From an uncultured Bacilli bacterium (GTDB lineage: Bacteria; Bacillota_I; Bacilli_A; RF39; UBA660): 64,000 nucleotides of DNA. Where the stretch lies: contig CANQIL010000003.1 of assembly GCA_947624045.1 (NCBI GenBank), positions 1-64,000 on the forward strand. The letters run 5' to 3'. A program made the position numbers and the translations under genes. Shown in pieces: positions 1 to 64,000 of the stretch. Each line of letters opens with the position of its first letter. Positions within the stretch are counted from its first letter, which is position 1. A model generated the notes under the pieces. The model had not been told where the DNA came from. It saw nothing but the letters and a program-made list of their open reading frames with translations, and searched no databases.

Positions 1-80
1 AAGTACAATATTAGATATGCGGTATAAATAAGTTACAAAATTTTTTTTGTAAAATTTTTTAAAAAAATTACAAAAAACCA

Positions 81-111
81 TTGACAGACAAGCTCGGGGG
101 GGGGGTATGAT
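81..111 (+). promoter_or_regulatory. Promoter with TTGACA (81-86) and TATGAT (106-111) separated by a spacer containing G10 (96-105)
   Basis: Direct reading; homopolymeric G10 tract in an AT-rich region, upstream of the 145..2166 ORF. Confidence 0.65.
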
Positions 112-144
112 ATAGTTAAATAAAAATAGAAATAGTGGAAAAGA

Positions 145-2166
145 GTGATGGTTATGAATAGTAGGAAACAAAAATATATGATAATTGGAGCTTTATGCTT
201 AGTAGTAATTGGCTTATCAATTGGCTATGCAGTTTTATCTGCTAATTTAAAAATAGGTGGAACTGCTACTGTTCAACAAGAGAAGTGGAGTGTTATTTTT
301 GTAAGTGAAAATACTACTACTTCTAAAACTGGTAAAGCAACATGTAAAATTGGTAAAGTAACGGGAACATCCGTTACAGGCTTAAGTGCTTCTTTTAAAG
401 TACCAGGAGATTCTTGTACTTTTACTATTCCTGTTGAGAATGCTGGTACTATTGCGGCTAAGTTAACAAATGTTGATGGAATAAATACTCCTTTGTCTTA
501 TACAGTTAAATCTCCTGAAGATGAAGAAATCCTAAGAGGAAATGTTACTTATGAAGTATATTATGGTGATACGCAAATAAATACTGAAACTACTTTTGAA
601 AATATAGATATATTAGATTCTAAAGAAAAAACAACTGTAACTCTAAAAGTAGCTTTTAATAGTGAAGCTACTAGTATTCCTAATGATACTGTTACTATTA
701 AAGGACTAGACAGAACATTTATTTTTGAAAATATAGTAAGTGGAGATGGTTCATCAGGTACAGTTACACCTGTTGTAGAAACTAAACCAAATGCACCAGT
801 ACTAAATGGAGATATGATACCGGTATATTATGAAGCGACAAGTACTGAAGGGGGAGTATGGAAAAAGGCTGATTCAAGTAATAAAGATAATAGTTGGTAT
901 GACTATGACCATCAAAAATGGGCTAATGCTGTAACTGTTACTTCTGATGTTCGAAATAATTTAATCCAAGCTGAACCAGGAGCAGAAATTGATATTAAGG
1001 ACATAAATACAATGTGGGTCTGGATACCAAGATATTCATATACGATACAAGGAATTTATGGCAGAGGCGGAACAAGTGCTGAATTACCTGGTGCCATTGA
1101 TATAAAGTTCTTATCAAAGACGGACTCAGCTGAAAATGGAACAGCTAATTACACAGGGAATGAACAAAAAAATTGGAGAACACCGGATGCTTTCAATTTT
1201 GGTGGAACAACCCAGGATGGAATATGGGTAGGAAAGTTTGAAATAACTGGTTCATTAGAAAATAATTGTATAGATTCATCATGCAATGTAAGTAATGTAA
1301 CAATAAAACCAGGATTAACTTCACTTAGAAGTCAAAAAAATTCGAGTTTCTTCTATGCTGCAAGAAGTATGCAAAAAACGTATTATTCCACTTATGGATT
1401 TAATACGGATAAAGGCGACTTGCATATGATGAAAAATGATGAATGGGGAGCAGCAGCCTATCTATCACAAAGTAAATATGGAAAACACGGTAATCCTGAC
1501 TATTTTGGAAAATATGAAGAGGTATATCAAAACAAATCAAGTGAATATATAACAGGGAACAGTAACGGAACACCGAGCCAAAATGATTATGCATCTAAAC
1601 AATATGCCTATAATGATATGACTGATTTAGGAGATGGCAAGGGTCAAGCAGGACCTGGAGCTTCTACAACAGGAAATATTTACGGAATATATGATATGAG
1701 TGGTTGTAGTTGGGAAAGTGTTATGGGAGTATTAGCCTACTATCAAGATGATTCACCAATGAGTGGAAATTCTACAATATTGAATTCAGGCTTTACAGGA
1801 AAAGTATTAGAAAATGAAGATTATATTGACTTTATAAATGATCCATCAATTTCTTTCCCAAATTCAAAATATTACAATTTATATAAAGTTGCGACGACAA
1901 AAGAGGGAATGCCTCTAAAGTCTGACTTAAAAAATTCAGAAAAAGCTTGTAATGGTGAAGTATGTTATGGACAAGCACTATCAGAAACAGCAGGTTGGTA
2001 TGGTGATTATGCGGGATTTGTATATCCGAAAGATACTTGGTCATCGCGTGGTGGTAGTTATAGTAAACTCATTATTGCAGGTGTGTTCTCTTCTCACACT
2101 AATAGCGGTGATTCTACTGGTATTGATAGTAGTACAAGTACTCGTTTCGTTTTAACACCTCAATAG
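145..2166 (+). CDS. Surface protein: TasA/camelysin-like N-terminal domain plus FGE-sulfatase/C-type-lectin-like C-terminal domain
   Basis: N-term GYAVLSANLKIGGTATVQQEKWSV matches the three proteins at 38.8-41 kb; C-term has MWVWIPRYSY, GIYDMSGCSWE, SRGGSYS, AGVF, TRFVLTPQ. Start could be 148 or 154. Confidence 0.75.
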   Translation: MMVMNSRKQKYMIIGALCLVVIGLSIGYAVLSANLKIGGTATVQQEKWSVIFVSENTTTSKTGKATCKIGKVTGTSVTGLSASFKVPGDSCTFTIPVENAGTIAAKLTNVDGINTPLSYTVKSPEDEEILRGNVTYEVYYGDTQINTETTFENIDILDSKEKTTVTLKVAFNSEATSIPNDTVTIKGLDRTFIFENIVSGDGSSGTVTPVVETKPNAPVLNGDMIPVYYEATSTEGGVWKKADSSNKDNSWYDYDHQKWANAVTVTSDVRNNLIQAEPGAEIDIKDINTMWVWIPRYSYTIQGIYGRGGTSAELPGAIDIKFLSKTDSAENGTANYTGNEQKNWRTPDAFNFGGTTQDGIWVGKFEITGSLENNCIDSSCNVSNVTIKPGLTSLRSQKNSSFFYAARSMQKTYYSTYGFNTDKGDLHMMKNDEWGAAAYLSQSKYGKHGNPDYFGKYEEVYQNKSSEYITGNSNGTPSQNDYASKQYAYNDMTDLGDGKGQAGPGASTTGNIYGIYDMSGCSWESVMGVLAYYQDDSPMSGNSTILNSGFTGKVLENEDYIDFINDPSISFPNSKYYNLYKVATTKEGMPLKSDLKNSEKACNGEVCYGQALSETAGWYGDYAGFVYPKDTWSSRGGSYSKLIIAGVFSSHTNSGDSTGIDSSTSTRFVLTPQ

Positions 2167-2186
2167 ATAACTCAAAAATTGAAAAA

Positions 2187-2216
2187 GACAGTATTTAGAA
2201 ACTGTTTTTTTTCTTT
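2187..2216 (+). terminator. Rho-independent terminator
   Basis: ACAGT..ACTGT hairpin followed by T-run. Confidence 0.6.
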
Positions 2217-2298
2217 TTAATTTGTATTTCAAAAAAGATTTCACTAAATATAGAAAGTTTTAAAAATATATAGTATAATCTAGAAAAGAAATGGTGAT

Positions 2299-3147
2299 TT
2301 GATGAAACTAATTGTGAAAAAAGAAGCTCTGTTATTAGATTATCTCTATGAAAATTTAGATATGCCTAAAAAAAGAATAAAGCAGTATTTAACTAAAGGT
2401 GATATATTTATAAATAATAATAAAATTACAAAGTATGATTATAAGCTATATCCTGGTATGAACATAATAATTGATAATAGTAAAAATAAAAAAGAATTTC
2501 CCTTTGAGATAGTTTATGAAGATGAACATATTTACGCAATAAATAAACCAAGTGGACTACTCACAATCGCAACATCAAAAGAAAAAGAAAAAACTCTTTA
2601 TCATATACTAAGAGAATATATAAAAACAAATAGAAAAAATGAAAAGATTTTTATAGTACATAGATTAGATAAAGATACAAGTGGAATAATAATATTTGCT
2701 AAAGATGAAAAAACTAAAAATATATTGCAAGATAAATGGAATGAAATAGTTACTTTAAGAGAATATGTAGGAGTTATTCATGGTAAACTAAGAAAAAAGA
2801 GTGGTTTAATTGATGAGTATCTTTTAGAAACTAAGACTAATTTAGTTTATGTATCAAAGAATAATGAAGGTAAGAGGGCCATAACTAATTATCAAGTTAA
2901 AAATGAAAATGATAAGTATTCTTTACTTAATATAGTTATAAAAACAGGACGTAAAAATCAAATTAGAGTAGCCTTTAGTAGTATAAATCATCCTATTGTT
3001 GGAGATAAAAAATATGGCATAAAAGATAACTTTAATAGATTGTATTTGCATGCTAATAGATTAAAAATATACTTGCCATATTTAAAAAAAGAAGTATTAT
3101 TTGAAACTACTATTCCAAATGAATTTAAAACAATAATGAAAGGATAA
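2299..3147 (+). CDS. RluA-family 23S rRNA pseudouridine synthase
   Basis: S4-like N-term; HRLDKDTSGIIIFAK catalytic motif; GRKNQIRVAF. Confidence 0.9.
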   Translation: MMKLIVKKEALLLDYLYENLDMPKKRIKQYLTKGDIFINNNKITKYDYKLYPGMNIIIDNSKNKKEFPFEIVYEDEHIYAINKPSGLLTIATSKEKEKTLYHILREYIKTNRKNEKIFIVHRLDKDTSGIIIFAKDEKTKNILQDKWNEIVTLREYVGVIHGKLRKKSGLIDEYLLETKTNLVYVSKNNEGKRAITNYQVKNENDKYSLLNIVIKTGRKNQIRVAFSSINHPIVGDKKYGIKDNFNRLYLHANRLKIYLPYLKKEVLFETTIPNEFKTIMKG

Positions 3148-3152
3148 AAGGT

Positions 3153-4331
3153 ATGAAAAAGACATTAATAACTTTAGTAATAATTATATTATTAGGAGTA
3201 CTAGGCTTTTCAATTTATAAAAAAGTTTATTTAACAGATAAGCCTAAAAGTACAGCTAAGAAAAAAACAGAAGAAAAAGTAAGTAGTGAAGAACTTGAAA
3301 AATATAAAGGATTATTATTTGAAAAATATTATGAAGACGCTATTAAGACAGTAAAGAAGATGTCTTTAGAAGAAAAAGTAGGGCAAGTCTTTTTAGTTAG
3401 ATATGATATAAATACTTTTAATGATGAATCTAATTATTATCCAGGAGGTTATGTTTTATTTGCTAAAGACTTTGAAAATCATACGAAAGAAAGTATAAAA
3501 GAAGAATTAGATAATGACCAAAGAGTTAGTAAATATCCTCTTATATTAGCTGTTGATGAAGAGGGAGGTACTGTAACTAGAGTAAGTCGTTTTAAAGAGT
3601 TTAGAGATGAAAAGTTTGCATCGAACCAAGATATTTATAATACTGGTGGTTATGAATTATTAGAAAAGACAGAAAATGAAAAAGCTGAGTTATTACTAAA
3701 ACTAGGTCTTAATACTAACTTGGCTCCTGTTAGTGATGTATCTGTTGATGAAAATGATTTTATCTATAGTAGAAGTTTTGGACAAGATGCTACTAAAACA
3801 GCTGAATTTGTTAAAAATATGGTTACTTATGCTAATAATGCGGGAATTAATTCTTGTCTTAAACATTTTCCAGGTTATGGTAATAATGTTGATACCCATA
3901 CAGGCATTTCCATAGATAATAGAAGTTATGAGAACTTTTTAGAAAATGACTTTTTACCATTTAAAGCGGGAATTGAAGCTAAAGTACCTAGTATTTTAGT
4001 AAGTCATAATATTATTAATGCAATAGATAGTAATTATCCAGCTTCTTTAAGTAGTAAAGTAATTAGTGAATTAAGAAATACTTTAGGCTTTAGTGGTATT
4101 ATTATGACTGATGACTTAGCTATGGACGCCGTTAAGTCTTATGTAGAAGATGGTAAGGCTAGTGTCTTAGCAATCAATGCTGGAAATGATATGATTATTA
4201 CTAGTGATTTTATAACTATGTATAATGAAGTGTTAAATGCTGTAAAAAGTGGTATAATAGATGAAAATGTTTTAAATGAAGCCGTAATTAGAATAACGGC
4301 TTGGAAATATAAAACAGGACTATATTATTAA
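3153..4331 (+). CDS. Glycoside hydrolase family 3 beta-N-acetylhexosaminidase-like, membrane anchored
   Basis: DEEGGTVTRVSRF, KHFPGYGNNVDTHTG, GIIMTDDLAMDAV motifs; N-terminal TM. Confidence 0.88.
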   Translation: MKKTLITLVIIILLGVLGFSIYKKVYLTDKPKSTAKKKTEEKVSSEELEKYKGLLFEKYYEDAIKTVKKMSLEEKVGQVFLVRYDINTFNDESNYYPGGYVLFAKDFENHTKESIKEELDNDQRVSKYPLILAVDEEGGTVTRVSRFKEFRDEKFASNQDIYNTGGYELLEKTENEKAELLLKLGLNTNLAPVSDVSVDENDFIYSRSFGQDATKTAEFVKNMVTYANNAGINSCLKHFPGYGNNVDTHTGISIDNRSYENFLENDFLPFKAGIEAKVPSILVSHNIINAIDSNYPASLSSKVISELRNTLGFSGIIMTDDLAMDAVKSYVEDGKASVLAINAGNDMIITSDFITMYNEVLNAVKSGIIDENVLNEAVIRITAWKYKTGLYY

Positions 4332-4355
4332 AAATTAAAAGTAGTAGGAAAAAAT

Positions 4356-4814
4356 ATGAAGTATAAAATTAATGAATGTAATTATGATATAAAAAAGTTT
4401 ATTAAAGAAAATATATGTGAAGAATTTAAAATAGATTATTGGGATGATTGGTTAGATAAACAAGATTATAATTCTCTACAAATAAAACCAAATATTTTAG
4501 TAAGTGCTGAAATAGAAAATAATCTAGTTGGTACATGTAGTATTAAAATAATTAATAATAAAGAATGTTACTTAAATTCTTTTTATGTAAAAAAAGAATA
4601 TCGCAATAGAGGAATAGGTAATAAATTATTTAACTTATGTATGGATTATGCTAAAGAAAGTAATTGTAAAAAGATTACATTAAGTGTTGACCCTAAATTT
4701 ACGATTGCTAAAGCTTTTTATGAAAAAAGAGGTTTTATTTTTGATTATTATGATGAACAAAGACAAGAATTAAATTATTATAAATATATAGAAAGTAGGG
4801 ATAAAAATGACTGA
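4356..4814 (+). CDS. GNAT family N-acetyltransferase
   Basis: YVKKEYRNRGIGNKLFNLCMDYA acetyl-CoA binding motif. Confidence 0.85.
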   Translation: MKYKINECNYDIKKFIKENICEEFKIDYWDDWLDKQDYNSLQIKPNILVSAEIENNLVGTCSIKIINNKECYLNSFYVKKEYRNRGIGNKLFNLCMDYAKESNCKKITLSVDPKFTIAKAFYEKRGFIFDYYDEQRQELNYYKYIESRDKND

Positions 4815-6189
4815 TAAATATTTATTTACAAATTATGAAGAATACTTAAATAAAGAAGTTACTTTAGAAGGATGGATAAAGAATCATCGTAAACAAAAAG
4901 AGTTTGGTTTTATATCTTTTTCCGATGGAACTTACTTTACCCAAATACAAATAGTTTATGATAATAGCTTAAGTGATTTTTTAGATATTCAAAAATTTCA
5001 TATAGGTAGTGCTATTCAAGTAACAGGTATAGTTGTAAAATCTCCTAAAGAAGGACAATTATTTGAAATACAAGCTAAGAGTATATGCTTATTAGGAGAC
5101 TGTCTAGAAGATTATCCTATTCAACCTAAAAAGCATAGTAGAGAATTCTTAAGAGAACAAGCTTATCTTAGACCTAGAACTAATCTATTTCAAGCTGTTT
5201 TTCAAATTAGAAGTAAAGCTGCTTTTGCAATACACGAATATTTTCAAAAGAAAGATTTTGTATACTTCCATGCTCCTTTAATAACAGCAAGTGATTGTGA
5301 AGGAGCAGGTGAGATGTTCCATGTAACAACTTTTGATTTAGAAAATGTTCCTAAAAATAAAGATGGTAGTGTTGATTATACTAAAGACTTCTTTGGTAAA
5401 ATGGCTTCCTTAACAGTATCAGGACAACTACAAGCAGAAACATTTGCTTTAGCATATAAAAATGTTTATACTTTTGGACCTACTTTTAGAGCAGAAAATT
5501 CTAATACTAAAACCCATGCTTCAGAATTTTGGATGATAGAACCAGAAATGGCTTTTTGTGATTTAGAAAAAGATATGGATATAATGGAAGATATGCTTAA
5601 AAATGTTGTTAAGTATGTACTAGATAATTGTAAAAAAGAATTAGAATTCTTAGATAATTTTGTTGAAAAAGGCCTTATTGAAAAATTAGAGAATTTATTA
5701 AAGAAAAAAGCTATTCGTATTACTCATCATGAAGCTATTAAAGAATTAAAAGAAGCTAATAAGAATTTTGAATTTGCTCCTGAATATGGTGAAGACTTAG
5801 CTAGAGAACATGAAAAGTACTTAACAGAAGAAAAGTATCATGCTCCTGTCTTTGTATATGATTGGCCTAAAGATATAAAAGCTTTCTATATGAGACTTAA
5901 TGATGATAATAAAACAGTTGCGGCTGTAGATTTATTAGTACCAGGTTCAGGTGAATTAATGGGAGGTTCCCAAAGAGAAGAAAGATATGATGTTTTATTA
6001 AAAAGAATGAAAGAGCTAAATACTGGAGTAGATGAATTAGACTGGTATTTAAAATTAAGACAATATGGAGGATGTGTCCATTCCGGATTTGGTATGGGCT
6101 TTGAAAGATTAATTATGTATTTAACAGGAATAGAAAATATAAGAGATGTTATTCCTTATCCCAGAACTCCAGGTAATTGTGATTTTTAA
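4807..6189 (+). CDS. asnS: Asparaginyl-tRNA synthetase
   Basis: OB-fold GWIKNHRKQKEFGFISFSDG; class II motifs; GFGMGFERLIMYLTGIENIRDVIPYPRTPG. Confidence 0.93.
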   Translation: MTDKYLFTNYEEYLNKEVTLEGWIKNHRKQKEFGFISFSDGTYFTQIQIVYDNSLSDFLDIQKFHIGSAIQVTGIVVKSPKEGQLFEIQAKSICLLGDCLEDYPIQPKKHSREFLREQAYLRPRTNLFQAVFQIRSKAAFAIHEYFQKKDFVYFHAPLITASDCEGAGEMFHVTTFDLENVPKNKDGSVDYTKDFFGKMASLTVSGQLQAETFALAYKNVYTFGPTFRAENSNTKTHASEFWMIEPEMAFCDLEKDMDIMEDMLKNVVKYVLDNCKKELEFLDNFVEKGLIEKLENLLKKKAIRITHHEAIKELKEANKNFEFAPEYGEDLAREHEKYLTEEKYHAPVFVYDWPKDIKAFYMRLNDDNKTVAAVDLLVPGSGELMGGSQREERYDVLLKRMKELNTGVDELDWYLKLRQYGGCVHSGFGMGFERLIMYLTGIENIRDVIPYPRTPGNCDF

Positions 6190-6372
6190 TCGTAAAAAAG
6201 TGTAAAGTAGTAATACTTTATCTTTTTATTTTGTCATTATGAGTATAAAATAATGTACAGATAAACCTATATTTTTTAGATACTAAAATACTGCTAGCTT
6301 ATTGAATATTAAATGCAAGCAAATATATTAAAAAAAATAGGATATACTAATTGTAAGTAAGGTGATATCAGT

Positions 6373-6531
6373 ATGAAAGATATAATATACATAAGAATAG
6401 ACAAAGAAATTAAACAGAAGTTAGATATGTTAGCCTTAAAAGATAATAGAAGTTTAAATAATTATATAGTAACGCTCTTAACAAAATTTGTGGAAACGCA
6501 AGATAAAGAAAAGGAAAAAGAAAAAAATTAG
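6373..6531 (+). CDS. Small ribbon-helix-helix (Arc/CopG-like) protein, 52 aa, not in the supplied ORF list
   Basis: Translated by hand: MKDIIYIRIDKEIKQKLDMLALKDNRSLNNYIVTLLTKFVETQDKEKEKEKN*; RHH-like pattern; directly upstream of 6552. Confidence 0.65.
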   Translation: MKDIIYIRIDKEIKQKLDMLALKDNRSLNNYIVTLLTKFVETQDKEKEKEKN

Positions 6532-6551
6532 TAGTAAAGAGATGATAAAAA

Positions 6552-9185
6552 ATGAAAAAATTTAACAAATATATCCTAGCATTAATAGTAATAACGGTAG
6601 TAGTAATGACTATAGGTTATTCTGCTTTAAATAGTGAATTAAATATTACGGGAGATGTTAATTATCGACCAGAAAAAGATGTTAGAATTACTAGTTTTAC
6701 AACTAGTGAAAAACCTAGTGAAATGACAGTTGAGTATGCAGATTTTTCTAAACATGAAATTAAGCTTGGTTATACTACAACTGGAGAATGTAGTATAACT
6801 TATACAGTTAAAGTAGAAAACTTTTCAGCTGTAAATATGGGTATTTTAAGTATAAGTGGATTAGATGGAAATATAGAAGTACAAAAAGATATTATTGGTA
6901 AAAAATTAGTAGGTCCTGCTAGTAGTAATACTTTTACTATTACGTTTAAACCTACAACGGCAGAAATAAAAAAGACATATTTATTAACTTTTAATTTTAA
7001 ACAAGTATTTACTGTTACTTATAATGGTTTTAGTAATATTGATGATTATAAAAAAGAAATATTCATGGGAGAAGAATATTCACAAAATTTTGGTAGTAGT
7101 GCTCCTAAAAATATAGAAGTAACAATGAATGGAGAAATACTAAATACTTATAGTTATACTAGTGGTATTTTAACAATACCTAATGTATCAGGAAATTTAG
7201 TAATTAATGGAAATAATGCTCCATCATTTAAAGATAGTTGTGAAAATCATCCGAATGCTCCAGTTTTAAATGGAGATATGATTCCAGTTGTTTATGATGA
7301 AGAAAATCAAACTTGGGTGAAGCAAGATTTGTCTAAAAGCTATGATTATTGCAATCAAGTATGGGCCAATGCTGTAACAGTGAAAAATACAGTTAAAGAC
7401 TTATCAGGAAATAACAATGATGGATTAATTCGTGGTAATGCTATTATTGGCAATGGAGAAGCTACTTTAGATGGAGTAGATGATTATATAAATTGCGGAT
7501 TATATCGATATGATTTTAAAAGTGAAATATCATATGTAGTAAAGATTAGAAATGAAAGTGATACTAAAGGATTACTTATTGGTAACTGGGATGCTGGCGG
7601 TGGTGGTCTTAATATTTATGCACATGATAAAATATTTTTTGAATTATATGTAAATGATGGTTATAAGTACGTATATGGAGTGTTAAAAAGTAACGATTAT
7701 AATACAATAGTGGCAACATATGATGGGTCAGATATGAAATTATATATAAATGGTGAATTAGCAGGTTCTACTCCTGTAGTTGGTAGTATAAAGTTATCTA
7801 CTGCTTCTATGTCTTTAGGGGCTAATCTTACAGAAATGGATATATTAGATTCTAGTACAACGGCTAGAGTCAATATAAATGATGTTTTAGTGTTTAATAA
7901 AGCTTTAAGTGATGACGAAATAAAGGCACATTATAGTAATGAAGTTAGCTTGGGACAAACGCAACCATTACTTTATTATAATTTTGAAGATGCTAGTAGA
8001 GAATATTATAAGAAAGCTAATAATGGTACTTCAATTAGTATGGATGATATTAATACAATGTGGGTATGGATACCAAGATATTCATATACAATTCAAGGAC
8101 CTTATGGTCGAGGTGGAGCAAGTACAGCATTACCTGGTGCAATCGATATAAAGTTTTTATCTGAAACTGACCCAATTGAAAGTGGAAAAGCCAATTACAT
8201 AGGAAATGAAGAAAGCGAATGGAAGACACCAGATGCCTTTAACTTTGGAAGGACTACGCAAGCAGGAATATGGGTCGGAAAATTTGAAACAGCAGGAGAG
8301 TTAGCAAGTGCTTGTACAAGTGAAAGTTGTACTGTAAACAAATTATCTATAAAGCCAGATATGTCGTCTTTAAGAAGTCAAAAAGTAAGTAGTTTCTTCT
8401 ATGCCGCAAGAAGTATGCAAAATGATACGGCAACTTTTGGATTTAGTGATAGTGGAGACTTGCATATGATGAAGAATGATGAGTGGGGAGCAGTAGCTTA
8501 TCTTTCCCAAAGTAAATATGGAAAATATGGAAATACTGATTATACTGGACCTAATAAGGAAATTTATCAAAATAAATCAGATAAATATATAACAGGTTCA
8601 AGCAATGGAACACCAAGTCAAAATGATACAAAAAATCCGCAATATGCTTATAATAATATGACGGAATTAGGAGATGGCAAAGGACAAGCTGGACCTGGAG
8701 CTTCAACTACTGGAAATATTTACGGAATATACGATATGAGTGGAGGAACATGGGAATATGTAATGGGAGTACTTGCTTACAATGAAGATGATACACCAAT
8801 GAGTGGAAAATCAACTACATCTAATTCTGGCTTTAATGGAAAAGTATATGAATCTGGTGCTTATGATGATTTTATAAACTATTCATTTCCAGATAATAAA
8901 TATTTCAATTTATATAAAGTTGGAACAAAAGTTGGTGAAATGCCATCAAGCTCAACTTTGACAAATTCACAAAAAGCCTGTGATGGGGGAATATGTTATG
9001 GACAAGCCTTATCAGAAACTACTAATTGGTATGGAGATGGGAGCGGATTCGTATACCGCGAGCTCCCGTGGCCCGTACGCGGCGGTTACTTTAGTTATAC
9101 CACTGTTGCAGGAGTGTTCGGCTCGAGCAGCTCTTCCGGCAACGCTCACAGCACCTACGGGTCCCGTTTCGTTTTCGCTCCTTGA
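6552..9185 (+). CDS. Surface protein: TasA-like/Ig-like N-term, LamG/concanavalin-like middle domain, FGE/C-type-lectin-like C-term
   Basis: LamG-like DLSGNNNDGLIRGNA..GDGVDDYINCG-type segment and IATYDGSDMKLYINGELAG; C-term paralogous to 145..2166; ends VRGGYF..AGVF..GSRFVFAP. Confidence 0.78.
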   Translation: MKKFNKYILALIVITVVVMTIGYSALNSELNITGDVNYRPEKDVRITSFTTSEKPSEMTVEYADFSKHEIKLGYTTTGECSITYTVKVENFSAVNMGILSISGLDGNIEVQKDIIGKKLVGPASSNTFTITFKPTTAEIKKTYLLTFNFKQVFTVTYNGFSNIDDYKKEIFMGEEYSQNFGSSAPKNIEVTMNGEILNTYSYTSGILTIPNVSGNLVINGNNAPSFKDSCENHPNAPVLNGDMIPVVYDEENQTWVKQDLSKSYDYCNQVWANAVTVKNTVKDLSGNNNDGLIRGNAIIGNGEATLDGVDDYINCGLYRYDFKSEISYVVKIRNESDTKGLLIGNWDAGGGGLNIYAHDKIFFELYVNDGYKYVYGVLKSNDYNTIVATYDGSDMKLYINGELAGSTPVVGSIKLSTASMSLGANLTEMDILDSSTTARVNINDVLVFNKALSDDEIKAHYSNEVSLGQTQPLLYYNFEDASREYYKKANNGTSISMDDINTMWVWIPRYSYTIQGPYGRGGASTALPGAIDIKFLSETDPIESGKANYIGNEESEWKTPDAFNFGRTTQAGIWVGKFETAGELASACTSESCTVNKLSIKPDMSSLRSQKVSSFFYAARSMQNDTATFGFSDSGDLHMMKNDEWGAVAYLSQSKYGKYGNTDYTGPNKEIYQNKSDKYITGSSNGTPSQNDTKNPQYAYNNMTELGDGKGQAGPGASTTGNIYGIYDMSGGTWEYVMGVLAYNEDDTPMSGKSTTSNSGFNGKVYESGAYDDFINYSFPDNKYFNLYKVGTKVGEMPSSSTLTNSQKACDGGICYGQALSETTNWYGDGSGFVYRELPWPVRGGYFSYTTVAGVFGSSSSSGNAHSTYGSRFVFAP
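9039..9182 (+). other. Candidate DGR variable region at the 3' end of the 6552..9185 gene
   Basis: Hand count 86/144 G+C (~60%) and about 22 A, with an abrupt boundary; run of codons ending C/T with varied first two bases (tac cgc .. ctc .. tac ttt agt tat .. ggc .. agc agc tct tcc .. cac agc acc tac). Confidence 0.65.
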
Positions 9186-9224
9186 AACTTGACAAGGTCC
9201 AGGGTCTCAGATTGAAGGTGAATT

Positions 9225-9305
9225 ATGAATATGAATAATAGGAAAACTAAATTAATTATAATAGAAGCATTTGTTGATTATTATCCGAGAACTTGTAAAA
9301 ATTAG
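9225..9305 (+). pseudogene. Truncated start of another TasA-like paralogue
   Basis: MNMNNRKTKLIIIEAFVDYYPRTCKN* resembles MVMNSRKQKYMIIGAL at 145 then stops. Confidence 0.4.
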
Positions 9306-9402
9306 TGAGTAAGTTTTTCACTTTAACTTTGACACTTTAATTACAAATGTCAATTTACATATTTATACATCCATGCTATAATACTACTAGTTAGGAGTTA
9401 TT

Positions 9403-10197
9403 ATGGAAGTACTTGATAAAATTAGTGAAATAGGAAGCGTTAGACATACTAATGAAGATGCTTGTCTTTATGTAGTCCATCCTAAAAATAAAAAATATAA
9501 ACTATTGGCTATAGCTGATGGTATGGGTGGTAAAGAATATGGGGAAATTGCTTCTAATTATACAATTGAAAAATTAAAAAGTTGGTTTTTACGAAAAGAT
9601 ATATCTAGTCTAAATGATAATAAAAAACTAGAATCATCTGTTACTAGACTTATCAAAAGAATAAATAATGAATTAATTTCTAAGTATAAAAAAGATACTC
9701 TAGGTACTACTTTAACTTTAGCTATAATTAATAAGAAAAATACTCTTATATTTAATATAGGTGACTCTAGAGCTTATATTTATAAAGCTCAAGAACTTAT
9801 CCAAATAACTGAAGATGATTCTGATGTATGGATGTATTATAAATATGGCAATGTTTCTAAAGAAGATTTAAGATACTTTGCTATTAGTAATTTAATAAAT
9901 GCTTGTATTGGCTTAAATAATGAACTATGTAAAATTACTACAACAATTATTCCTAATGACTATTCTATACTACTATTATTAACAGATGGAGTAACTGATT
10001 TATTAACTGATAAAAAGATTAGTAAAATTATTAAGAAAACTAAAAAAGAAGAAACTTTACAAAAAATAATTTATGAAGCAACTTATGTAGATCAAAAACT
10101 TGCTGTTCCTAATAGGCTTAAGAAAAAATATCTAGCTAAATATGTTATTCCTTTTACAGGAAGAGATAATGCTAGTGGGGTAATTTATATCAAATAA
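9403..10197 (+). CDS. PP2C-family protein serine/threonine phosphatase
   Basis: IGSVRHTNEDA, ADGMGGKEYGEIAS, NIGDSRAYI, LLLTDGVTDLL motifs. Confidence 0.9.
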   Translation: MEVLDKISEIGSVRHTNEDACLYVVHPKNKKYKLLAIADGMGGKEYGEIASNYTIEKLKSWFLRKDISSLNDNKKLESSVTRLIKRINNELISKYKKDTLGTTLTLAIINKKNTLIFNIGDSRAYIYKAQELIQITEDDSDVWMYYKYGNVSKEDLRYFAISNLINACIGLNNELCKITTTIIPNDYSILLLLTDGVTDLLTDKKISKIIKKTKKEETLQKIIYEATYVDQKLAVPNRLKKKYLAKYVIPFTGRDNASGVIYIK

Positions 10198-10255
10198 TAA
10201 ATTTTTGGTATAAATTTTTATTTTTATCCCATTATATTAATGGGAGGAATTAAAA

Positions 10256-10906
10256 ATGAAAAAAATATTTTTAGTATTATTAGGTAGTTTATTTATATTC
10301 ACTGGTTGTGGTACAAATATGAATACACCTACTGCTAAGGTAGAAGAATTTTTGGGTAAATATCAAAAAATGGATAGTGAAGTACTAGACCAATTAGATG
10401 ATATATTAGAAAGTGATACTAGTATGTCTGATAGTCAAAAAAGTGATTATAGAGCTCTTTTAGAAAAGCAATATCAAAACTTATCTTATAAAATAAAGGA
10501 TGAAAATATTAAAGATGATACCGCAACAGTAGATGTAGAAATTGAAGTATATGACTATGCTACTTCAATTAGAAAAGCAAGAAAGTATTTTAAAGACCAT
10601 CGTGATGAATTTGAGAATACTAAAGAGACAATTGATGAAGAAAGTGAACTTGATAACGATGGTAATAATACAACTGATAAAGAAGAAAATAATGCCGATA
10701 GTGATACGACTAATGATTCTACTGATAATAGCCTAATAGATACTATAAGTGAATTTATCGATTATAAAATTAAAGAGTTAAAGAATGTTACAGAAAAAGT
10801 TAAGTATGATATAACTTTTAATCTTACTAAAGAAGATGGTAAGTGGAAAATTGATGATATAAGCGATATGGATATTCAAAAAATTCATGGATTATATGAA
10901 AATTAA
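10256..10906 (+). CDS. Putative lipoprotein of unknown function
   Basis: Lipobox FTGCG; acidic low-complexity middle. Confidence 0.6.
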   Translation: MKKIFLVLLGSLFIFTGCGTNMNTPTAKVEEFLGKYQKMDSEVLDQLDDILESDTSMSDSQKSDYRALLEKQYQNLSYKIKDENIKDDTATVDVEIEVYDYATSIRKARKYFKDHRDEFENTKETIDEESELDNDGNNTTDKEENNADSDTTNDSTDNSLIDTISEFIDYKIKELKNVTEKVKYDITFNLTKEDGKWKIDDISDMDIQKIHGLYEN

Positions 10907-10954
10907 TTATTAAATTTATGGGTAATATTTTTTATACAGAAGCAAAAAATATAC

Positions 10955-11103
10955 TTGCCAAAAGACTATTTATATGATATAGTGAATACGTCAAGGAAAC
11001 TTGCATAAAATAAAAAAAGGGAAGACTCAATTTTGTGAGTTGAGTACTTGCCATTGTGTAATGTTAAGCACTTAATCTACACTAGATTGAGTGCTATTTT
11101 TAT
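10955..11103 (+). ncRNA. Structured small RNA, family copy A, with own promoter (TTGCCA-17-TATAGT) and terminator
   Basis: CAAGgaaaCTTG-type hairpin, AAAAAAAGGGAA box, ACTCAA/TTGAGT hairpin, 13-bp terminator stem (11067-11095) plus T-run; same architecture as copies B-D. Confidence 0.65.
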
Positions 11104-11274
11104 TATATTTTTATCATTAATATTATTAACAAAAAAGGATTATTAGTAGAAATGATTAATAAATCTTTTTTCTTTTATAAATAAATAAATTAAATTAATT
11201 AATAAAAATAATTAAAGGATATTTTATTTTCCTTTTTTTTTTGATATAATCTTAGAAGAGTAGAGGGTGAAGCT

Positions 11275-13260
11275 ATGCTAGGTACTATTAAAGAAATTAT
11301 TGATAATAGTGTTATTATCAAATTAAGTATAAATATTAATGAACAGCCTAATCTTGTAAATATCCATGTTATATTTGATGATGGTACTAAAAGAAAAGTA
11401 GTAGGGGAAATAGCTAATGTTAATCAAACAGAGATGGTTGTTAATATTGTGGGTGAAATAAATGATAATATCTTTTCACCTGGTTCTAGTGTTAAGCCAG
11501 CCTTTAAATCTGATATTAGAATAGTAACAGCTGAAGAATTACAATTAATTCTTGGTCCTCAAGAAGTAACCTTTGGTAAGACTAATTTTGGTACTAGTAA
11601 TGTTTATGAGGGTTATAAAATTAATATTGATATTAATGAATTTTTTAATACACACTTTGCTATCTTAGGAAACAGTGGAGCTGGTAAAAGCTGTACTGTA
11701 GCTTCTATTTTACAAAAGCTATTTACAAGTAGTAAGACACCACCAATAAATTCTAACCTTTTTTTCTTTGATGCTTATGGTGAATATACTAATGCTTTTA
11801 GTAGACTACATGAAGTAAATCCAGCTTTAAATTATAAATCTTTAACTACTAATACAGTTGACCCTGAATGTGAAGTTTTAAGAATACCACCTTGGTTATT
11901 AGATGTAGATGATTTAGTTTTATTATTAGATGTAACAACAGCATCACAAATACCAATAATTGAAAAGACCTTAAAGTTAGTACCTATCTTAACAGGAAAT
12001 AGTGAAAATGTAATTAAAAGAAAAAATGATATAATAGCAAGAGCTCTTCAAGATATTTTATTATCAGGAAATGACTCAACTAAAATAAGAGACCAAGTTA
12101 TAGGCGTTTTAACTAAATTTAATACACCATCTTTAAATCTAGAAACGCCAATTGTTCAACCTGGTTATACTAGAACTTTTAAACAATGTTTATTTGTTGA
12201 TAAGACTGGTAAAATGCAAGAAATGGAATTGGTTGTCGAATTTGTACGTGGCTATATAATAGAAACAGTTGAAGATATTCCAAAAGAAGAGTTAAATCCT
12301 TATTATACTTTGAATGACTTAGAGTTAGCTATGGATTTTGCTTTAATTAGTGAGGGTATTTTAAAAAGTGATAAAGTATTTGACTATGCTAATGTTATTA
12401 GTGTTCGTCTTCATACTTTAGCAACCGGTGACTATAAAGAATACTTTAATTATCCACGTTTTATTAATAAAGACCAATATATTGAAGATTTAATGACTAA
12501 TGAGAACAATGAAAAGTGTCAAATAATAAACTTTAATATTAACTATATTGATGATAGACTAGCTAAAGTTTTTACTAAAATTTTATCAAGAATGCTCTTT
12601 TTAAAAGCTAGCGTAACTAAGCCTCGTGGTAGTAGAGCTTTTCATATTATAATAGAAGAAGCTCATCGTTATGTTCAACATGATAGTGATATTGAAATAC
12701 TTGGCTATAATATATTTGAACGTATCACTAAGGAAGGTCGTAAGTATGGAGTGTTTTTGGCTTTAATTACCCAAAGACCTAGTGAATTATCAGATACTTG
12801 TATTTCTCAGTGTGCCAACTTTGTTGTGTTAAGAACACTTCATCCTAAAGATTTAGGCTATATAAAAGAAATGGTACCTAATGTTACATCAGAAATAGTC
12901 TTACAATTAAAGAACTTAAAACCAGGAAATTGTATTGCTTTTGGGTCAGCTTTTAAAGTACCAATTCCTATGTATGTTGACTTGCCTAATCCTAGACCAT
13001 TAAGTAATAATGTTAATTTAGAAGATGTTTGGTATAGACAAATTGCGAGTAAATCAGCTAGAGAAGTTACGCAAGGAGTAAATAATATTTATACCCAGCA
13101 ACCTGTTAGTCAAGCTCAAACAGTAGGACTAGTAGCTGGAGGAGTACAAGCAACGGCCGGAGTAGTTCAGGCTATGCCTCAAGCTCAAAATAGATTTATT
13201 CAAACTTCACCAGTTCAACAAGGACAAGTAACTAATGGAATGATAAATCAAAATATGTAA
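11275..13260 (+). CDS. HerA-like ATPase (HAS-barrel plus DUF87-type AAA domain)
   Basis: Walker A LGNSGAGKSCTVASIL; IIEEAHRYVQ; ALITQRPSELSD. Confidence 0.85.
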   Translation: MLGTIKEIIDNSVIIKLSININEQPNLVNIHVIFDDGTKRKVVGEIANVNQTEMVVNIVGEINDNIFSPGSSVKPAFKSDIRIVTAEELQLILGPQEVTFGKTNFGTSNVYEGYKINIDINEFFNTHFAILGNSGAGKSCTVASILQKLFTSSKTPPINSNLFFFDAYGEYTNAFSRLHEVNPALNYKSLTTNTVDPECEVLRIPPWLLDVDDLVLLLDVTTASQIPIIEKTLKLVPILTGNSENVIKRKNDIIARALQDILLSGNDSTKIRDQVIGVLTKFNTPSLNLETPIVQPGYTRTFKQCLFVDKTGKMQEMELVVEFVRGYIIETVEDIPKEELNPYYTLNDLELAMDFALISEGILKSDKVFDYANVISVRLHTLATGDYKEYFNYPRFINKDQYIEDLMTNENNEKCQIINFNINYIDDRLAKVFTKILSRMLFLKASVTKPRGSRAFHIIIEEAHRYVQHDSDIEILGYNIFERITKEGRKYGVFLALITQRPSELSDTCISQCANFVVLRTLHPKDLGYIKEMVPNVTSEIVLQLKNLKPGNCIAFGSAFKVPIPMYVDLPNPRPLSNNVNLEDVWYRQIASKSAREVTQGVNNIYTQQPVSQAQTVGLVAGGVQATAGVVQAMPQAQNRFIQTSPVQQGQVTNGMINQNM

Positions 13261-13355
13261 AAATCAAAAGAAAAAATTAAATTTAAGCTTTTTCTTTTGA
13301 TATTTTTATGATAAAATGAATTATAGTAACGAAGTATAATTTTGGAGGTAAAACT

Positions 13356-13799
13356 ATGGCTTTAGATAAATTAAAAGGATTATTTGGTAATGATGAGCAA
13401 GAAGAAACAGAAGTAGCACCAGATGAGGAGTATTACACAACAACAAGAGAAGCTTTTCATACCGCTAATGGTAATGCTGGAAGTAAAATGATGTTATTAG
13501 AACCACGAGCTTATTCTGAGAGTCAACAAATTGCTGATTATTTGAAAAATCGTAGTAGTGTTGTTGTGAATTTAAAAAGAGTAACACCAGATGTTGCTAA
13601 AAGAATTGTTGACTTTTTATATGGTTGCATTTATGCTATTGGTGGTGATTTACAAAAATTAGGTGGCGGAATTTTCTTATGTACGCCTAATAATGTAAAT
13701 GTAGAAGGCAAAATAAGTGAAGATGCTAATAATCAAAGTACCAAACAAAACCGTACTAAAAAAGAAAAAACTGATGAAGAAGAAGATGATTTCTTTTAA
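13356..13799 (+). CDS. sepF: Cell division protein SepF
   Basis: [44 protein letters not shown]. Confidence 0.9.
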
Positions 13800-13829
13800 G
13801 AGTTAGCCCTTTCGAGGTGATTTCAATAT

Positions 13830-14267
13830 ATGGAAAAATTTAGTTATGAAGCTAATGGATATAATCGCGTCGAAGTTAATCAATTTGTAAGTGATGTTAT
13901 AACTCAAACTGAGGGTATAATTACTAAGTGCAAAGAGCAAAGAGTACAAATAGATAAATTAAAAAGCGAATTAGAACATTATAAAAATCTTGAGAGAACT
14001 TTAAACTTAGCGATTATTAAAGCAGAAGAAACAGCTGATAATATAAAGAAAGTAGCTAGAGATGAATCAGAAATGATTGTTGAAGATGCTAAACATAATG
14101 CTTCTAGAATTGTAAATGAAGCTCTTTTGAAAGCTGATAAAATACAAACTAAAGCTGATACGCTAGAACAGAATGTTAAGATTTTTAAAAGAAAATTAAA
14201 ATTAATTATGGAACAACAACTAGCCGTTGTTGATGAAATTGAAGTATTAGAATTAGATCCTAAATAG
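13830..14267 (+). CDS. DivIVA-domain protein
   Basis: SYEANGYNRVEVNQFVSDV and coiled coil; next to sepF. Confidence 0.85.
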   Translation: MEKFSYEANGYNRVEVNQFVSDVITQTEGIITKCKEQRVQIDKLKSELEHYKNLERTLNLAIIKAEETADNIKKVARDESEMIVEDAKHNASRIVNEALLKADKIQTKADTLEQNVKIFKRKLKLIMEQQLAVVDEIEVLELDPK

Positions 14268-14364
14268 AAATAGGATTTTTTTTCATAAATGATAAAATTT
14301 TTACATATATTTTAGTGCGAATAAATATTGTCAAAGCTAAAAAAATATGCTATAGTACTAAAGA

Positions 14365-14580
14365 AAGCAAGTGCGAAAGATGGAGTATTTTAAAATTTAA
14401 AGAGAGCTTGTGGTTGGTGGAAACAAGTAAGGCTAAAATATTCGGATCACTTTCAAGTTGCGATTTATGGATAAGATAAATACGAATAGACGCGTTATAG
14501 TTATTAAAGATTAAGTAATACTTATAAATTAAGGTGGTACCACGAACTATTCGTCCTTATGGATGAATAGTTTTTATCTT
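14365..14580 (+). promoter_or_regulatory. T-box leader, predicted Ile-responsive (specifier ATC at ~14446)
   Basis: AAGGTGGTACCACG T-box sequence; gATCActttcaagttgc specifier context; terminator hairpin actattcgtcc..ggatgaatagtttttatcttttt. Confidence 0.88.
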
Positions 14581-14597
14581 TTTGGAAAGGAGAATTT

Positions 14598-15548
14598 ATG
14601 TTATTAAATATTATCTTTTTAATATTAGGTTTTATCATTTTAATTAAGGGTGCGGATATCTTTGTTGATGGAGCTAGTTCAATTGCTTTAAATTTTAAAG
14701 TATCTAAAATGTTAATAGGACTAACAATTGTTGCTTTTGGAACTAGTGCTCCTGAGTTTGCGGTTAGTGTTAAGTCATTACTGGCAAACAGTAGTGATAT
14801 TGTTTTAGGTAATGTTATAGGTAGTAATATCTTAAATATTTTACTTATTTTAGGAGTATCGGCTTTGTTTCATTCACTGACAGTAAAAAATAATACCGTC
14901 AAAAAAGAACTCCCTATAGCTTTACTTATTACTATCCTTTTTGCGGTTTTATTATCTGATAATATCTTTAATGTTAAAGATATTAATCGCTTTACTAGAA
15001 GTGATGGGATAGTTTTGCTTTTATTCTTCAGTGTATTTATTTATTATCTAATTAGTATGATGCGAAAAAAGGTTGATGAGCAAGATGATAAAGTACCGAT
15101 GTCTTTAGTCAAGTCTTTTGCTTTTACTATTCTAGGTATAATTTCTATTATTTTTGGTAGTAATATGGTTGTAAATCACGCAACTATATTAGCTAGATTA
15201 ATAGGTGTAAGTGAAAGAATAATTGCTTTAACTATAATTGCTCTAGGTACATCACTTCCTGAATTAGTAACATCAGTTACCGCAACAAAAAAGGGTGAGT
15301 ATGATATCGCGATTGGTAATGTTGTTGGTAGTAATATTTTTAATATAGGCATTGTTATCGGCTTACCAGTTACTATCTTAGGAGGATTTTCGCATATAAC
15401 ATTTAGTTATATTGATATAATTACTATGATTTTATCAGCTATTTTACTATTTATGTTTTCTTATAATGATTATAAAATATCTAAAAAAGAAGGAATATTA
15501 TTTTTACTATTATTTATAGGCTATTATGCTTATGCAATTTTTTCTTAA
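14598..15548 (+). CDS. Na+/Ca2+ (CaCA) antiporter family protein
   Basis: Duplicated FGTSAPEFAVS / LGTSLPELVTS alpha repeats; GNVIGSNILN / GNVVGSNIFN. Confidence 0.92.
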   Translation: MLLNIIFLILGFIILIKGADIFVDGASSIALNFKVSKMLIGLTIVAFGTSAPEFAVSVKSLLANSSDIVLGNVIGSNILNILLILGVSALFHSLTVKNNTVKKELPIALLITILFAVLLSDNIFNVKDINRFTRSDGIVLLLFFSVFIYYLISMMRKKVDEQDDKVPMSLVKSFAFTILGIISIIFGSNMVVNHATILARLIGVSERIIALTIIALGTSLPELVTSVTATKKGEYDIAIGNVVGSNIFNIGIVIGLPVTILGGFSHITFSYIDIITMILSAILLFMFSYNDYKISKKEGILFLLLFIGYYAYAIFS

Positions 15549-15566
15549 AGAAAGTAGGTTGTATTT

Positions 15567-18500
15567 ATGAAATTTGAAAAATTAAAACAAGGAAAAATAG
15601 ACGAAATTGAAAAAGAAATGGCTAAAAAATGGGATGAAGAAGATATTTATACTAAGACTGTTTCTAATAGAAAAGATGCTAAGAACTTTGTTTTCTACGA
15701 TGGACCAGCTACAGCTAATGGTATGCCAGGTATTCATCATACGCTAGCTAAATTACTTAAAGATACTGTTTGTAAGTATAAGACAATGCAAGGTTTTAAA
15801 GTGGTTAGAAAAGTAGGTTGGGATACACATGGTTTGCCTGTTGAAGTGCAAGTAGAAAAAGAACTAAACTTCTCTAATAAAAATGATATAGAAGCTTATG
15901 GTATTAAAGAATTTAATCAAAAATGTCGCGAAAGTGTTTGGAAAAATGAGGAGTATTTTACTAAGTTTACTAAGCAAATGGGGCAATTTATTGATTTAAA
16001 GCATCCTTATATTACTTATGATAATGACTATATTGAAACAGAATGGTGGATTTTAAAGAAGATATTTGATGAGGGTTATATTTATAATGGTCTAAAAATT
16101 GTTCCTTGGTGTCCACGATGTGGTACGGGTCTTGCTTCTCATGAGGTTGCCCAAGGTTACAAAGAAATTTCTGTTAATACTGTTTATGTACCTTTCGAAG
16201 TAAAAAAGGAAGAAAATACTTACTTCTTAGTTTGGACAACAACACCTTGGACTTTAATAGCTAATGTAGCTTTATGTGTAAACCCTGAAGAAACTTATGT
16301 CAAGTGTTTGTCAAAAGGCTATAATTTTATAGTTGTTAAAGCTTTGGCACCAGCAATATTAGGTAAAGACTATGAAATAGTAGAAGAGTATAAAGGTAAA
16401 GACTTAGAATTTATGGAGTATGAGCAATTAATGCCGTTCTTAAAGCCTAATAAAAAAGCTTTTTATGTAACATGTGCTGATTATGTAACTACCGAAGATG
16501 GTACAGGTATTGTTCATATTGCGCCAGCTTTTGGACAAGATGACTATGAAGTTGGCTTAAAATATGATTTACCTGTTTTAAACCCCGTAGGTGAAGACGG
16601 TTGCTACACTGAGGGGCCATGGCAAGGTAGATTAGTTGTTGATAGTGAACTTGAAGTTGATATTATTAAATACTTAGCTAGTGAAGATAAGCTTTTCAAA
16701 AAACAAAAAATGCTTCATGATTATCCACATTGTTGGAGATGTAAAACACCACTAGTTTATTATTCAAAGCCATCTTTATATATTAAAACAACAGCTAAGA
16801 AAGAAGAAATAATAAATGAAAATAAAAAAGTAGCTTGGCATCCGGATTATGTTGGGGAAAAGCGTTTTGAAAACTGGCTTTTAAATATGAACGATTGGGC
16901 TATTTCGCGTAATAGATATTGGGGTTGTCCTATTCCTCTTTGGAAGTGTAGTTGTGGTCATGAAATAATGGTAGGCTCTCGTCGAGAACTTAAGAACTTA
17001 GCTATCGAAGAAGTAAGTGATGATATTGATTTACATCGTCCATACGTTGATGATATTCATATTGAGTGTCCTAAGTGTCATGAGAAAATGTCTAGAATTA
17101 CCGATGTTATTGACTGCTGGTTTGATTCAGGTGCTATGCCTTTTGCACAATATCATTATCCTTTTGAAAATAAAGAGCTTTTTGAAAGTCAATTTCCAGC
17201 TGACTTTATCGCAGAGGGCATTGACCAAACAAGAGGTTGGTTTTATTCTCTTTTAGTAATTTCTACTTTCATTACCGGTAAGACGCCTTATAAAAATGTC
17301 TTAGTAAATGACCTTTTATTAGATAAGTATGGTCAAAAAATGCATAAATCACGTGGTAATACGATAAGCCCATTTGGTATTATGGATGAGTTTGGAGCTG
17401 ATACAGTAAGATTTTATATGCTATATGCATCTCCAGTTTGGACCCCATTAAAATTTGATGTTGATGGCGTAAAGGAAATCTATTCAAAATATATTTCTAC
17501 CTTTAAAAATGCTTACTCATTCTTTGAAATGTATGCTAATGCAGATAATGTTGACCCTAGAACTTATAATATTCCTGTAGAAAAACGTCCTTTAATTGAT
17601 AGATGGCTAATTTCTAAACTAAATAAACTAATTAAAAATGTCAACAGTGCTTTTTTAGAATATGACTTAAATAAAGTTGCTAAATTAATTGTGCCATTTT
17701 TAAACGATGATTTATCTAACTGGTATATTAGAAGTAATAGAAGACGTTTTTGGGATAGTGAATTAACGGAGTCAAAAAAATGTGTCTACTTGACAACTTA
17801 TGAAGTATTAGTAGAATTATGTAAATTATGTGCTCCTTTAACACCATTCTTAACAGAAGAAATTTATCAAAAACTAACTAATGAAGAGTCTGTTCATCTA
17901 GCCAATTATCCAGTTGAACAAGAAGAATTAATTGATGAAGTAATAGAAGAGAAAATGGATTTAGTAAGAGATATTTGTTCTTTAGGTCGCTTTGCTAGAG
18001 AAGAAGCTAATATAAAGGTTCGTCAACCTATCAAAAGCTTAATCTTACCAAAGAGTGATGAGATGATTATTAGTGATTTATTACCAATTATAGAAGAAGA
18101 ATTAAATGTTAAAGAAATTATCTTTAAAGAAGATATGAGTACTTATTTAGAATATATTGTTAAACCTAATTTTAAAGTTTTAGGTAAAACGCTTGGCCCT
18201 AAAATAAAGCCATTACAAGAAATATTAAATAACTTAAAACTAGAAGAAATAAATGCTTTATCTGATGGAAAATTAACAGTAAATTTAGAGGGTGAAGACT
18301 TTACTCTTACCCCTGAATCAGTACTAATAAGCTTAAAACAAAAAGAGGGCTATGCTTCAACTTCTAATAATAAAACTTGTGTTGTTATTGATACAGAGCT
18401 AACAGAAGACTTAATCTTAGAAGGCTTAGCAAGAGAATTTGTAAGAAAGTGTCAATCTCTTCGTAAAGAAGCTGACTTTATCATTACTGAACATATTAAA

Positions 18501-18662
18501 GTATACTATAATGGTACTTCTCAAATTAAATTAATGCTTGAGAAATATAAAGATTATGTTATGAATGAAGTTTTAATAGATGAATTAATTGAAGATGCTA
18601 CTTTGCCACTTGATGTTTCGCTAAATGATGAAAAGGCTGGTATAAAAGTACAACGCCTTTAA
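15567..18662 (+). CDS. ileS: Isoleucyl-tRNA synthetase
   Basis: GPATANGMPGIHHTLA (HIGH), KMHKSRGN (KMSKS), anticodon binding C-term. Confidence 0.95.
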   Translation: MKFEKLKQGKIDEIEKEMAKKWDEEDIYTKTVSNRKDAKNFVFYDGPATANGMPGIHHTLAKLLKDTVCKYKTMQGFKVVRKVGWDTHGLPVEVQVEKELNFSNKNDIEAYGIKEFNQKCRESVWKNEEYFTKFTKQMGQFIDLKHPYITYDNDYIETEWWILKKIFDEGYIYNGLKIVPWCPRCGTGLASHEVAQGYKEISVNTVYVPFEVKKEENTYFLVWTTTPWTLIANVALCVNPEETYVKCLSKGYNFIVVKALAPAILGKDYEIVEEYKGKDLEFMEYEQLMPFLKPNKKAFYVTCADYVTTEDGTGIVHIAPAFGQDDYEVGLKYDLPVLNPVGEDGCYTEGPWQGRLVVDSELEVDIIKYLASEDKLFKKQKMLHDYPHCWRCKTPLVYYSKPSLYIKTTAKKEEIINENKKVAWHPDYVGEKRFENWLLNMNDWAISRNRYWGCPIPLWKCSCGHEIMVGSRRELKNLAIEEVSDDIDLHRPYVDDIHIECPKCHEKMSRITDVIDCWFDSGAMPFAQYHYPFENKELFESQFPADFIAEGIDQTRGWFYSLLVISTFITGKTPYKNVLVNDLLLDKYGQKMHKSRGNTISPFGIMDEFGADTVRFYMLYASPVWTPLKFDVDGVKEIYSKYISTFKNAYSFFEMYANADNVDPRTYNIPVEKRPLIDRWLISKLNKLIKNVNSAFLEYDLNKVAKLIVPFLNDDLSNWYIRSNRRRFWDSELTESKKCVYLTTYEVLVELCKLCAPLTPFLTEEIYQKLTNEESVHLANYPVEQEELIDEVIEEKMDLVRDICSLGRFAREEANIKVRQPIKSLILPKSDEMIISDLLPIIEEELNVKEIIFKEDMSTYLEYIVKPNFKVLGKTLGPKIKPLQEILNNLKLEEINALSDGKLTVNLEGEDFTLTPESVLISLKQKEGYASTSNNKTCVVIDTELTEDLILEGLAREFVRKCQSLRKEADFIITEHIKVYYNGTSQIKLMLEKYKDYVMNEVLIDELIEDATLPLDVSLNDEKAGIKVQRL

Positions 18663-18684
18663 GAGCAAGTAGCTCTTTTTTTGA
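18660..18684 (+). terminator. Rho-independent terminator after ileS
   Basis: GAGCaagtaGCTC plus T-run. Confidence 0.7.
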
Positions 18685-18739
18685 CCTTTCTTTTTTCCTT
18701 TCTTTTTGATAAAATAATTCTTAGAAAGTAGGCTTTATT

Positions 18740-19012
18740 ATGGATATTGATTTTTCTAAAATAAATGAAATATATGGAGTAGATATTTTATATTCTTGTC
18801 AAGAAAACTTTGATGAGTTAATTGAAAATATTAAATTACTAAAAAGAATCGGTATAGAAAATACTTATGAAGTAGTAGAAAGATATCCTTTACTTTTCTT
18901 AGATGATAGTAAGGAGTTTTCCCAAAAAATAGAAAAATTTATTATGTCTTTAGGAGAAAATTATAAGTCTATTTTGGAGCTTAATATGTCTTTATGGGAG
19001 GAGTTATTATGA
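18740..19012 (+). CDS. Small hypothetical protein, possibly mTERF-like helical
   Basis: IKLLKRIGIENTYEVVERYPLLFLDD; overlaps next gene. Confidence 0.4.
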   Translation: MDIDFSKINEIYGVDILYSCQENFDELIENIKLLKRIGIENTYEVVERYPLLFLDDSKEFSQKIEKFIMSLGENYKSILELNMSLWEELL

Positions 19013-21024
19013 CGGAGTTTGATTTAATTAGTTTCTTTAAAAGATATGGCCTTAACTATGATAATTTAAAATTTAATAGTCAAAGCAAGCTTTTAACTGG
19101 TTCTTTAAAGAATATGGAAAATATACTTGATTACTTAGTTATTGATAAGAAAATAAATCCTAAGTATATTGAAAAAGCTCCTAGTGTTCTTTCTAGTAAT
19201 TTTTCTTTAATCAAAGATAATTATGACTTTTTAGAAAAACAAAATGATATTTATATGTCTAATATTAATAAATGTCTACATGTTTTATCGTGTGAGTTTA
19301 AAGATACATATGATTATATCATTAAAAATTATGGGGCAAGTTCCATAAATAAAGCTACTTATATTTTAAGTATTCCTAAAGAAAGATTATTAAGTGTAGA
19401 AAAAGCTTTTGGTCGTGTTTTAGATAAAGAATCTTTATTAAGTGCTGCGGCAAGTGATTTAGATTTAGATGACTTAATGAAAATTATTAATATCTGTTTT
19501 AATGAAAAAGTAAAAATAACACCCTCTGTTTTTTTACAAGTACCTAGTGAAGTTCAAAATATAATTAATTTGTGTAAAAAGAAAAATATTAACATTACAG
19601 GCAGTGTATTTCATAAAACAGCTGATGATATTGATGAGCTTTTGTTAATATGTAAAAATAAAAAAGTTTCTCTTAGTAATAGTATGTTTTCGGCACCTAA
19701 TGATAAAATAAACAGTATAATTGATGTGTGTCATCAGGAAAATATTGAAGTAAGTGGTTTAGTATTTAGTAGTTCACCTCAAGATATTTTAGATATCAGT
19801 ACTTATTGTAAAAAAAATAAAATAAAAATAAAAAATAGCTTTTTTCATACGGACTTTGAAAACTTTAAAAGTATAGTTACTTTTTGTAAAAATGCGGGCT
19901 ATCCCTTAATAGAAAGTATGTTTTTAAGAACTAAAGATGAAGTAGAAGAAATAATTAATATTTGTAAGAGTAACCATTTAAGTATAGCAGGCAGTTATTT
20001 TTACCGTTCACCTGATGAAGTAAAAGAGATAATTAAAATAATGAAAGGTTACTCCTTAGAGCAGATGAAAGTTGCTTTTATGAAAAATCCTTTTGAAGTA
20101 CAAGAAATTATTAATACTTGTCAAAAGGAAAAAGTACCTTTAGCTTCTAATATGTTTTTAAGAACAAAAGATGAAGTAGAAAAGATAATTAAATTACTAA
20201 AAGCGAATAATATTCCTGTAACAGGTAGTTACTTTCAAAAGCCCTTTTTGGAGTTAGAAAAAATCCTTAATTTTTGTCAAAGCAATAATATAAATATAGC
20301 TAGTGATATGTTATTTAGCAATTTAGATAATATAAAAGAAATTAATAATATCTGTAAAAATGCAAATATACCTGTAATTAGTAGTATGTATAAAAGAACA
20401 AGTGATGAAGTACAAGATATTATTAATATGTGTAAGGTTGAAAATATTGACTTAAGTAGTAACTTGTTTCGTAAAAAGAAAGAAGAGATAGCTAAAATAA
20501 TTACTACTTGTAAAAACTTAAAAATAAGATTAGTAAAAACAGTATTTAGACGTAGTCCTGATGAAATAATTGATATTACGGCTATTTTTATGAAGTACTT
20601 AAATATTTTACCCCTTGCGAATGCTTTTACTAAAAAGCCTAAAGAAGTAGAAAAGATTATTAGACTTTGTCTTGATAATAATATTGAAATAACAGGAAGT
20701 ATCTTTCAAAAACAACCAGATAATCTTGAAGATACTATTAATTTTATAAAAGATAAATATAATAGCTTATACTTAAAACCTTTAATTATTACTAAAGATA
20801 AAGCTTATTTAGAAAAAGTATTTGCTTACTTAGATAATTTAGGCTTATTAGAATGTGTTATTAATAGTCCTAGTATCTTGACATTAACTTTAGAAGATAT
20901 TAAAAATAGAATGTTGATACTTGATGAAAATAGGGAAAGTATAATTGTAAATAATAAATTTAATCCTATCTTTAGCTTATCTAAAAAAAGATTAGAAGAA
21001 GTAAAGAAAGTACATAACAAGTAG
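18994..21024 (+). CDS. Repeat protein with about sixteen 26-aa tandem repeats (helical solenoid-like)
   Basis: Repeat pattern IIxxCKxxxIxIxxSxFxRxxDEVxx read directly. Confidence 0.7.
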   Translation: MGGVIMTEFDLISFFKRYGLNYDNLKFNSQSKLLTGSLKNMENILDYLVIDKKINPKYIEKAPSVLSSNFSLIKDNYDFLEKQNDIYMSNINKCLHVLSCEFKDTYDYIIKNYGASSINKATYILSIPKERLLSVEKAFGRVLDKESLLSAAASDLDLDDLMKIINICFNEKVKITPSVFLQVPSEVQNIINLCKKKNINITGSVFHKTADDIDELLLICKNKKVSLSNSMFSAPNDKINSIIDVCHQENIEVSGLVFSSSPQDILDISTYCKKNKIKIKNSFFHTDFENFKSIVTFCKNAGYPLIESMFLRTKDEVEEIINICKSNHLSIAGSYFYRSPDEVKEIIKIMKGYSLEQMKVAFMKNPFEVQEIINTCQKEKVPLASNMFLRTKDEVEKIIKLLKANNIPVTGSYFQKPFLELEKILNFCQSNNINIASDMLFSNLDNIKEINNICKNANIPVISSMYKRTSDEVQDIINMCKVENIDLSSNLFRKKKEEIAKIITTCKNLKIRLVKTVFRRSPDEIIDITAIFMKYLNILPLANAFTKKPKEVEKIIRLCLDNNIEITGSIFQKQPDNLEDTINFIKDKYNSLYLKPLIITKDKAYLEKVFAYLDNLGLLECVINSPSILTLTLEDIKNRMLILDENRESIIVNNKFNPIFSLSKKRLEEVKKVHNK

Positions 21025-21033
21025 GGAGAAAAT

Positions 21034-21456
21034 ATGAAAGATTCAGAATTTATCCAATTACGAAATAGATTTTTACTAGCTTTAGGAATTACTATTATTT
21101 TTATAATTCCGGTTAGTCTTTTTGTGTATAATCGCTTTTCGAATAAATCAGAACTACTTAAAAATATTTTAGATAATAAAAATTTACTTATCTATCTTAC
21201 TAAAGATAAGTGTACAACTTGTGATAAACTAAAAAAGGTTTTAGATGAGAATAATATTCCTTATTTTGAAGTAAATACTGATAGAAGTGATGAATACGAA
21301 GAAGTTATGTTAAGAATAGGTATGTCTAAAGAGTATGTTTTAACTCCAGGGATAATTTATGTAGAAAAAGGCAAAATGCTTGTTAATATGATGGAGTTAG
21401 ATGAAAATAGTTTGCGTAGTTTTCTTATCAATAACAATTTAGTAAAGGAGGCATGA
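21034..21456 (+). CDS. Membrane-anchored thioredoxin/glutaredoxin-like protein
   Basis: N-term TM; LIYLTKDKCTTCDKLKKVLDENNIPYFEV. Confidence 0.65.
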   Translation: MKDSEFIQLRNRFLLALGITIIFIIPVSLFVYNRFSNKSELLKNILDNKNLLIYLTKDKCTTCDKLKKVLDENNIPYFEVNTDRSDEYEEVMLRIGMSKEYVLTPGIIYVEKGKMLVNMMELDENSLRSFLINNNLVKEA

Positions 21457-21460
21457 AAAA

Positions 21461-22198
21461 TTGAGTAAGGTTGCTTTAGTTACAGGGAGTAGTAGAGGTA
21501 TTGGAAAAAGTATTATTATTGAGTTAGCTAAAAAGAAAGTTGATGTAGTAATAAATTATTATCATCATCAAGAAGAAGCTTATGCATTAGAAAAGTATGT
21601 AAAGGATAATTTTAATGTAAAAACATTAGTTGTTAAATGTGATGTATCTAAAGAAGATGAAGTTGAGAAAATGTTTTCAGATATTATAGATACTTTTGGT
21701 GGCTTGGATATCTTAGTTAATAATGCCGCCGTTTGTAGGGATAGCCTAATTCAAGATAAAGCTATTCGTGATTTTAAAAGGATTCTTGATGTAAACTTAA
21801 TTGGCACTTTTCTATGTAGTAAGTATGCATCAAACATAATGCTTGAAAAAAAGAGTGGTAAAATAATAAATATAGCATCAACTAACGCACTTGATACTTA
21901 TTATCCTGAAAGTTGTGATTATGATGCTTCTAAAGCGGGAGTTATTTCCTTGACTCATAACTTTGCTAAATACTTAGCTCCCTATATAAATGTAAATTGT
22001 GTTTGTCCTGGTTGGGTTAAAACAGATATGAATAAAGAGCTAACTTTTGAGCAAATAAATGAAGAAAAAAAGAAGATTTTACTTAAGAGATTTGCTGATG
22101 TAGAAGATATAAGTAGCGTAGTAGTTTTCTTAGCTAGTTCTAAAGCAAACTATATAAACGACGCTATTATTAGAGTAGATGGTGGTAAAAATGATTAA
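21461..22198 (+). CDS. SDR-family oxidoreductase (3-oxoacyl-ACP reductase-like)
   Basis: TGSSRGIGKSI; YDASKAG; NVNCVCPGWVKTDM. Confidence 0.9.
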   Translation: MSKVALVTGSSRGIGKSIIIELAKKKVDVVINYYHHQEEAYALEKYVKDNFNVKTLVVKCDVSKEDEVEKMFSDIIDTFGGLDILVNNAAVCRDSLIQDKAIRDFKRILDVNLIGTFLCSKYASNIMLEKKSGKIINIASTNALDTYYPESCDYDASKAGVISLTHNFAKYLAPYINVNCVCPGWVKTDMNKELTFEQINEEKKKILLKRFADVEDISSVVVFLASSKANYINDAIIRVDGGKND

Positions 22199-23444
22199 TA
22201 ATTTAACTGATGAAGAAATATATGCTTTAATTGAAAAAAGTGAAGCTTCGTGTGCAGAAGAATTTAAAAAAGTTGATAAGATTTGCTTTTTAAATAGTAA
22301 AAAAGTTCTTGCTAGTTTCCAAGCTAATAATGTTACAGAAAGTGCCTTTAACTCAACAACTGGTTATGGTTATAATGACTTAGGTAGAGAAGTAATTGAA
22401 CAAGTTTTTAAAACTATTTTTGCCGCAGAAGATGCTTTAGTTAGAAATCAATTCATTTCCGGAAGTCATGCCTTAACGGTCTGCTTCTTTGCTCTTTTAA
22501 GACCAAATGATTTACTACTTAGTATAAGTGGTAAACCTTATGATACTTTAGATGAAGTAATTGGTATAAAAGAAAATGCTAGTTCTTTAAAAAGTTTTGG
22601 AGTAAAGTATGCTCAGATTGATTTAGTAAATGATGACTTTGATTATGAAAAAATAGAAAGCTTTATTACAAGTAACAAAGTTAAAGTAATCGAAATACAA
22701 CGTAGTAAGGGCTATTCAACGAGAAAGAGTCTTTCTATTGAAAAGATACAAAAAGTAATTTCATTTATTAAAAATATTGATAAAGATATTATTATAATGA
22801 TAGATAATTGTTATTGTGAATTTGTTTGTGAAAAAGAGCCTTGCGAAGTAGGGGCTGATATTATAGTAGGGTCTTTAATTAAAAATTTAGGAGGAGGCAT
22901 TGCCTCTAATGGTGCTTATATTGTCGGTAGACATGACTTAGTAGCTCTTTGTGCTGAGAGGTTAACACTACCAGGAGAGGGTAAAGAAGTAGGTCCATCA
23001 CTTGGGGCCAATAAGCAGATACTTCAAGGTTTATATTTTGCTCCCTCAGTAGTTGCTTCTTCTTTAAAAACAGCTATTTTAACAGCTAAGGTAATGGAAG
23101 AGTTAGGTTTTGAAGTAGAGCCAAGATTTAATGAAAAAAGAGCGGATATAGTTCAAAATATAATTTTTAGAGATAAAGATAAGTTAGTCGAATTTACAAG
23201 AGGTATTCAAAATGGCTCCGCCATTGATTCCAATGCTTTAGTAGAGCCATCAGCTATGCCCGGCTATGATGATAAAATTATTATGGCTAGTGGTTCTTTC
23301 ACTCAAGGTTCTTCTATTGAACTTTCTTGTGATGGTCCCTTAAGAGAGCCATTCATTGCTTATATGCAAGGGTCTTTAACTTATGATTATGGTAAACTTG
23401 GTCTTTTTAAAGCTGTGAAAAGATTATTAAATGAAAAAAAATAA
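22179..23444 (+). CDS. Methionine gamma-lyase family protein (aluminium-resistance protein type)
   Basis: FNSTTGYGYNDLGREVIEQVF, GSHALTVCFFALLRPND, GGGIASNGAYIVG. Start likely 22191. Confidence 0.85.
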   Translation: MVVKMINNLTDEEIYALIEKSEASCAEEFKKVDKICFLNSKKVLASFQANNVTESAFNSTTGYGYNDLGREVIEQVFKTIFAAEDALVRNQFISGSHALTVCFFALLRPNDLLLSISGKPYDTLDEVIGIKENASSLKSFGVKYAQIDLVNDDFDYEKIESFITSNKVKVIEIQRSKGYSTRKSLSIEKIQKVISFIKNIDKDIIIMIDNCYCEFVCEKEPCEVGADIIVGSLIKNLGGGIASNGAYIVGRHDLVALCAERLTLPGEGKEVGPSLGANKQILQGLYFAPSVVASSLKTAILTAKVMEELGFEVEPRFNEKRADIVQNIIFRDKDKLVEFTRGIQNGSAIDSNALVEPSAMPGYDDKIIMASGSFTQGSSIELSCDGPLREPFIAYMQGSLTYDYGKLGLFKAVKRLLNEKK

Positions 23445-23613
23445 ATTTTTAGGAAAAAATATTTTTGAGTAGTATTTTTACTTTCAAAATTACATTTTGC
23501 TTAAGGCAAATTTGTCTTTTTGAAGTTTTTTTTGTGGCCAATTTTAAAAATTGGTCGTTTGCCTTAGTTTTTTTAATGTGATATTGTGTTAAAAAAAAGG
23601 AGGTGAAAAGCTT

Positions 23614-24435
23614 TTGAGTAAGTTTTTAACGGCTAAGAACGATGCTGTATTTAAAGCTATCTTTTGCGATGAAGATGAGCCTTTTCTATTAACGAAGCTA
23701 CTTGAGGATATTTTACAAATAAAAATAAACTCTTTAGAAAAACTAGATAATGAATTAAAAATAAGCTTTGTTAAAGAAAAAAGTAAAAGAGTAGATTGCG
23801 TAGTTAAGATAAATGGAAATCTTTATATCCACTTGGAAGTTAATTCAGCGTATAGTGAAAAAGTTGCCTTTAGGAATTTCCTTTTCTTTAGTCATATAAT
23901 TATTTCTAAGATATTAAGAGGAAAAGATTATAATACAAAAGATAATTTTCTTCATATCAGTCTTACTTATAAAATGTCTAAAAAGAAGAAAGCCTTAAAA
24001 ATACTAAAAATAGCTAAAAATGTAAAAATGTATGAATATAATATGGACAAAATATTAGACTACTGGTATAATAAAAATACAAGAAAAGTGGAAAAGTATA
24101 AGTACTTAATAATGCAAGACTTACAACCGGAAGAGTTAGAAAAATTAATAAAGCAAAGAAAGGATGAAGTAATAATGACTTATTTTGAGAAATTGAAAAA
24201 ATTAAATAGGGGCGATAAGTTTGAACTATTAATGACAGCTGAAGAAGAAGAGATATTTTGGCAAAATACCTATAGAGAAGAAGGCAGAGAAGAAGGTATT
24301 AAAGAGGGCATAAAAGAAGGCAGGAAAGAAAATGCTAAGTCTATAGCAAAAAATATGCTAAGAGAAGGAGTAGATGTATCTTTAATATCAAGATGTACCA
24401 ATCTTTCGGTAGAAAATATTTTGGCTTTACGATAA
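23614..24435 (+). CDS. Rpn/PD-(D/E)XK nuclease family transposase-like protein
   Basis: FLTAKNDAVFKAIFCDEDEPFLL..; paralogue of 34073..34981. Confidence 0.85.
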   Translation: MSKFLTAKNDAVFKAIFCDEDEPFLLTKLLEDILQIKINSLEKLDNELKISFVKEKSKRVDCVVKINGNLYIHLEVNSAYSEKVAFRNFLFFSHIIISKILRGKDYNTKDNFLHISLTYKMSKKKKALKILKIAKNVKMYEYNMDKILDYWYNKNTRKVEKYKYLIMQDLQPEELEKLIKQRKDEVIMTYFEKLKKLNRGDKFELLMTAEEEEIFWQNTYREEGREEGIKEGIKEGRKENAKSIAKNMLREGVDVSLISRCTNLSVENILALR

Positions 24436-24498
24436 ACTAAAAAAATGTCATACTCTAAAAGCATCCTTCATAAAATTAATTGAAATGGAGGAAGTCGT

Positions 24499-25008
24499 AT
24501 GATAAATAAACAAAATTTATGGTTTTTAACATTGTTTACATTAATATTAGTATTAAGCATTTATTATATAACAATGCCTAATGAGCTATTAGTAGAAGCT
24601 TTAAAAAAAGAACCTAAAACTACCGATACAACTACTGAAACAAAGGATACTGTTGAAGAAGTTTCAAGCTTAGTTGCTATGCGCGTTAGTCTAGAAGAAG
24701 AAAGACAAACAGTAATGGATGAATTACAAGAAAAGCTTACCAATGATGAAGCTACTAGTGAAGAGAAAAATAATGCTTATGAGCAATTAAAATATTTAAA
24801 TGAAGTAAAAGGTAAAGAAGAAACAATTGAGAAGAAAATAAAAAAAGAATATGGTATTGACTGTTTTGTAAAAATTGATAATAGTAATGCCAACTGTGTA
24901 TGCGTTTCTAATGAACATGATAGTACTCTAGCAAACAACATCATGCGTCTTATACAAGAAAATTATAAAAATAAAATGTATACAACTGTCAAATTTCAAA
25001 AATCTTAA
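24499..25008 (+). CDS. SpoIIIAH-like family protein
   Basis: N-term TM, MRVSLEEERQTVMDELQEKL.., C-term ring-domain-like. Confidence 0.7.
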   Translation: MINKQNLWFLTLFTLILVLSIYYITMPNELLVEALKKEPKTTDTTTETKDTVEEVSSLVAMRVSLEEERQTVMDELQEKLTNDEATSEEKNNAYEQLKYLNEVKGKEETIEKKIKKEYGIDCFVKIDNSNANCVCVSNEHDSTLANNIMRLIQENYKNKMYTTVKFQKS

Positions 25009-25058
25009 AATAGGTAAAAGCATACAACTAATTTCTATCTTTTCATAAAATACTTTAG

Positions 25059-25277
25059 GTGATAAGAAAAATGGCAAGTAATATATTAACGCCCCGTGAG
25101 AGAAAAATCTTTGAGCTTTTAATAAATAATATGAGTACAAAACAAATTGCCACTGAATTAGGTATAAGTGAAAAGACAGTTCGTAATCATATATCAAACG
25201 TTATGCAAAAACTTGGAGTTAATGGCAGAGCTGGGGCTGTTGTTGAATTATTAAAACTTAAAGAATTATCAATTTAA
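25059..25277 (+). CDS. LuxR/GerE-type HTH protein (GerE-like); start likely 25071
   Basis: LTPRERKIFELLINNMSTKQIATELGISEKTVRNHISNVMQKLGV. Confidence 0.88.
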   Translation: MIRKMASNILTPRERKIFELLINNMSTKQIATELGISEKTVRNHISNVMQKLGVNGRAGAVVELLKLKELSI

Positions 25278-25302
25278 GCGTACTAAAAGAGTACGTTTTT
25301 TC
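25276..25302 (+). terminator. Rho-independent terminator
   Basis: CGTACTaaaagAGTACG plus T-run. Confidence 0.65.
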
Positions 25303-25324
25303 ATATACTTTTTTAGGTGATTTT

Positions 25325-26269
25325 ATGCTTAGAACAAAGGCTTTACGTAAAATATTTATAACGACACTTTCAATGTTTATTATCCTAACGGTCTTTTCTT
25401 TGCCAACTTTTTCAAATGAAAATACCCTAAGAACAAACTTAGAAGTAGAAACACCATCAACCCTAAAAACTAACTACATTTATTTACTTAATGAAGATAA
25501 TTACTTAGTTAGAGCCTCTATATTTATTGAATCGCAAAAAGAAGAAGAGGTAATTTTTGAAATACTTAATAATTTAATGGATAAGACTAATAATAAAATA
25601 CCTACAGGCTTAAAAGGCTTAATTCCTAAGAAAACAGTCGTAAAAGAAATAATTGTAAATAATGGCATTGCGACTATAAATTTTTCACAAGAGTTTTTAA
25701 CTGTAAAAAAAGACATTGAAAAGCAAATGTTCACATCAATTGTCTATAGCCTTTTAGAATTAAAAAATATTAAAGGAGTAATGTTACTAGTAGAGGGAAC
25801 TACGATAACTAATTATCCTAACTCACAAGAAAAATTACCGGCTATACTTGATAAAAAAATAGGTATTAATAATAACTATTTACTTACATCAAGAGAAAAT
25901 ATTTCAAAAGTAGTTGTCTATTACCTAGAAGATATTGAAGATACACTGTATTATGTTCCGGTAACAAAGTATTTAAATGATGATAGAGATAAAATAAAAA
26001 TAATTATTGAAGAGTTAACAACAAGCTATATATATGAGCCTAATTTAATGAGCTTTTTAGATAATAAAGTAGAACTTTTAAATTATTATGAAGAAAATGA
26101 TGTTTTATTTTTAAATTTTAATGATTATTTATATAATAATGATGATAAAATACTAGAAGAAGTTTTGTATAGTATTGCTTATTCTGTTTTTGATAATTAT
26201 AATGTTAATATGGTTATGTTTGAAGTAAATGATAAAAAAGTAAAATATATTTCGAGAGCAGATATATAA
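25325..26269 (+). CDS. GerMN-domain protein (GerM-like)
   Basis: Two GerMN-like repeats; signal/TM N-term. Confidence 0.7.
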   Translation: MLRTKALRKIFITTLSMFIILTVFSLPTFSNENTLRTNLEVETPSTLKTNYIYLLNEDNYLVRASIFIESQKEEEVIFEILNNLMDKTNNKIPTGLKGLIPKKTVVKEIIVNNGIATINFSQEFLTVKKDIEKQMFTSIVYSLLELKNIKGVMLLVEGTTITNYPNSQEKLPAILDKKIGINNNYLLTSRENISKVVVYYLEDIEDTLYYVPVTKYLNDDRDKIKIIIEELTTSYIYEPNLMSFLDNKVELLNYYEENDVLFLNFNDYLYNNDDKILEEVLYSIAYSVFDNYNVNMVMFEVNDKKVKYISRADI

Positions 26270-26281
26270 AAAGGAGAATGA

Positions 26282-27094
26282 ATGATAAGATATGTAGATT
26301 CTAAAAGAAACTTTCAAAATATGAATAAAGATAAAAGATTTTATCCTAGTAATTATACTAAAGAGGATATTGAAAAAGAGTTTCTTAAAAGACGTATTAA
26401 TATGGGAAATTATTTTGGTTTTGATGCGTATAAAATGTTTATGCCTGATGAGAGGGATGCTAATGAATATTTGTTAAGAAATGGTGGAAAAATAGGAAGT
26501 TACTTTGCATTAACAGCAGATTATTGTGAAGCTAACCCTTTAGGATACAGTGATATTAAAGAAGATATTTTACTAATATCTGAAAAGGTAAAGGGCGTAG
26601 TAGCAGGTTATCCTGTTGCGGATTGTCCTGTTATCGTAATTAGTGATTTAAAAAAGAAAGTTAGTGCCATTAGTCATTGTTCAGCTAAATTAATTGATGC
26701 TAAATTACCAATGATGATAGCGGATAGTTTGAAAGACTTTTGTAATAGTGCAGATGAAGATTTGTTTGTCTATGTAAGTGCTTGTGCCGGTGAGGGCTAT
26801 ATTTATCAGAATTATCCTCTTTGGATAACTGATAAAGAACTTTGGAGTGAAGCTATAACTTTTAGTGATGAAGTATTTAAAATTAATATGCGTAAAGCTT
26901 TATTAAAAGAGTTTATAGAAAGAAACATAAAAACATCACAAATTTATTTTAACTTAGCTGATACTATAACAGATGATGAACATTATTCAAACTTTGCTAG
27001 TAGTCCTAAAGGCTTAAACATTAAAGAAAAAAGTGGTAGACAATTTATTGGGGCTTTTTATGAAGATAAAAATAAAGTTTTAGTAAAAAAATAG
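26282..27094 (+). CDS. Possible laccase-domain/PgeF (YfiH)-like protein
   Basis: YPVADCPVIVISDLKKKVSAISHCSAKLIDAKLP; VYVSACAGEGYIYQNYPLW; weak recognition. Confidence 0.45.
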   Translation: MIRYVDSKRNFQNMNKDKRFYPSNYTKEDIEKEFLKRRINMGNYFGFDAYKMFMPDERDANEYLLRNGGKIGSYFALTADYCEANPLGYSDIKEDILLISEKVKGVVAGYPVADCPVIVISDLKKKVSAISHCSAKLIDAKLPMMIADSLKDFCNSADEDLFVYVSACAGEGYIYQNYPLWITDKELWSEAITFSDEVFKINMRKALLKEFIERNIKTSQIYFNLADTITDDEHYSNFASSPKGLNIKEKSGRQFIGAFYEDKNKVLVKK

Positions 27095-27115
27095 TTACAA
27101 AAAGCAAAAAAGTGT

Positions 27116-27280
27116 TGACTTTTCAGGTGTTTATGCATAAAATATTACTAGTCGAAGAAAAAAGGAAAGAGATTTGTATCCACCTGATTAGCGAAAAGCA
27201 ATGGGTAAAAGGCCGAATTAAAAAACTAAAAATGTTTTTGTAGTTGCTTTGGGTGGATATTGATATATCCGCTTTTTCTC
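27116..27280 (+). promoter_or_regulatory. infC-rpmI-rplT leader (L20-leader-like) attenuator
   Basis: Promoter TTGACT-17-TAAAAT; TATCCACC (27177-27184) can pair GGTGGATA (27252-27259), exclusive with terminator GGATAT-TGAT-ATATCC plus T-run (27255-27277). Confidence 0.75.
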
Positions 27281-27300
27281 ATTTTATGGAGGTGTTAGGT

Positions 27301-27831
27301 ATAGCAAAAGATAAGAATAACATGTTGATTAATGAACAAATTAAAGTTCCTGAAGTTTTAGTAATAGGACCAAACGGTGAACAAGTAGGAATTAAGACTA
27401 TTGAAGATGCTAGGACCCTTGCGAGTTATGCAGCCTTAGACTTAGTGCTTATTAGTCCAAATGCCAATCCACCTGTTTGCAAGGTTATGGACTATAACAA
27501 GTTCCGTTACGAAAAACAAAAAAAGGAAAAGGAAGCTCTTAAAAGACAGAAAGCTAATATGTCTGAGTTAAAAGAGTATCGTTTATCACCTGTTATTGAT
27601 GTAGGGGATTTTGAAACTAAACTTAGAAATGCAACGAAATATCTAGAAAAAGGAGATAGAATTAAACTTACAGTTCGTTTTAAAGGCCGTCAAATGGCCC
27701 ATACGGAATTAGGTAAGGAAGTTCTTGAACGTTTTGCAGCTAGAGTTTCAGAAATTGCGGATATTGAACAAAAACCTAAGCTAGACGGACGTACAATGAC
27801 AATGTTATTGGTACCAAAAAAAGATAAATAG
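27301..27831 (+). CDS. infC: Translation initiation factor IF-3; proposed AUA start (caller start 27244)
   Basis: LINEQIKVPEVLVIGPNGEQVG.. ; GGAGG SD at 27288 spaced for ATA at 27301; upstream part of ORF overlaps the leader. Confidence 0.88.
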   Translation: MAKDKNNMLINEQIKVPEVLVIGPNGEQVGIKTIEDARTLASYAALDLVLISPNANPPVCKVMDYNKFRYEKQKKEKEALKRQKANMSELKEYRLSPVIDVGDFETKLRNATKYLEKGDRIKLTVRFKGRQMAHTELGKEVLERFAARVSEIADIEQKPKLDGRTMTMLLVPKKDK

Positions 27832-27845
27832 TAGGAGGAATAAAT

Positions 27846-28031
27846 ATGCCAAAGATTAAAACACATAAAGGAACAGCTAAAGTAGTAACTAAACGTAAAA
27901 ATGACTTAAAAATTGGAAAGCCAGGAAGTCGTCATAACACTGGTTATAAATCAACTAATGCTAATAGAAAAAATAGAAAAGGTTCAAACTTAAGTAAAGC
28001 AGACCAAAACAGATTAAAAAATATAATTTAA
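27846..28031 (+). CDS. rpmI: 50S ribosomal protein L35
   Basis: MPKIKTHKGTAKVVTKR. Confidence 0.95.
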   Translation: MPKIKTHKGTAKVVTKRKNDLKIGKPGSRHNTGYKSTNANRKNRKGSNLSKADQNRLKNII

Positions 28032-28058
28032 TCTAAGTATTAAAAGGAGGATAAAAAC

Positions 28059-28643
28059 ATGGCAAGAGTTAAAAATGGAGCAGTAACAAAAGCTCGTCAT
28101 AAAAAAGTGTTAAAAGAAGCCAAAGGTTATTTTGGTAGTAAGCATAGATTATACAAGACTGCAAAAGAACAATTAATGCATTCAGGACAATATGCTTTTA
28201 GAGATAGAAAACAAAAGAAAAGAGATTTCCGTAAATTATGGATAACTAGAATTAATGCCGCTTGTCGTCAAGAAGGTATTAGTTATTCAAGATTTATTGA
28301 AGGACTTACTAAAGCTGGTGTTGAAGTTAACCGTAAGATGTTATCAGAAATAGCTATTAATGACCCTAAGATGTTTAAGGAATTTGTTAAAGTAGCTAAA
28401 GATGGTAAAGCTGGTAAGATTACTAAAGCTAGTGAAGTAATTGGTCGTGAAGTAACTATTAATGGTGAAAAGAAAGCTGTAAAGACTGAAGAAAAGAAAG
28501 TAACTAAAGAAAAAGAAGCAAAAAGTGAAAATACTGATTTAAGCAAAATGACTGTAGCTGAATTAAAAGAATTAGCTAAATCTAAAAAAATTGATGTTAC
28601 TGGATTAAAAAAAGCTGAAATAATAGAAGCTTTAGAAAAATAA
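28059..28643 (+). CDS. rplT: 50S ribosomal protein L20 with C-terminal SAP/Rho_N-like extension
   Basis: [35 protein letters not shown]..; tail [34 protein letters not shown]. Confidence 0.95.
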
Positions 28644-28644
28644 A

Positions 28645-28726
28645 CATATTAGTGAATTTACTAATCTAGTGCCTAAGGGTGATTAGTATTCGAAACTAGT
28701 AGAAGAAAAAACGAAGGAGAAAAATT
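28645..28726 (+). promoter_or_regulatory. Possible rpsB leader structure
   Basis: ACTAATC..GATTAGT and CTAGT..ACTAG complementary segments upstream of rpsB; family not verified. Confidence 0.3.
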
Positions 28727-29833
28727 ATGACTATTGTATCAATGAATTATTTATTAGAAGCTGGTGTTCATTTTGGACATCAAAAAAGAAGATGGAATCC
28801 AAAGATGAAGGAATACATCTACACAACAAGAGATGACATTTATATTATCGATTTACAAAAAACAGTTAAGAAATTAGAAGAAGCTTATGAAGCTTTAAAA
28901 GAAATTGCCGCAAATGGTGGAAAAGTTTTATTTGTTGGAACTAAGAAACAAGCTCAAGAAGCAGCTGAAGAAAGCGCTGTTAGAACTAATATGTATTTTG
29001 TAAATGAAAGATGGTTAGGTGGAACACTTACTAACTTTAAAACAATTCGTTCAAGAATTAGACGTATGGAAGAAATTGAAAAACAAGAAACTGATGGTAC
29101 TTTTGATGCTCTTCCTAAAAAAGAAGTTATTAAGATAAGAAAAGAATATGAAAAATTAGATAAGAACTTAAGAGGAATTCGTGAAATGAAGAAGATGCCA
29201 CAAGCTATGGTAATCGTTGACCCTCGTAAGGAAGAAATCGCTATTAAAGAAGCACATATTTTAGGAATACCTGTTTTTGGTATTGTTGATACTAACTGTG
29301 ACCCTGATTTAGTTGATTATGTAATTCCAGGTAATGATGATGCTGTTAGAGCTGTAAAATTACTAATTGGTGTTTTAACTAATGCTATTGCTGAAGTTAA
29401 TGGAAATGAAATTATTGACTACATCAGTGAAGATGACCGTGTAAGAACAGACAAGCCAGAAAAAATTGAAAAATATGATAAAACTGACAAGCCAAGTAAA
29501 TTCGATAAGAAATATAAAGATGAAGGCAAAAGAGATTTTAAAGAGAAAAGAGTAGAAGAGAAAAAGCCTAGAGAAGAACGTACTTTTAAAGAAGAAGTAA
29601 AAGCAGAAAAGCAAGAAAAACAAGAAAATAAAGAAGAAAAGTTAGCACAACCAGTAGAAAAAGAAGAAAAAAAGAGTGAAGAAAAGAAAGAGGCACCTAA
29701 AGAAGACAAAGCAAAAGAAGATTCTTTAGAAGAGCTAACTTTAAGTGATTTAAAAGCTAAGGCAAAAGATGCTGGTGTTAAAGGTTATTCTACTATGAAG
29801 AAAGCTGAACTTATTGAAGCTTTATCTAAATAA
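28727..29833 (+). CDS. rpsB: 30S ribosomal protein S2 with charged linker and SAP/Rho_N-like tail
   Basis: [22 protein letters not shown]; tail [35 protein letters not shown]. Confidence 0.95.
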
Positions 29834-29893
29834 TTTTATGTGGGAAGTTAGTTTCCCTTTTAATTTTAAAAGTAAAGAAGTGGAGGAGAAAAA

Positions 29894-30769
29894 ATGTTTA
29901 AAGCAAGTGATGTAAAAGAGCTAAGAGAAAAAACAGGAGCAGGAATGCTTGATTGTAAAAAAGCTTTAGAAGAAACAAATGGTGATATGGAAAAAGCTAT
30001 TGACTGGTTAAGAGAAAAAGGTATCGCTAAAGCAGCTAAAAAAGAAAGTCGTATTGCGGCTGAGGGATTATGTCAAATAAAAGTTGATGATAATAATGCC
30101 GTTATTTTAGAAGTAAATTCCGAAACAGACTTTGTTGCTAAAAATGCAGAGTTTACCAATTTTGTTGACTTTTTAGCCGACGTTCTTTTAAAAAATGAAG
30201 CCAAGACTGTTGAAGAAGCCTTACAAATTTCTGTTGACGGTGAAACTATTTCTGATAAGATAGTAGCCTTAACAGCTAAAATAGGTGAAAAGATTAGTTT
30301 TAGACGTTTTGAAAAAGTTACTAAAGAAGCTGATGAAGTTTTTGGAGCTTATAAACATATGGGCGGTAAAATTGGAACATTAGTAGTCTTAAAAGGCGCT
30401 AATGAAGAAGTAGCTAAAGATGTTGCAATGCAAGCTTGTGCTATGAATCCAACGGCTCTTAATAGAGAAGAAGTTCCTAGTGAACTAGTAGAAAGAGAAA
30501 GCCATATTATTAAAGAACAAGTTATGGCTGAGGGTAAAAGTGCTGATATAGCTGAAAAAATGGTTATTGGAAGATTAAATAAATTTTATAAAGAAATTTG
30601 TCTAGAAGAACAAGCCTTTATTAAAGATTCATCTTTATCAGTTAAAGACTATGTTAAAAATAATAATGGTGAAATTGTTTCAATGGTAAGATTTTCTGTT
30701 GGTGAGGGAATTGAAAAGAAACAAGAAGACTTTGCTAGTGAAGTAATGAGTCAAATTAAAGGAGTTTAA
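29894..30769 (+). CDS. tsf: Elongation factor Ts
   Basis: VKELREKTGAGMLDCKKALEETNGDMEKAIDWLREKG. Confidence 0.95.
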   Translation: MFKASDVKELREKTGAGMLDCKKALEETNGDMEKAIDWLREKGIAKAAKKESRIAAEGLCQIKVDDNNAVILEVNSETDFVAKNAEFTNFVDFLADVLLKNEAKTVEEALQISVDGETISDKIVALTAKIGEKISFRRFEKVTKEADEVFGAYKHMGGKIGTLVVLKGANEEVAKDVAMQACAMNPTALNREEVPSELVERESHIIKEQVMAEGKSADIAEKMVIGRLNKFYKEICLEEQAFIKDSSLSVKDYVKNNNGEIVSMVRFSVGEGIEKKQEDFASEVMSQIKGV

Positions 30770-30867
30770 AACTTTTTATAGTATGTTGACAATAGTTGAC
30801 ATGCTATTTTTTTTCTAAAAATTGAAAAAGATAGAAAATTAAGTTATTATAAGCTAGAGGATGTAAA

Positions 30868-31668
30868 ATGGAAAGAAATGCTGAAAGTAAAATTTTAATC
30901 ATTGTTATTATGGGCCTTTTCTTAGTTTTAATTGGAACTGGTCTTTATATGGCTACAAGTAATAAGAAAACTAAAAATATAGAAAAAGAAGAACAACCAC
31001 AAACTGATGAGCCAAGTGAGTCCTTAGATAGTGCTGAAATAAAAACGCTTATTAAAAACTTAACAACAACACAAAAAGATAGTTGTGGCTTTTATGGCTA
31101 TTTTGAAAATGATACTTATAATTACCAAGACTTAACTAATGAAGAAGCTTTTGGAATAATTATTAATAAAATATATAATGATAAAAAAGAAAGTGGTATT
31201 ACTAATCCTTTTACTAAAGGAACAATTATTTATGAAACAGAAATAGAGGCTAAATTGAAAGAACTTTTCCCTCAAGATTATAATTTTTCCCATAAGAGTT
31301 TTACAGAACTTATTTGTCCAAAATTTACTTATGATACTAATAATAAAAGTTATACTGTTTTAGAAGATGACAACTGTCAAACAACTTGTAAAGCTCAAAA
31401 TCTTTATTTAATTGACCAAGCTACTAAATATAAAGATTCACTAGATGTTGATATAAGAGTAGTTTTTGTTGATACTTCTAAAGAAACCATTAAATACTAT
31501 ACTGACTACAAAAAAACTAACTTCTTAAAAGAAGTAGCCGATACAGATTTATATAATCAACAAACTGGCTTTACAAAGGAAGAATTTGAAAAAGCATCTT
31601 TATATCGCTTAACTTTTGCTATTGAAGAGGATAATTATGTTTTTAAAGAAGCTAGATTAATAAACTAA
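30868..31668 (+). CDS. Membrane-anchored hypothetical protein
   Basis: N-term TM; no recognised family. Confidence 0.5.
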   Translation: MERNAESKILIIVIMGLFLVLIGTGLYMATSNKKTKNIEKEEQPQTDEPSESLDSAEIKTLIKNLTTTQKDSCGFYGYFENDTYNYQDLTNEEAFGIIINKIYNDKKESGITNPFTKGTIIYETEIEAKLKELFPQDYNFSHKSFTELICPKFTYDTNNKSYTVLEDDNCQTTCKAQNLYLIDQATKYKDSLDVDIRVVFVDTSKETIKYYTDYKKTNFLKEVADTDLYNQQTGFTKEEFEKASLYRLTFAIEEDNYVFKEARLIN

Positions 31669-31785
31669 ATAAGTGTTATAGTTTTTCTTAGTAGTTAGCT
31701 ATTAAAGAATAAGTAAAATATAGGTATTTTTCATTGCAAAATTTCATAAAATTTGATATAATATGCCGAAATAGGTGGTGAAATA

Positions 31786-32517
31786 ATGAAGGGGTCTAAT
31801 ACTAATTTAGAAGAAAAGAAAGGTAAAAAAAGTTCTAAGTCCAAAGTATCTTCAACTTCAAAAACAAAAAAGGCTAGTTCTAAAGCAACAGCTAAAAAGA
31901 AAACACAAACAAAAAAGAATGTCAAAAAAACAAAAGCTCCTAGTACAATAAATAAGACATCTAAAGAAGCAGTTAAAACTTCTCAAACCAAAGAAGAAAT
32001 AAAAGCAATTGCTTCTACTAAGAAAATAAAAGAAAAAAAAGAGCCTTTAAAAGTAAAAATTACTAAAACAGAAACTAAAACGACAAAGCCAAAACAAACT
32101 ACTAAACAAACAAAACCTAAAGATACTAAGCAAGTAAAAGAAGTAAATGAAGATAGGCAACTTCAAGCTAAAGTTATTAGTGAAACAGAATTAGAAAAAG
32201 AATTAAGAGAAATATATTCTACAAATGATACAATTGATATTAAAAATCCTAAAGAAGAAATGCTTGAATTAGAAGAAAATAAAGATACAACTGCACCAAC
32301 GATAATTAAAAGTGTAACCTTAACGGATGATTTTCTAGATGAAGAACAAGCAAGTCTTTTAAAACAAGATATAAGAAAAATTATTACTGAAGAAGATAGG
32401 ACAATAGTTAAACCGAAAAAAGATGCTTTAAGTATTATTGTTGTTATCTTGGCTATTATTTTTGCTATATTGGCTATCTTCTTTCTTTTTTTAATTTTAT
32501 ATATTTGTGAAGCTTAG
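31786..32517 (+). CDS. Lys-rich hypothetical protein with C-terminal TM
   Basis: Low-complexity Lys/Thr/Ser; C-term hydrophobic IIVVILAIIFAILAIFFLFLILYI. Confidence 0.55.
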   Translation: MKGSNTNLEEKKGKKSSKSKVSSTSKTKKASSKATAKKKTQTKKNVKKTKAPSTINKTSKEAVKTSQTKEEIKAIASTKKIKEKKEPLKVKITKTETKTTKPKQTTKQTKPKDTKQVKEVNEDRQLQAKVISETELEKELREIYSTNDTIDIKNPKEEMLELEENKDTTAPTIIKSVTLTDDFLDEEQASLLKQDIRKIITEEDRTIVKPKKDALSIIVVILAIIFAILAIFFLFLILYICEA

Positions 32518-32564
32518 TCTTTATTTTAAAGAAAAATTATATTATAATTAGGTAAAGAAAAGAG

Positions 32565-33122
32565 ATGAATGATATGGATAGTGAAATGATTATATTAGAA
32601 GCTACAGATAAATTAGATAAAGCTCTTGATTCCTTAGATAAAAAACTTAGAACAGTAAGAGCTGGTAGAGCTAACCCTTCAAGTCTAGATGGAGTAATGG
32701 TTGATTACTATGGTAGTATGACACCTTTAAAACAGTTAGCGACAATTTCTGTACCAGAGGCAAGACAATTATTAATTAAGCCTTTTGATAAAAGTTGTTT
32801 AAGCGCTATTGAAAAAGCTATTTTTAATTCTAATTTAGGATATACTCCTGGTAATGACGGTGAAACTATTAGAATAATTATACCTGAGTTAACTGAAGAA
32901 AGAAGAAAAGAGCTTGTAAAACAAGTAAAATCTTTAGCTGAAGAGGCTAAAGTAAGTATAAGAAATGTTCGTCATGATGCCTTAGAAGATGTTAAAAAAG
33001 CCCAACTTCCTGAAGATGAAGCTAAAGGTATGGAAAAAGATATTCAAGATTTAGTTAACAACTACAATAAAAAAGTAGAAGATAAGTTAAAAGAAAAAGA
33101 AAATGAACTATTAACAGTTTAA
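32565..33122 (+). CDS. frr: Ribosome recycling factor
   Basis: LRTVRAGRANPSSLDGVMVDYYGSMTPLKQLATISVPEARQLLI. Confidence 0.95.
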   Translation: MNDMDSEMIILEATDKLDKALDSLDKKLRTVRAGRANPSSLDGVMVDYYGSMTPLKQLATISVPEARQLLIKPFDKSCLSAIEKAIFNSNLGYTPGNDGETIRIIIPELTEERRKELVKQVKSLAEEAKVSIRNVRHDALEDVKKAQLPEDEAKGMEKDIQDLVNNYNKKVEDKLKEKENELLTV

Positions 33123-33203
33123 TAAATATTTAAAAAGATTCATAAAGCTATTTTAAGAAATTTTAGAATAGTTAGATGAGTCTTTTTTCTTTACATTTTT
33201 TTT

Positions 33204-33525
33204 CGAAAAATTATAAAAATTAAAAAGTTGTTGCGAATAATATATATGAAAGGGATAAATACTGGGGTAATTATCTTTTAATGTTAGGGGGATTTATATA
33301 AAAAAGAAAGATGATTTTTACACAGCTAAACGTGATATTGTTTTTAAAACAATTTTTTGCAATGAAGACAAGCCAGATTTATTAATTGCTTTATTATCAA
33401 GTATTTTAGAAATTGAGATTAATAAGTTTCTATTTTTAAATACTGAACTTAAAATTACTTATATAGGTGAAAGGAAGAAAATAGTAGACTTATTTGTTTT
33501 GTACATTTAGAAGTTAACGGACTAA
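33204..33525 (+). pseudogene. Truncated Rpn/PD-(D/E)XK gene copy
   Basis: Near-identical to 33996-34335 including upstream sequence, with a ~19-nt deletion after gacttatttgtttt. Confidence 0.8.
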
Positions 33526-33555
33526 TTGCTTATAATTGAAACAAAAAAATAAAAT

Positions 33556-33931
33556 TTGCAAACGAATATTATATGGGAAGAAAAAATTTATAGATATATT
33601 TTGCAAAAGGGGAAATATGAATTTTTAGGAATTGGGGAGGAAATTCATAATCCTGATTTTAATTATGGCGAATTCGCCATAATTAAAAGTCAAGCAGGCT
33701 TAAATAGTTATAAGATTATTGTTAAAGAATGGGTCAGTAAAACTAATGCTATTGATATACTATCAAAAACAGGAAGATATGGCGGTACATATGCTCATAA
33801 AGGCTTATAATGATGAAGAAGCTGCTAGTAAATTTATAAATGATAATAAAGATAAATTAACTCAATATAAATATACATTTAGTAAGAAAGGCTTATTTTA
33901 TTACTATACAGTTTTTGAAAAATTATCTTAA
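33556..33931 (+). pseudogene. KilA-N domain gene remnant
   Basis: NPDFNYGEFAIIKSQAGLNSYKIIVKEWVSKTNAIDILSKTGRYGGTYAHK then frame loss; aligns with 61697..62548. Confidence 0.75.
33657..33688. repeat. 32-nt perfect palindrome TTTTAATTATGGCGAATTCGCCATAATTAAAA
   Basis: Read directly, inside the KilA-N remnant. Confidence 0.95.
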
Positions 33932-34072
33932 GTAAGAATTTATATTTAATAAAAGTGCATTTTTTTAAAAGTGTGCTTTTTTTGCAATTTTTTTACGAAA
34001 AATTATAAAAATTAAAAAGTTATTGCGAATAATACATATGAAAGGGATAAATACTGGGGTAATTATCTTTTA

Positions 34073-34981
34073 ATGTTAGGGGGAATTTATATAAAAAAGA
34101 AAGATGATTTTTACACAGCTAAACGTGATATTGTTTTTAAAACAATTTTTTGTAATGAAGACAAGCCAGATTTATTAATTGCTTTATTATCAAGTATTTT
34201 AGAAATTAAGATTAATAAGTTTCTATTTTTAAATACTGAACTTAAAATTACTTATATAGGAGAAAGGAGAAAAATAGTAGATTTATTTGTTTTAGTAAAT
34301 GACAATATGTATGTACATTTAGAAGTTAATGGTGAAACAACTATAGAAACCATTTTTAGAAATTATGCCTTTTTTTATCATCAGATAGCTACAAAGACCT
34401 TAAAAAGTGAAGATTATAATTTGGATGATGAATTTATTCATATTGATTTAAGTTATGGCCTAGGTAAAAAGGAATATGATATTAAAGAAGTATATACATT
34501 CAAAAATGAAACAGGAGAAATTGAGCGATTAACAAATGTCAAAGGATATGAATTTAATATGGACAAAATAAGCGACATGTGGTATAGTGAAGATGAAGAA
34601 TTTAAAAGTAAGTATAAATATTTAGTAATGTTAGATATGAATAAGGAAAAATTAGAAGAGTTAAGTGAAAAATATAAAGGAGATGAAGTAATTATGGCTT
34701 ATAAAACTGAGGTAATTAAATTAAATGAGAGTGAAAGATTTGCAAGTTTAGTAACATATGAGCAGGATATACAGTTTATGAGAAATACTCAGAGAAATTT
34801 GGGACGTAAAGAAGGTTTAAATGAAGGAATTAGTATTGGCTTAAATGAAGCTAATCAAAAATTTGCTCGAAAATTATTAGCAGATGGAGTTCCTATCAAT
34901 AAAATTGCAAAATATACTTCATTATCTGAAGGTGAAATAGAAGCCTTAAGTCAAGATAAGTCTACACAGGATATTAAATAA
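34073..34981 (+). CDS. Rpn/PD-(D/E)XK nuclease family transposase-like protein
   Basis: DDFYTAKRDIVFKTIFCNEDKPDLLIALLSSILEIKI; C-term HTH-like. Confidence 0.85.
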   Translation: MLGGIYIKKKDDFYTAKRDIVFKTIFCNEDKPDLLIALLSSILEIKINKFLFLNTELKITYIGERRKIVDLFVLVNDNMYVHLEVNGETTIETIFRNYAFFYHQIATKTLKSEDYNLDDEFIHIDLSYGLGKKEYDIKEVYTFKNETGEIERLTNVKGYEFNMDKISDMWYSEDEEFKSKYKYLVMLDMNKEKLEELSEKYKGDEVIMAYKTEVIKLNESERFASLVTYEQDIQFMRNTQRNLGRKEGLNEGISIGLNEANQKFARKLLADGVPINKIAKYTSLSEGEIEALSQDKSTQDIK

Positions 34982-35023
34982 AACCATAAATGTTTATAAA
35001 AATATAAAGGAGATGAAGAAATT

Positions 35024-35311
35024 ATGGCTTGTAAAACTGAAGTAATTAAACTACCTGAAAGTGAGAGATATCCATGTTTAGTAACTTATGAGCAGGATAT
35101 ACAGTTTATGAGGAACACTCAAAGAAATTTGGCGTATGAAGAAGGATATCGCCAAGGTTTTAATGAAGGTATACAAAAATTTGTTAAAAAAACATTAGCA
35201 GACAATGTTCCTATCAGTAAAATTGCAGAGTACACTTCATTATCTGAAAGTGAAGTAACAGCCATAGCAGCAAAATTAAATCAACAAAAGAATATTAACC
35301 AACCACTTTAA
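35024..35311 (+). CDS. Stand-alone C-terminal fragment of Rpn-family protein
   Basis: MACKTEVIKLPESERYPCLVTYEQDIQFMRNTQRNL matches C-term of 34073..34981. Confidence 0.65.
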   Translation: MACKTEVIKLPESERYPCLVTYEQDIQFMRNTQRNLAYEEGYRQGFNEGIQKFVKKTLADNVPISKIAEYTSLSESEVTAIAAKLNQQKNINQPL

Positions 35312-35342
35312 TATTCTTTTTCTTTTCAAAAAAAAGAAAAGC

Positions 35343-35570
35343 CTATCTTTCGCTTTCCAACCCTTTATTCACTCTTTTTCTAATTATCTCTATCAAATTA
35401 TTTTTCATTTCCATATCAGCATTTTCCCAGATAAGCTCAAAAAACACACCCAAACCCGGCAAAGTTATTTCATCATTATTTTTTACCGACTCATCAATAG
35501 CTCTTTTTAAAGTTTCATAATTATCCCCCTGAAAATTATTAATAATATGTTCTCTAATATTAACGTCCAT
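35343..35570 (-). CDS. sspI: Small acid-soluble spore protein SspI-like
   Basis: MDVNIREHIINNFQGDNYETLKRAIDESVKNNDEITLPGLGVFFELIWENA; beside a SpoU methyltransferase gene as in Bacillus. Confidence 0.8.
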   Translation of the reverse strand: MDVNIREHIINNFQGDNYETLKRAIDESVKNNDEITLPGLGVFFELIWENADMEMKNNLIEIIRKRVNKGLESER

Positions 35571-35694
35571 TTAAAATCCTCCTTTACTTATATCTTGCTT
35601 AAAAACACCCCAATTTATACTAAAAACACTAAAAATTATAGCGTAATATTTTCTTTTTATTAAAAATTTGTTAAAATGAGGTGGGTGGTACATC

Positions 35695-36333
35695 GTGCGA
35701 ATAAAAATTGAAAATAACTACTACGATGTTTATATTGAAAAAAAGAAAACAAATCGTAATACCTACATTAGAGTTACAAAAGACTTAGACATTAAAGTAA
35801 CAACTAATATTTTTACATCAACACACTACATAGAAAAACTATTAGCAGAAAACACAAGCAAAATCCAAAAAATGCTCAAACAACAGCAATTAAAAAAAGA
35901 AAACAATACCGGCTTTTTTTATTTAGGAAAAAAGTATACAACAGTCTACACCAACATTAAAGAAATATCTTTTTTAGCCGACAAAGTCTTACTACCAAAA
36001 GATTTTAATATCGATGCTTGGTACAAAAAACAAGCCAAGACTATCTTTCAAGAACATTTAGAAAAAAACTATTTAAACTTTACCAAAAAAATACCCAAGC
36101 CCACTTTACGTATTCGGAAAATGACTTCAAGATGGGGTGTTTGTAATATAAAAACCCACATAATTACTATTAATTTAGAGCTTATGAAGCGAGATTTAAA
36201 ATTCTTAGATTATGTTATTATCCACGAACTAGCCCATTTAGTCTATGCCGACCATTCCACTAACTTTTGGCATTTAGTAGAAGCAAATATGCCCGAGTAC
36301 AAAAAATATAAAGAAGAAATGAAGGAATTCTAA
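35695..36333 (+). CDS. YgjP/WLM-type metallohydrolase
   Basis: VIIHELAHLVYADHSTNFWHLVEANMPEYKKYKEEM. Confidence 0.88.
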   Translation: MRIKIENNYYDVYIEKKKTNRNTYIRVTKDLDIKVTTNIFTSTHYIEKLLAENTSKIQKMLKQQQLKKENNTGFFYLGKKYTTVYTNIKEISFLADKVLLPKDFNIDAWYKKQAKTIFQEHLEKNYLNFTKKIPKPTLRIRKMTSRWGVCNIKTHIITINLELMKRDLKFLDYVIIHELAHLVYADHSTNFWHLVEANMPEYKKYKEEMKEF

Positions 36334-37061
36334 TGATAACAAGCCTAAACAATGATACTATTAAATATTTTTTAAAACTAAAACACAAAAAATATCGTGA
36401 TTTATATAATGAATACTTAATTGAGGGAGAACATTTAATAAAAGAAGCCTATAAAAACAACATAATTGTCGAGCTTATTGTTTTAAGAGATATACCGCTT
36501 CCCTATGACTTACCTCATATTTACGTTAGTAATGAAATTATGAAAGAACTATCTGACCTAGATAATTTTAATAGTTATATGGCCGTATGTAAAAAGAAAA
36601 AACCATCTACCATTACTGGTAGTAAAATTTTACTTTTAGATAATATCCAAGACCCAGGTAATTTAGGAACAATTATTAGAAGTAGTAAAGCTTTTAATAT
36701 AGATACACTAGTTTTATCAAATGATACAGTAGACTTATATAATAGTAAAGTTCTTCGTTCTACCCAAGGTATTTATAATTACTTAAATATTGTTAGAATG
36801 GACTTAAAAGAAGCAATTTTTTATCTAAAGGAGCAAAATATTCCTATCTATGGCACTAATGTTTCTAAAGGAGTAAATGTTAAAAGTATAAATAATACGG
36901 AAAAATATGCTCTTATTATGGGAAGTGAGGGAAAAGGCTTAAAAAAACAACTAGAGAAATTATGTGATAAAAATATCTATATACCAATTAATAAATCAGT
37001 AGAAAGCTTAAACGTAGCCATAGCAGCAAGCATTCTTTTATATGAATTAAATGGAGAGTAA
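36333..37061 (+). CDS. TrmH/SpoU-family RNA methyltransferase
   Basis: LLLDNIQDPGNLGTIIRSSKAF; ALIMGSEGKGL; IPINKSVESLNVAIAASILLYEL. Confidence 0.93.
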   Translation: MITSLNNDTIKYFLKLKHKKYRDLYNEYLIEGEHLIKEAYKNNIIVELIVLRDIPLPYDLPHIYVSNEIMKELSDLDNFNSYMAVCKKKKPSTITGSKILLLDNIQDPGNLGTIIRSSKAFNIDTLVLSNDTVDLYNSKVLRSTQGIYNYLNIVRMDLKEAIFYLKEQNIPIYGTNVSKGVNVKSINNTEKYALIMGSEGKGLKKQLEKLCDKNIYIPINKSVESLNVAIAASILLYELNGE

Positions 37062-37063
37062 AG

Positions 37064-37549
37064 ATGAGAAATTTAGTAAAAGTAGGAAAAATTGTTAGTA
37101 CTCATGGTATCAAAGGTGAAATAAAAATAATTTCTAATTTTCCTTATAAGAGTCGTGTTTTTATAGTAGGAAATAATATTTATATAGATAATAAGATATA
37201 TGAAATAAAGACATATCGTCATCATAAAAACTATGAAATGTTAACTTTAAATGATTATACTAATATTAATGAAGTATTATTTTTAATGCAAAAAGATGTC
37301 TATTTTGAAAAAGAAAAGTTAAACTTAAATACTAATGAAGTTTTAGATGAAGATTTAATTACTTATAAAGTCTTGACAAATAATAAAAAAGTGGGAATAA
37401 TAAAAGAGATATTTCAAGCAAGTCCTAAAAATAAAATAATAAGAGTTTTAATAGATAATGAAGAAATATTAATTCCTTTTTATTCACCCCAAATAGTAAA
37501 TATTGATAAAGAGAAAAAAGAGCTTACTATTAAGATTAATGAAAAGTAG
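37064..37549 (+). CDS. rimM: Ribosome maturation factor RimM
   Basis: VGKIVSTHGIKGEIKI..; upstream of trmD. Confidence 0.9.
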   Translation: MRNLVKVGKIVSTHGIKGEIKIISNFPYKSRVFIVGNNIYIDNKIYEIKTYRHHKNYEMLTLNDYTNINEVLFLMQKDVYFEKEKLNLNTNEVLDEDLITYKVLTNNKKVGIIKEIFQASPKNKIIRVLIDNEEILIPFYSPQIVNIDKEKKELTIKINEK

Positions 37550-37557
37550 GTGAGATA

Positions 37558-38226
37558 ATGGTTATAGATATCCTAACACTTTTTCCTAATATGTTTAAAA
37601 GTATCTTTGAAGAGTCAATTATTAAAAGAGCTAAAGATTTACAAAAAGTAACTATTAATATTCATAATTTTAGAGATTATTCCCTTGATAAGCATAAAAA
37701 AGTAGATGATACCCCTTATGGGGGAGGAGCAGGTATGGTACTTAGTATTCAGCCTATATATGATTGTGTTGAAAGTTTAAGAAAAGATTATTCAAAAGTT
37801 ATTTTACTTACACCTAGTGGTATACCTTATAAACAAAAACAAGCTTATCAATTAGCAAATGAAAAACACTTAATAATTATATGTGGACACTATGAGGGTT
37901 TTGATGAAAGAATAAGACAAATAGTTGATTTAGAAATTTCTATAGGAGATTATGTTTTAACAGGAGGAGAAATACCTGCTATGGTAATAGTAGATTCAAT
38001 AGTAAGATTAATACCTGGAGTTATAAAAGAACAAAGTCACTTAGAAGAATCATTTAATAAAGATTATTTATTAGATTATCCAACTTACACTAAACCAGAA
38101 GAATTTAAAGGTATGAGTGTACCTGAAGTTTTATTATCAGGAAATCATCAAAAAATAGAAGAATATAGACAAAAAGAAAGTCTTAGAAAAACAAAAGAAA
38201 TAAGACCAGATTTATTAGAGAAGTAG
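37558..38226 (+). CDS. trmD: tRNA (guanine-N1)-methyltransferase
   Basis: DILTLFPNMFKSIFEESI; DDTPYGGGAGMVL; GDYVLTGGEIPAMVIVDSIVRLIPGV. Confidence 0.95.
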   Translation: MVIDILTLFPNMFKSIFEESIIKRAKDLQKVTINIHNFRDYSLDKHKKVDDTPYGGGAGMVLSIQPIYDCVESLRKDYSKVILLTPSGIPYKQKQAYQLANEKHLIIICGHYEGFDERIRQIVDLEISIGDYVLTGGEIPAMVIVDSIVRLIPGVIKEQSHLEESFNKDYLLDYPTYTKPEEFKGMSVPEVLLSGNHQKIEEYRQKESLRKTKEIRPDLLEK

Positions 38227-38673
38227 GTGTTTTATATGTATGTTATTATTAAAAAGAAAAATAAATATAAACTTATTGATAAAGAAGAAATAAATAATAT
38301 AGTAGGTTTTCAAATGACTTCTCATAATAAAAATTTAACTATTAATGATAGTAGTGTTTGTAATATAGAAGTAGTAAGTAAAGTATTAGCTCATCCACTA
38401 GTATATAAGAAGGTTGCTAAAAAATATAATAAATTATTAGCTATTTTAACAGAGTTATTAATAAGTGATGATGATAGTGGAGATAGTTTTAGAGAAGCTT
38501 TAAATCAAATAGAAAGATTTAGAGTAGAAGTTAAAAATAAATATAGAGAATATTTAAAACAAAAAGAATTAGAAATGATGTCTAAACAACTTAAAGCTTT
38601 AGAAAAAGAGGCAACTGTTAGGTTATATGAATTAAATAATTATTATACAAGACAAACAAGTAAAGGTAAATAG
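38227..38673 (+). CDS. Hypothetical protein
   Basis: ORF after trmD; no family recognised. Confidence 0.5.
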   Translation: MFYMYVIIKKKNKYKLIDKEEINNIVGFQMTSHNKNLTINDSSVCNIEVVSKVLAHPLVYKKVAKKYNKLLAILTELLISDDDSGDSFREALNQIERFRVEVKNKYREYLKQKELEMMSKQLKALEKEATVRLYELNNYYTRQTSKGK

Positions 38674-38853
38674 CTTGTTTTTTTATATATTTATGTAAAT
38701 TTTACAGTTAGTTAAAAGCTTTATATATCAATAATTTTTAAGAAATTTGTCAAATAAAATGTTATAAAAATGTGTAAAGTTTATAAAAAAGGCTTTTAAA
38801 GAAAAATTCCTTGTGCTATACTTTAAATATAATAAAGGAGGAGAAAATTAAAA

Positions 38854-39504
38854 ATGCAAGAAAATAAGAATAATAGGTCATTTAAGATTATTACAGTGAT
38901 AGCACTATGTGTTGCTGTTATATGTTTATCAGTAGCATATGCGGCTTTGTCACAACAATTGAATATTGAGGGTACTGCTACAGTACAGAAAGCTACTTGG
39001 GATGTTCATTTAGAAAAAGAGGCAACAGGTTATGAAACTGTTGGTGATGCGGAAGTTTCCCAATTAGATGTTCCAGATAAAAGTACAACAGTAAGTTCAT
39101 TATCAGTTAAACTTAAAAAGCCAGGTGATAAAGCAACAATTAAGTTAAAGGCTGTAAATGGAGGAGATATCGATGCAACATTAACTAATGTAACTAAATT
39201 AAACGTTAGTTGTGAGGGACAGAGTGATAGTGCTGAAAATGACCAAAAATTAATTTGTGGAGCTACTGGTGATGGTTCTGATGGAAATGTAACTTTTTCA
39301 GTTACATATGATGACGTACCAATTACTGCTAATGGTATTGGAACTTTAACAGGACACACAGATTTAGATGCGACTAATTCTAAAGTAATTAAAATTGTTA
39401 TTGAATATGATAATGCTAAGACTACTGAATTACCTAAAAATGATGTAACTGTTACATTAAGTGGTCTATCATTTAACTATGCACAAAAAAATATTGGTGG
39501 ATAA
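38854..39504 (+). CDS. TasA/camelysin-like secreted protein 1
   Basis: SipW-type signal VICLSVAYAALSQQLNIEGTATVQKATWDV. Confidence 0.75.
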   Translation: MQENKNNRSFKIITVIALCVAVICLSVAYAALSQQLNIEGTATVQKATWDVHLEKEATGYETVGDAEVSQLDVPDKSTTVSSLSVKLKKPGDKATIKLKAVNGGDIDATLTNVTKLNVSCEGQSDSAENDQKLICGATGDGSDGNVTFSVTYDDVPITANGIGTLTGHTDLDATNSKVIKIVIEYDNAKTTELPKNDVTVTLSGLSFNYAQKNIGG

Positions 39505-39518
39505 TTTAAAAATGACTT

Positions 39519-39552
39519 TTTAGGACTTTACAGTCCTTTTTCTTTTTTTTGT
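39519..39552 (+). terminator. Rho-independent terminator
   Basis: AGGACtttacaGTCCT plus T-run. Confidence 0.7.
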
Positions 39553-39636
39553 AAAAAGACTTTTAATTAAAAAGAGGTTATGTTATACTTTAATCAATGA
39601 TAAAGACTATAGGGATATAGTGATAAGGAGTGACTT

Positions 39637-40296
39637 ATGATGAACAAAGAATTTAAACAAAGCAAAGACGATAGAAACTTTAAGACTGCTGTAGTTATTT
39701 GTCTAATTGCTGTAGTAGTATGTTTATCTATTGCTTATGCAGCATTGGCTAAGAAATTAACTATTAAGGGAACAGCTGACGTAAAAAAAGCTAGTTGGAA
39801 AGTTGAAATGAAAGACCCAACTTCACAAACAAGTGGTGATGACGTAAAAATTACTTATGACTCAAAAATCACAAAGGGTGTCACATCTATTGAAGATTTA
39901 CACGTAATTTTGAGAAAACCTGGTGACTGGGCTACTTTAAATGTTACTTTGAATAATAATGGTGACATACCTGCTCACTTGACTTCAATTACAGGAAATG
40001 GAATTATTACTTGTACTGGAACAAGTGGTCCAACAAAAGAAGCAGATGAAAAAATTATTTGTGGTATTGACGGTGATAATACTAATGCGTCTGTTAAGTA
40101 TACTGTAACTTATAATAATACAGACGTAACAAAAGGTGATAGCACAGTTAGTCTTGCAGATAGGGAATTAACAATTGGTGCAACTAAAAATGTAATGGTA
40201 AAAGTAGAGTACTTGTCTACAGCTACTAGAATACCAACTAATGAAGTACACGTAAAACTACCTGATATTGCATTCTTATTCGACCAAGACGTTTAA
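39637..40296 (+). CDS. TasA/camelysin-like secreted protein 2
   Basis: VVCLSIAYAALAKKLTIKGTADVKKASWKV. Confidence 0.75.
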   Translation: MMNKEFKQSKDDRNFKTAVVICLIAVVVCLSIAYAALAKKLTIKGTADVKKASWKVEMKDPTSQTSGDDVKITYDSKITKGVTSIEDLHVILRKPGDWATLNVTLNNNGDIPAHLTSITGNGIITCTGTSGPTKEADEKIICGIDGDNTNASVKYTVTYNNTDVTKGDSTVSLADRELTIGATKNVMVKVEYLSTATRIPTNEVHVKLPDIAFLFDQDV

Positions 40297-40300
40297 TAAA

Positions 40301-40326
40301 AAGACACAAAAACTGTCTTTTTTTTC
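40301..40326 (+). terminator. Rho-independent terminator
   Basis: AAGACacaaaaactGTCTT plus T-run. Confidence 0.6.
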
Positions 40327-40409
40327 AGAAATGTAAAAAAGTGTCTAACTCAAAAAAAATGTTTTCATCAAGTAAGTTTTGTGTTATACTTTATTTATGC
40401 TAGGTAGGA

Positions 40410-41084
40410 GTGATGTTAGTGAGATACAATAGAACAACAAAGACCATAGTTGCGATTTGTTTAGCTATTTTACTTTTCGGCTTAACAATAGGTTATGCCG
40501 TATTAAGTAGAAATCTAACAATAACAGGTACCGGTAAAGTAAATAATGCAGGTTGGGACATACATTTTGTTAGTGATAGTATTCAAGCTACTAAAACAGG
40601 AGAGGCAACCTATATAGAGCCAAAGATTGACGGTACTAATAGTACTACTTTAAAAGATTATTCGGTAAACTTATTTAAGCCAACAGATACTGTGGAATTT
40701 ACTTTTGATGTCAAAAATAATGGTGGAATAGACGCGGTAGTCAGTAGCATAACTCAAAGTAAACCGGAATGTAAATCACCTACCGCAACCGATAGTGGTT
40801 ATGAACAAACTGATGATGATAAAAATTTTTGTGATAATTTAAAAGCAACTCTTACTTATAATAGTGATATTATTGGCACTGAAATTAAAGCTGGACAAGA
40901 AGTTAAAGCCGGTGACAAGTTAGCTAAAAACACAACTGTAAAAATGAAACTAACTTTAGGTTTGAAGAATCCTATTGATACAAGTAAGATTCCAACCGAA
41001 GACGTTAAAGCTTCAAACTTAAGTTTTTCAATAATATATGTACAAGATGATAGTGATTTGCCTGAAAGTGTATTAAATGATTAA
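40410..41084 (+). CDS. TasA/camelysin-like secreted protein 3
   Basis: LFGLTIGYAVLSRNLTITGTGKVNNAGWDIHF. Confidence 0.75.
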   Translation: MMLVRYNRTTKTIVAICLAILLFGLTIGYAVLSRNLTITGTGKVNNAGWDIHFVSDSIQATKTGEATYIEPKIDGTNSTTLKDYSVNLFKPTDTVEFTFDVKNNGGIDAVVSSITQSKPECKSPTATDSGYEQTDDDKNFCDNLKATLTYNSDIIGTEIKAGQEVKAGDKLAKNTTVKMKLTLGLKNPIDTSKIPTEDVKASNLSFSIIYVQDDSDLPESVLND

Positions 41085-41098
41085 AAAGGGGAGATTTT

Positions 41099-42244
41099 AT
41101 GAAAAAAGAATCTCAAAGAATTCTTTTGATTGAATCTTTACTAGCATTAATAGCAATCTTTACTTTTTTCATAATTAAAGGTTTCAATATGCTAGTGTAC
41201 TTAGCTATTTTACTAATACCCTTAGGGTTATGTTTATGGCTATTTGGTTTTCATCAAAGAGAGGAACGAGCTTCAAAAGATGTCCTTTTAACAATAGTTA
41301 TTTGGATAATAGTCTATTACTTAATTACTTATATAACCGGGTATTTTTCAGGTTTCTTGAAAAATGGTTATTCAATGACTGTAAAAGGTATTTTAACTAA
41401 TATCTTTACTCAGTCAATGTTTATAATCATTATGGAAACAATAAGAGTTTCCTTAGCCAAGAAGTGTAAATACTTTAAAATAGGTTTATTTATAGCAGCA
41501 GTAGTCTTTTCAGCAATTGAAATTGTTACTAAGTTTTCCTTAGGACAAGTAAGTTCTAGATTAGATTTTCTAGATACGCTATTTACAGTAATATTACCTG
41601 TAATTAGTAAAAATGCTCTTTTAACTTATTTAGGTTATATGACATCAGTTGGTAATAATATTACTTATAGGCTTTTAATGGAACTTCCTACATATATTGT
41701 TCCGATTATTCCTAATTTAGGTGATTATTTATCAAATACTATCTTAACAGTTATTCCAATGATATTAATTTATTATTTGAGTAGAGCTTATTTTAGTAAA
41801 AAGGAAAAAATAAAAGATAGTAGAAGAGATTTGAAAAAAAGAAAGCTTGCTAGTGTTATTGGAATATGTTTAGTACTTATACTATCAGTCTTAGTTGTCT
41901 TAGTAAGTGGTGTTGGAAGATATTTGGCTTTAACAATTGGGTCCGGAAGTATGACTGGAACTATTAACAAAGGGGACGTAGTTGTTTTAGATAAAAAAGA
42001 TAAAAAGGTTTCTGAGGGTGATATCATAGCCTTTAGAAAAGAGGGTGTTATCTTAGTTCACCGTGTTATTGACATACAGAACATACATGGTGTAAGATAT
42101 TATCATACTAAGGGGGATTACAACAAGAATGAAGATAATTGGTTGGTTGAAGTAAAAGACATAGTTGGAAAGTATAAATTAAGATTAAGATTTATAGGTT
42201 GGCCAACAGTAAAACTAAATGAATGGATTTTAGGTGGTGATTAA
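41099..42244 (+). CDS. SipW-like signal peptidase I, S26B type, multi-TM N-term
   Basis: TIGSGSMTGTINKGDVVVLDKK (Ser) and ILVHRVIDIQ (His in place of Lys); GDYNKNED. Confidence 0.88.
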   Translation: MKKESQRILLIESLLALIAIFTFFIIKGFNMLVYLAILLIPLGLCLWLFGFHQREERASKDVLLTIVIWIIVYYLITYITGYFSGFLKNGYSMTVKGILTNIFTQSMFIIIMETIRVSLAKKCKYFKIGLFIAAVVFSAIEIVTKFSLGQVSSRLDFLDTLFTVILPVISKNALLTYLGYMTSVGNNITYRLLMELPTYIVPIIPNLGDYLSNTILTVIPMILIYYLSRAYFSKKEKIKDSRRDLKKRKLASVIGICLVLILSVLVVLVSGVGRYLALTIGSGSMTGTINKGDVVVLDKKDKKVSEGDIIAFRKEGVILVHRVIDIQNIHGVRYYHTKGDYNKNEDNWLVEVKDIVGKYKLRLRFIGWPTVKLNEWILGGD

Positions 42245-42249
42245 CTAGT

Positions 42250-43560
42250 ATGAAAAACGAAGAAAGAGATGAAAAGTTTAATTTTCTAAGTGATGAGGGA
42301 GAAGTAAATGAAAATATCCTAACGGAAGAAGAGAAAAAAGAAGAACATACTATGAAAGATCTTGAGGAAGAGAAAAAACCTGAAACAGAAACATTAGAAA
42401 AAGAAGAAACTGTTTCTAAAGAATCTTCCAAAAAAGAAAAGGAAAAAGAAGCTGATATTCTTAAAGAAAATGATAACTATATGATGCCTTCTGATTCTAA
42501 TGAATCTAATGATAGTAATCTTCAAACAAATAATTATAAGAGTAGTGGAGGACTTTATATTGGTTATGAAGTTCGTGTCGCTTTATTAATTCTTTTCTCA
42601 CTTCTATTCTTAGGAGCAGCTTTTGGATTTATAATTGACGCTGTTACTTATAATGAGAGTAAAATAGTTAATTATAATGAAAGTAGTAATACTGATTACA
42701 AAGTATGTTTGGAAGAAAATTCTGATTATGCTGAGAGTTGTTTAGGACAAGATATGCAATATCTTTCATTAATTACTAAAGATATTCCTATTACATTTAA
42801 TTATAATGTAAAATTATCAAGTCCAATTGATTATAAGTTAGATTATTATGTAGTTGGCTCTTTAAAAATAGTTGACCGTGATAATAATGAAAAAGTATTA
42901 TATACATCTGAAGATGTATTAGTACCAAATACTAATATTACTAATCAAAATGATACGATTCAATTTTCAAGTAATGTTGATGTAGACTTTAAATATTATA
43001 ATGAGTATGTAACAGGTTATAAGAGTAGATATTCTCTTAATGCTGAGGCTTACTTAGATGTAATTCTATACTTAAATGAGTCTACTGGTCCTAGAAGAAT
43101 ATCATCTGTTACTATTCCATTAGGCTCTCAAACTTATGGTATTTCTAAATCACAAACTCTAAACAATAATAAGAATGTTGTTGTTGAGGAAAAGGGTTGG
43201 ACAAATCGTAATTATATTAATGCTGTAATTGGTGCTGTATGTGCTTTAATTGGAATATTAGTTCTTATTAAACTAATTAATATGATATTAAAAGTATCAG
43301 GTGCTAAGAGTAAGTATAAACGTAAATTAGAACAAATCTTAAGAGAATATGATAGAGTAATCGTTGTAGCTAGAAATGGTTATGAAGTAAGTGAAAATAA
43401 ACGTTTAATTAAAGTATTAAGCTTTACGGAATTACTTGATGCTAGAGATGCTTTAGAAAAGCCAATTGTATATGTTAAAGTAAATGAAGTAAAGAGTGAG
43501 TTCTACGTTGAAGATGTTGACAAAGTATATCAATATGTTATGAAAGATGCTGATTTCTAA
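42250..43560 (+). CDS. DUF5305-like two-TM membrane protein
   Basis: TM regions flanking extracytoplasmic domain; adjacent to SipW-like peptidase. Confidence 0.55.
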   Translation: MKNEERDEKFNFLSDEGEVNENILTEEEKKEEHTMKDLEEEKKPETETLEKEETVSKESSKKEKEKEADILKENDNYMMPSDSNESNDSNLQTNNYKSSGGLYIGYEVRVALLILFSLLFLGAAFGFIIDAVTYNESKIVNYNESSNTDYKVCLEENSDYAESCLGQDMQYLSLITKDIPITFNYNVKLSSPIDYKLDYYVVGSLKIVDRDNNEKVLYTSEDVLVPNTNITNQNDTIQFSSNVDVDFKYYNEYVTGYKSRYSLNAEAYLDVILYLNESTGPRRISSVTIPLGSQTYGISKSQTLNNNKNVVVEEKGWTNRNYINAVIGAVCALIGILVLIKLINMILKVSGAKSKYKRKLEQILREYDRVIVVARNGYEVSENKRLIKVLSFTELLDARDALEKPIVYVKVNEVKSEFYVEDVDKVYQYVMKDADF

Positions 43561-43619
43561 AAGGCATCTTTTTTATTTGCATTTTTTGCCATATTTTATT
43601 TGCATTTTTTCCTTTTCTA

Positions 43620-43700
43620 TGCTATAATCTAGTTTGTCTAGTGGGTTAATCCGCTTATCTTTTGATTATGATTAACTAAAAAAATATTTTTAGGAGGGAC
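43620..43700 (+). promoter_or_regulatory. Possible rplS (L19) leader
   Basis: Structured segment gtctagtgggttaatccgcttatcttttgattatgattaac before rplS; family not verified. Confidence 0.3.
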
Positions 43701-43702
43701 TT

Positions 43703-44047
43703 ATGAATTTAATAGACAAAATTAATGAAAAACAAATTAATCCAAATGTTCCTGAATTCCGTGTCGGTGATACTGTTAAAGTAGACGTAAAGATTATCGA
43801 GGGAAAAAGAGAACGTATCCAAGCTTTTGAGGGAGTTGTGGTTGCTCGTCGTGGTGGCTCAGTATCTGAAACATTTACAGTACGTAAAATGTCAAGTGGA
43901 GTTGGAGTAGAAAGAACTTTTCCAATTCATTCACCTAAAGTTGCTAATATTGAAGTTGTTAGAAAAGGTAAAGTAAGACGTGCTAAACTTAATTTCCTTA
44001 AAGAAAAAGTTGGCGGTTATCGTATTAAAGAAAGAACTAAAAAATAA
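43703..44047 (+). CDS. rplS: 50S ribosomal protein L19
   Basis: [34 protein letters not shown]. Confidence 0.95.
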
Positions 44048-44244
44048 TTTGTATTTTCAGGGTAATTAACTTTTAATTATCTTTTTTTTTAATTTAAAAA
44101 AAAGGTAAACTATAAATTTCATAATTTGTTCTATTGACAAGCGCGAACATTTGTATTATTATTAAATTGTTAAGAGAAATGTACAAATGATAATATTGTC
44201 ACAAAGTATTTTAATTATATATTTTATTTTAGGAGGGCGATAGT

Positions 44245-45261
44245 ATGGTTGAAAATTATATTACAAACACTACAAGACCTATGATGAAAATTTCTGAAAT
44301 GGTCTCATATTTAAAAGAAAAAAATATTAAATTTGAAAAAATGACTGATATTGAGGCGGAAAATTATTTGAGATACAACAATAATTATTATAACGTGACA
44401 GCATATAAGCATAATTTTGATAGATATTTCATTGATGGAAAAGTTGTTGATAAATTTATAGATTTAGATTTTGCTTATTTAAAGGATTTATCTATTATTG
44501 ATTACAGAGTTAGATTAGTTCTATTTAAAATGACTATTGATATTGAGCATTATTTAAAAATAAGAATTTTAAACTTAATAGAAGATATTTATAAAGAAGA
44601 TGGTTATAAAATAGTTAATATGTATCTAGAGAAAGATTTTAATGATGAAAAGTTTTCTAAAAAAGTACATAATGATATATTAAAAAAAGTTGGAAGTAAA
44701 TATTATCATAAGATATTTTCCAAATATGATATTGACAAAGATAAAAAATTAGAAAACATACCAGTTTGGGAATTTCTAGAAATAATAACATTTGGTGATT
44801 TAGTTAATTTTTATGAATTTTTTGCTAAAGAGTATAAGTTGAAGAATGAAATTGATAACGTTTTTATTTTAAGGGAAATTGTAAAATTAAGAAATGCGGT
44901 TGCTCATAATTCTTGCATTTTATGTGACCTTGATAAAAAAGATAATAATTTTGCTCCTGATTTTAAAATAGTTCATTATTTAGACAATTGTGGAGTAGAA
45001 AAGAAAACAAGACAAAACAAATTAAGTAATTCAAGAATAAGGCAAATAACTTATACACTTTATATGTTTAATAAAATTGTGACTAGCACAGGTGTTAAAC
45101 TAAATGTCACTAATGATATAAATAATTTATTTTATGGGCGAATACTTTTACACAAAGAATACTATAATAATAATGAACTATTAAAATCAATATATGGCTA
45201 TTTTGATAAGATAATAAAAAAACATTATAGCATAAATATTGAAAAAAATAGTTTGACATAA
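44245..45261 (+). CDS. Abi_2 family (AbiD/AbiF-like) HEPN protein
   Basis: N-terminal Abi_2 pattern (YLKEKNIKFEKMTDIEAENYLRYNNNYYNVTAYKHNFDR..) and LRNAVAHNSC RX4H HEPN motif (~44889-44910). Confidence 0.8.
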   Translation: MVENYITNTTRPMMKISEMVSYLKEKNIKFEKMTDIEAENYLRYNNNYYNVTAYKHNFDRYFIDGKVVDKFIDLDFAYLKDLSIIDYRVRLVLFKMTIDIEHYLKIRILNLIEDIYKEDGYKIVNMYLEKDFNDEKFSKKVHNDILKKVGSKYYHKIFSKYDIDKDKKLENIPVWEFLEIITFGDLVNFYEFFAKEYKLKNEIDNVFILREIVKLRNAVAHNSCILCDLDKKDNNFAPDFKIVHYLDNCGVEKKTRQNKLSNSRIRQITYTLYMFNKIVTSTGVKLNVTNDINNLFYGRILLHKEYYNNNELLKSIYGYFDKIIKKHYSINIEKNSLT

Positions 45262-45355
45262 TTATTATTATATGTTAATATAATTATGCGAGGAAAAAGT
45301 GTTTACACTTTTGCATGGACACTGTCTTAATTGATGGAGTCCTATTTTTCTGCAA
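45253..45355 (+). ncRNA. Small RNA immediately 3' of the Abi_2 gene; promoter TTGACA-17-TAATAT begins inside the abi stop region
   Basis: AAAAGTGT-TT-ACACTTTT hairpin then GGACaCT..AGTCC terminator plus T-run. Confidence 0.6.
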
Positions 45356-45439
45356 TAAATTCCTAGTTTCATATAAATTTCATTTATTATGAATGGTTTT
45401 GTGGTTAATTATCAATAAAGAATTGGTGATGAAAAGTTA

Positions 45440-45521
45440 TTGACATTAAAAAAATTTAGAGTACAATTATAAGTGTCTAGTACTGATAGCCATTAATTTG
45501 GTGCGTCAGTTATTTTTTTGT
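45440..45521 (+). ncRNA. Very short putative RNA/terminator unit with promoter TTGACA-16-TACAAT
   Basis: ACTGAtaGCCA..TGGTgcgTCAGT hairpin plus T-run about 20 nt after the predicted start. Confidence 0.4.
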
Positions 45522-45666
45522 GATTTATTTATAATTCTTACATATACTAATTTTACTAGTTAAAAGGTTAATTACATGATAAAGAAAGTCAGTTGGTTAG
45601 TAATACTAACTAGCTGAAAATGAAAGCACGAGAAATTTTAAAAAAGTGAAAAATGGAGTAAAAATA

Positions 45667-45808
45667 TTGCTTAAAAGTTACTTTTATGATACTATGGTTT
45701 TAGCAAGATTATCTTGCCAAAAATAAAAGGTAACATTCAGTTTTGGTAAGTTGAATGTCTACCTATTTGGATTTTACGACACTCATAACTGATGAGTGCT
45801 TATTTTTT
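45667..45808 (+). ncRNA. Structured small RNA, family copy B
   Basis: TTGCTT-17-TACTAT; GCAAGattatCTTGC; AGGTA/TACCT-closed ACATTCA..TGAATGT hairpin; CACTCAT..ATGAGTG terminator. Confidence 0.7.
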
Positions 45809-45841
45809 AATAATAAAAAATTATTAATGGGAAGTGATAGT

Positions 45842-46590
45842 ATGCTAATAGATAAAATAAAACTAGAATTAGTTGAACAGCGAAAATCAAAATTTAAGGG
45901 TAATATTTATCATTATTCTCAAGTTAATTTTGCTTATAACTCTAATAAAATAGAGGGGGACGTTTAACTGCAGACGAAACAGAAGAAATTTTTGAAACTA
46001 ATTCTTTTATTCCTGAAAGTGACGTTGCTATAAACATTGATGATTTAATAGAAATGAGAAATCATTTTCGTCTTTTCGATTATTGTCTAGATATTATTGA
46101 TGAAAAGTTATCTAAAGAAATAATGTTAAAAATGAATATGATATTAAAAAGAAATACTTCTTATGAAGAAAATCCACGTTATAATGTTGGTGGATTTAAA
46201 GTAGTGCCTAATAAAATTGGACTTATTAATATTATAAATACATCAGCTCCTGAAAATGTTGATAATGATTTAGATAATTTATTAAAAGAGTATAATAATT
46301 TAGAAAAAATTACTCTTGAAGACATAATTAATTTTTACTATCGTTTTGAACTTATTCATCCTTTTGGAAATGGCAATGGTAGGGTAGGAAGAATGATAAT
46401 GTTTAAAGAATGTTTAAGAAATAATATTATGCCCTTTATTGTTCTTGATAGCGATAGGAATCATTATATGAAAGGGTTAAAGGAATATAAAAAAGATAAA
46501 GCTTTCTTAATAGATACTATTAAACATGAGCAAGATTTATATGAAGAGGTTGCTAAGGATATGTTAAATTTTGAATTAGAAGATAAATAA
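45842..46590 (+). pseudogene. Fic-domain protein with frameshift at a G5 run (45955-45959)
   Basis: Inhibitory motif SNKIEG in the first frame; core HPFGNGNGRVGR in the 46054..46590 frame; one extra G restores SNKIEGGRLTADETEE.. Confidence 0.8.
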
Positions 46591-46599
46591 ATTATAAAT

Positions 46600-46800
46600 T
46601 TCAGGAAGATTATTATTTTATTGTTATTGATGTTATTGGAGTTTTGACTGAATCAGATTATCAAAAATCAAGAAATTATTAGAAATAGCAAATTGAAATT
46701 GGCTCGCTAATATTAGATTTAATAAAAAAAGTCCAATAATTTAGCAGACGCGTCTGCCAAATTATACAAGAAGTAAAAAAGAAAAAAGACAAAGCTATAA
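46600..46800 (+). pseudogene. DinD/Bro-like antirepressor gene remnant
   Basis: Frame residues YFIVIDVIGVLTESDYQKSRNY* resemble the DinD start at 56.9 kb. Confidence 0.45.
46744..46757. repeat. Perfect palindrome GCAGACGCGTCTGC
   Basis: Read directly, in DinD-like remnant. Confidence 0.95.
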
Positions 46801-47222
46801 TAATGTTAATGAAATAATCAGGGTATATTAAATGGTTAGCTTAGACTTAGGTACTGAATTTATAGTATTTTAAAAGTGTAAAAAAACGAAGTGAAAAATT
46901 GTGAAAAATTTATGAAAATGTTACATAGTGTACGAAATCTAAAAAATATATGAAAAAATATTATATTAAATGCTTTAAAAGTGAAAAAGTGCAGACATCG
47001 TTTGCACAAATTCTTTGGGTCACATAATATGCTTATTTTAGACAAGATTAACTCTTTTAAAATTTCAGGTGGTAAATATTCTGATAATTCATATGAACTA
47101 ACTCTAATAGGTTTATGTATAAAGAATGGTCTAGAATTAAAGCTAGTATATAAAACATATTAAGAACTTAGATACTGAATTTACTAGTAATTTTAAAAGT
47201 GTAGAAAAATTGAGTAAAAATG

Positions 47223-47366
47223 TTGCTTAAAAGTTACTTTTATGGTATTATGTATTTAGCAAGGAAAATTTGCATAAAATAAAAAAGGGAAACATTCAGT
47301 TTTTGCATGTTGAATGTCTACCTGTATTTTGAGTTGACACTCATAACTGATGAGTGCCTATTTTTT
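47223..47366 (+). ncRNA. Structured small RNA, family copy C
   Basis: TTGCTT-17-TATTAT; ttTGCATAAAATAAAAAAGGGAA shared with copy A; ACATTCA..TGAATGT hairpin; CACTCAT..ATGAGTG terminator. Confidence 0.7.
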
Positions 47367-47623
47367 TATTATAATAATCAAAAAAATTATTAACAATAAA
47401 ATGATACAAATGTATCGAAAGATTTTTATAATAAAAATTCTTTTTTGCATTTATACCAGACCTCCTTTCTATTCTAATAAGAATGAGGAGGTAGACACCC
47501 AACAACTGAAATATTCCCTGTAATTAATTATATACTATATTGAATTGTTTGACAATAGGATAATTCATAAAAATTGAAATATAAAAAGGTACAATTAAAA
47601 AAATAAAAAATATTCATTTATTG

Positions 47624-47790
47624 TTGCTTACAAGTGCATTTTATGATACAATATTTTTAGCAAGATAATCTTGCTAAGAATAGAGGAGGAAACTTTCAGT
47701 TTTGGTATGCTGAATGTCTACCTTTAATGTTTGATAGACATTTAATTCAATTTGACACTTATTCATAGCGAATGAGTGTCCTTTTAGTTT
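47624..47790 (+). ncRNA. Structured small RNA, family copy D
   Basis: TTGCTT-17-TACAAT; GCAAGataatCTTGC; TTCAG..CTGAA hairpin with CTACCT; GACACTTATTC..GAATGAGTGTC terminator. Confidence 0.7.
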
Positions 47791-47844
47791 TTCATATATA
47801 CAAAAAAATATTGCTAAATAATTGGTATTTATTCTATAATAGTA

Positions 47845-48369
47845 ATGGTGAATATAATGGAAGAAGAAACAAAGGAAAAAGATAAAATCTCTAAAAAAGA
47901 AATAATAACTTACATATTAATAATAGTCATTATCATACTATTTAAAACATTTATCGCAACACCTATATTAGTAAGTGGCGACTCTATGAAAAAAACACTA
48001 CTAGATAAAGATATTTTAATATTAAATAAACTATCTTACTTAGGTAAAGACATAAAAAGATTTGATATAGTTGTAATTGACAATAAAAATGAATATTTAA
48101 TAAAAAGAGTAATAGGCTTACCAGGTGAAAAGATAACTTATAAAGATAATAAACTATATATAAACGATAAAAAAATAGCTGAGAATTTTTATCACGAAAA
48201 AACAGCTGACTTTGAAGAAAAAGTTCCTAAAGATAAATACTTTGTCTTAGGAGATAATAGAACAGTTTCTATTGATAGTCGTTATTTTGGAGCTTTTTCT
48301 AAAGAAAAAATATTAGGAAAAGCTGATTATGTAATATTTCCTTTTAAAAGATTTGGAAAAAAGAATTAA
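47845..48369 (+). CDS. lepB: Signal peptidase I (S26A)
   Basis: VSGDSMKKTLLDKDIL; YLIKRVIGLPGEKI; VLGDNRTVSIDSRYFGA. Confidence 0.92.
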   Translation: MVNIMEEETKEKDKISKKEIITYILIIVIIILFKTFIATPILVSGDSMKKTLLDKDILILNKLSYLGKDIKRFDIVVIDNKNEYLIKRVIGLPGEKITYKDNKLYINDKKIAENFYHEKTADFEEKVPKDKYFVLGDNRTVSIDSRYFGAFSKEKILGKADYVIFPFKRFGKKN

Positions 48370-48472
48370 TACTAAACTAAAAATGTGTTAGGTTACTTTG
48401 CCTTTTTATGATATAATGGGAAGTGAATAGAAAAAACAAATTAAAACAAACTATTAATAGGGTTTTAAAGGG

Positions 48473-50104
48473 ATGTGCTTTATGAAGAAAAATACATTTT
48501 TAGGTGGAGCTCTTATATCTACACTAGGTATTATTATTGTAAAAATTATTGGAGTAATCTATGTTATTCCTTTTAATGCTCTAATTGGGGAAAAAGGTGG
48601 AGCTTTATACGGGTATGGTTATAATGTATATGCCCTTTTTTTATCAATATCTAGTGCTGGTTTTCCTTTTGCAGTTAGTAAGCTAACTAGTGAGTACTTA
48701 GCCTTAGGTAATAAAGAAGATGTATCTAATATTTATAAAATATCCAAAGTTGTTATTTTTGCCTTATCAATTGTTATGTTTTTACTATTATTCTTATTAG
48801 CTCGTCCTATTGCTTCTTTAATAGCCGTTTCTGGACTAGGTGGCAATACTGTTGATGATATAGTTTTAATACTTCGACTAGTATCGTTTGCTATCTTGAT
48901 AGTTCCATTCTTAAGTGTAACAAGAGGCTTTTTACAAGGACATAAAATTATAACACCCGGCAGTATCTCTCAAGTAATAGAGCAATTAGTACGCGTTATC
49001 GTTATCCTACTAGGTTGCTACTTAGCTTTAAAAGTCTTTAATCTAGGCTTAACAACAGCCGTTGGTATATCTGTCTTTGCTGCTTTTATTGGAGCCGTTT
49101 TTTCTTTAGTTTATTTACAAGTAAAACTTAAAGGCTCAAAAATCTATTCGAAAAAAGCTAAAAAGCCTACTAAAGCTCAAGCAACTAAAATAATTAAACG
49201 TTTATTTATCTATGCCATACCTTACGTTATCATTAGTATAGTAAGTAACCTTTATGAATTAACCGATATGATTATCATTCAAAGAACAATGTCTGATGTT
49301 TTACACATAAACGCTATGACGACAGAAGCCGTAAGTAGTATCTTCACAATATGGGGTGGCAAATTCAATGGTATTATCCTAGCCGGTATCATTGGTCTAA
49401 ATACTAGCCTAACTCCTAATTTAGTTTCAAGCTACACAAAGAAAAATATGAAAGATGTTACTAGTAAAATTAATAAATCACTTGAATATATCTTCTACAT
49501 AGCTGTTCCTTTAACTTTATTTTTATCATTCTTTTCTAATTCCTTATGGACAGTCTTCTATGGTCATAGTGAAATAGGTACAGTAGTTTATAGTTACTTT
49601 GTTTACTATGCCTTATTTGGAGGAATATTCACAGTACTAGTAAATATCTTACAAAGCTTAAGTAAATATAAAGAAGTAGTTATCAGTATAGTAATCGGTT
49701 TAATATTTAACTTAGTATTTGATGCTCCGTTTGTCTTATTATTTAATAGGTTAGGTTTGCAACCTGCTAATGGCGCTATAGTATGTGGCTTAATAGGTTA
49801 TACTATTTCTATTATCTACTCAATGTATGTTTTATACAAAAAAGATAACATCAGCTTTAAAGAAACTTTTACCAAAGTAAAAAAATATATCCCTTGTTCA
49901 ATAGTCTTTATAGTTGTCTTAATCATTTTAAAAAATGTTGTTCCTACTAATATAAATTCTAGGTTAATGCATATACCACTTTTAATGATAACCGGGCTAA
50001 TCTCTTTTGGCGTTTATGCTTTAGTTAGCTATTTCAATGGTAGTTTCCAAGAATTATTTCCTTTTATATTTAAAAAAAGAAAGGGCGAATATTATGAAAA
50101 ATAA
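48473..50104 (+). CDS. MOP-superfamily flippase (SpoVB/polysaccharide biosynthesis-like)
   Basis: Multi-TM, GGALISTLGIIIVKIIGVIYVIPFNALIG; SSAGFPFAVSKL. Confidence 0.85.
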   Translation: MCFMKKNTFLGGALISTLGIIIVKIIGVIYVIPFNALIGEKGGALYGYGYNVYALFLSISSAGFPFAVSKLTSEYLALGNKEDVSNIYKISKVVIFALSIVMFLLLFLLARPIASLIAVSGLGGNTVDDIVLILRLVSFAILIVPFLSVTRGFLQGHKIITPGSISQVIEQLVRVIVILLGCYLALKVFNLGLTTAVGISVFAAFIGAVFSLVYLQVKLKGSKIYSKKAKKPTKAQATKIIKRLFIYAIPYVIISIVSNLYELTDMIIIQRTMSDVLHINAMTTEAVSSIFTIWGGKFNGIILAGIIGLNTSLTPNLVSSYTKKNMKDVTSKINKSLEYIFYIAVPLTLFLSFFSNSLWTVFYGHSEIGTVVYSYFVYYALFGGIFTVLVNILQSLSKYKEVVISIVIGLIFNLVFDAPFVLLFNRLGLQPANGAIVCGLIGYTISIIYSMYVLYKKDNISFKETFTKVKKYIPCSIVFIVVLIILKNVVPTNINSRLMHIPLLMITGLISFGVYALVSYFNGSFQELFPFIFKKRKGEYYEK

Positions 50105-51665
50105 AAGTAATATTTATGGTAATGAAAGACGAGAAAACTATTCTAAGGCTTTAGAAGAATTAGTAGAAAACTATAAAGAATTAGAACAAGAAAAAATAAT
50201 TATGGCAACAGAGAAAGACCATACATACTTTGATAACAAAGCTAAAAAAGTTGTTGACGGATATGACTTGGTAAACTTTGAAATAGAAAAATATGGTGAT
50301 GATAAAGTTAAAGAAATATATAGTAGTGATACTCTAAGTAATGGAAATCCTCTACGTTATAAGCCCTTTCCTAACTGCATTTTTAACGTAATAAAAGCTT
50401 GTTTTAAAAGAAGTCTTAATTGTTACCCCTCAACTATAGGTACAACTGCGGCAAGACTAGATTTAGTAAATTACTTAATCAAAGAGGGCTTTCCAAAAGA
50501 TGATAATGAATATTGTAGTGGCATAGGTGTTCATAATGTAGCTTTTGCTAATTCAACTACTCAAGCTTTTAGTCTGATTTTAAAAGTCATTGCTAGAAAG
50601 CACGATGTAATTATTATTCCGGCTCCAACTTATGGTATCTTTGTAGGTATTGCTGAAAAAATGGGCATTAACTGCGAAACTATCGATTTAAAAGAAGAAG
50701 ATGACTTTTTCGTTAACCCAAATGAACTTAGTGAAAAAATAACTGCTATAAATAAGCGTTTAGAAAAAGAATATAAAGATAAATTAGACTATATCCCCAA
50801 ATGTGTAGCTTTTCTAAATATAAATCCTCATAACCCAATAGGTAACGTTTTAACTATAGATGATATAGACCTTATAAAACAAATAAGCGACGTTTGCTTA
50901 GAAAAAGGTGTTTTTATAATTGATGATTTAATCTATCGCGATTTAACTTTTGATAGAGAAAAACTAGCCTTTCCTATAGCTTCCATACCTAAGTACTTTA
51001 ACAACACTATTTCCTTATTTGGTATTTCTAAATCGTTTGGTCTAGCTAGTTTTAGAGCCGGCTTTGTCGTTATGCCAACACCTATATTTTGGGGTTATGC
51101 TACCGAAATGTTTGACTTAATGGATTCCGTTCCTGTTTTGCAAGTAGAAGCCGTTCGCGGAGCCTTTAATGCTAGTAGTAAAAGATATAAAGCTTATTAT
51201 AAATACTTTCAAAAACTTATTCCTAAATATTTATACCAACTAGACTTAGTAAGTGCCTTAATCTATGGCATTGATTATATAAAAAGTAGTAAAACTAAAG
51301 AAAAAATTATTAAGGATATTTCTAAATATAGTAAAGATGATGATATAAAGCTTCAATTATTAAAGGGTATTAAAAATGTAAAAATTAGAAAAAAAACTTA
51401 TCCTCAATCAGGCTTCTTTATAGTAGTTGACTTTACTGATTTAAAAGGTAAATATTATAAAGGTAACTTAATAAACTCAGAGTATGATTTATTAAAAGCT
51501 TTATTTAACTATGGAAAAGTAAGATATTTAATGGGTGAAAACTTTATTTGGCCTTATCCTGATGAAATGGTCGCTAGAGTAAACTTTGCGATTAATAAAA
51601 AAGCCCTTATTCATAACTTTTATAAAATAAATTGTTTTGTAAGGATGTTGAAAGATGAAAATTAA
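50094..51665 (+). CDS. PLP-dependent aminotransferase, class I/II
   Basis: NINPHNPIGNVLT; FGISKSFGLASFRAGFVV. Start proposed at 50094, not 50037. Confidence 0.85.
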   Translation: MKNKSNIYGNERRENYSKALEELVENYKELEQEKIIMATEKDHTYFDNKAKKVVDGYDLVNFEIEKYGDDKVKEIYSSDTLSNGNPLRYKPFPNCIFNVIKACFKRSLNCYPSTIGTTAARLDLVNYLIKEGFPKDDNEYCSGIGVHNVAFANSTTQAFSLILKVIARKHDVIIIPAPTYGIFVGIAEKMGINCETIDLKEEDDFFVNPNELSEKITAINKRLEKEYKDKLDYIPKCVAFLNINPHNPIGNVLTIDDIDLIKQISDVCLEKGVFIIDDLIYRDLTFDREKLAFPIASIPKYFNNTISLFGISKSFGLASFRAGFVVMPTPIFWGYATEMFDLMDSVPVLQVEAVRGAFNASSKRYKAYYKYFQKLIPKYLYQLDLVSALIYGIDYIKSSKTKEKIIKDISKYSKDDDIKLQLLKGIKNVKIRKKTYPQSGFFIVVDFTDLKGKYYKGNLINSEYDLLKALFNYGKVRYLMGENFIWPYPDEMVARVNFAINKKALIHNFYKINCFVRMLKDEN

Positions 51666-52563
51666 AAGAATAATTTATAAAATAAGACTAAAATTATGCT
51701 ATATTACTAATAACCTAATGTGCCTTTTCAAAATAAATTCTAAAAAAAGGCTATTTATAGTATCATCACCTAAGTATCAAAATAAAGTAAAAGCTGATTT
51801 ATACTTACAAAAATTTTTCTTAAAAAATAACTACTACTGTAAAATAATTACTTGGCAAGATAAAATTACTAATGAATATTGCCTAATTAGCTCAGTATGG
51901 GGCTACTGCCAAGACTTAGATAATTTTTTAAAATTTGTAACAAATAATAAGACAATTAATGATAAAGAAATTATTTATAATAATATTTCTAAAAAAAAGC
52001 AATATGAATTATTAGAAAAATATAATATTCCGAGAATTACAACTAAGTTTTATGAAAATAGTAAAGATTTTAAATTTAAAGATAAAAAACAAGTTGTTAA
52101 ACCAGCCATATCTGAAAGTGGTAATAATACCTATATTATTGAAAACAAAAAAGATTTAGATAAAATAAAAGACTTAACATCATTTTCTGTCCAACCTTTT
52201 ATTTCTGGAATAGAAGAGGGTGAATTATCATTAATAGTACTAGATAAAAAACTAAAATATGGCATTATAAGATACCCGGGTATATTTTCTAAATATGAGA
52301 AAGAAAAATATGTAAAAAAAGAAGATATTCCTTATCAAGCCTTTAATATATTTAATGATGTTATAAATATAAAAGAATATAGTAAAGCTAAATATATGCG
52401 TATTGACTTAGTCAAAGATAAATATACTTATAAAATACTAGAACTAGAACTAGTAGACCCAGACTTATTTATTGAAAGCATTCCTGATGAAGAGTTTAAA
52501 AAAGAAATCTATAAAGAATTTGTTACTGTAATTGATAAATATTTAATAGAAGATATAAGATAA
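51655..52563 (+). CDS. ATP-grasp-like protein
   Basis: QVVKPAISESGNNTYII; YMRIDLVKDKYTYKILELELVDPDLFI. Confidence 0.7.
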   Translation: MKIKRIIYKIRLKLCYITNNLMCLFKINSKKRLFIVSSPKYQNKVKADLYLQKFFLKNNYYCKIITWQDKITNEYCLISSVWGYCQDLDNFLKFVTNNKTINDKEIIYNNISKKKQYELLEKYNIPRITTKFYENSKDFKFKDKKQVVKPAISESGNNTYIIENKKDLDKIKDLTSFSVQPFISGIEEGELSLIVLDKKLKYGIIRYPGIFSKYEKEKYVKKEDIPYQAFNIFNDVINIKEYSKAKYMRIDLVKDKYTYKILELELVDPDLFIESIPDEEFKKEIYKEFVTVIDKYLIEDIR

Positions 52564-52578
52564 ATAAAGAGGTGCATT

Positions 52579-53847
52579 ATGAAAAGAAAAAAAGGTAAAG
52601 TTAAGAAAAAGATAATTATAATAATTAGTATTTTTATTGTAATTATTCTTCTTAGTGGCTTAGGTTTTGTACTTTATCAAAATATTCATGGAGTTAGTTC
52701 TAAGTTAAAACTTAAATTACTAGGAAAAGAAAATACTTATCTTGTTAATGAAGAATATAAAGATAAAGGAGTAAAGGCAACTTACGAGGGAAAAAACTTA
52801 GCTAGTAAAGTAAAAGTTACTGGTACTGTAAATACTAAAAAGATAGGTACTTATAAATTAAAATATACTGTTAAATATAAAAAATTAAGTAAAACAATTA
52901 CAAGAAAAGTCCAAGTTGTTGATAAAACACCACCTGAGATTACTTTAGAAAATAAAGAAGTTTATCTAACAGTCGGAAATGACTATCAAGAGCCAGGTTA
53001 TAAAGCTATTGATAATTATGATAATGATATAACCTCTTCAGTAAAAGTAAATAGTAACGTTAATAAAGACCAAGTTGGTAAGTATCAAGTTACTTATACC
53101 GTTTTTGATTCAAGTAATAATAAAGCTGAAGCTACAAGAGATGTTTATGTTGTTGAAAAGCCTAAAACTGACCAAAAAATAGCGGTTTTAAATTATCACT
53201 TCTTTTATGATAGTGGTAAGGGTGAAGTTTGTAATGAAGATATTTGTGAAGAAATTTCTCAGTTTAAATCTCATCTAAAATGGTTTAATGATAATGGTTA
53301 TAAGACTTTAACAATGAGTGAATTTAGAGATTGGATGTATGGAAAAATTGAATTGCCTGAGAAGTCTGTTTTACTAACAGTTGATGATGGAGCAATGGGA
53401 ACAGGTCGGCATAATGGCTATACCTTAATACCAGCTTTAGAAGAGTATAAAGCTCATGCTACCTTATTCTTAATAACTGGTTGGTGGGATATTAGTAATT
53501 ATCAAGGCTCAGAATATTTAGAAATTGAATCTCATACTAACGATATGCATAATGAAGGCTTTTGTAGTGGAGTTACCAGAGGAGCTAGAATGCTATGTCA
53601 AGATTATGACACAGTTAAAAATGATTTATTAAAATCAATTGAAATAACTAATTCTAAAAAAGCTTTCTGCTTTCCATTTTATGCTTATGATGAAAAATCT
53701 ATAAATGCTGTTAAAGAAGTTGGGTTTGAATTAGCTTTTGTTGGTGGCAGTAGAAAAGCATCAAGAAATGATAACAAATATACAATACCACGTTATCCTA
53801 TAAGTAGACGTCATCAACTAGAAGATATTATTGCGATGGTAAGCTAA
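52579..53847 (+). CDS. Polysaccharide deacetylase with two DUF5011-type Ig-like domains
   Basis: VDKTPPEITLENKEVYLTVGNDYQEPGYKAIDNYD; VLLTVDDGAMGTG. Confidence 0.85.
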   Translation: MKRKKGKVKKKIIIIISIFIVIILLSGLGFVLYQNIHGVSSKLKLKLLGKENTYLVNEEYKDKGVKATYEGKNLASKVKVTGTVNTKKIGTYKLKYTVKYKKLSKTITRKVQVVDKTPPEITLENKEVYLTVGNDYQEPGYKAIDNYDNDITSSVKVNSNVNKDQVGKYQVTYTVFDSSNNKAEATRDVYVVEKPKTDQKIAVLNYHFFYDSGKGEVCNEDICEEISQFKSHLKWFNDNGYKTLTMSEFRDWMYGKIELPEKSVLLTVDDGAMGTGRHNGYTLIPALEEYKAHATLFLITGWWDISNYQGSEYLEIESHTNDMHNEGFCSGVTRGARMLCQDYDTVKNDLLKSIEITNSKKAFCFPFYAYDEKSINAVKEVGFELAFVGGSRKASRNDNKYTIPRYPISRRHQLEDIIAMVS

Positions 53848-53996
53848 AAAATATTAAAAAAAACTTACGAAATTTAATAAAATGTGCTAAATTAGATTTA
53901 TAAAAAAAAGTTTTAAGTTTAATCAATGTGCAGCAAACAGCGTAAGTCCAATTGTTAGGGCTTAGCTGTTTTTTCATTTTAAAAGAGGAGGCAATT

Positions 53997-54491
53997 ATGT
54001 ATAAAGTAAATGATTATGTTGTTTATAAGAAAGATGTCTGCTTAGTAAAAGAAATAAGACAAAATAAAATGAATGGTATTAATTATTATATATTAGTACC
54101 TGTTAGTGATGAGTCATTAATTATTGATGTACCAGTTGATAATAAACTAAATTTTATTAGAGATGTTATTAGTCGGGAAGATGCTCTTAAATTAATAGAA
54201 AATATTCCTAATATAGAGCCTATTAATAATATTGATGATAAATATATCGAAAGAGCTTATAAAGAATTATTAAGTAGAGGTACATATGAAGATTTAATAA
54301 AAATTATAAAAACAACTTATTTAAGAAATGATTATCGCTTAAAAAATAAGAAAAAAGTTAGTGAGAAAGATAGTAATTACTTTAATCAAGCTGAAAAATA
54401 TTTGTATAATGAACTAGCTGTTAGTCTTAATATGGATTTTACACAGACAAAAGAATTTATCATAAAAAAAGTTAATGAATTAGAAAAATAG
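53997..54491 (+). CDS. CarD-family transcriptional regulator
   Basis: MYKVNDYVVYKKDVCLVKEIRQ; start at 53997 preceded by GAGGAGG. Confidence 0.85.
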   Translation: MYKVNDYVVYKKDVCLVKEIRQNKMNGINYYILVPVSDESLIIDVPVDNKLNFIRDVISREDALKLIENIPNIEPINNIDDKYIERAYKELLSRGTYEDLIKIIKTTYLRNDYRLKNKKKVSEKDSNYFNQAEKYLYNELAVSLNMDFTQTKEFIIKKVNELEK

Positions 54492-54537
54492 TGATATGAT
54501 TAGTATATAAGTTTAAGTACGAAAGGAAGGTAATTGT

Positions 54538-55512
54538 ATGTGTACAGCAATAACTTATTATACTAAAGACCATTATTTTGGAAGAAACTTTGATTTAGAA
54601 TATTCTTATAAAGAAACAGTTACTATTACGCCTAGAAATTATCCTTTTAATTTTAGAAAAATGGGTAGGAAGAATGAGCATTTTGCTATTATAGGAATGG
54701 CTACGGTAGTAGATAATTATCCTTTATATTATGATGCGATTAATGAAAAAGGCTTAGGCATGGCTGGGTTAAATTTTCCGGGAAATGCTTATTATAATGA
54801 AGAAGTAGAATCTAAAGATAATATTGCTCCTTTTGAATTTATTCCTTGGATTTTATCACAGTGCGCTACTGTTCGGGATGCTTTAAAATTATTAGCTAAT
54901 ATGAATCTTGCTAAAATAGACTTTAGTGAGCAATTTCCTGCATCACCTTTGCATTGGATAATTGCGGATAAAGAAAAAGCAATTACGGTTGAAAGTGTTA
55001 AAGAGGGTTTAAAAATTTATGACAATAAAGTAGGAGTGCTTACTAATAATCCAACCTTTGATTATCATATGTTTAATTTAAATAATTATATGAATCTTTC
55101 TATTGAAAAGCCACTTAATAATTTTTCTAAAAAACTAGATTTTGATATTTATAGCAGAGGTATGGGTGCTTTAGGTCTTCCAGGAGATTTGTCTTCTCAA
55201 TCACGTTTTGTTAAGGCTACTTTTACTAAAATGAATTCTATATCAGGTGACTCTGAGTCAGAAAGTATTTCGCAGTTTTTTCAAATTTTAGGAAGTGTTA
55301 ATCAACAAAGAGGTTGTGTTCATATGGGTAGTGATAAATATGAAATAACTATTTATAGTTCTTGTTGCAATATGGATAAGGGAATTTACTATTATACTAC
55401 TTATGAAAACAGTCAAATAACGGCAGTTGATATGAATAAAGAAAACTTAGATAGTAGCAAGCTAGTTAGTTATGACTTGATAAAAGGACAACAAATTTTA
55501 AGACAAAATTAG
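54538..55512 (+). CDS. Choloylglycine hydrolase family (bile salt hydrolase/penicillin V acylase-like)
   Basis: MCTAITYYTKDHYFGRNFDLEYSY; LTNNPTFDYHMFNLNNY; SRFVKA. Confidence 0.93.
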   Translation: MCTAITYYTKDHYFGRNFDLEYSYKETVTITPRNYPFNFRKMGRKNEHFAIIGMATVVDNYPLYYDAINEKGLGMAGLNFPGNAYYNEEVESKDNIAPFEFIPWILSQCATVRDALKLLANMNLAKIDFSEQFPASPLHWIIADKEKAITVESVKEGLKIYDNKVGVLTNNPTFDYHMFNLNNYMNLSIEKPLNNFSKKLDFDIYSRGMGALGLPGDLSSQSRFVKATFTKMNSISGDSESESISQFFQILGSVNQQRGCVHMGSDKYEITIYSSCCNMDKGIYYYTTYENSQITAVDMNKENLDSSKLVSYDLIKGQQILRQN

Positions 55513-55629
55513 TACTAAAAAGGTAGGTAGATAAGCCTGCTTTTATTCTAAAATTTTATCTAAAACAATTGTTTGACAAAATAGACTTTATTGTGATATA
55601 GTGATGATGAGGTTTAATTAAAGGACAAA

Positions 55630-56103
55630 ATGCAAAAGAAAAAAATTATTAAGGAAAAAATTTCATTGATAAGGAGGAAAAAAAAGATGAAAGATGAAAA
55701 GAAAAAAGATATCGTAATTGCTGTATTAATTGTAATAATTATTTTACTAATTTGTTGTTTAATTGTAGTAAAAACAGTTAAGAAAAATGATGAAACTAAG
55801 AAAAGTGAGCCATTAAATAGTTTAAATGAAACTAGTAATAATGTTAACGATTCACAAAATGATACTACTAATAATAATGATAGTGTAGTTAGTAATTATA
55901 TATCTAAAGAAGAAGCTATAAATATTGCTTTAAATGATGCTAAATTACAAAGAAGTAGTATTTATGATTTAGATATAGAATTAGAAAATGACTATGGTAA
56001 AACTGTGTATGAAATAAGTTTTGAATACAACAATTTAGAATATGAGTATCTTATCGATGCTAATGAGGGTAGTATAGTCAATTCAAATATCAAAAGAGAT
56101 TAA
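55630..56103 (+). CDS. PepSY-domain membrane-anchored protein; start likely ~55687
   Basis: YISKEEAINIALNDA..YEYLIDANEGSIVN. Confidence 0.7.
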   Translation: MQKKKIIKEKISLIRRKKKMKDEKKKDIVIAVLIVIIILLICCLIVVKTVKKNDETKKSEPLNSLNETSNNVNDSQNDTTNNNDSVVSNYISKEEAINIALNDAKLQRSSIYDLDIELENDYGKTVYEISFEYNNLEYEYLIDANEGSIVNSNIKRD

Positions 56104-56164
56104 AATATTATGAAAAAGCAAATAGAAATTTATTAAAAAAATATATAGAAATGAAGGTGAGCTC

Positions 56165-56833
56165 TTGAAAATAATTGATTTAAAAAAAGATTATGATAAA
56201 ATGCAACTTAAATATGGAGCTAAAAATTTAGATTCTATATATAATGGTGGTTGTGAAGAAAATCCTAATATTTGCTTTGTTTTCATGAATCCTACCGGTA
56301 AAAATATTGCTAGTGATAAAGCTTGGGAAGGTAGAAAATCGCCTTGGCTTGGATGTAAAAATATATGGAAATTATTTTATAAAGTGAATCTTTTAAGTGA
56401 AAATACATTTAATCAAATTCAAGAAAAAAGAGCCAAAGATTGGGACTATGCGTTTTCAGATTATGTCTATGATGAAATAGTGACTAATAAAGTATTCATT
56501 ACTAATTTAGGAAAATGTACTCAGATTGATGCTAGAGCTCTAACAGATGATATATTAAAAAAATATCTTAACTTATTATTTAAAGAGATAGAAATAATTA
56601 ATCCGAAAGTTATTATCACTTTTGGAAATCAAGTTAGTTCTATTGTTTTGAATAAAAAAATAGCGGTATCTGAAAATAGAAAAAAATGTCATACACTTAA
56701 AATTAAGGGAAACATATATAAAGTTTATCCAGTTTATTATCCAGTCGGTAATGGTATATTTAATATGGATAAGGCTATAGAAGATATAAATTGGATAATA
56801 GAAAATGAATTAAAAGAAAAAATATCAATTTAA
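56165..56833 (+). CDS. Uracil-DNA glycosylase superfamily protein
   Basis: NICFVFMNPTGKNIA..FITNLGKCTQ..VIITFGNQV. Confidence 0.75.
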   Translation: MKIIDLKKDYDKMQLKYGAKNLDSIYNGGCEENPNICFVFMNPTGKNIASDKAWEGRKSPWLGCKNIWKLFYKVNLLSENTFNQIQEKRAKDWDYAFSDYVYDEIVTNKVFITNLGKCTQIDARALTDDILKKYLNLLFKEIEIINPKVIITFGNQVSSIVLNKKIAVSENRKKCHTLKIKGNIYKVYPVYYPVGNGIFNMDKAIEDINWIIENELKEKISI

Positions 56834-56858
56834 AATATTTAGAAAAGAAGGTGTAAGG

Positions 56859-57722
56859 TTGAAAAATAAAATAGAAACAATTTCAAATTTATTTGAAGGT
56901 AAGGAAATAAGAAGTATATGGGATAGTGAAAAGGAAGAATATTACTTTAGTGTTGTTGATGTTATAAGTGCATTGACTGATAGTAAAGATGCTAGTGATT
57001 ATTGGACTACTCTTAAAAGAAGATTAATAAATGATGAAGGAAGTGAACTTCCGACAAATTGTCGGAGTTTGAAATTCAGAGCTAAAGATGGAAAAATGAG
57101 GAATACTGACGCATTAGATACAAAGGGAATTTTAAGATTAATTGAATCTGTTCCTTCGCCTAAAGCAGAACCATTTAAGGTCTGGCTAGCTAATTTAGGT
57201 AGCGAAAGAGTTGATGAAGTATTTAACCCTGAAATTGCAGTTAATAGAGCAGTAGAATATTATCGAAAAAAAGGATATAATGATGATTGGATAAAAGCAA
57301 GATTAACTGGAATTGTGGACCGCTTTAAGCTTACTGATATTTGGAAAGAAGGAGGAATCACCAAACCATTAGAGTTTGCTCTATTAACTAATGAAATATA
57401 TAAAAGTTGGTCTGGAATGAAAGCAAGCGAGTATAAAGAGTTCAAAGGTCTTAGAAAAGAATCTTTGAGAGATAATATGACTGATATTGAAATTGCTCTA
57501 ACCAATATTGGCGAAATAGCAACAAGAGATATTGCGAAAGAAGAACATCCAAATGGCTTAAAAGAAAATCTAAATGTAGCAAAGCGTGGTGGAGGAGTTG
57601 CTAAAGGAGCTAAAGATTTATATGAAAAGGAAACTAAAAAATCGGCTTTATCGCAAAGTAATAATTTAAATTATAAATATATAGATGAAAAATTAATAGA
57701 AGATGCAAAAGAAAAAGTGTAA
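56859..57722 (+). CDS. BRO-N/DinD-like antirepressor family protein
   Basis: IRSIWDSEKEEYYFSVVDVISALTDSKDASDYWTTLKRRL; SPKAEPFKVWLANLGSERVDE. Confidence 0.88.
   Translation: MKNKIETISNLFEGKEIRSIWDSEKEEYYFSVVDVISALTDSKDASDYWTTLKRRLINDEGSELPTNCRSLKFRAKDGKMRNTDALDTKGILRLIESVPSPKAEPFKVWLANLGSERVDEVFNPEIAVNRAVEYYRKKGYNDDWIKARLTGIVDRFKLTDIWKEGGITKPLEFALLTNEIYKSWSGMKASEYKEFKGLRKESLRDNMTDIEIALTNIGEIATRDIAKEEHPNGLKENLNVAKRGGGVAKGAKDLYEKETKKSALSQSNNLNYKYIDEKLIEDAKEKV
57050..57066. repeat. In-frame palindrome TCCGACAAATTGTCGGA
   Basis: Read directly within the BRO/DinD gene. Confidence 0.95.
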
Positions 57723-57822
57723 ATATTAATAGTAAAAAGTTAACTATAGTTATTGAGTTTTAGAATTAGTTATTTTTTACGAAAGATGATAAAATTAAAA
57801 AAATATAAAGGAAAGATAAATT

Positions 57823-58137
57823 ATGAAAAAATATATCATAGTCACAACACTATGTGAAAAAGAAAAAATAGCTAATGAGATAATAGATACATTACTAGAA
57901 AAAAAATTAATAGTTGGAAGCCATGTTAGTAAAGTTAAATCTAAATACTGGTGGAATAATAAATTAGAAGAATGTATTGAGTATAAACTAGAGTTTAGGA
58001 CAACAGAAAGTAAATTTACTGAAATTGAAAATGAAATAAAGAGAATACATAATTATGAAGTCGCAGAAATTTCAAGTTGTGAAATAAAAAATGCAAGTAA
58101 AGAGTTTTTGAAATGGATAGATGAAAATTTAAAATAA
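57823..58137 (+). CDS. cutA: CutA1 divalent ion tolerance family protein
   Basis: IIVTTLCEKEKIANEIIDTLLEKKLIVGSHVSKVKSKYWWNNKLEE. Confidence 0.88.
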   Translation: MKKYIIVTTLCEKEKIANEIIDTLLEKKLIVGSHVSKVKSKYWWNNKLEECIEYKLEFRTTESKFTEIENEIKRIHNYEVAEISSCEIKNASKEFLKWIDENLK

Positions 58138-58171
58138 AAAAGCAAAATTTTTATAAAGGAGGAATAATAAG

Positions 58172-58690
58172 ATGTACATAATATCGCAAATTATTGAAAC
58201 TATTGCTTTAATAATTACGCTATATTCATATCATTTAGGAACAAAGGAAAAAATTTTTAAAGGTATGTGTATTGCTAATATATTTGATATATCACATTAT
58301 TTCTTCTTAAATGCTTATAGTGGTCTTGCAACTAAAGTGATGGCTTTAGTTAGAAATATTTTCATCTTGAAAAAAGAGCATAATAAAAAGTTAAGTTCAA
58401 ATTTATTTTTAATATTATTCGTTATAGCTTATTTATTACTAGCTTTTATAACCTATAAAAACGTTTATACTTTATTACCATTTGTTGCAGCCATTATTTA
58501 TATGCTTGTTGTATGGAATGGTAATGAACTACAAATAAAGAAAATTGCGCTATTTTGTTACTTCTTTTGGTTAGCATATAACATATCAGTATTTTCTATA
58601 ATAGGAATAATATCAAATATAGTTAGTTTAATGTCAACTTATATTGCTTATATCAACTATAGAAAAAATATTTATTGCAAAGGCAGATAA
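58172..58690 (+). CDS. YgjV-like inner membrane protein
   Basis: Multi-TM; LGTKEKIFKGMCIANIFDISHYFFLNAYSGLATKVMALVRN. Confidence 0.7.
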   Translation: MYIISQIIETIALIITLYSYHLGTKEKIFKGMCIANIFDISHYFFLNAYSGLATKVMALVRNIFILKKEHNKKLSSNLFLILFVIAYLLLAFITYKNVYTLLPFVAAIIYMLVVWNGNELQIKKIALFCYFFWLAYNISVFSIIGIISNIVSLMSTYIAYINYRKNIYCKGR

Positions 58691-58720
58691 ATAATTAAAA
58701 TAATTTTTTAGGAGGAAAAA

Positions 58721-59473
58721 ATGATATTTAGTAAAGATTCTTATATAAAAATTATCTATTTACTTATTTACACTATACCGTTAATTTTTATCATAATAAA
58801 TTGTTTGAAACTAGCAAAAATAACGGATAGTTCTTTAAGAAAAAAGAATCAAATGCAATCTTTAATGGCTTTGATTTTTATGGGTGGTAGCGCTTTTTTA
58901 TTATTTAATATACTTAATGTTGATTCTTTGTTAGATAAACTTCCGTTCAAATTTACTAAGCTAGAAGATGCATATAAATTTGATTATAATAATCCTGAGG
59001 AAATAGCCTTTAAGAAAAAATATAAAAATACTTATTTCGTTGTTGGAAGAGAAAAAAATGGAATAGCTCGATTTGATAGTTATAAAGAAACTACTAATGG
59101 ATGGAAAAATCTTGTTGGAAGAAGTCATAAATATTTGTATGAACTACATCCGTTATCTTATGATGTATATTATTTTAATAATACTAGTGAAAATATAACG
59201 GGAATATTTATACTAAATTTTTCCGAAGATGAAGAAAGCAATATTACTGATAAATATAAGACTGAATTTAAAGTACTGACTGATAAAAATGGAAAGGAAA
59301 TTAATTATCTTTCATACTCTAAAAAACTTCATAGAATATATTTTGGATTAGTAAAACATAACATTGGTGATAATTATTATATTGTTGCTAATAAGGAAAA
59401 AATAAAATTTTCTGATTATAAAAATAATGGTGGTATTATTGGAGCTTTAAAATCTTTTGGCTTTTTTGAATGA
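58721..59473 (+). CDS. Hypothetical membrane protein
   Basis: Two N-terminal TM segments. Confidence 0.5.
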   Translation: MIFSKDSYIKIIYLLIYTIPLIFIIINCLKLAKITDSSLRKKNQMQSLMALIFMGGSAFLLFNILNVDSLLDKLPFKFTKLEDAYKFDYNNPEEIAFKKKYKNTYFVVGREKNGIARFDSYKETTNGWKNLVGRSHKYLYELHPLSYDVYYFNNTSENITGIFILNFSEDEESNITDKYKTEFKVLTDKNGKEINYLSYSKKLHRIYFGLVKHNIGDNYYIVANKEKIKFSDYKNNGGIIGALKSFGFFE

Positions 59474-59489
59474 TTTAATAAATATGTTA

Positions 59490-59756
59490 ATTAAAAATAA
59501 AAAGTAGATAGATATTAAAGACAAGTTTTTAATTCCGTCGATTTCGACGGAATTGAAAATGAATTTTCTATTAATATAAGAAAAAAGTTCAGATTTAAAT
59601 GATGTCTAAAATAATAGACACTGCCGACCGAATTATAAAATTAACTTTTGGTATGCAAGTGAATTACTTGATTTGTTAGTAGAACAAAGTAAAAATAGTT
59701 TGAAATATAGATATATAAATGAAAAATTAATTAAAGAAGAAAATTAATAATAAAGC
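59490..59756 (+). pseudogene. DinD-like gene remnant
   Basis: FWYASELLDLL and NSLKYRYINEKLIKEEN fragments (compare NNLNYKYIDEKLIEDAKEKV at 57.7 kb). Confidence 0.55.
59531..59554. repeat. Palindrome AATTCCGTCGA-TT-TCGACGGAATT
   Basis: Read directly, in DinD-like remnant. Confidence 0.95.
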
Positions 59757-59766
59757 AGGTGAGCAA

Positions 59767-60504
59767 ATGAAATACAAATTGAATTTAAATGATAGGGCTT
59801 TTGAAGCTATTATAAACAAAACTAAGACAATAGAAATTCGTGCCAATACTAAAAATCATAATTATAGTAATTTGAAAAAAGATGATATTATTGAATTTAC
59901 TAATTCCAAAAATAATAAAATTATTTGTAAAGTAAAAGAAATAAATCATTATGATACAGTAGAAGAATTATTAACACTAGAAGGAACAAGATACACAACT
60001 TCTAGTACAAATGATTTTAAAACGGCAGTTGAAAGAATTAATAATCTAAGTGGCTATAAAGAAGAAATAGTTAAATCGGGCATTTATGCAATTCATATTG
60101 AATATTTGTATAACGATAAAGATATTTGGAATGAATTATATAAAAAATGTCAGGAAGTTTTGAATCCTAGAGAAATTTCAAGTAGCGTTAGTGCTGGAGA
60201 TGTTGCGGCAGCGATATTAACTAAAAACGGTAACATTTATACTGGTGTATGTATAGATACAGCTTGTTCGTTGGGGTTTTGTGCTGAAAGGAATGCCATA
60301 GGTAATATGATTACAAACGGTGAACAAGAAATAGAAAAATTAGTATGTATTGGTAAGAATAACAATATAATGATGCCGTGTGGTGTTTGTAGAGAATTAA
60401 TGTTACAACTATCAGATAATAACAAAAAAACAGAAATACTTACAGACTTAGAGAATAAAATGGTAATTACTTTAGATAAGCTATTACCTAATTGGTGGAA
60501 ATAA
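59767..60504 (+). CDS. ASCH-like domain fused to cytidine deaminase-like domain
   Basis: LNLNDRAFEAIINKTKTIEIRANT; CAERNAIGNMI and PCGVCRELM zinc motifs. Confidence 0.8.
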   Translation: MKYKLNLNDRAFEAIINKTKTIEIRANTKNHNYSNLKKDDIIEFTNSKNNKIICKVKEINHYDTVEELLTLEGTRYTTSSTNDFKTAVERINNLSGYKEEIVKSGIYAIHIEYLYNDKDIWNELYKKCQEVLNPREISSSVSAGDVAAAILTKNGNIYTGVCIDTACSLGFCAERNAIGNMITNGEQEIEKLVCIGKNNNIMMPCGVCRELMLQLSDNNKKTEILTDLENKMVITLDKLLPNWWK

Positions 60505-60709
60505 TGAAATTAGATGTATAAGTGGTTTTAATATCAACTTTTATTGAAATGTTTTCAACTATAATAGCTATATATAGATTTGATATAAAGAAACAAAAAA
60601 CAATTATAAATAAATGAAGGTAATAGTATTAAATAATATTAAAAGCTACTTATAAATCTTTATAAAAAAGTATAAATAATTTTTAGAGAAAAAAAGTAAA
60701 TATAGCTTA

Positions 60710-60726
60710 TGTCGGAATTTCCGACA
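60710..60726. repeat. Palindrome TGTCGGAATTTCCGACA
   Basis: Read directly, upstream of HD gene. Confidence 0.95.
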
Positions 60727-60756
60727 AAAGTTTTGACAAAAGGAATGATTAGAAAG

Positions 60757-61323
60757 ATGGATATAGTAAATCAAATTGAAAAAGAAGTTAAAAAATACAG
60801 TGAAGAATATAAAAATAGCTCAGATGATAATTATGATTTTTGGAATGAACATATAAAATATGTGTATAAAGAATCTATTGATTTAGCAAAAAAATATAAT
60901 GCTAATGAAGAAGTAGTAAGATTAGGAGCTTTGTTACATGACATTGCCTTGATTTGCCGAATGGGAGATAAGAAGGACCATCATATAAACGGAAAAATAA
61001 TGGCAGAAGAAATGTTGTCCAAATATTTATATCCTGTAGATAAAATGAATAGAGTATTAAGTTGTATTTACAATCATAGAAGCAGTAAAAATGGAACTAC
61101 TTTAGAAGATTTATGTGTAGCAGATGCAGATATTTTAGCTCATTTTGATAATATTCCAATGTTGTTTAATTTAGCTTATAACAGATGCAACATTAACTTA
61201 AACGAAGTTAGAGAATGGATAAAAGCTGCTTTTGAAAAAGACTATGATGATTTAAGTGAAAAAACAAAAGAAGTTTTTAAAGAAAGATATGCACAAATTT
61301 GTAAAATAATATTAGGTGATTAA
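60757..61323 (+). CDS. HD-domain phosphohydrolase-like protein
   Basis: RLGALLHDIALICRMGDKKDHHINGKIMAEEML; start 60757 preferred over 60709. Confidence 0.8.
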   Translation: MDIVNQIEKEVKKYSEEYKNSSDDNYDFWNEHIKYVYKESIDLAKKYNANEEVVRLGALLHDIALICRMGDKKDHHINGKIMAEEMLSKYLYPVDKMNRVLSCIYNHRSSKNGTTLEDLCVADADILAHFDNIPMLFNLAYNRCNINLNEVREWIKAAFEKDYDDLSEKTKEVFKERYAQICKIILGD

Positions 61324-61357
61324 TAAAAAAAATATTAAAGATAATGATTTATATGGT

Positions 61358-61389
61358 AAATAAACAAGAAAATAAGATAGTAAATAAAG
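61358..61389 (+). repeat. 32-nt direct repeat AAATAAACAAGAAAATAAGATAGTAAATAAAG (copy 1)
   Basis: Identical to 62590-62621. Confidence 0.85.
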
Positions 61390-61572
61390 CATTAAAATAA
61401 ATATACTGACAGTACTTTTGAAAGCATAAAACATTTAGATGATTATGGAAATGAATTTTGGTATGCTAAAAAACTTTAAGAGGTTTTAGAGTATAGTGAT
61501 TTGAGCAACTTTTTAAAAGTTTTAAATAAAGTAAAAGTGGCTTGTAAAAACTCGGGATTTAATGTAGATGAA

Positions 61573-61598
61573 ACAACTCGTTGAAGTCAACAAGTTGT
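61573..61598. repeat. Imperfect palindrome ACAACTCGTTGA-AG-TCAACAAGTTGT
   Basis: One mismatch; in DinD-like remnant. Confidence 0.85.
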
Positions 61599-61696
61599 CG
61601 AAGAGAAACAATAAATTACTATTTTGACTAGGAATTAAACGACTGATTACGACAATGAAACATATATAAAAAGTATTAACTATAAAATGAAAGAAG

Positions 61697-62548
61697 GTGA
61701 ATATTATGTCTAATAAAATAATAAAAGTTCAAGATATCAGAATAAATGTAACCAATATAAATGAAAAAGATTATATTTGTATTTCAGATATAGCCAAAGC
61801 AAAAAGCAGTAATTCAAGAGCTGCAGATGTTATAAGAAATTGGTTGCGAAATAGAAGCACATTAGATTTTTTAACTACTTGGGAACAAATTTATAATCCT
61901 AATTTTAAAGTGTTCGAATCTGAACACTTTAGAAAACAGGTTGGTTTATTGACATTTACACCTAGTGTTACAGAGTGGTGTGAAAGAACAAATGCTATTG
62001 GAATATATTCTAAAATGGGTAAATATGGTGGAACATATGCACATAAGGATATTGCATTTGAATTTGCTTCAGCCATAAGTCCAGTATTTAAATTATATTT
62101 AATAAAAGAATTTGAAAGATTAAAAGAGTTAGAAAATCAAAATAGAGAATGGGATATAAAAAGAATACTTACAAAGAATAATTATTTAATTCATACAAAT
62201 GCAATTAAAAATTACATCTTACCTGATAATGATTTTTATAAAAATAAAGAGTGGTTAAAATATGCAGAAGAAGCTGATATTCTTAATGTAATATTATTTC
62301 ATACTACTGCTAAAAAATGGAGAGAATTAAATCCTGAGTTAGCAAAAAATTCAAATGTAAGAGATTATGCAACAATTAATGAATTAACTGTTTTATCTAA
62401 TTTAGAATCACATAATGCTGAGCTAATTAAAGAAGGAAAATCAAAAGAAGAAAGATTTGAAATATTAAGTGATATATGTAAATATCAATTAGATATTCTA
62501 AATAATGCAGAAAGAATCAAATTATTAAATGAAAGAGGTAGTGATTAA
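61697..62548 (+). CDS. KilA-N domain protein
   Basis: ADVIRNWLRNRSTLDFL; SVTEWCERTNAIGIYSKMGKYGGTYAHKDIAFEFASAISPVFKLYLIKEFERLKE. Confidence 0.9.
   Translation: MNIMSNKIIKVQDIRINVTNINEKDYICISDIAKAKSSNSRAADVIRNWLRNRSTLDFLTTWEQIYNPNFKVFESEHFRKQVGLLTFTPSVTEWCERTNAIGIYSKMGKYGGTYAHKDIAFEFASAISPVFKLYLIKEFERLKELENQNREWDIKRILTKNNYLIHTNAIKNYILPDNDFYKNKEWLKYAEEADILNVILFHTTAKKWRELNPELAKNSNVRDYATINELTVLSNLESHNAELIKEGKSKEERFEILSDICKYQLDILNNAERIKLLNERGSD
61906..61931. repeat. In-frame palindrome TAAAGTGTTC-GAATCT-GAACACTTTA
   Basis: Read directly in the KilA-N gene. Confidence 0.95.
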
Positions 62549-62589
62549 ATTTTATGCTAAAAATTATTAAGGAATGTGACTTATAAGTA

Positions 62590-62621
62590 AAATAAACAAG
62601 AAAATAAGATAGTAAATAAAG
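62590..62621 (+). repeat. 32-nt direct repeat (copy 2)
   Basis: Identical to 61358-61389. Confidence 0.85.
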
Positions 62622-62948
62622 TTTAAAACAATCATATAAGCAAAAAAAATAATATTTTGGATAGAGAAGATTGGATTGTTGAAGTTAACTAGCCAATAAA
62701 AGCTATTAAAGGGAAAAAATTTATTACATTTAAACTTCATAAAAAAATAAAGGCATTCCAGTAAGATATTGAAAATAAACTCTTTAGATGACTCAAAAAG
62801 CCAAGGTTGAATTATTTGATTTTGGCCTTTCATATTTTTATTAAATTGGTTAAATTTTTAAAAATTATTAAGATGATAGTAATTTTAGTATTATTTACAT
62901 TAGGAATTAGAAAGGTGATTACAACATTTTAGAACAAATGCAAAGGAG

Positions 62949-63989
62949 ATGAAAAAAATGGCAAAAGATTTAATGATTAGAAGTAGTGTTGAAGAATTTA
63001 TCACTTTTAAAGTACAAGAAAAAGATAAAGGCATTCAAGTTAGATATGAAAATGAAACTCTTTGGATGACACAAAAGGCTATGGCAGAATTGTTCGATGT
63101 TGAACAACCCGCAATAGCTAAACATCTGATAAACATATATAACGAAAAAGAATTAGAAAAAAATTCAACTTATTCCAAAATGGAATTAGTTCAAAAAGAG
63201 GGAAATAGAAGTGTTAAAAGAAATGTTGAGTTTTATAATTTAGATGCCATAATTTCTGTTGGATATAGGGTTAATTCGATTAGAGCAACACAATTTAGAA
63301 GATGGGCTACTAACATTTTAAAAATTTTTACTATTCAAGGCTATGTTTTGGATAAGGAAAGAATGAAAAATGGTTCCTTTATTGATAAAGACTACTTTGA
63401 AAAGCTATTAGAAGAAATTAGAGAAATAAGGTTATCTGAAAGAAGATTTTATCAAAAAGTAACTGATATTTATGCTACAAGTATAGATTATGATCCAAAA
63501 TCCCCAATATCAATTAACTTTTTCAAAAAAGTACAAAATAAAATGCATTATGCAGTATCTAAGCAAACTGCTGCTGAAATCATTTATGATAGAGCAAATT
63601 CGAAAAAAGAACATATGGGTTTGACATCTTGGAAAAATTCTCCTAATGGAAAGATAACGGAATCTGATGTTATAATTGCGAAGAATTATTTATCTAAAGA
63701 TGAATTACAAGATTTGGAAGGTATTGTTAGTGCGTTTTTAGAAATTGCAGAAAATAGAGCCAGAAGACATATTCCTATGACAATGGAAGATTGGTCAACA
63801 AGAATAGATAAATTTTTGCTTGCTGATGATAGAGATATATTGAACGATGCTGGGAAAATATCACATGAAATAGCTTGCGATAAAGCGTTAACGGAATTTG
63901 AAAAGTATAGAATAAAACAAGATAAATTATATAAATCAGATTTTGATTTATTAATAGAAGAAAGTAAAAGTGGTGATAAAAATGAATGA
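62949..63989 (+). CDS. RhuM-family virulence protein; start likely 62958
   Basis: VRYENETLWMTQKAMAELFDVEQPAIAKHLINIYNEKEL; YNLDAIISVGYRVNSIRATQFRRWAT. Confidence 0.92.
   Translation: MKKMAKDLMIRSSVEEFITFKVQEKDKGIQVRYENETLWMTQKAMAELFDVEQPAIAKHLINIYNEKELEKNSTYSKMELVQKEGNRSVKRNVEFYNLDAIISVGYRVNSIRATQFRRWATNILKIFTIQGYVLDKERMKNGSFIDKDYFEKLLEEIREIRLSERRFYQKVTDIYATSIDYDPKSPISINFFKKVQNKMHYAVSKQTAAEIIYDRANSKKEHMGLTSWKNSPNGKITESDVIIAKNYLSKDELQDLEGIVSAFLEIAENRARRHIPMTMEDWSTRIDKFLLADDRDILNDAGKISHEIACDKALTEFEKYRIKQDKLYKSDFDLLIEESKSGDKNE
63167..63191. repeat. In-frame imperfect palindrome AACTTATTCCA-AAA-TGGAATTAGTT
   Basis: 11-nt arms, one mismatch, in RhuM gene. Confidence 0.85.
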
Positions 63990-64000
63990 AAATAAAACTA

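Follow-up and report, generated by a model that had tools for sequence, protein, structure and literature searches.

A candidate poly-G spacer switch shared by 32 promoters of a DGR-related surface-protein family in an uncultured Bacilli bacterium

The first promoter in the window (the whole stretch of 64,000 nucleotides analysed here) carries a run of ten G residues, G10, between its -35 and -10 elements. This run is very probably a slipped-strand spacer switch of a sigma-A-type promoter, one of 32 such promoters that appear to serve a single family of surface proteins derived from the targets of diversity-generating retroelements (DGRs). The copy in the window, which was the only one available to the preliminary description, is one of these 32, and the retroelement connection is not visible from the window itself.

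The promoter at the window start and its copies in the genome

The coordinates of the promoter and of the genes related to it are given in Table 1. The reading of the promoter as TTGACA, a 19-nt spacer with G10, and TATGAT at positions 81–111 is exact, the spacer consisting of the nine bases GACAAGCTC followed directly by the ten G residues (87–105). The earlier remark that no comparable G run exists in the window also holds, as all other runs of G or C in the 64 kb are of five bases or fewer. A surface protein is indeed predicted 3' of the promoter, but the GTG at 145 proposed as its start is not retained: the likely start is the ATG at 154 (MNSRK...), which is the common start of the paralogs.

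Table 1. Positions of the promoter elements, genes and variable segments discussed in the text (window coordinates unless a contig is named).
Feature	Position	Strand	Basis or remark
-35 element TTGACA	81..86	+	Identical hexamer in 32 of 32 cassettes
Spacer flank GACAAGCTC	87..95	+	Same nine bases in cassettes on C24, C33 and in congener G001
G10 homopolymer within the spacer, putative slippage switch	96..105	+	Sequence; genome-wide tract counts
-10 element TATGAT	106..111	+	Among the 32 cassettes, TATGAT in 19 and TATGCT in 13
5' leader ATAGTTAAATAAAAATAGAAATAGTGGAAAAGAGTG..., common to cassettes	112..153	+	Purine-rich ribosome-binding-site candidate at about 137–145
Secreted or anchored surface protein (predicted), member of the DGR-target family	154..2166	+	N-terminal hydrophobic segment MIIGALCLVVIGLSIGYAVLSA; C-terminal FGE-sulfatase/C-type-lectin-like domain
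Diverged VR-like C-terminal segment of gene 154–2166	2024..2163	+	Comparison with three template repeats
Small HicB/ribbon-helix-helix-type ORF, just 5' of the second family member	6373..6531	+	
Second family member, with LamG insert and the same C-terminal domain, without G tract	6552..9185	+	
Variable region of the second member	9054..9184	+	Differences from the C29 template repeat are adenine-specific
Members with the ~110-nt upstream block	C10:24430, C14:14879, C2:43952, C30:3491, C36:2564, C39:93, C19:24685		

Base 1 of the window is base 1 of contig C3, leaving 95 bases of visible DNA 5' of the tract. These 95 bases match the end of contig C24 (C24:20966-21060, minus strand) with one mismatch, both contigs start at the same base, and the near-identical stretches precede different members of one gene family. 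They may represent a repeated element or the boundary of a recombination event.

The genome (1.65 Mb, 29% GC, a fragmented assembly of 83 contigs) contains 38 tracts of nine or more G residues, counted on both strands, against about 0.1 expected from base composition. Thirty-two of the 38 lie in a cassette of the form TTGACA-N9/10-G9..11-TATG[A/C]T, for which the reversed-pattern control gives none; a stricter search returns 31 matches, again with none in the control. Tract length within the 32 cassettes is G10 in 28, G9 in three and G11 in one. Across the 456 kb of the genome used for G-run and spacer statistics, the counts of G runs are bimodal (64 of G5, 1 of G6, 0 of G7, 0 of G8, 3 of G9, 31 of G10 and 2 of G11). 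Because of this gap at G7–G8, the tract seems to be maintained rather than drifting, and the gap together with the 38 tracts rules out a single chance run. Of the remaining six tracts, four have other promoter-like surroundings (C69, C79) and two lie on C35. The latter (G10 at L032:3224-3233 and G9 at L033:4501-4509) are not in a promoter setting and look intragenic; they may be contingency tracts in coding sequence, or C35 may not belong to the bin.

Tract length, spacer optimum and rival explanations

Tracts of different length occur behind identical flanks, as seen between paralogous copies rather than within a population or between strains of one species. In this genome the flanks ACACCCAAT, GGACGGTAT and ATACCTAAT are each found with G9 or G10, and ATACCCAAT with G10 and with G11. 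The congener G001 has 34 tracts ranging from G8 to G12, where the flank ATACCACCCT alone is followed by G9, G10 and G11, and the congener G007 has 16 tracts of G10–G12. Short-read assemblies can miscount homopolymers by one.

The spacers of the cassettes measure 18 nt (3), 19 nt (26) or 20 nt (3). Promoters of family members that have no G tract (n=14) show a spacer of 17 nt in 11 cases and 18 nt in three, and in the same DNA the commonest spacer of promoters that lack G runs is 17 nt (19 cases vs 4.2 in shuffles). Because the non-G promoters have spacers of 17–18 nt, G10 probably exceeds the optimum, and expression should rise on contraction, in agreement with the earlier proposal that the loss of two G residues would give a better, 17-nt spacer. 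The assembled G10, with a spacer about 2 nt over the usual 17 of this genome, most likely leaves the promoter weak or OFF. The optimum might be longer in a spacer rich in G, which makes the ON length uncertain.

In living populations, replication slippage would alter the number of G residues and with it the distance between -35 and -10, and this distance would set the transcription of the protein encoded 3' of the promoter. Tracts of G8–G9 would be more active than G10, and with each of the 32 cassettes slipping independently, a mosaic of displayed proteins would result. The suggestion of a phase-variable promoter, made from the window alone, gains considerably from the 32 recurrences, from their placement between -35 and -10, from tract lengths of G9–G11 (G8–G12 in the congener) behind identical flanks, and from the surface-protein family that follows. 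The mismatch repair genes MutS and MutL are both intact, which rules out a loss of mismatch repair, so that a raised rate of slippage cannot be claimed on that ground.

Three other explanations have been weighed. The promoter could be phase variable with G10 as the ON state, so that contraction would lower expression; at Neisseria porA the loss of G residues shuts the promoter. The length most often assembled may be the one most often expressed, and a spacing shorter than the optimum lowers the expression of porA (PMC7864442); the assembled 19-nt spacer, however, already exceeds the 17–18 nt of the sibling promoters, and this direction of the effect is considered unlikely. Somewhat less likely still is a structural or regulatory element of fixed length, for instance a stiff stretch of spacer or the binding site of a protein, through which the 32 genes would be regulated together but not switched. 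G10 is the exact length in most copies, so the length could be fixed, and the leader and flanks are conserved. Against this, identical flanks are followed by tracts of different length both here and in the congener, related genomes keep a pure G run in the spacer despite unrelated flanks and other forms of the -10 element, and a pure homopolymer is not required of a binding site. An artefact of sequencing or assembly (a poly-G dark cycle or a homopolymer error) is hardly credible and was rejected: the assembly is fragmented and contig ends hold several of the tracts, but nearly all 32 loci have unique sequence on both sides, in every case the tract occupies the coding strand between -35 and -10, and tracts in this consistent position recur in independent assemblies of many species.

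The surface-protein family and its retroelements

All 32 cassettes that carry the putative slippage switch lead to one family of predicted secreted or anchored proteins, 29 of them directly and three by way of a first gene of about 194 aa, behind which a family member lies. When the C-terminal domain of gene 6552–9185 is used as a protein query, about 65 matching genes or fragments are retrieved, as well as pieces resembling template repeats; a family size of about 60 genes is an estimate, because contig ends truncate some members. At least half of these sit behind poly-G promoters. The C-terminal tips of the proteins vary in a fixed frame. The Pfam family PF03781 (FGE-sulfatase) is matched by six of 13 members, weakly (best E 4.8e-5), with scores below the cut-off for the C29 target and the second window gene, the two for which a cut-off was shown. 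PDB searches gave no match, and structure prediction from two sequences (AlphaFold) reached a pLDDT of 29.6, too low for the model to be usable. A fold of the FGE-sulfatase/C-type-lectin type is weakly suggested, from the weak FGE-sulfatase matches.

Three cassettes in the order target, template repeat, Avd and reverse transcriptase are present, on C1 (L177), C29 (L175) and C22 (L178), and the window genes are members of the family to which their targets belong. Pfam recognises RVT_1 and bAvd above cut-off for C1 and C29, while the reverse transcriptase of C22 is frameshifted. In 13 members, the differences between template repeat and variable region (TR/VR) are concentrated at the adenines of the template (p<1e-4 each), and an ungapped scan agrees. 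For C1:49262, 23 of 42 template adenines are changed vs 1 of 94 other bases (p=1e-13); for C41 the figures are 19 of 34 and 3 of 94; and for the second window gene, compared with the template repeat on C29, they are 17–18 of 34–35 and 5–6 of 94–96. For six of the 13 a poly-G cassette immediately precedes the gene (C41, C1:105240, C1:49262, C16:7929, C33:12743 and C9:43603), and the target of C22 is preceded by one via its operon. The tips of the family thus probably are, or once were, diversified by a reverse-transcriptase mutation system.

The gene directly behind the window promoter, 154–2166, shows no adenine-specific signature when compared with the three template repeats (17 of 33 adenines and 36 of 92 other bases differ, p=0.15). 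A GC-rich hairpin lies 3' of the variable region in the targets on C29, C1:105240, C1:49262 and C22; among the other members tested it was found in none, except for an unrelated-looking one at C43. In BPP-1, a hairpin of this kind identifies the retrohoming site. Both window genes are without it, the second having the adenine signature and the first neither feature. A role of gene 154–2166 as a current DGR target is therefore not supported, signature and hairpin both being absent, and the gene is a diverged homologue within the DGR-target family. Most members of the family are probably duplicated, frozen variants.

Inside the retroelement cassette of C29, between template repeat and Avd, is a gene for a stand-alone MutS domain-I-like protein of 146 aa (L175:7877-8317, minus strand).

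Eleven members without a G tract have a small HTH-type ORF, transcribed divergently, close upstream (e.g. C5:8778, C5:6382, C15:13483, C30:57), three of which are confirmed by Pfam, and the promoters associated with these ORFs carry dyad-like repeats. The ORF and the repeats may constitute a private repressor, as an alternative to the poly-G switch. About seven further members are preceded by a conserved block of about 110 nt (TTTTACAAAGTAAACCATAAATCTACATATTTTTACTAT...), a third kind of control region (Table 1).

These parts can be joined, tentatively and with more doubt than confidence, into a scheme of generation, archiving and selection. The DGRs would hypermutate the tips of a few cis targets, gene duplication would spread the resulting variants into a frozen archive of about 60 surface proteins, and poly-G switches acting independently (elsewhere the private repressors) would pick the archived variants that each cell displays. 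If true, two mechanisms of diversification would be combined in one surface family.

Comparable systems and distribution in relatives

The best-known cases of poly-G phase variation come from pathogens. Treponema pallidum TP0126 and the tpr genes have G homopolymers in or near surface-protein promoters, as here. In TP0126 the poly-G tract lies between -35 and -10, and the promoter is optimal at a distance of 17 nt (PMC7864442). In contrast to Treponema, there are 32 near-identical cassettes in the present genome, they precede one paralogous family apparently derived from DGR targets, and the organism is a low-GC uncultured bacterium. The porA gene of Neisseria meningitidis likewise has a poly-G tract between -35 and -10 that sets the length of the spacer (PMC7864442), but porA is a single locus and encodes a porin, and a change in tract length may act in a different direction there than in the present cassettes. 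Bifidobacterium breve is a gut commensal with G-tract slippage in its pilus genes, and G tracts in promoter spacers are also mentioned in the same study (PMC9187656); the pilus switches described there are frameshifts inside the coding sequence.

The order of target, template repeat, Avd and reverse transcriptase, the adenine-specific TR/VR differences and the C-terminal variable regions are shared with DGRs of the Bordetella phage BPP-1 type and with multi-target cellular DGRs. Sulfatase-modifying factors are known among the targets of multi-target DGRs (PMC6642488). What differs here is that about 60 members occur in one 1.65-Mb genome, at least half of them behind poly-G promoters, and that most members are without the hairpin and without a recent signature. 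No paper in the literature searched links slippage promoters with the targets of DGRs. The family that would be switched in this genome is also the one that appears to be diversified by retroelements. If tract lengths vary in reads, metagenomes could show which surface variants are switched on in each population, and the dynamics of a surface repertoire would become measurable without culture.

Among 146 sampled genomes of the bacterial family, the pattern TTGAC-N2..14-G8+ is present in 50, and the reversed control gives almost none. In the relatives sampled for this, the genes behind such tracts mostly encode secreted or anchored proteins, and some encode pilin-like proteins or acyltransferases. 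Poly-G switching in this uncultured low-GC family seems to operate at the scale of a regulon, with dozens of copies per genome serving families of surface proteins. When genomes with tracts were scored by this pattern and DGR-type reverse transcriptases were counted at ≥100 bits, both occurred together in 12 genomes, with 11.3 expected (p=0.84), and a family-wide link between the two was rejected. Because both occur independently across the family, poly-G promoters appear to be a habit of the family as a whole, whereas their pairing with DGR-derived proteins seems peculiar to the present lineage. Single poly-G promoter-like spacers, of G10–G13, were also seen in L052, L070, L071 and L073, in records titled Clostridia, Clostridiales and Magasanikbacteria.

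Follow-up and report, generated by a model that had tools for sequence, protein, structure and literature searches.

A probable remote target of a chromosomal DGR, and its gene family, in an uncultured Bacilli genome

What wrote the last codons of the gene at 6552..9185? In the window (the whole stretch of 64,000 nucleotides analysed here, 27.4% G+C), positions 9039-9182 reach 59.7% G+C with 21 A in 144 nt, against 30.9% G+C in the remainder of the gene, and no 144-nt stretch elsewhere in the window rises above about 45% G+C. A sequence-only reading had described this tail as about 60% G+C and A-poor, built of NNC/NNT codons with the first two bases scattered, and had proposed a variable region (VR) served in trans by a diversity-generating retroelement (DGR), none being present in the window. 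The composition is as described, and a codon check confirms the C or T at third bases. The VR itself is real, yet shorter than the 9039-9182 proposed: it covers 9057-9181, and the match between template and target ends upstream of 9057. The features discussed below are as follows.

6552..9185, + strand: putative DGR target gene, 877 aa (open reading frame), whose C-terminal FGE/C-type-lectin-like domain ends in the VR
8058..9182, + strand: FGE/CLec-like domain as modelled (AF2 pLDDT 75.5, pTM 0.84)
9057..9181, + strand: VR, 125 nt, aligned without gaps to the template TR-A (genome G000, contig C29, 8611-8735, minus strand)
9159..9181, + strand: 3' end of the VR, candidate IMH-like homing-initiation end, GGGTCCCGTTTCGTTTTCGCTCC (from the alignment)
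6373..6531, + strand: small RHH-like ORF, 52 aa, between asnS and the target (from reading frames and flank comparison)
145..2166, + strand: target paralogue, 68% identical to the target in the C-terminal domain, whose VR-like tail has diverged and is richer in AT
81..111, + strand: promoter-like element of that paralogue (TTGACA, 9 nt, a G10 tract at 96-105, TATGAT)

The variable region and its template

The genome (G000; 1.65 Mb in 83 contigs) was searched with window positions 9000-9185. Contigs C29, C41 and C60 carry close copies, and C29 also has a shorter match, which is the template. This template, TR-A (RENPWSERGGNYSNTTNAGVFNSNNANGNANSNNGSRFVFA), reads mostly AAC or AAT where codons change, in line with the earlier claim that AAC/AAY template codons become NNY. 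Compared with TR-A, the window VR is changed at 17 of 34 template adenines and at 3 of the 91 remaining positions (Fisher p = 4.1e-9), and at none of the 20 mismatched sites does the window copy carry A. Changes are likewise enriched at template adenines in the cis VR on C29 (p = 2.0e-10) and in the copies on C41 (p = 2.4e-12) and C60 (p = 2.2e-7), each with its own set of A-site changes. From no TR-A codon can mutation of A reach a stop codon, and the ceiling on diversity is about 2.7e18 peptides. TR-A and the C29 and C41 VRs carry exactly the 3' end seen in the window VR (9159..9181), a candidate IMH by analogy with BPP-1. The C41 and C60 VRs also share a non-A difference, T to C at template position 36; given that their base there is the one found in TR-B, a second template of this genome, and in the template of the sister genome G003, we infer that an older TR-A allele wrote both copies.

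On C29 the genes run in the order target (667 aa), TR-A, a protein with MutS domain I (146 aa), Avd (127 aa) and RT (359 aa). The RT appears to be of DGR type. It matches PF00078 and phrog_1423 reverse transcriptase (E 8.5e-102), carries the motifs IGNYTSQ (IGxxxSQ) and YMDD, and has as its best PDB match 8ub7 (E 1.3e-43), which we take to be the BPP-1 DGR RT complex; five relatives were found in a contig search, all from uncultured Bacilli MAGs. Avd is recognised by three libraries: bAvd PF22296 (E 3.2e-17), NF033474 DivGenRetAVD (E 1.8e-21, just under that model's cut-off) and phrog_3206, "Avd protein of DGR". The 146-aa protein matches PF01624 (MutS domain I, E 2e-10), the domain carried by the known DGR accessory MSL (PMC10053308), and fits an MSL-like role. 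The neighbours downstream look by eye like housekeeping genes, encoding ribosomal protein S16, a KH-domain protein and uppS-, cdsA- and rseP-like products, so the cassette is chromosomal and lies outside any phage. Thus, the second copy differing at A positions for which the sequence-only reading had proposed a search was found, with differences almost only at template adenines, and the DGR RT it had hoped to locate elsewhere in the genome adjoins that copy together with Avd. Its view that the window holds no retroelement extends to the whole of contig C3, on which the window lies and where no RT was found; the trans arrangement it had envisaged agrees with a template on another contig. The window VR and TR-A would be at least about 17.7 kb apart in contig coordinates even were C3 and C29 adjacent. 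Given that the assembly consists of 83 contigs, at 94% completeness and 5.3% estimated contamination, it is sequence relatedness that ties C3 to C29.

The target gene and its family

The product of 6552..9185 has a hydrophobic signal or anchor N-terminus and a LamG domain at residues 330-458 (Pfam Laminin_G_3, E 4.7e-14), and its match to FGE-sulfatase (E 0.0026) falls below the curated cut-off. For the modelled C-terminal domain, the top PDB match in Foldseek was 5vf4, TaqVP, a DGR variable protein of Thermus aquaticus (E 1e-6, prob 1.00), followed by weaker matches to FGE-type proteins and Mtd. As the TM-score against TaqVP is just 0.40, the comparison supports the fold class and not its details. 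A C-type-lectin/FGE-like target with the VR at its 3' end had been anticipated, and the model does lie nearest TaqVP, with the VR ending the gene. The protein would be a surface-anchored lectin-like binder. The small ORF in front of it resembles, by eye, a ribbon-helix-helix regulator and recurs at the same asnS site in G001 and G004, so that in three species it is followed by three different family members. We considered it as a family-wide regulator and rejected the idea, for it is confined to the asnS locus and absent before other paralogues. The interval between asnS and PP2C, where the window target lies, contains a different family member in G001 and G004 and no family gene in G002, G003 and G005.

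The C-terminal domain of the window target has 69 matches in the genome, among them fragments at contig ends and TR-A itself. Family genes of more than 150 aa number 60 and sum to 122 kb, or 7.4% of the 1.65-Mb assembly. Their tails could be aligned without gaps in 33 cases, of which six with a recognisable template were set aside and 27 analysed. Where TR-A and TR-B both have an AAY codon, the amino-acid entropy of the tails is 3.12 bits, versus 1.20 at A-free codons, and base entropy at positions 1/2/3 is 1.84/1.61/1.22 at the former and 0.88/0.54/1.37 at the latter. This combination of variable first and second positions with a constrained third base reads as the trace of A-to-N rewriting of AAY codons, unlike neutral drift. 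Synonymous choices ending in C or T make up 84% at AAY tail codons versus 41% in gene bodies (p 2.7e-18); yet A-free tail codons reach 73%, from which the AAY codons differ weakly (p 0.025), so that third-base bias alone was dropped as family-wide proof of DGR action and we relied on codon-position entropy. We infer that DGRs once wrote the 27 diverged members, and that a tail no longer being rewritten drifts towards AT. The family proteins are probably surface-exposed.

At two loci (L039 and L041), DGR-type targets combine an FGE-like tail with an N-terminus resembling that of type IV prepilins (GFTLIELLAVIVILAIIALIAVPI). At the end of contig C5 (L134:7961-8122, minus strand) lies tail sequence resembling that of the family gene at C36:155-862; it is probably either a truncated family gene or an overlap in the assembly.

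Sister species have their own cassettes, in which template and VR differ almost only at template A; in that of G006 the MSL-like protein and Avd are apparently fused (237 aa; L161, reverse-strand ORF 5420-6133, from the locus end). Among 58 genomes of the bacterial family, target-family genes are more numerous where there is a strong RT match, with a median of 11 versus 0 (Mann-Whitney p 6e-5, or 2e-4 without G000; phylogeny uncorrected in both).

Further DGR cassettes and poly-G promoters

A second cassette, on C1, comprises a target, TR-B, Avd and RT. VRs of TR-B occur in cis on C1, at C1:49 and on C21, and C9 has a decayed one. Sequence found 3' of the C1 cis VR recurs in the C1:49 and C21 targets, at C1:49 extending into a broken TR-B copy, so one route to remote targets is the copying of cassette ends. 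A broken second TR-B copy (L016:7007-7142, minus strand) retains template adenines in its 5' half, is VR-like in its 3' half and has no RT near it. The third cassette lies on C22; its target, TR and Avd are its own, and its RT is interrupted by stops. The genome thus holds two RT-intact DGRs and one broken, and those on C1 and C22 serve the same protein family as TR-A. Another RT, on C62, was rejected as the DGR RT: it is split, group II-like and on a contig with an integrase-like gene. On C70 (L020:403-527) there is a GC-rich, VR-like tail that matches neither TR-A nor TR-B and whose template may lie on a missing contig.

The promoter-like element of the 145..2166 paralogue is widespread. A G9-G11 tract after a TTGAC box precedes 28 of the 57 family genes with enough upstream sequence, and the -10-like box that follows is nearly always TATGAT or TATGCT. 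Genome-wide, TTGAC-poly(G) occurs at 32 sites (a reversed-pattern control gave 0), all 32 of them upstream of a family match by position and strand. The spacer of sigma-70 promoters is usually 17 nt; here it is mostly 19 nt, an excess owing to which slippage of the tract should alter promoter strength. Tract lengths are 9-11 across the loci of G000 and 10-12 across the inspected loci of the sister G007. In the G000 assembly nearly all tracts are exactly G10, a uniformity that could come from smoothing in the consensus or from a length fixed by function. These patterns suggest phase-variable expression of the family genes. The window target has no poly-G element, the RHH-like ORF standing upstream instead. 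In sister species the same element precedes other surface-type genes (L181-L183 in G007, L184 in G003 and L187 in G006), and some of the genes and families that carry it occur where DGR-type targets are few; from its presence before other surface-type genes we take it to be a general surface-gene switch and not a DGR component.

Competing explanations and known systems

We are highly confident that window positions 9057-9181 are a true VR, belonging to a remote target of a chromosomal DGR. If established DGR biochemistry holds here, TR-A would be transcribed and then reverse-transcribed by RT with Avd, with misincorporation at adenines; the identical 3' end would guide homing of the cDNA, which would take the place of the window VR. 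Rewriting of this kind would alter many residues in the C-terminal tail of the C-type-lectin-like domain, presumably on its ligand face.

Whether such rewriting continues is a matter within this reading. The VR may have been written by TR-A or an older allele and then left alone: it bears three non-A substitutions and has no stable hairpin downstream, while the C29 and C41 VRs each have one, and many paralogues are clearly decayed. The substitutions and the missing hairpin are reasons to think that the window VR may not have been rewritten very recently. A rate of 3/125 (2.4%) is nevertheless inside the 1.5-2.6% reported as the average of non-A differences in TR-VR pairs (PMC6642488), the whole 3' end still equals TR-A, and G+C remains at 59.7% in a window of 27%, so that an end to rewriting seems to us rather doubtful. 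A different origin, gene conversion or duplication of the cis target in place of retrohoming, draws on the C1:49 and C21 targets, whose downstream sequence indicates that target ends do get copied. For the window tail we consider it very improbable. The window and C29 VRs differ at 19 sites, 16 of them template-A sites; at the 11 adenines changed in both, 5 agree and 6 disagree, close to the one third that chance would give and as separate rewriting predicts, so simple copying of the cis target does not account for the tail. The two VRs differ largely independently from TR-A at its adenines, the sequence 3' of them is unrelated, and copying would still require later A-specific change. As for an origin without any DGR, by ordinary diversifying selection or through a GC-rich segment gained horizontally, the G+C contrast alone would be compatible with either; the template, RT, Avd and A-restricted differences leave this next to no probability, and the template match rules out a horizontally acquired GC-rich insert.

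Beyond the remote-target reading of this VR, the target would be one of about 60 dispersed paralogues, all present or former DGR targets, in which members no longer rewritten drift AT-rich and the family supplies a repertoire of antigens or ligand binders; a -35/poly-G/-10 promoter, which slippage could switch, stands before about half of the members. We tentatively put forward, as a possibility somewhat short of probable, a two-layer antigen variation: some 60 surface-protein genes have their tails rewritten in trans by a few DGRs and are turned on and off through poly-G tracts, the rarely rewritten members acting as an archive of past variants. The genome shows that a family taking up about 7% of its small total can be linked to a few DGRs, and that the DGR signature stays legible in decayed targets. 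If the poly-G promoters do switch, the same genes would be subject to both hypermutation and phase variation, a combination of which our literature search found no description. The largest metagenome survey of DGRs states that remote targets escape its detection (PMC8144416), so genomes whose targets are mostly remote are undercounted.

Remote targets of the FGE type are already known (PMC4891356; PMC10907252) and the core finding fits them; what looks new is how large the fossil-bearing family is and that it overlaps with poly-G promoters. In Treponema denticola (TvpA; PMC4891356) the DGR is also chromosomal, one TR serves FGE/CLec targets carrying VRs scattered over the genome, and targets are left over where the core DGR was lost. 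That species, however, has 2 to 7 targets per isolate, dispersed FGE-type lipoproteins, and an HRDC accessory gene, whereas G000 combines an MSL-like protein with Avd, about 60 family genes, two RT-intact DGRs plus a broken one, and poly-G promoters. Thiohalocapsa PB-PSB1 (PMC10907252) similarly has several DGRs per genome, some targets explained in trans, and FGE/CLec domains; its targets are putative conflict-system sensors and population diversification has been shown there, whereas those of G000, a small-genome Bacilli relative, are putatively diversified proteins of secreted or surface type. With the phage BPP-1 DGR (Mtd, bRT, Avd) our system shares the RT-Avd-TR-VR logic, adenine-specific change and a CLec target, but it lies in the chromosome among housekeeping genes, and has remote targets as well as an MSL-like accessory. 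The vlhA genes of Mycoplasma gallisepticum (PMC6258824) are also a large surface-protein family with a promoter repeat tract thought to control expression. There, the repeats are GAA and DGRs are no part of the system as described; in G000, by contrast, poly-G occupies the -35/-10 spacer and the gene tails appear to be DGR-written.
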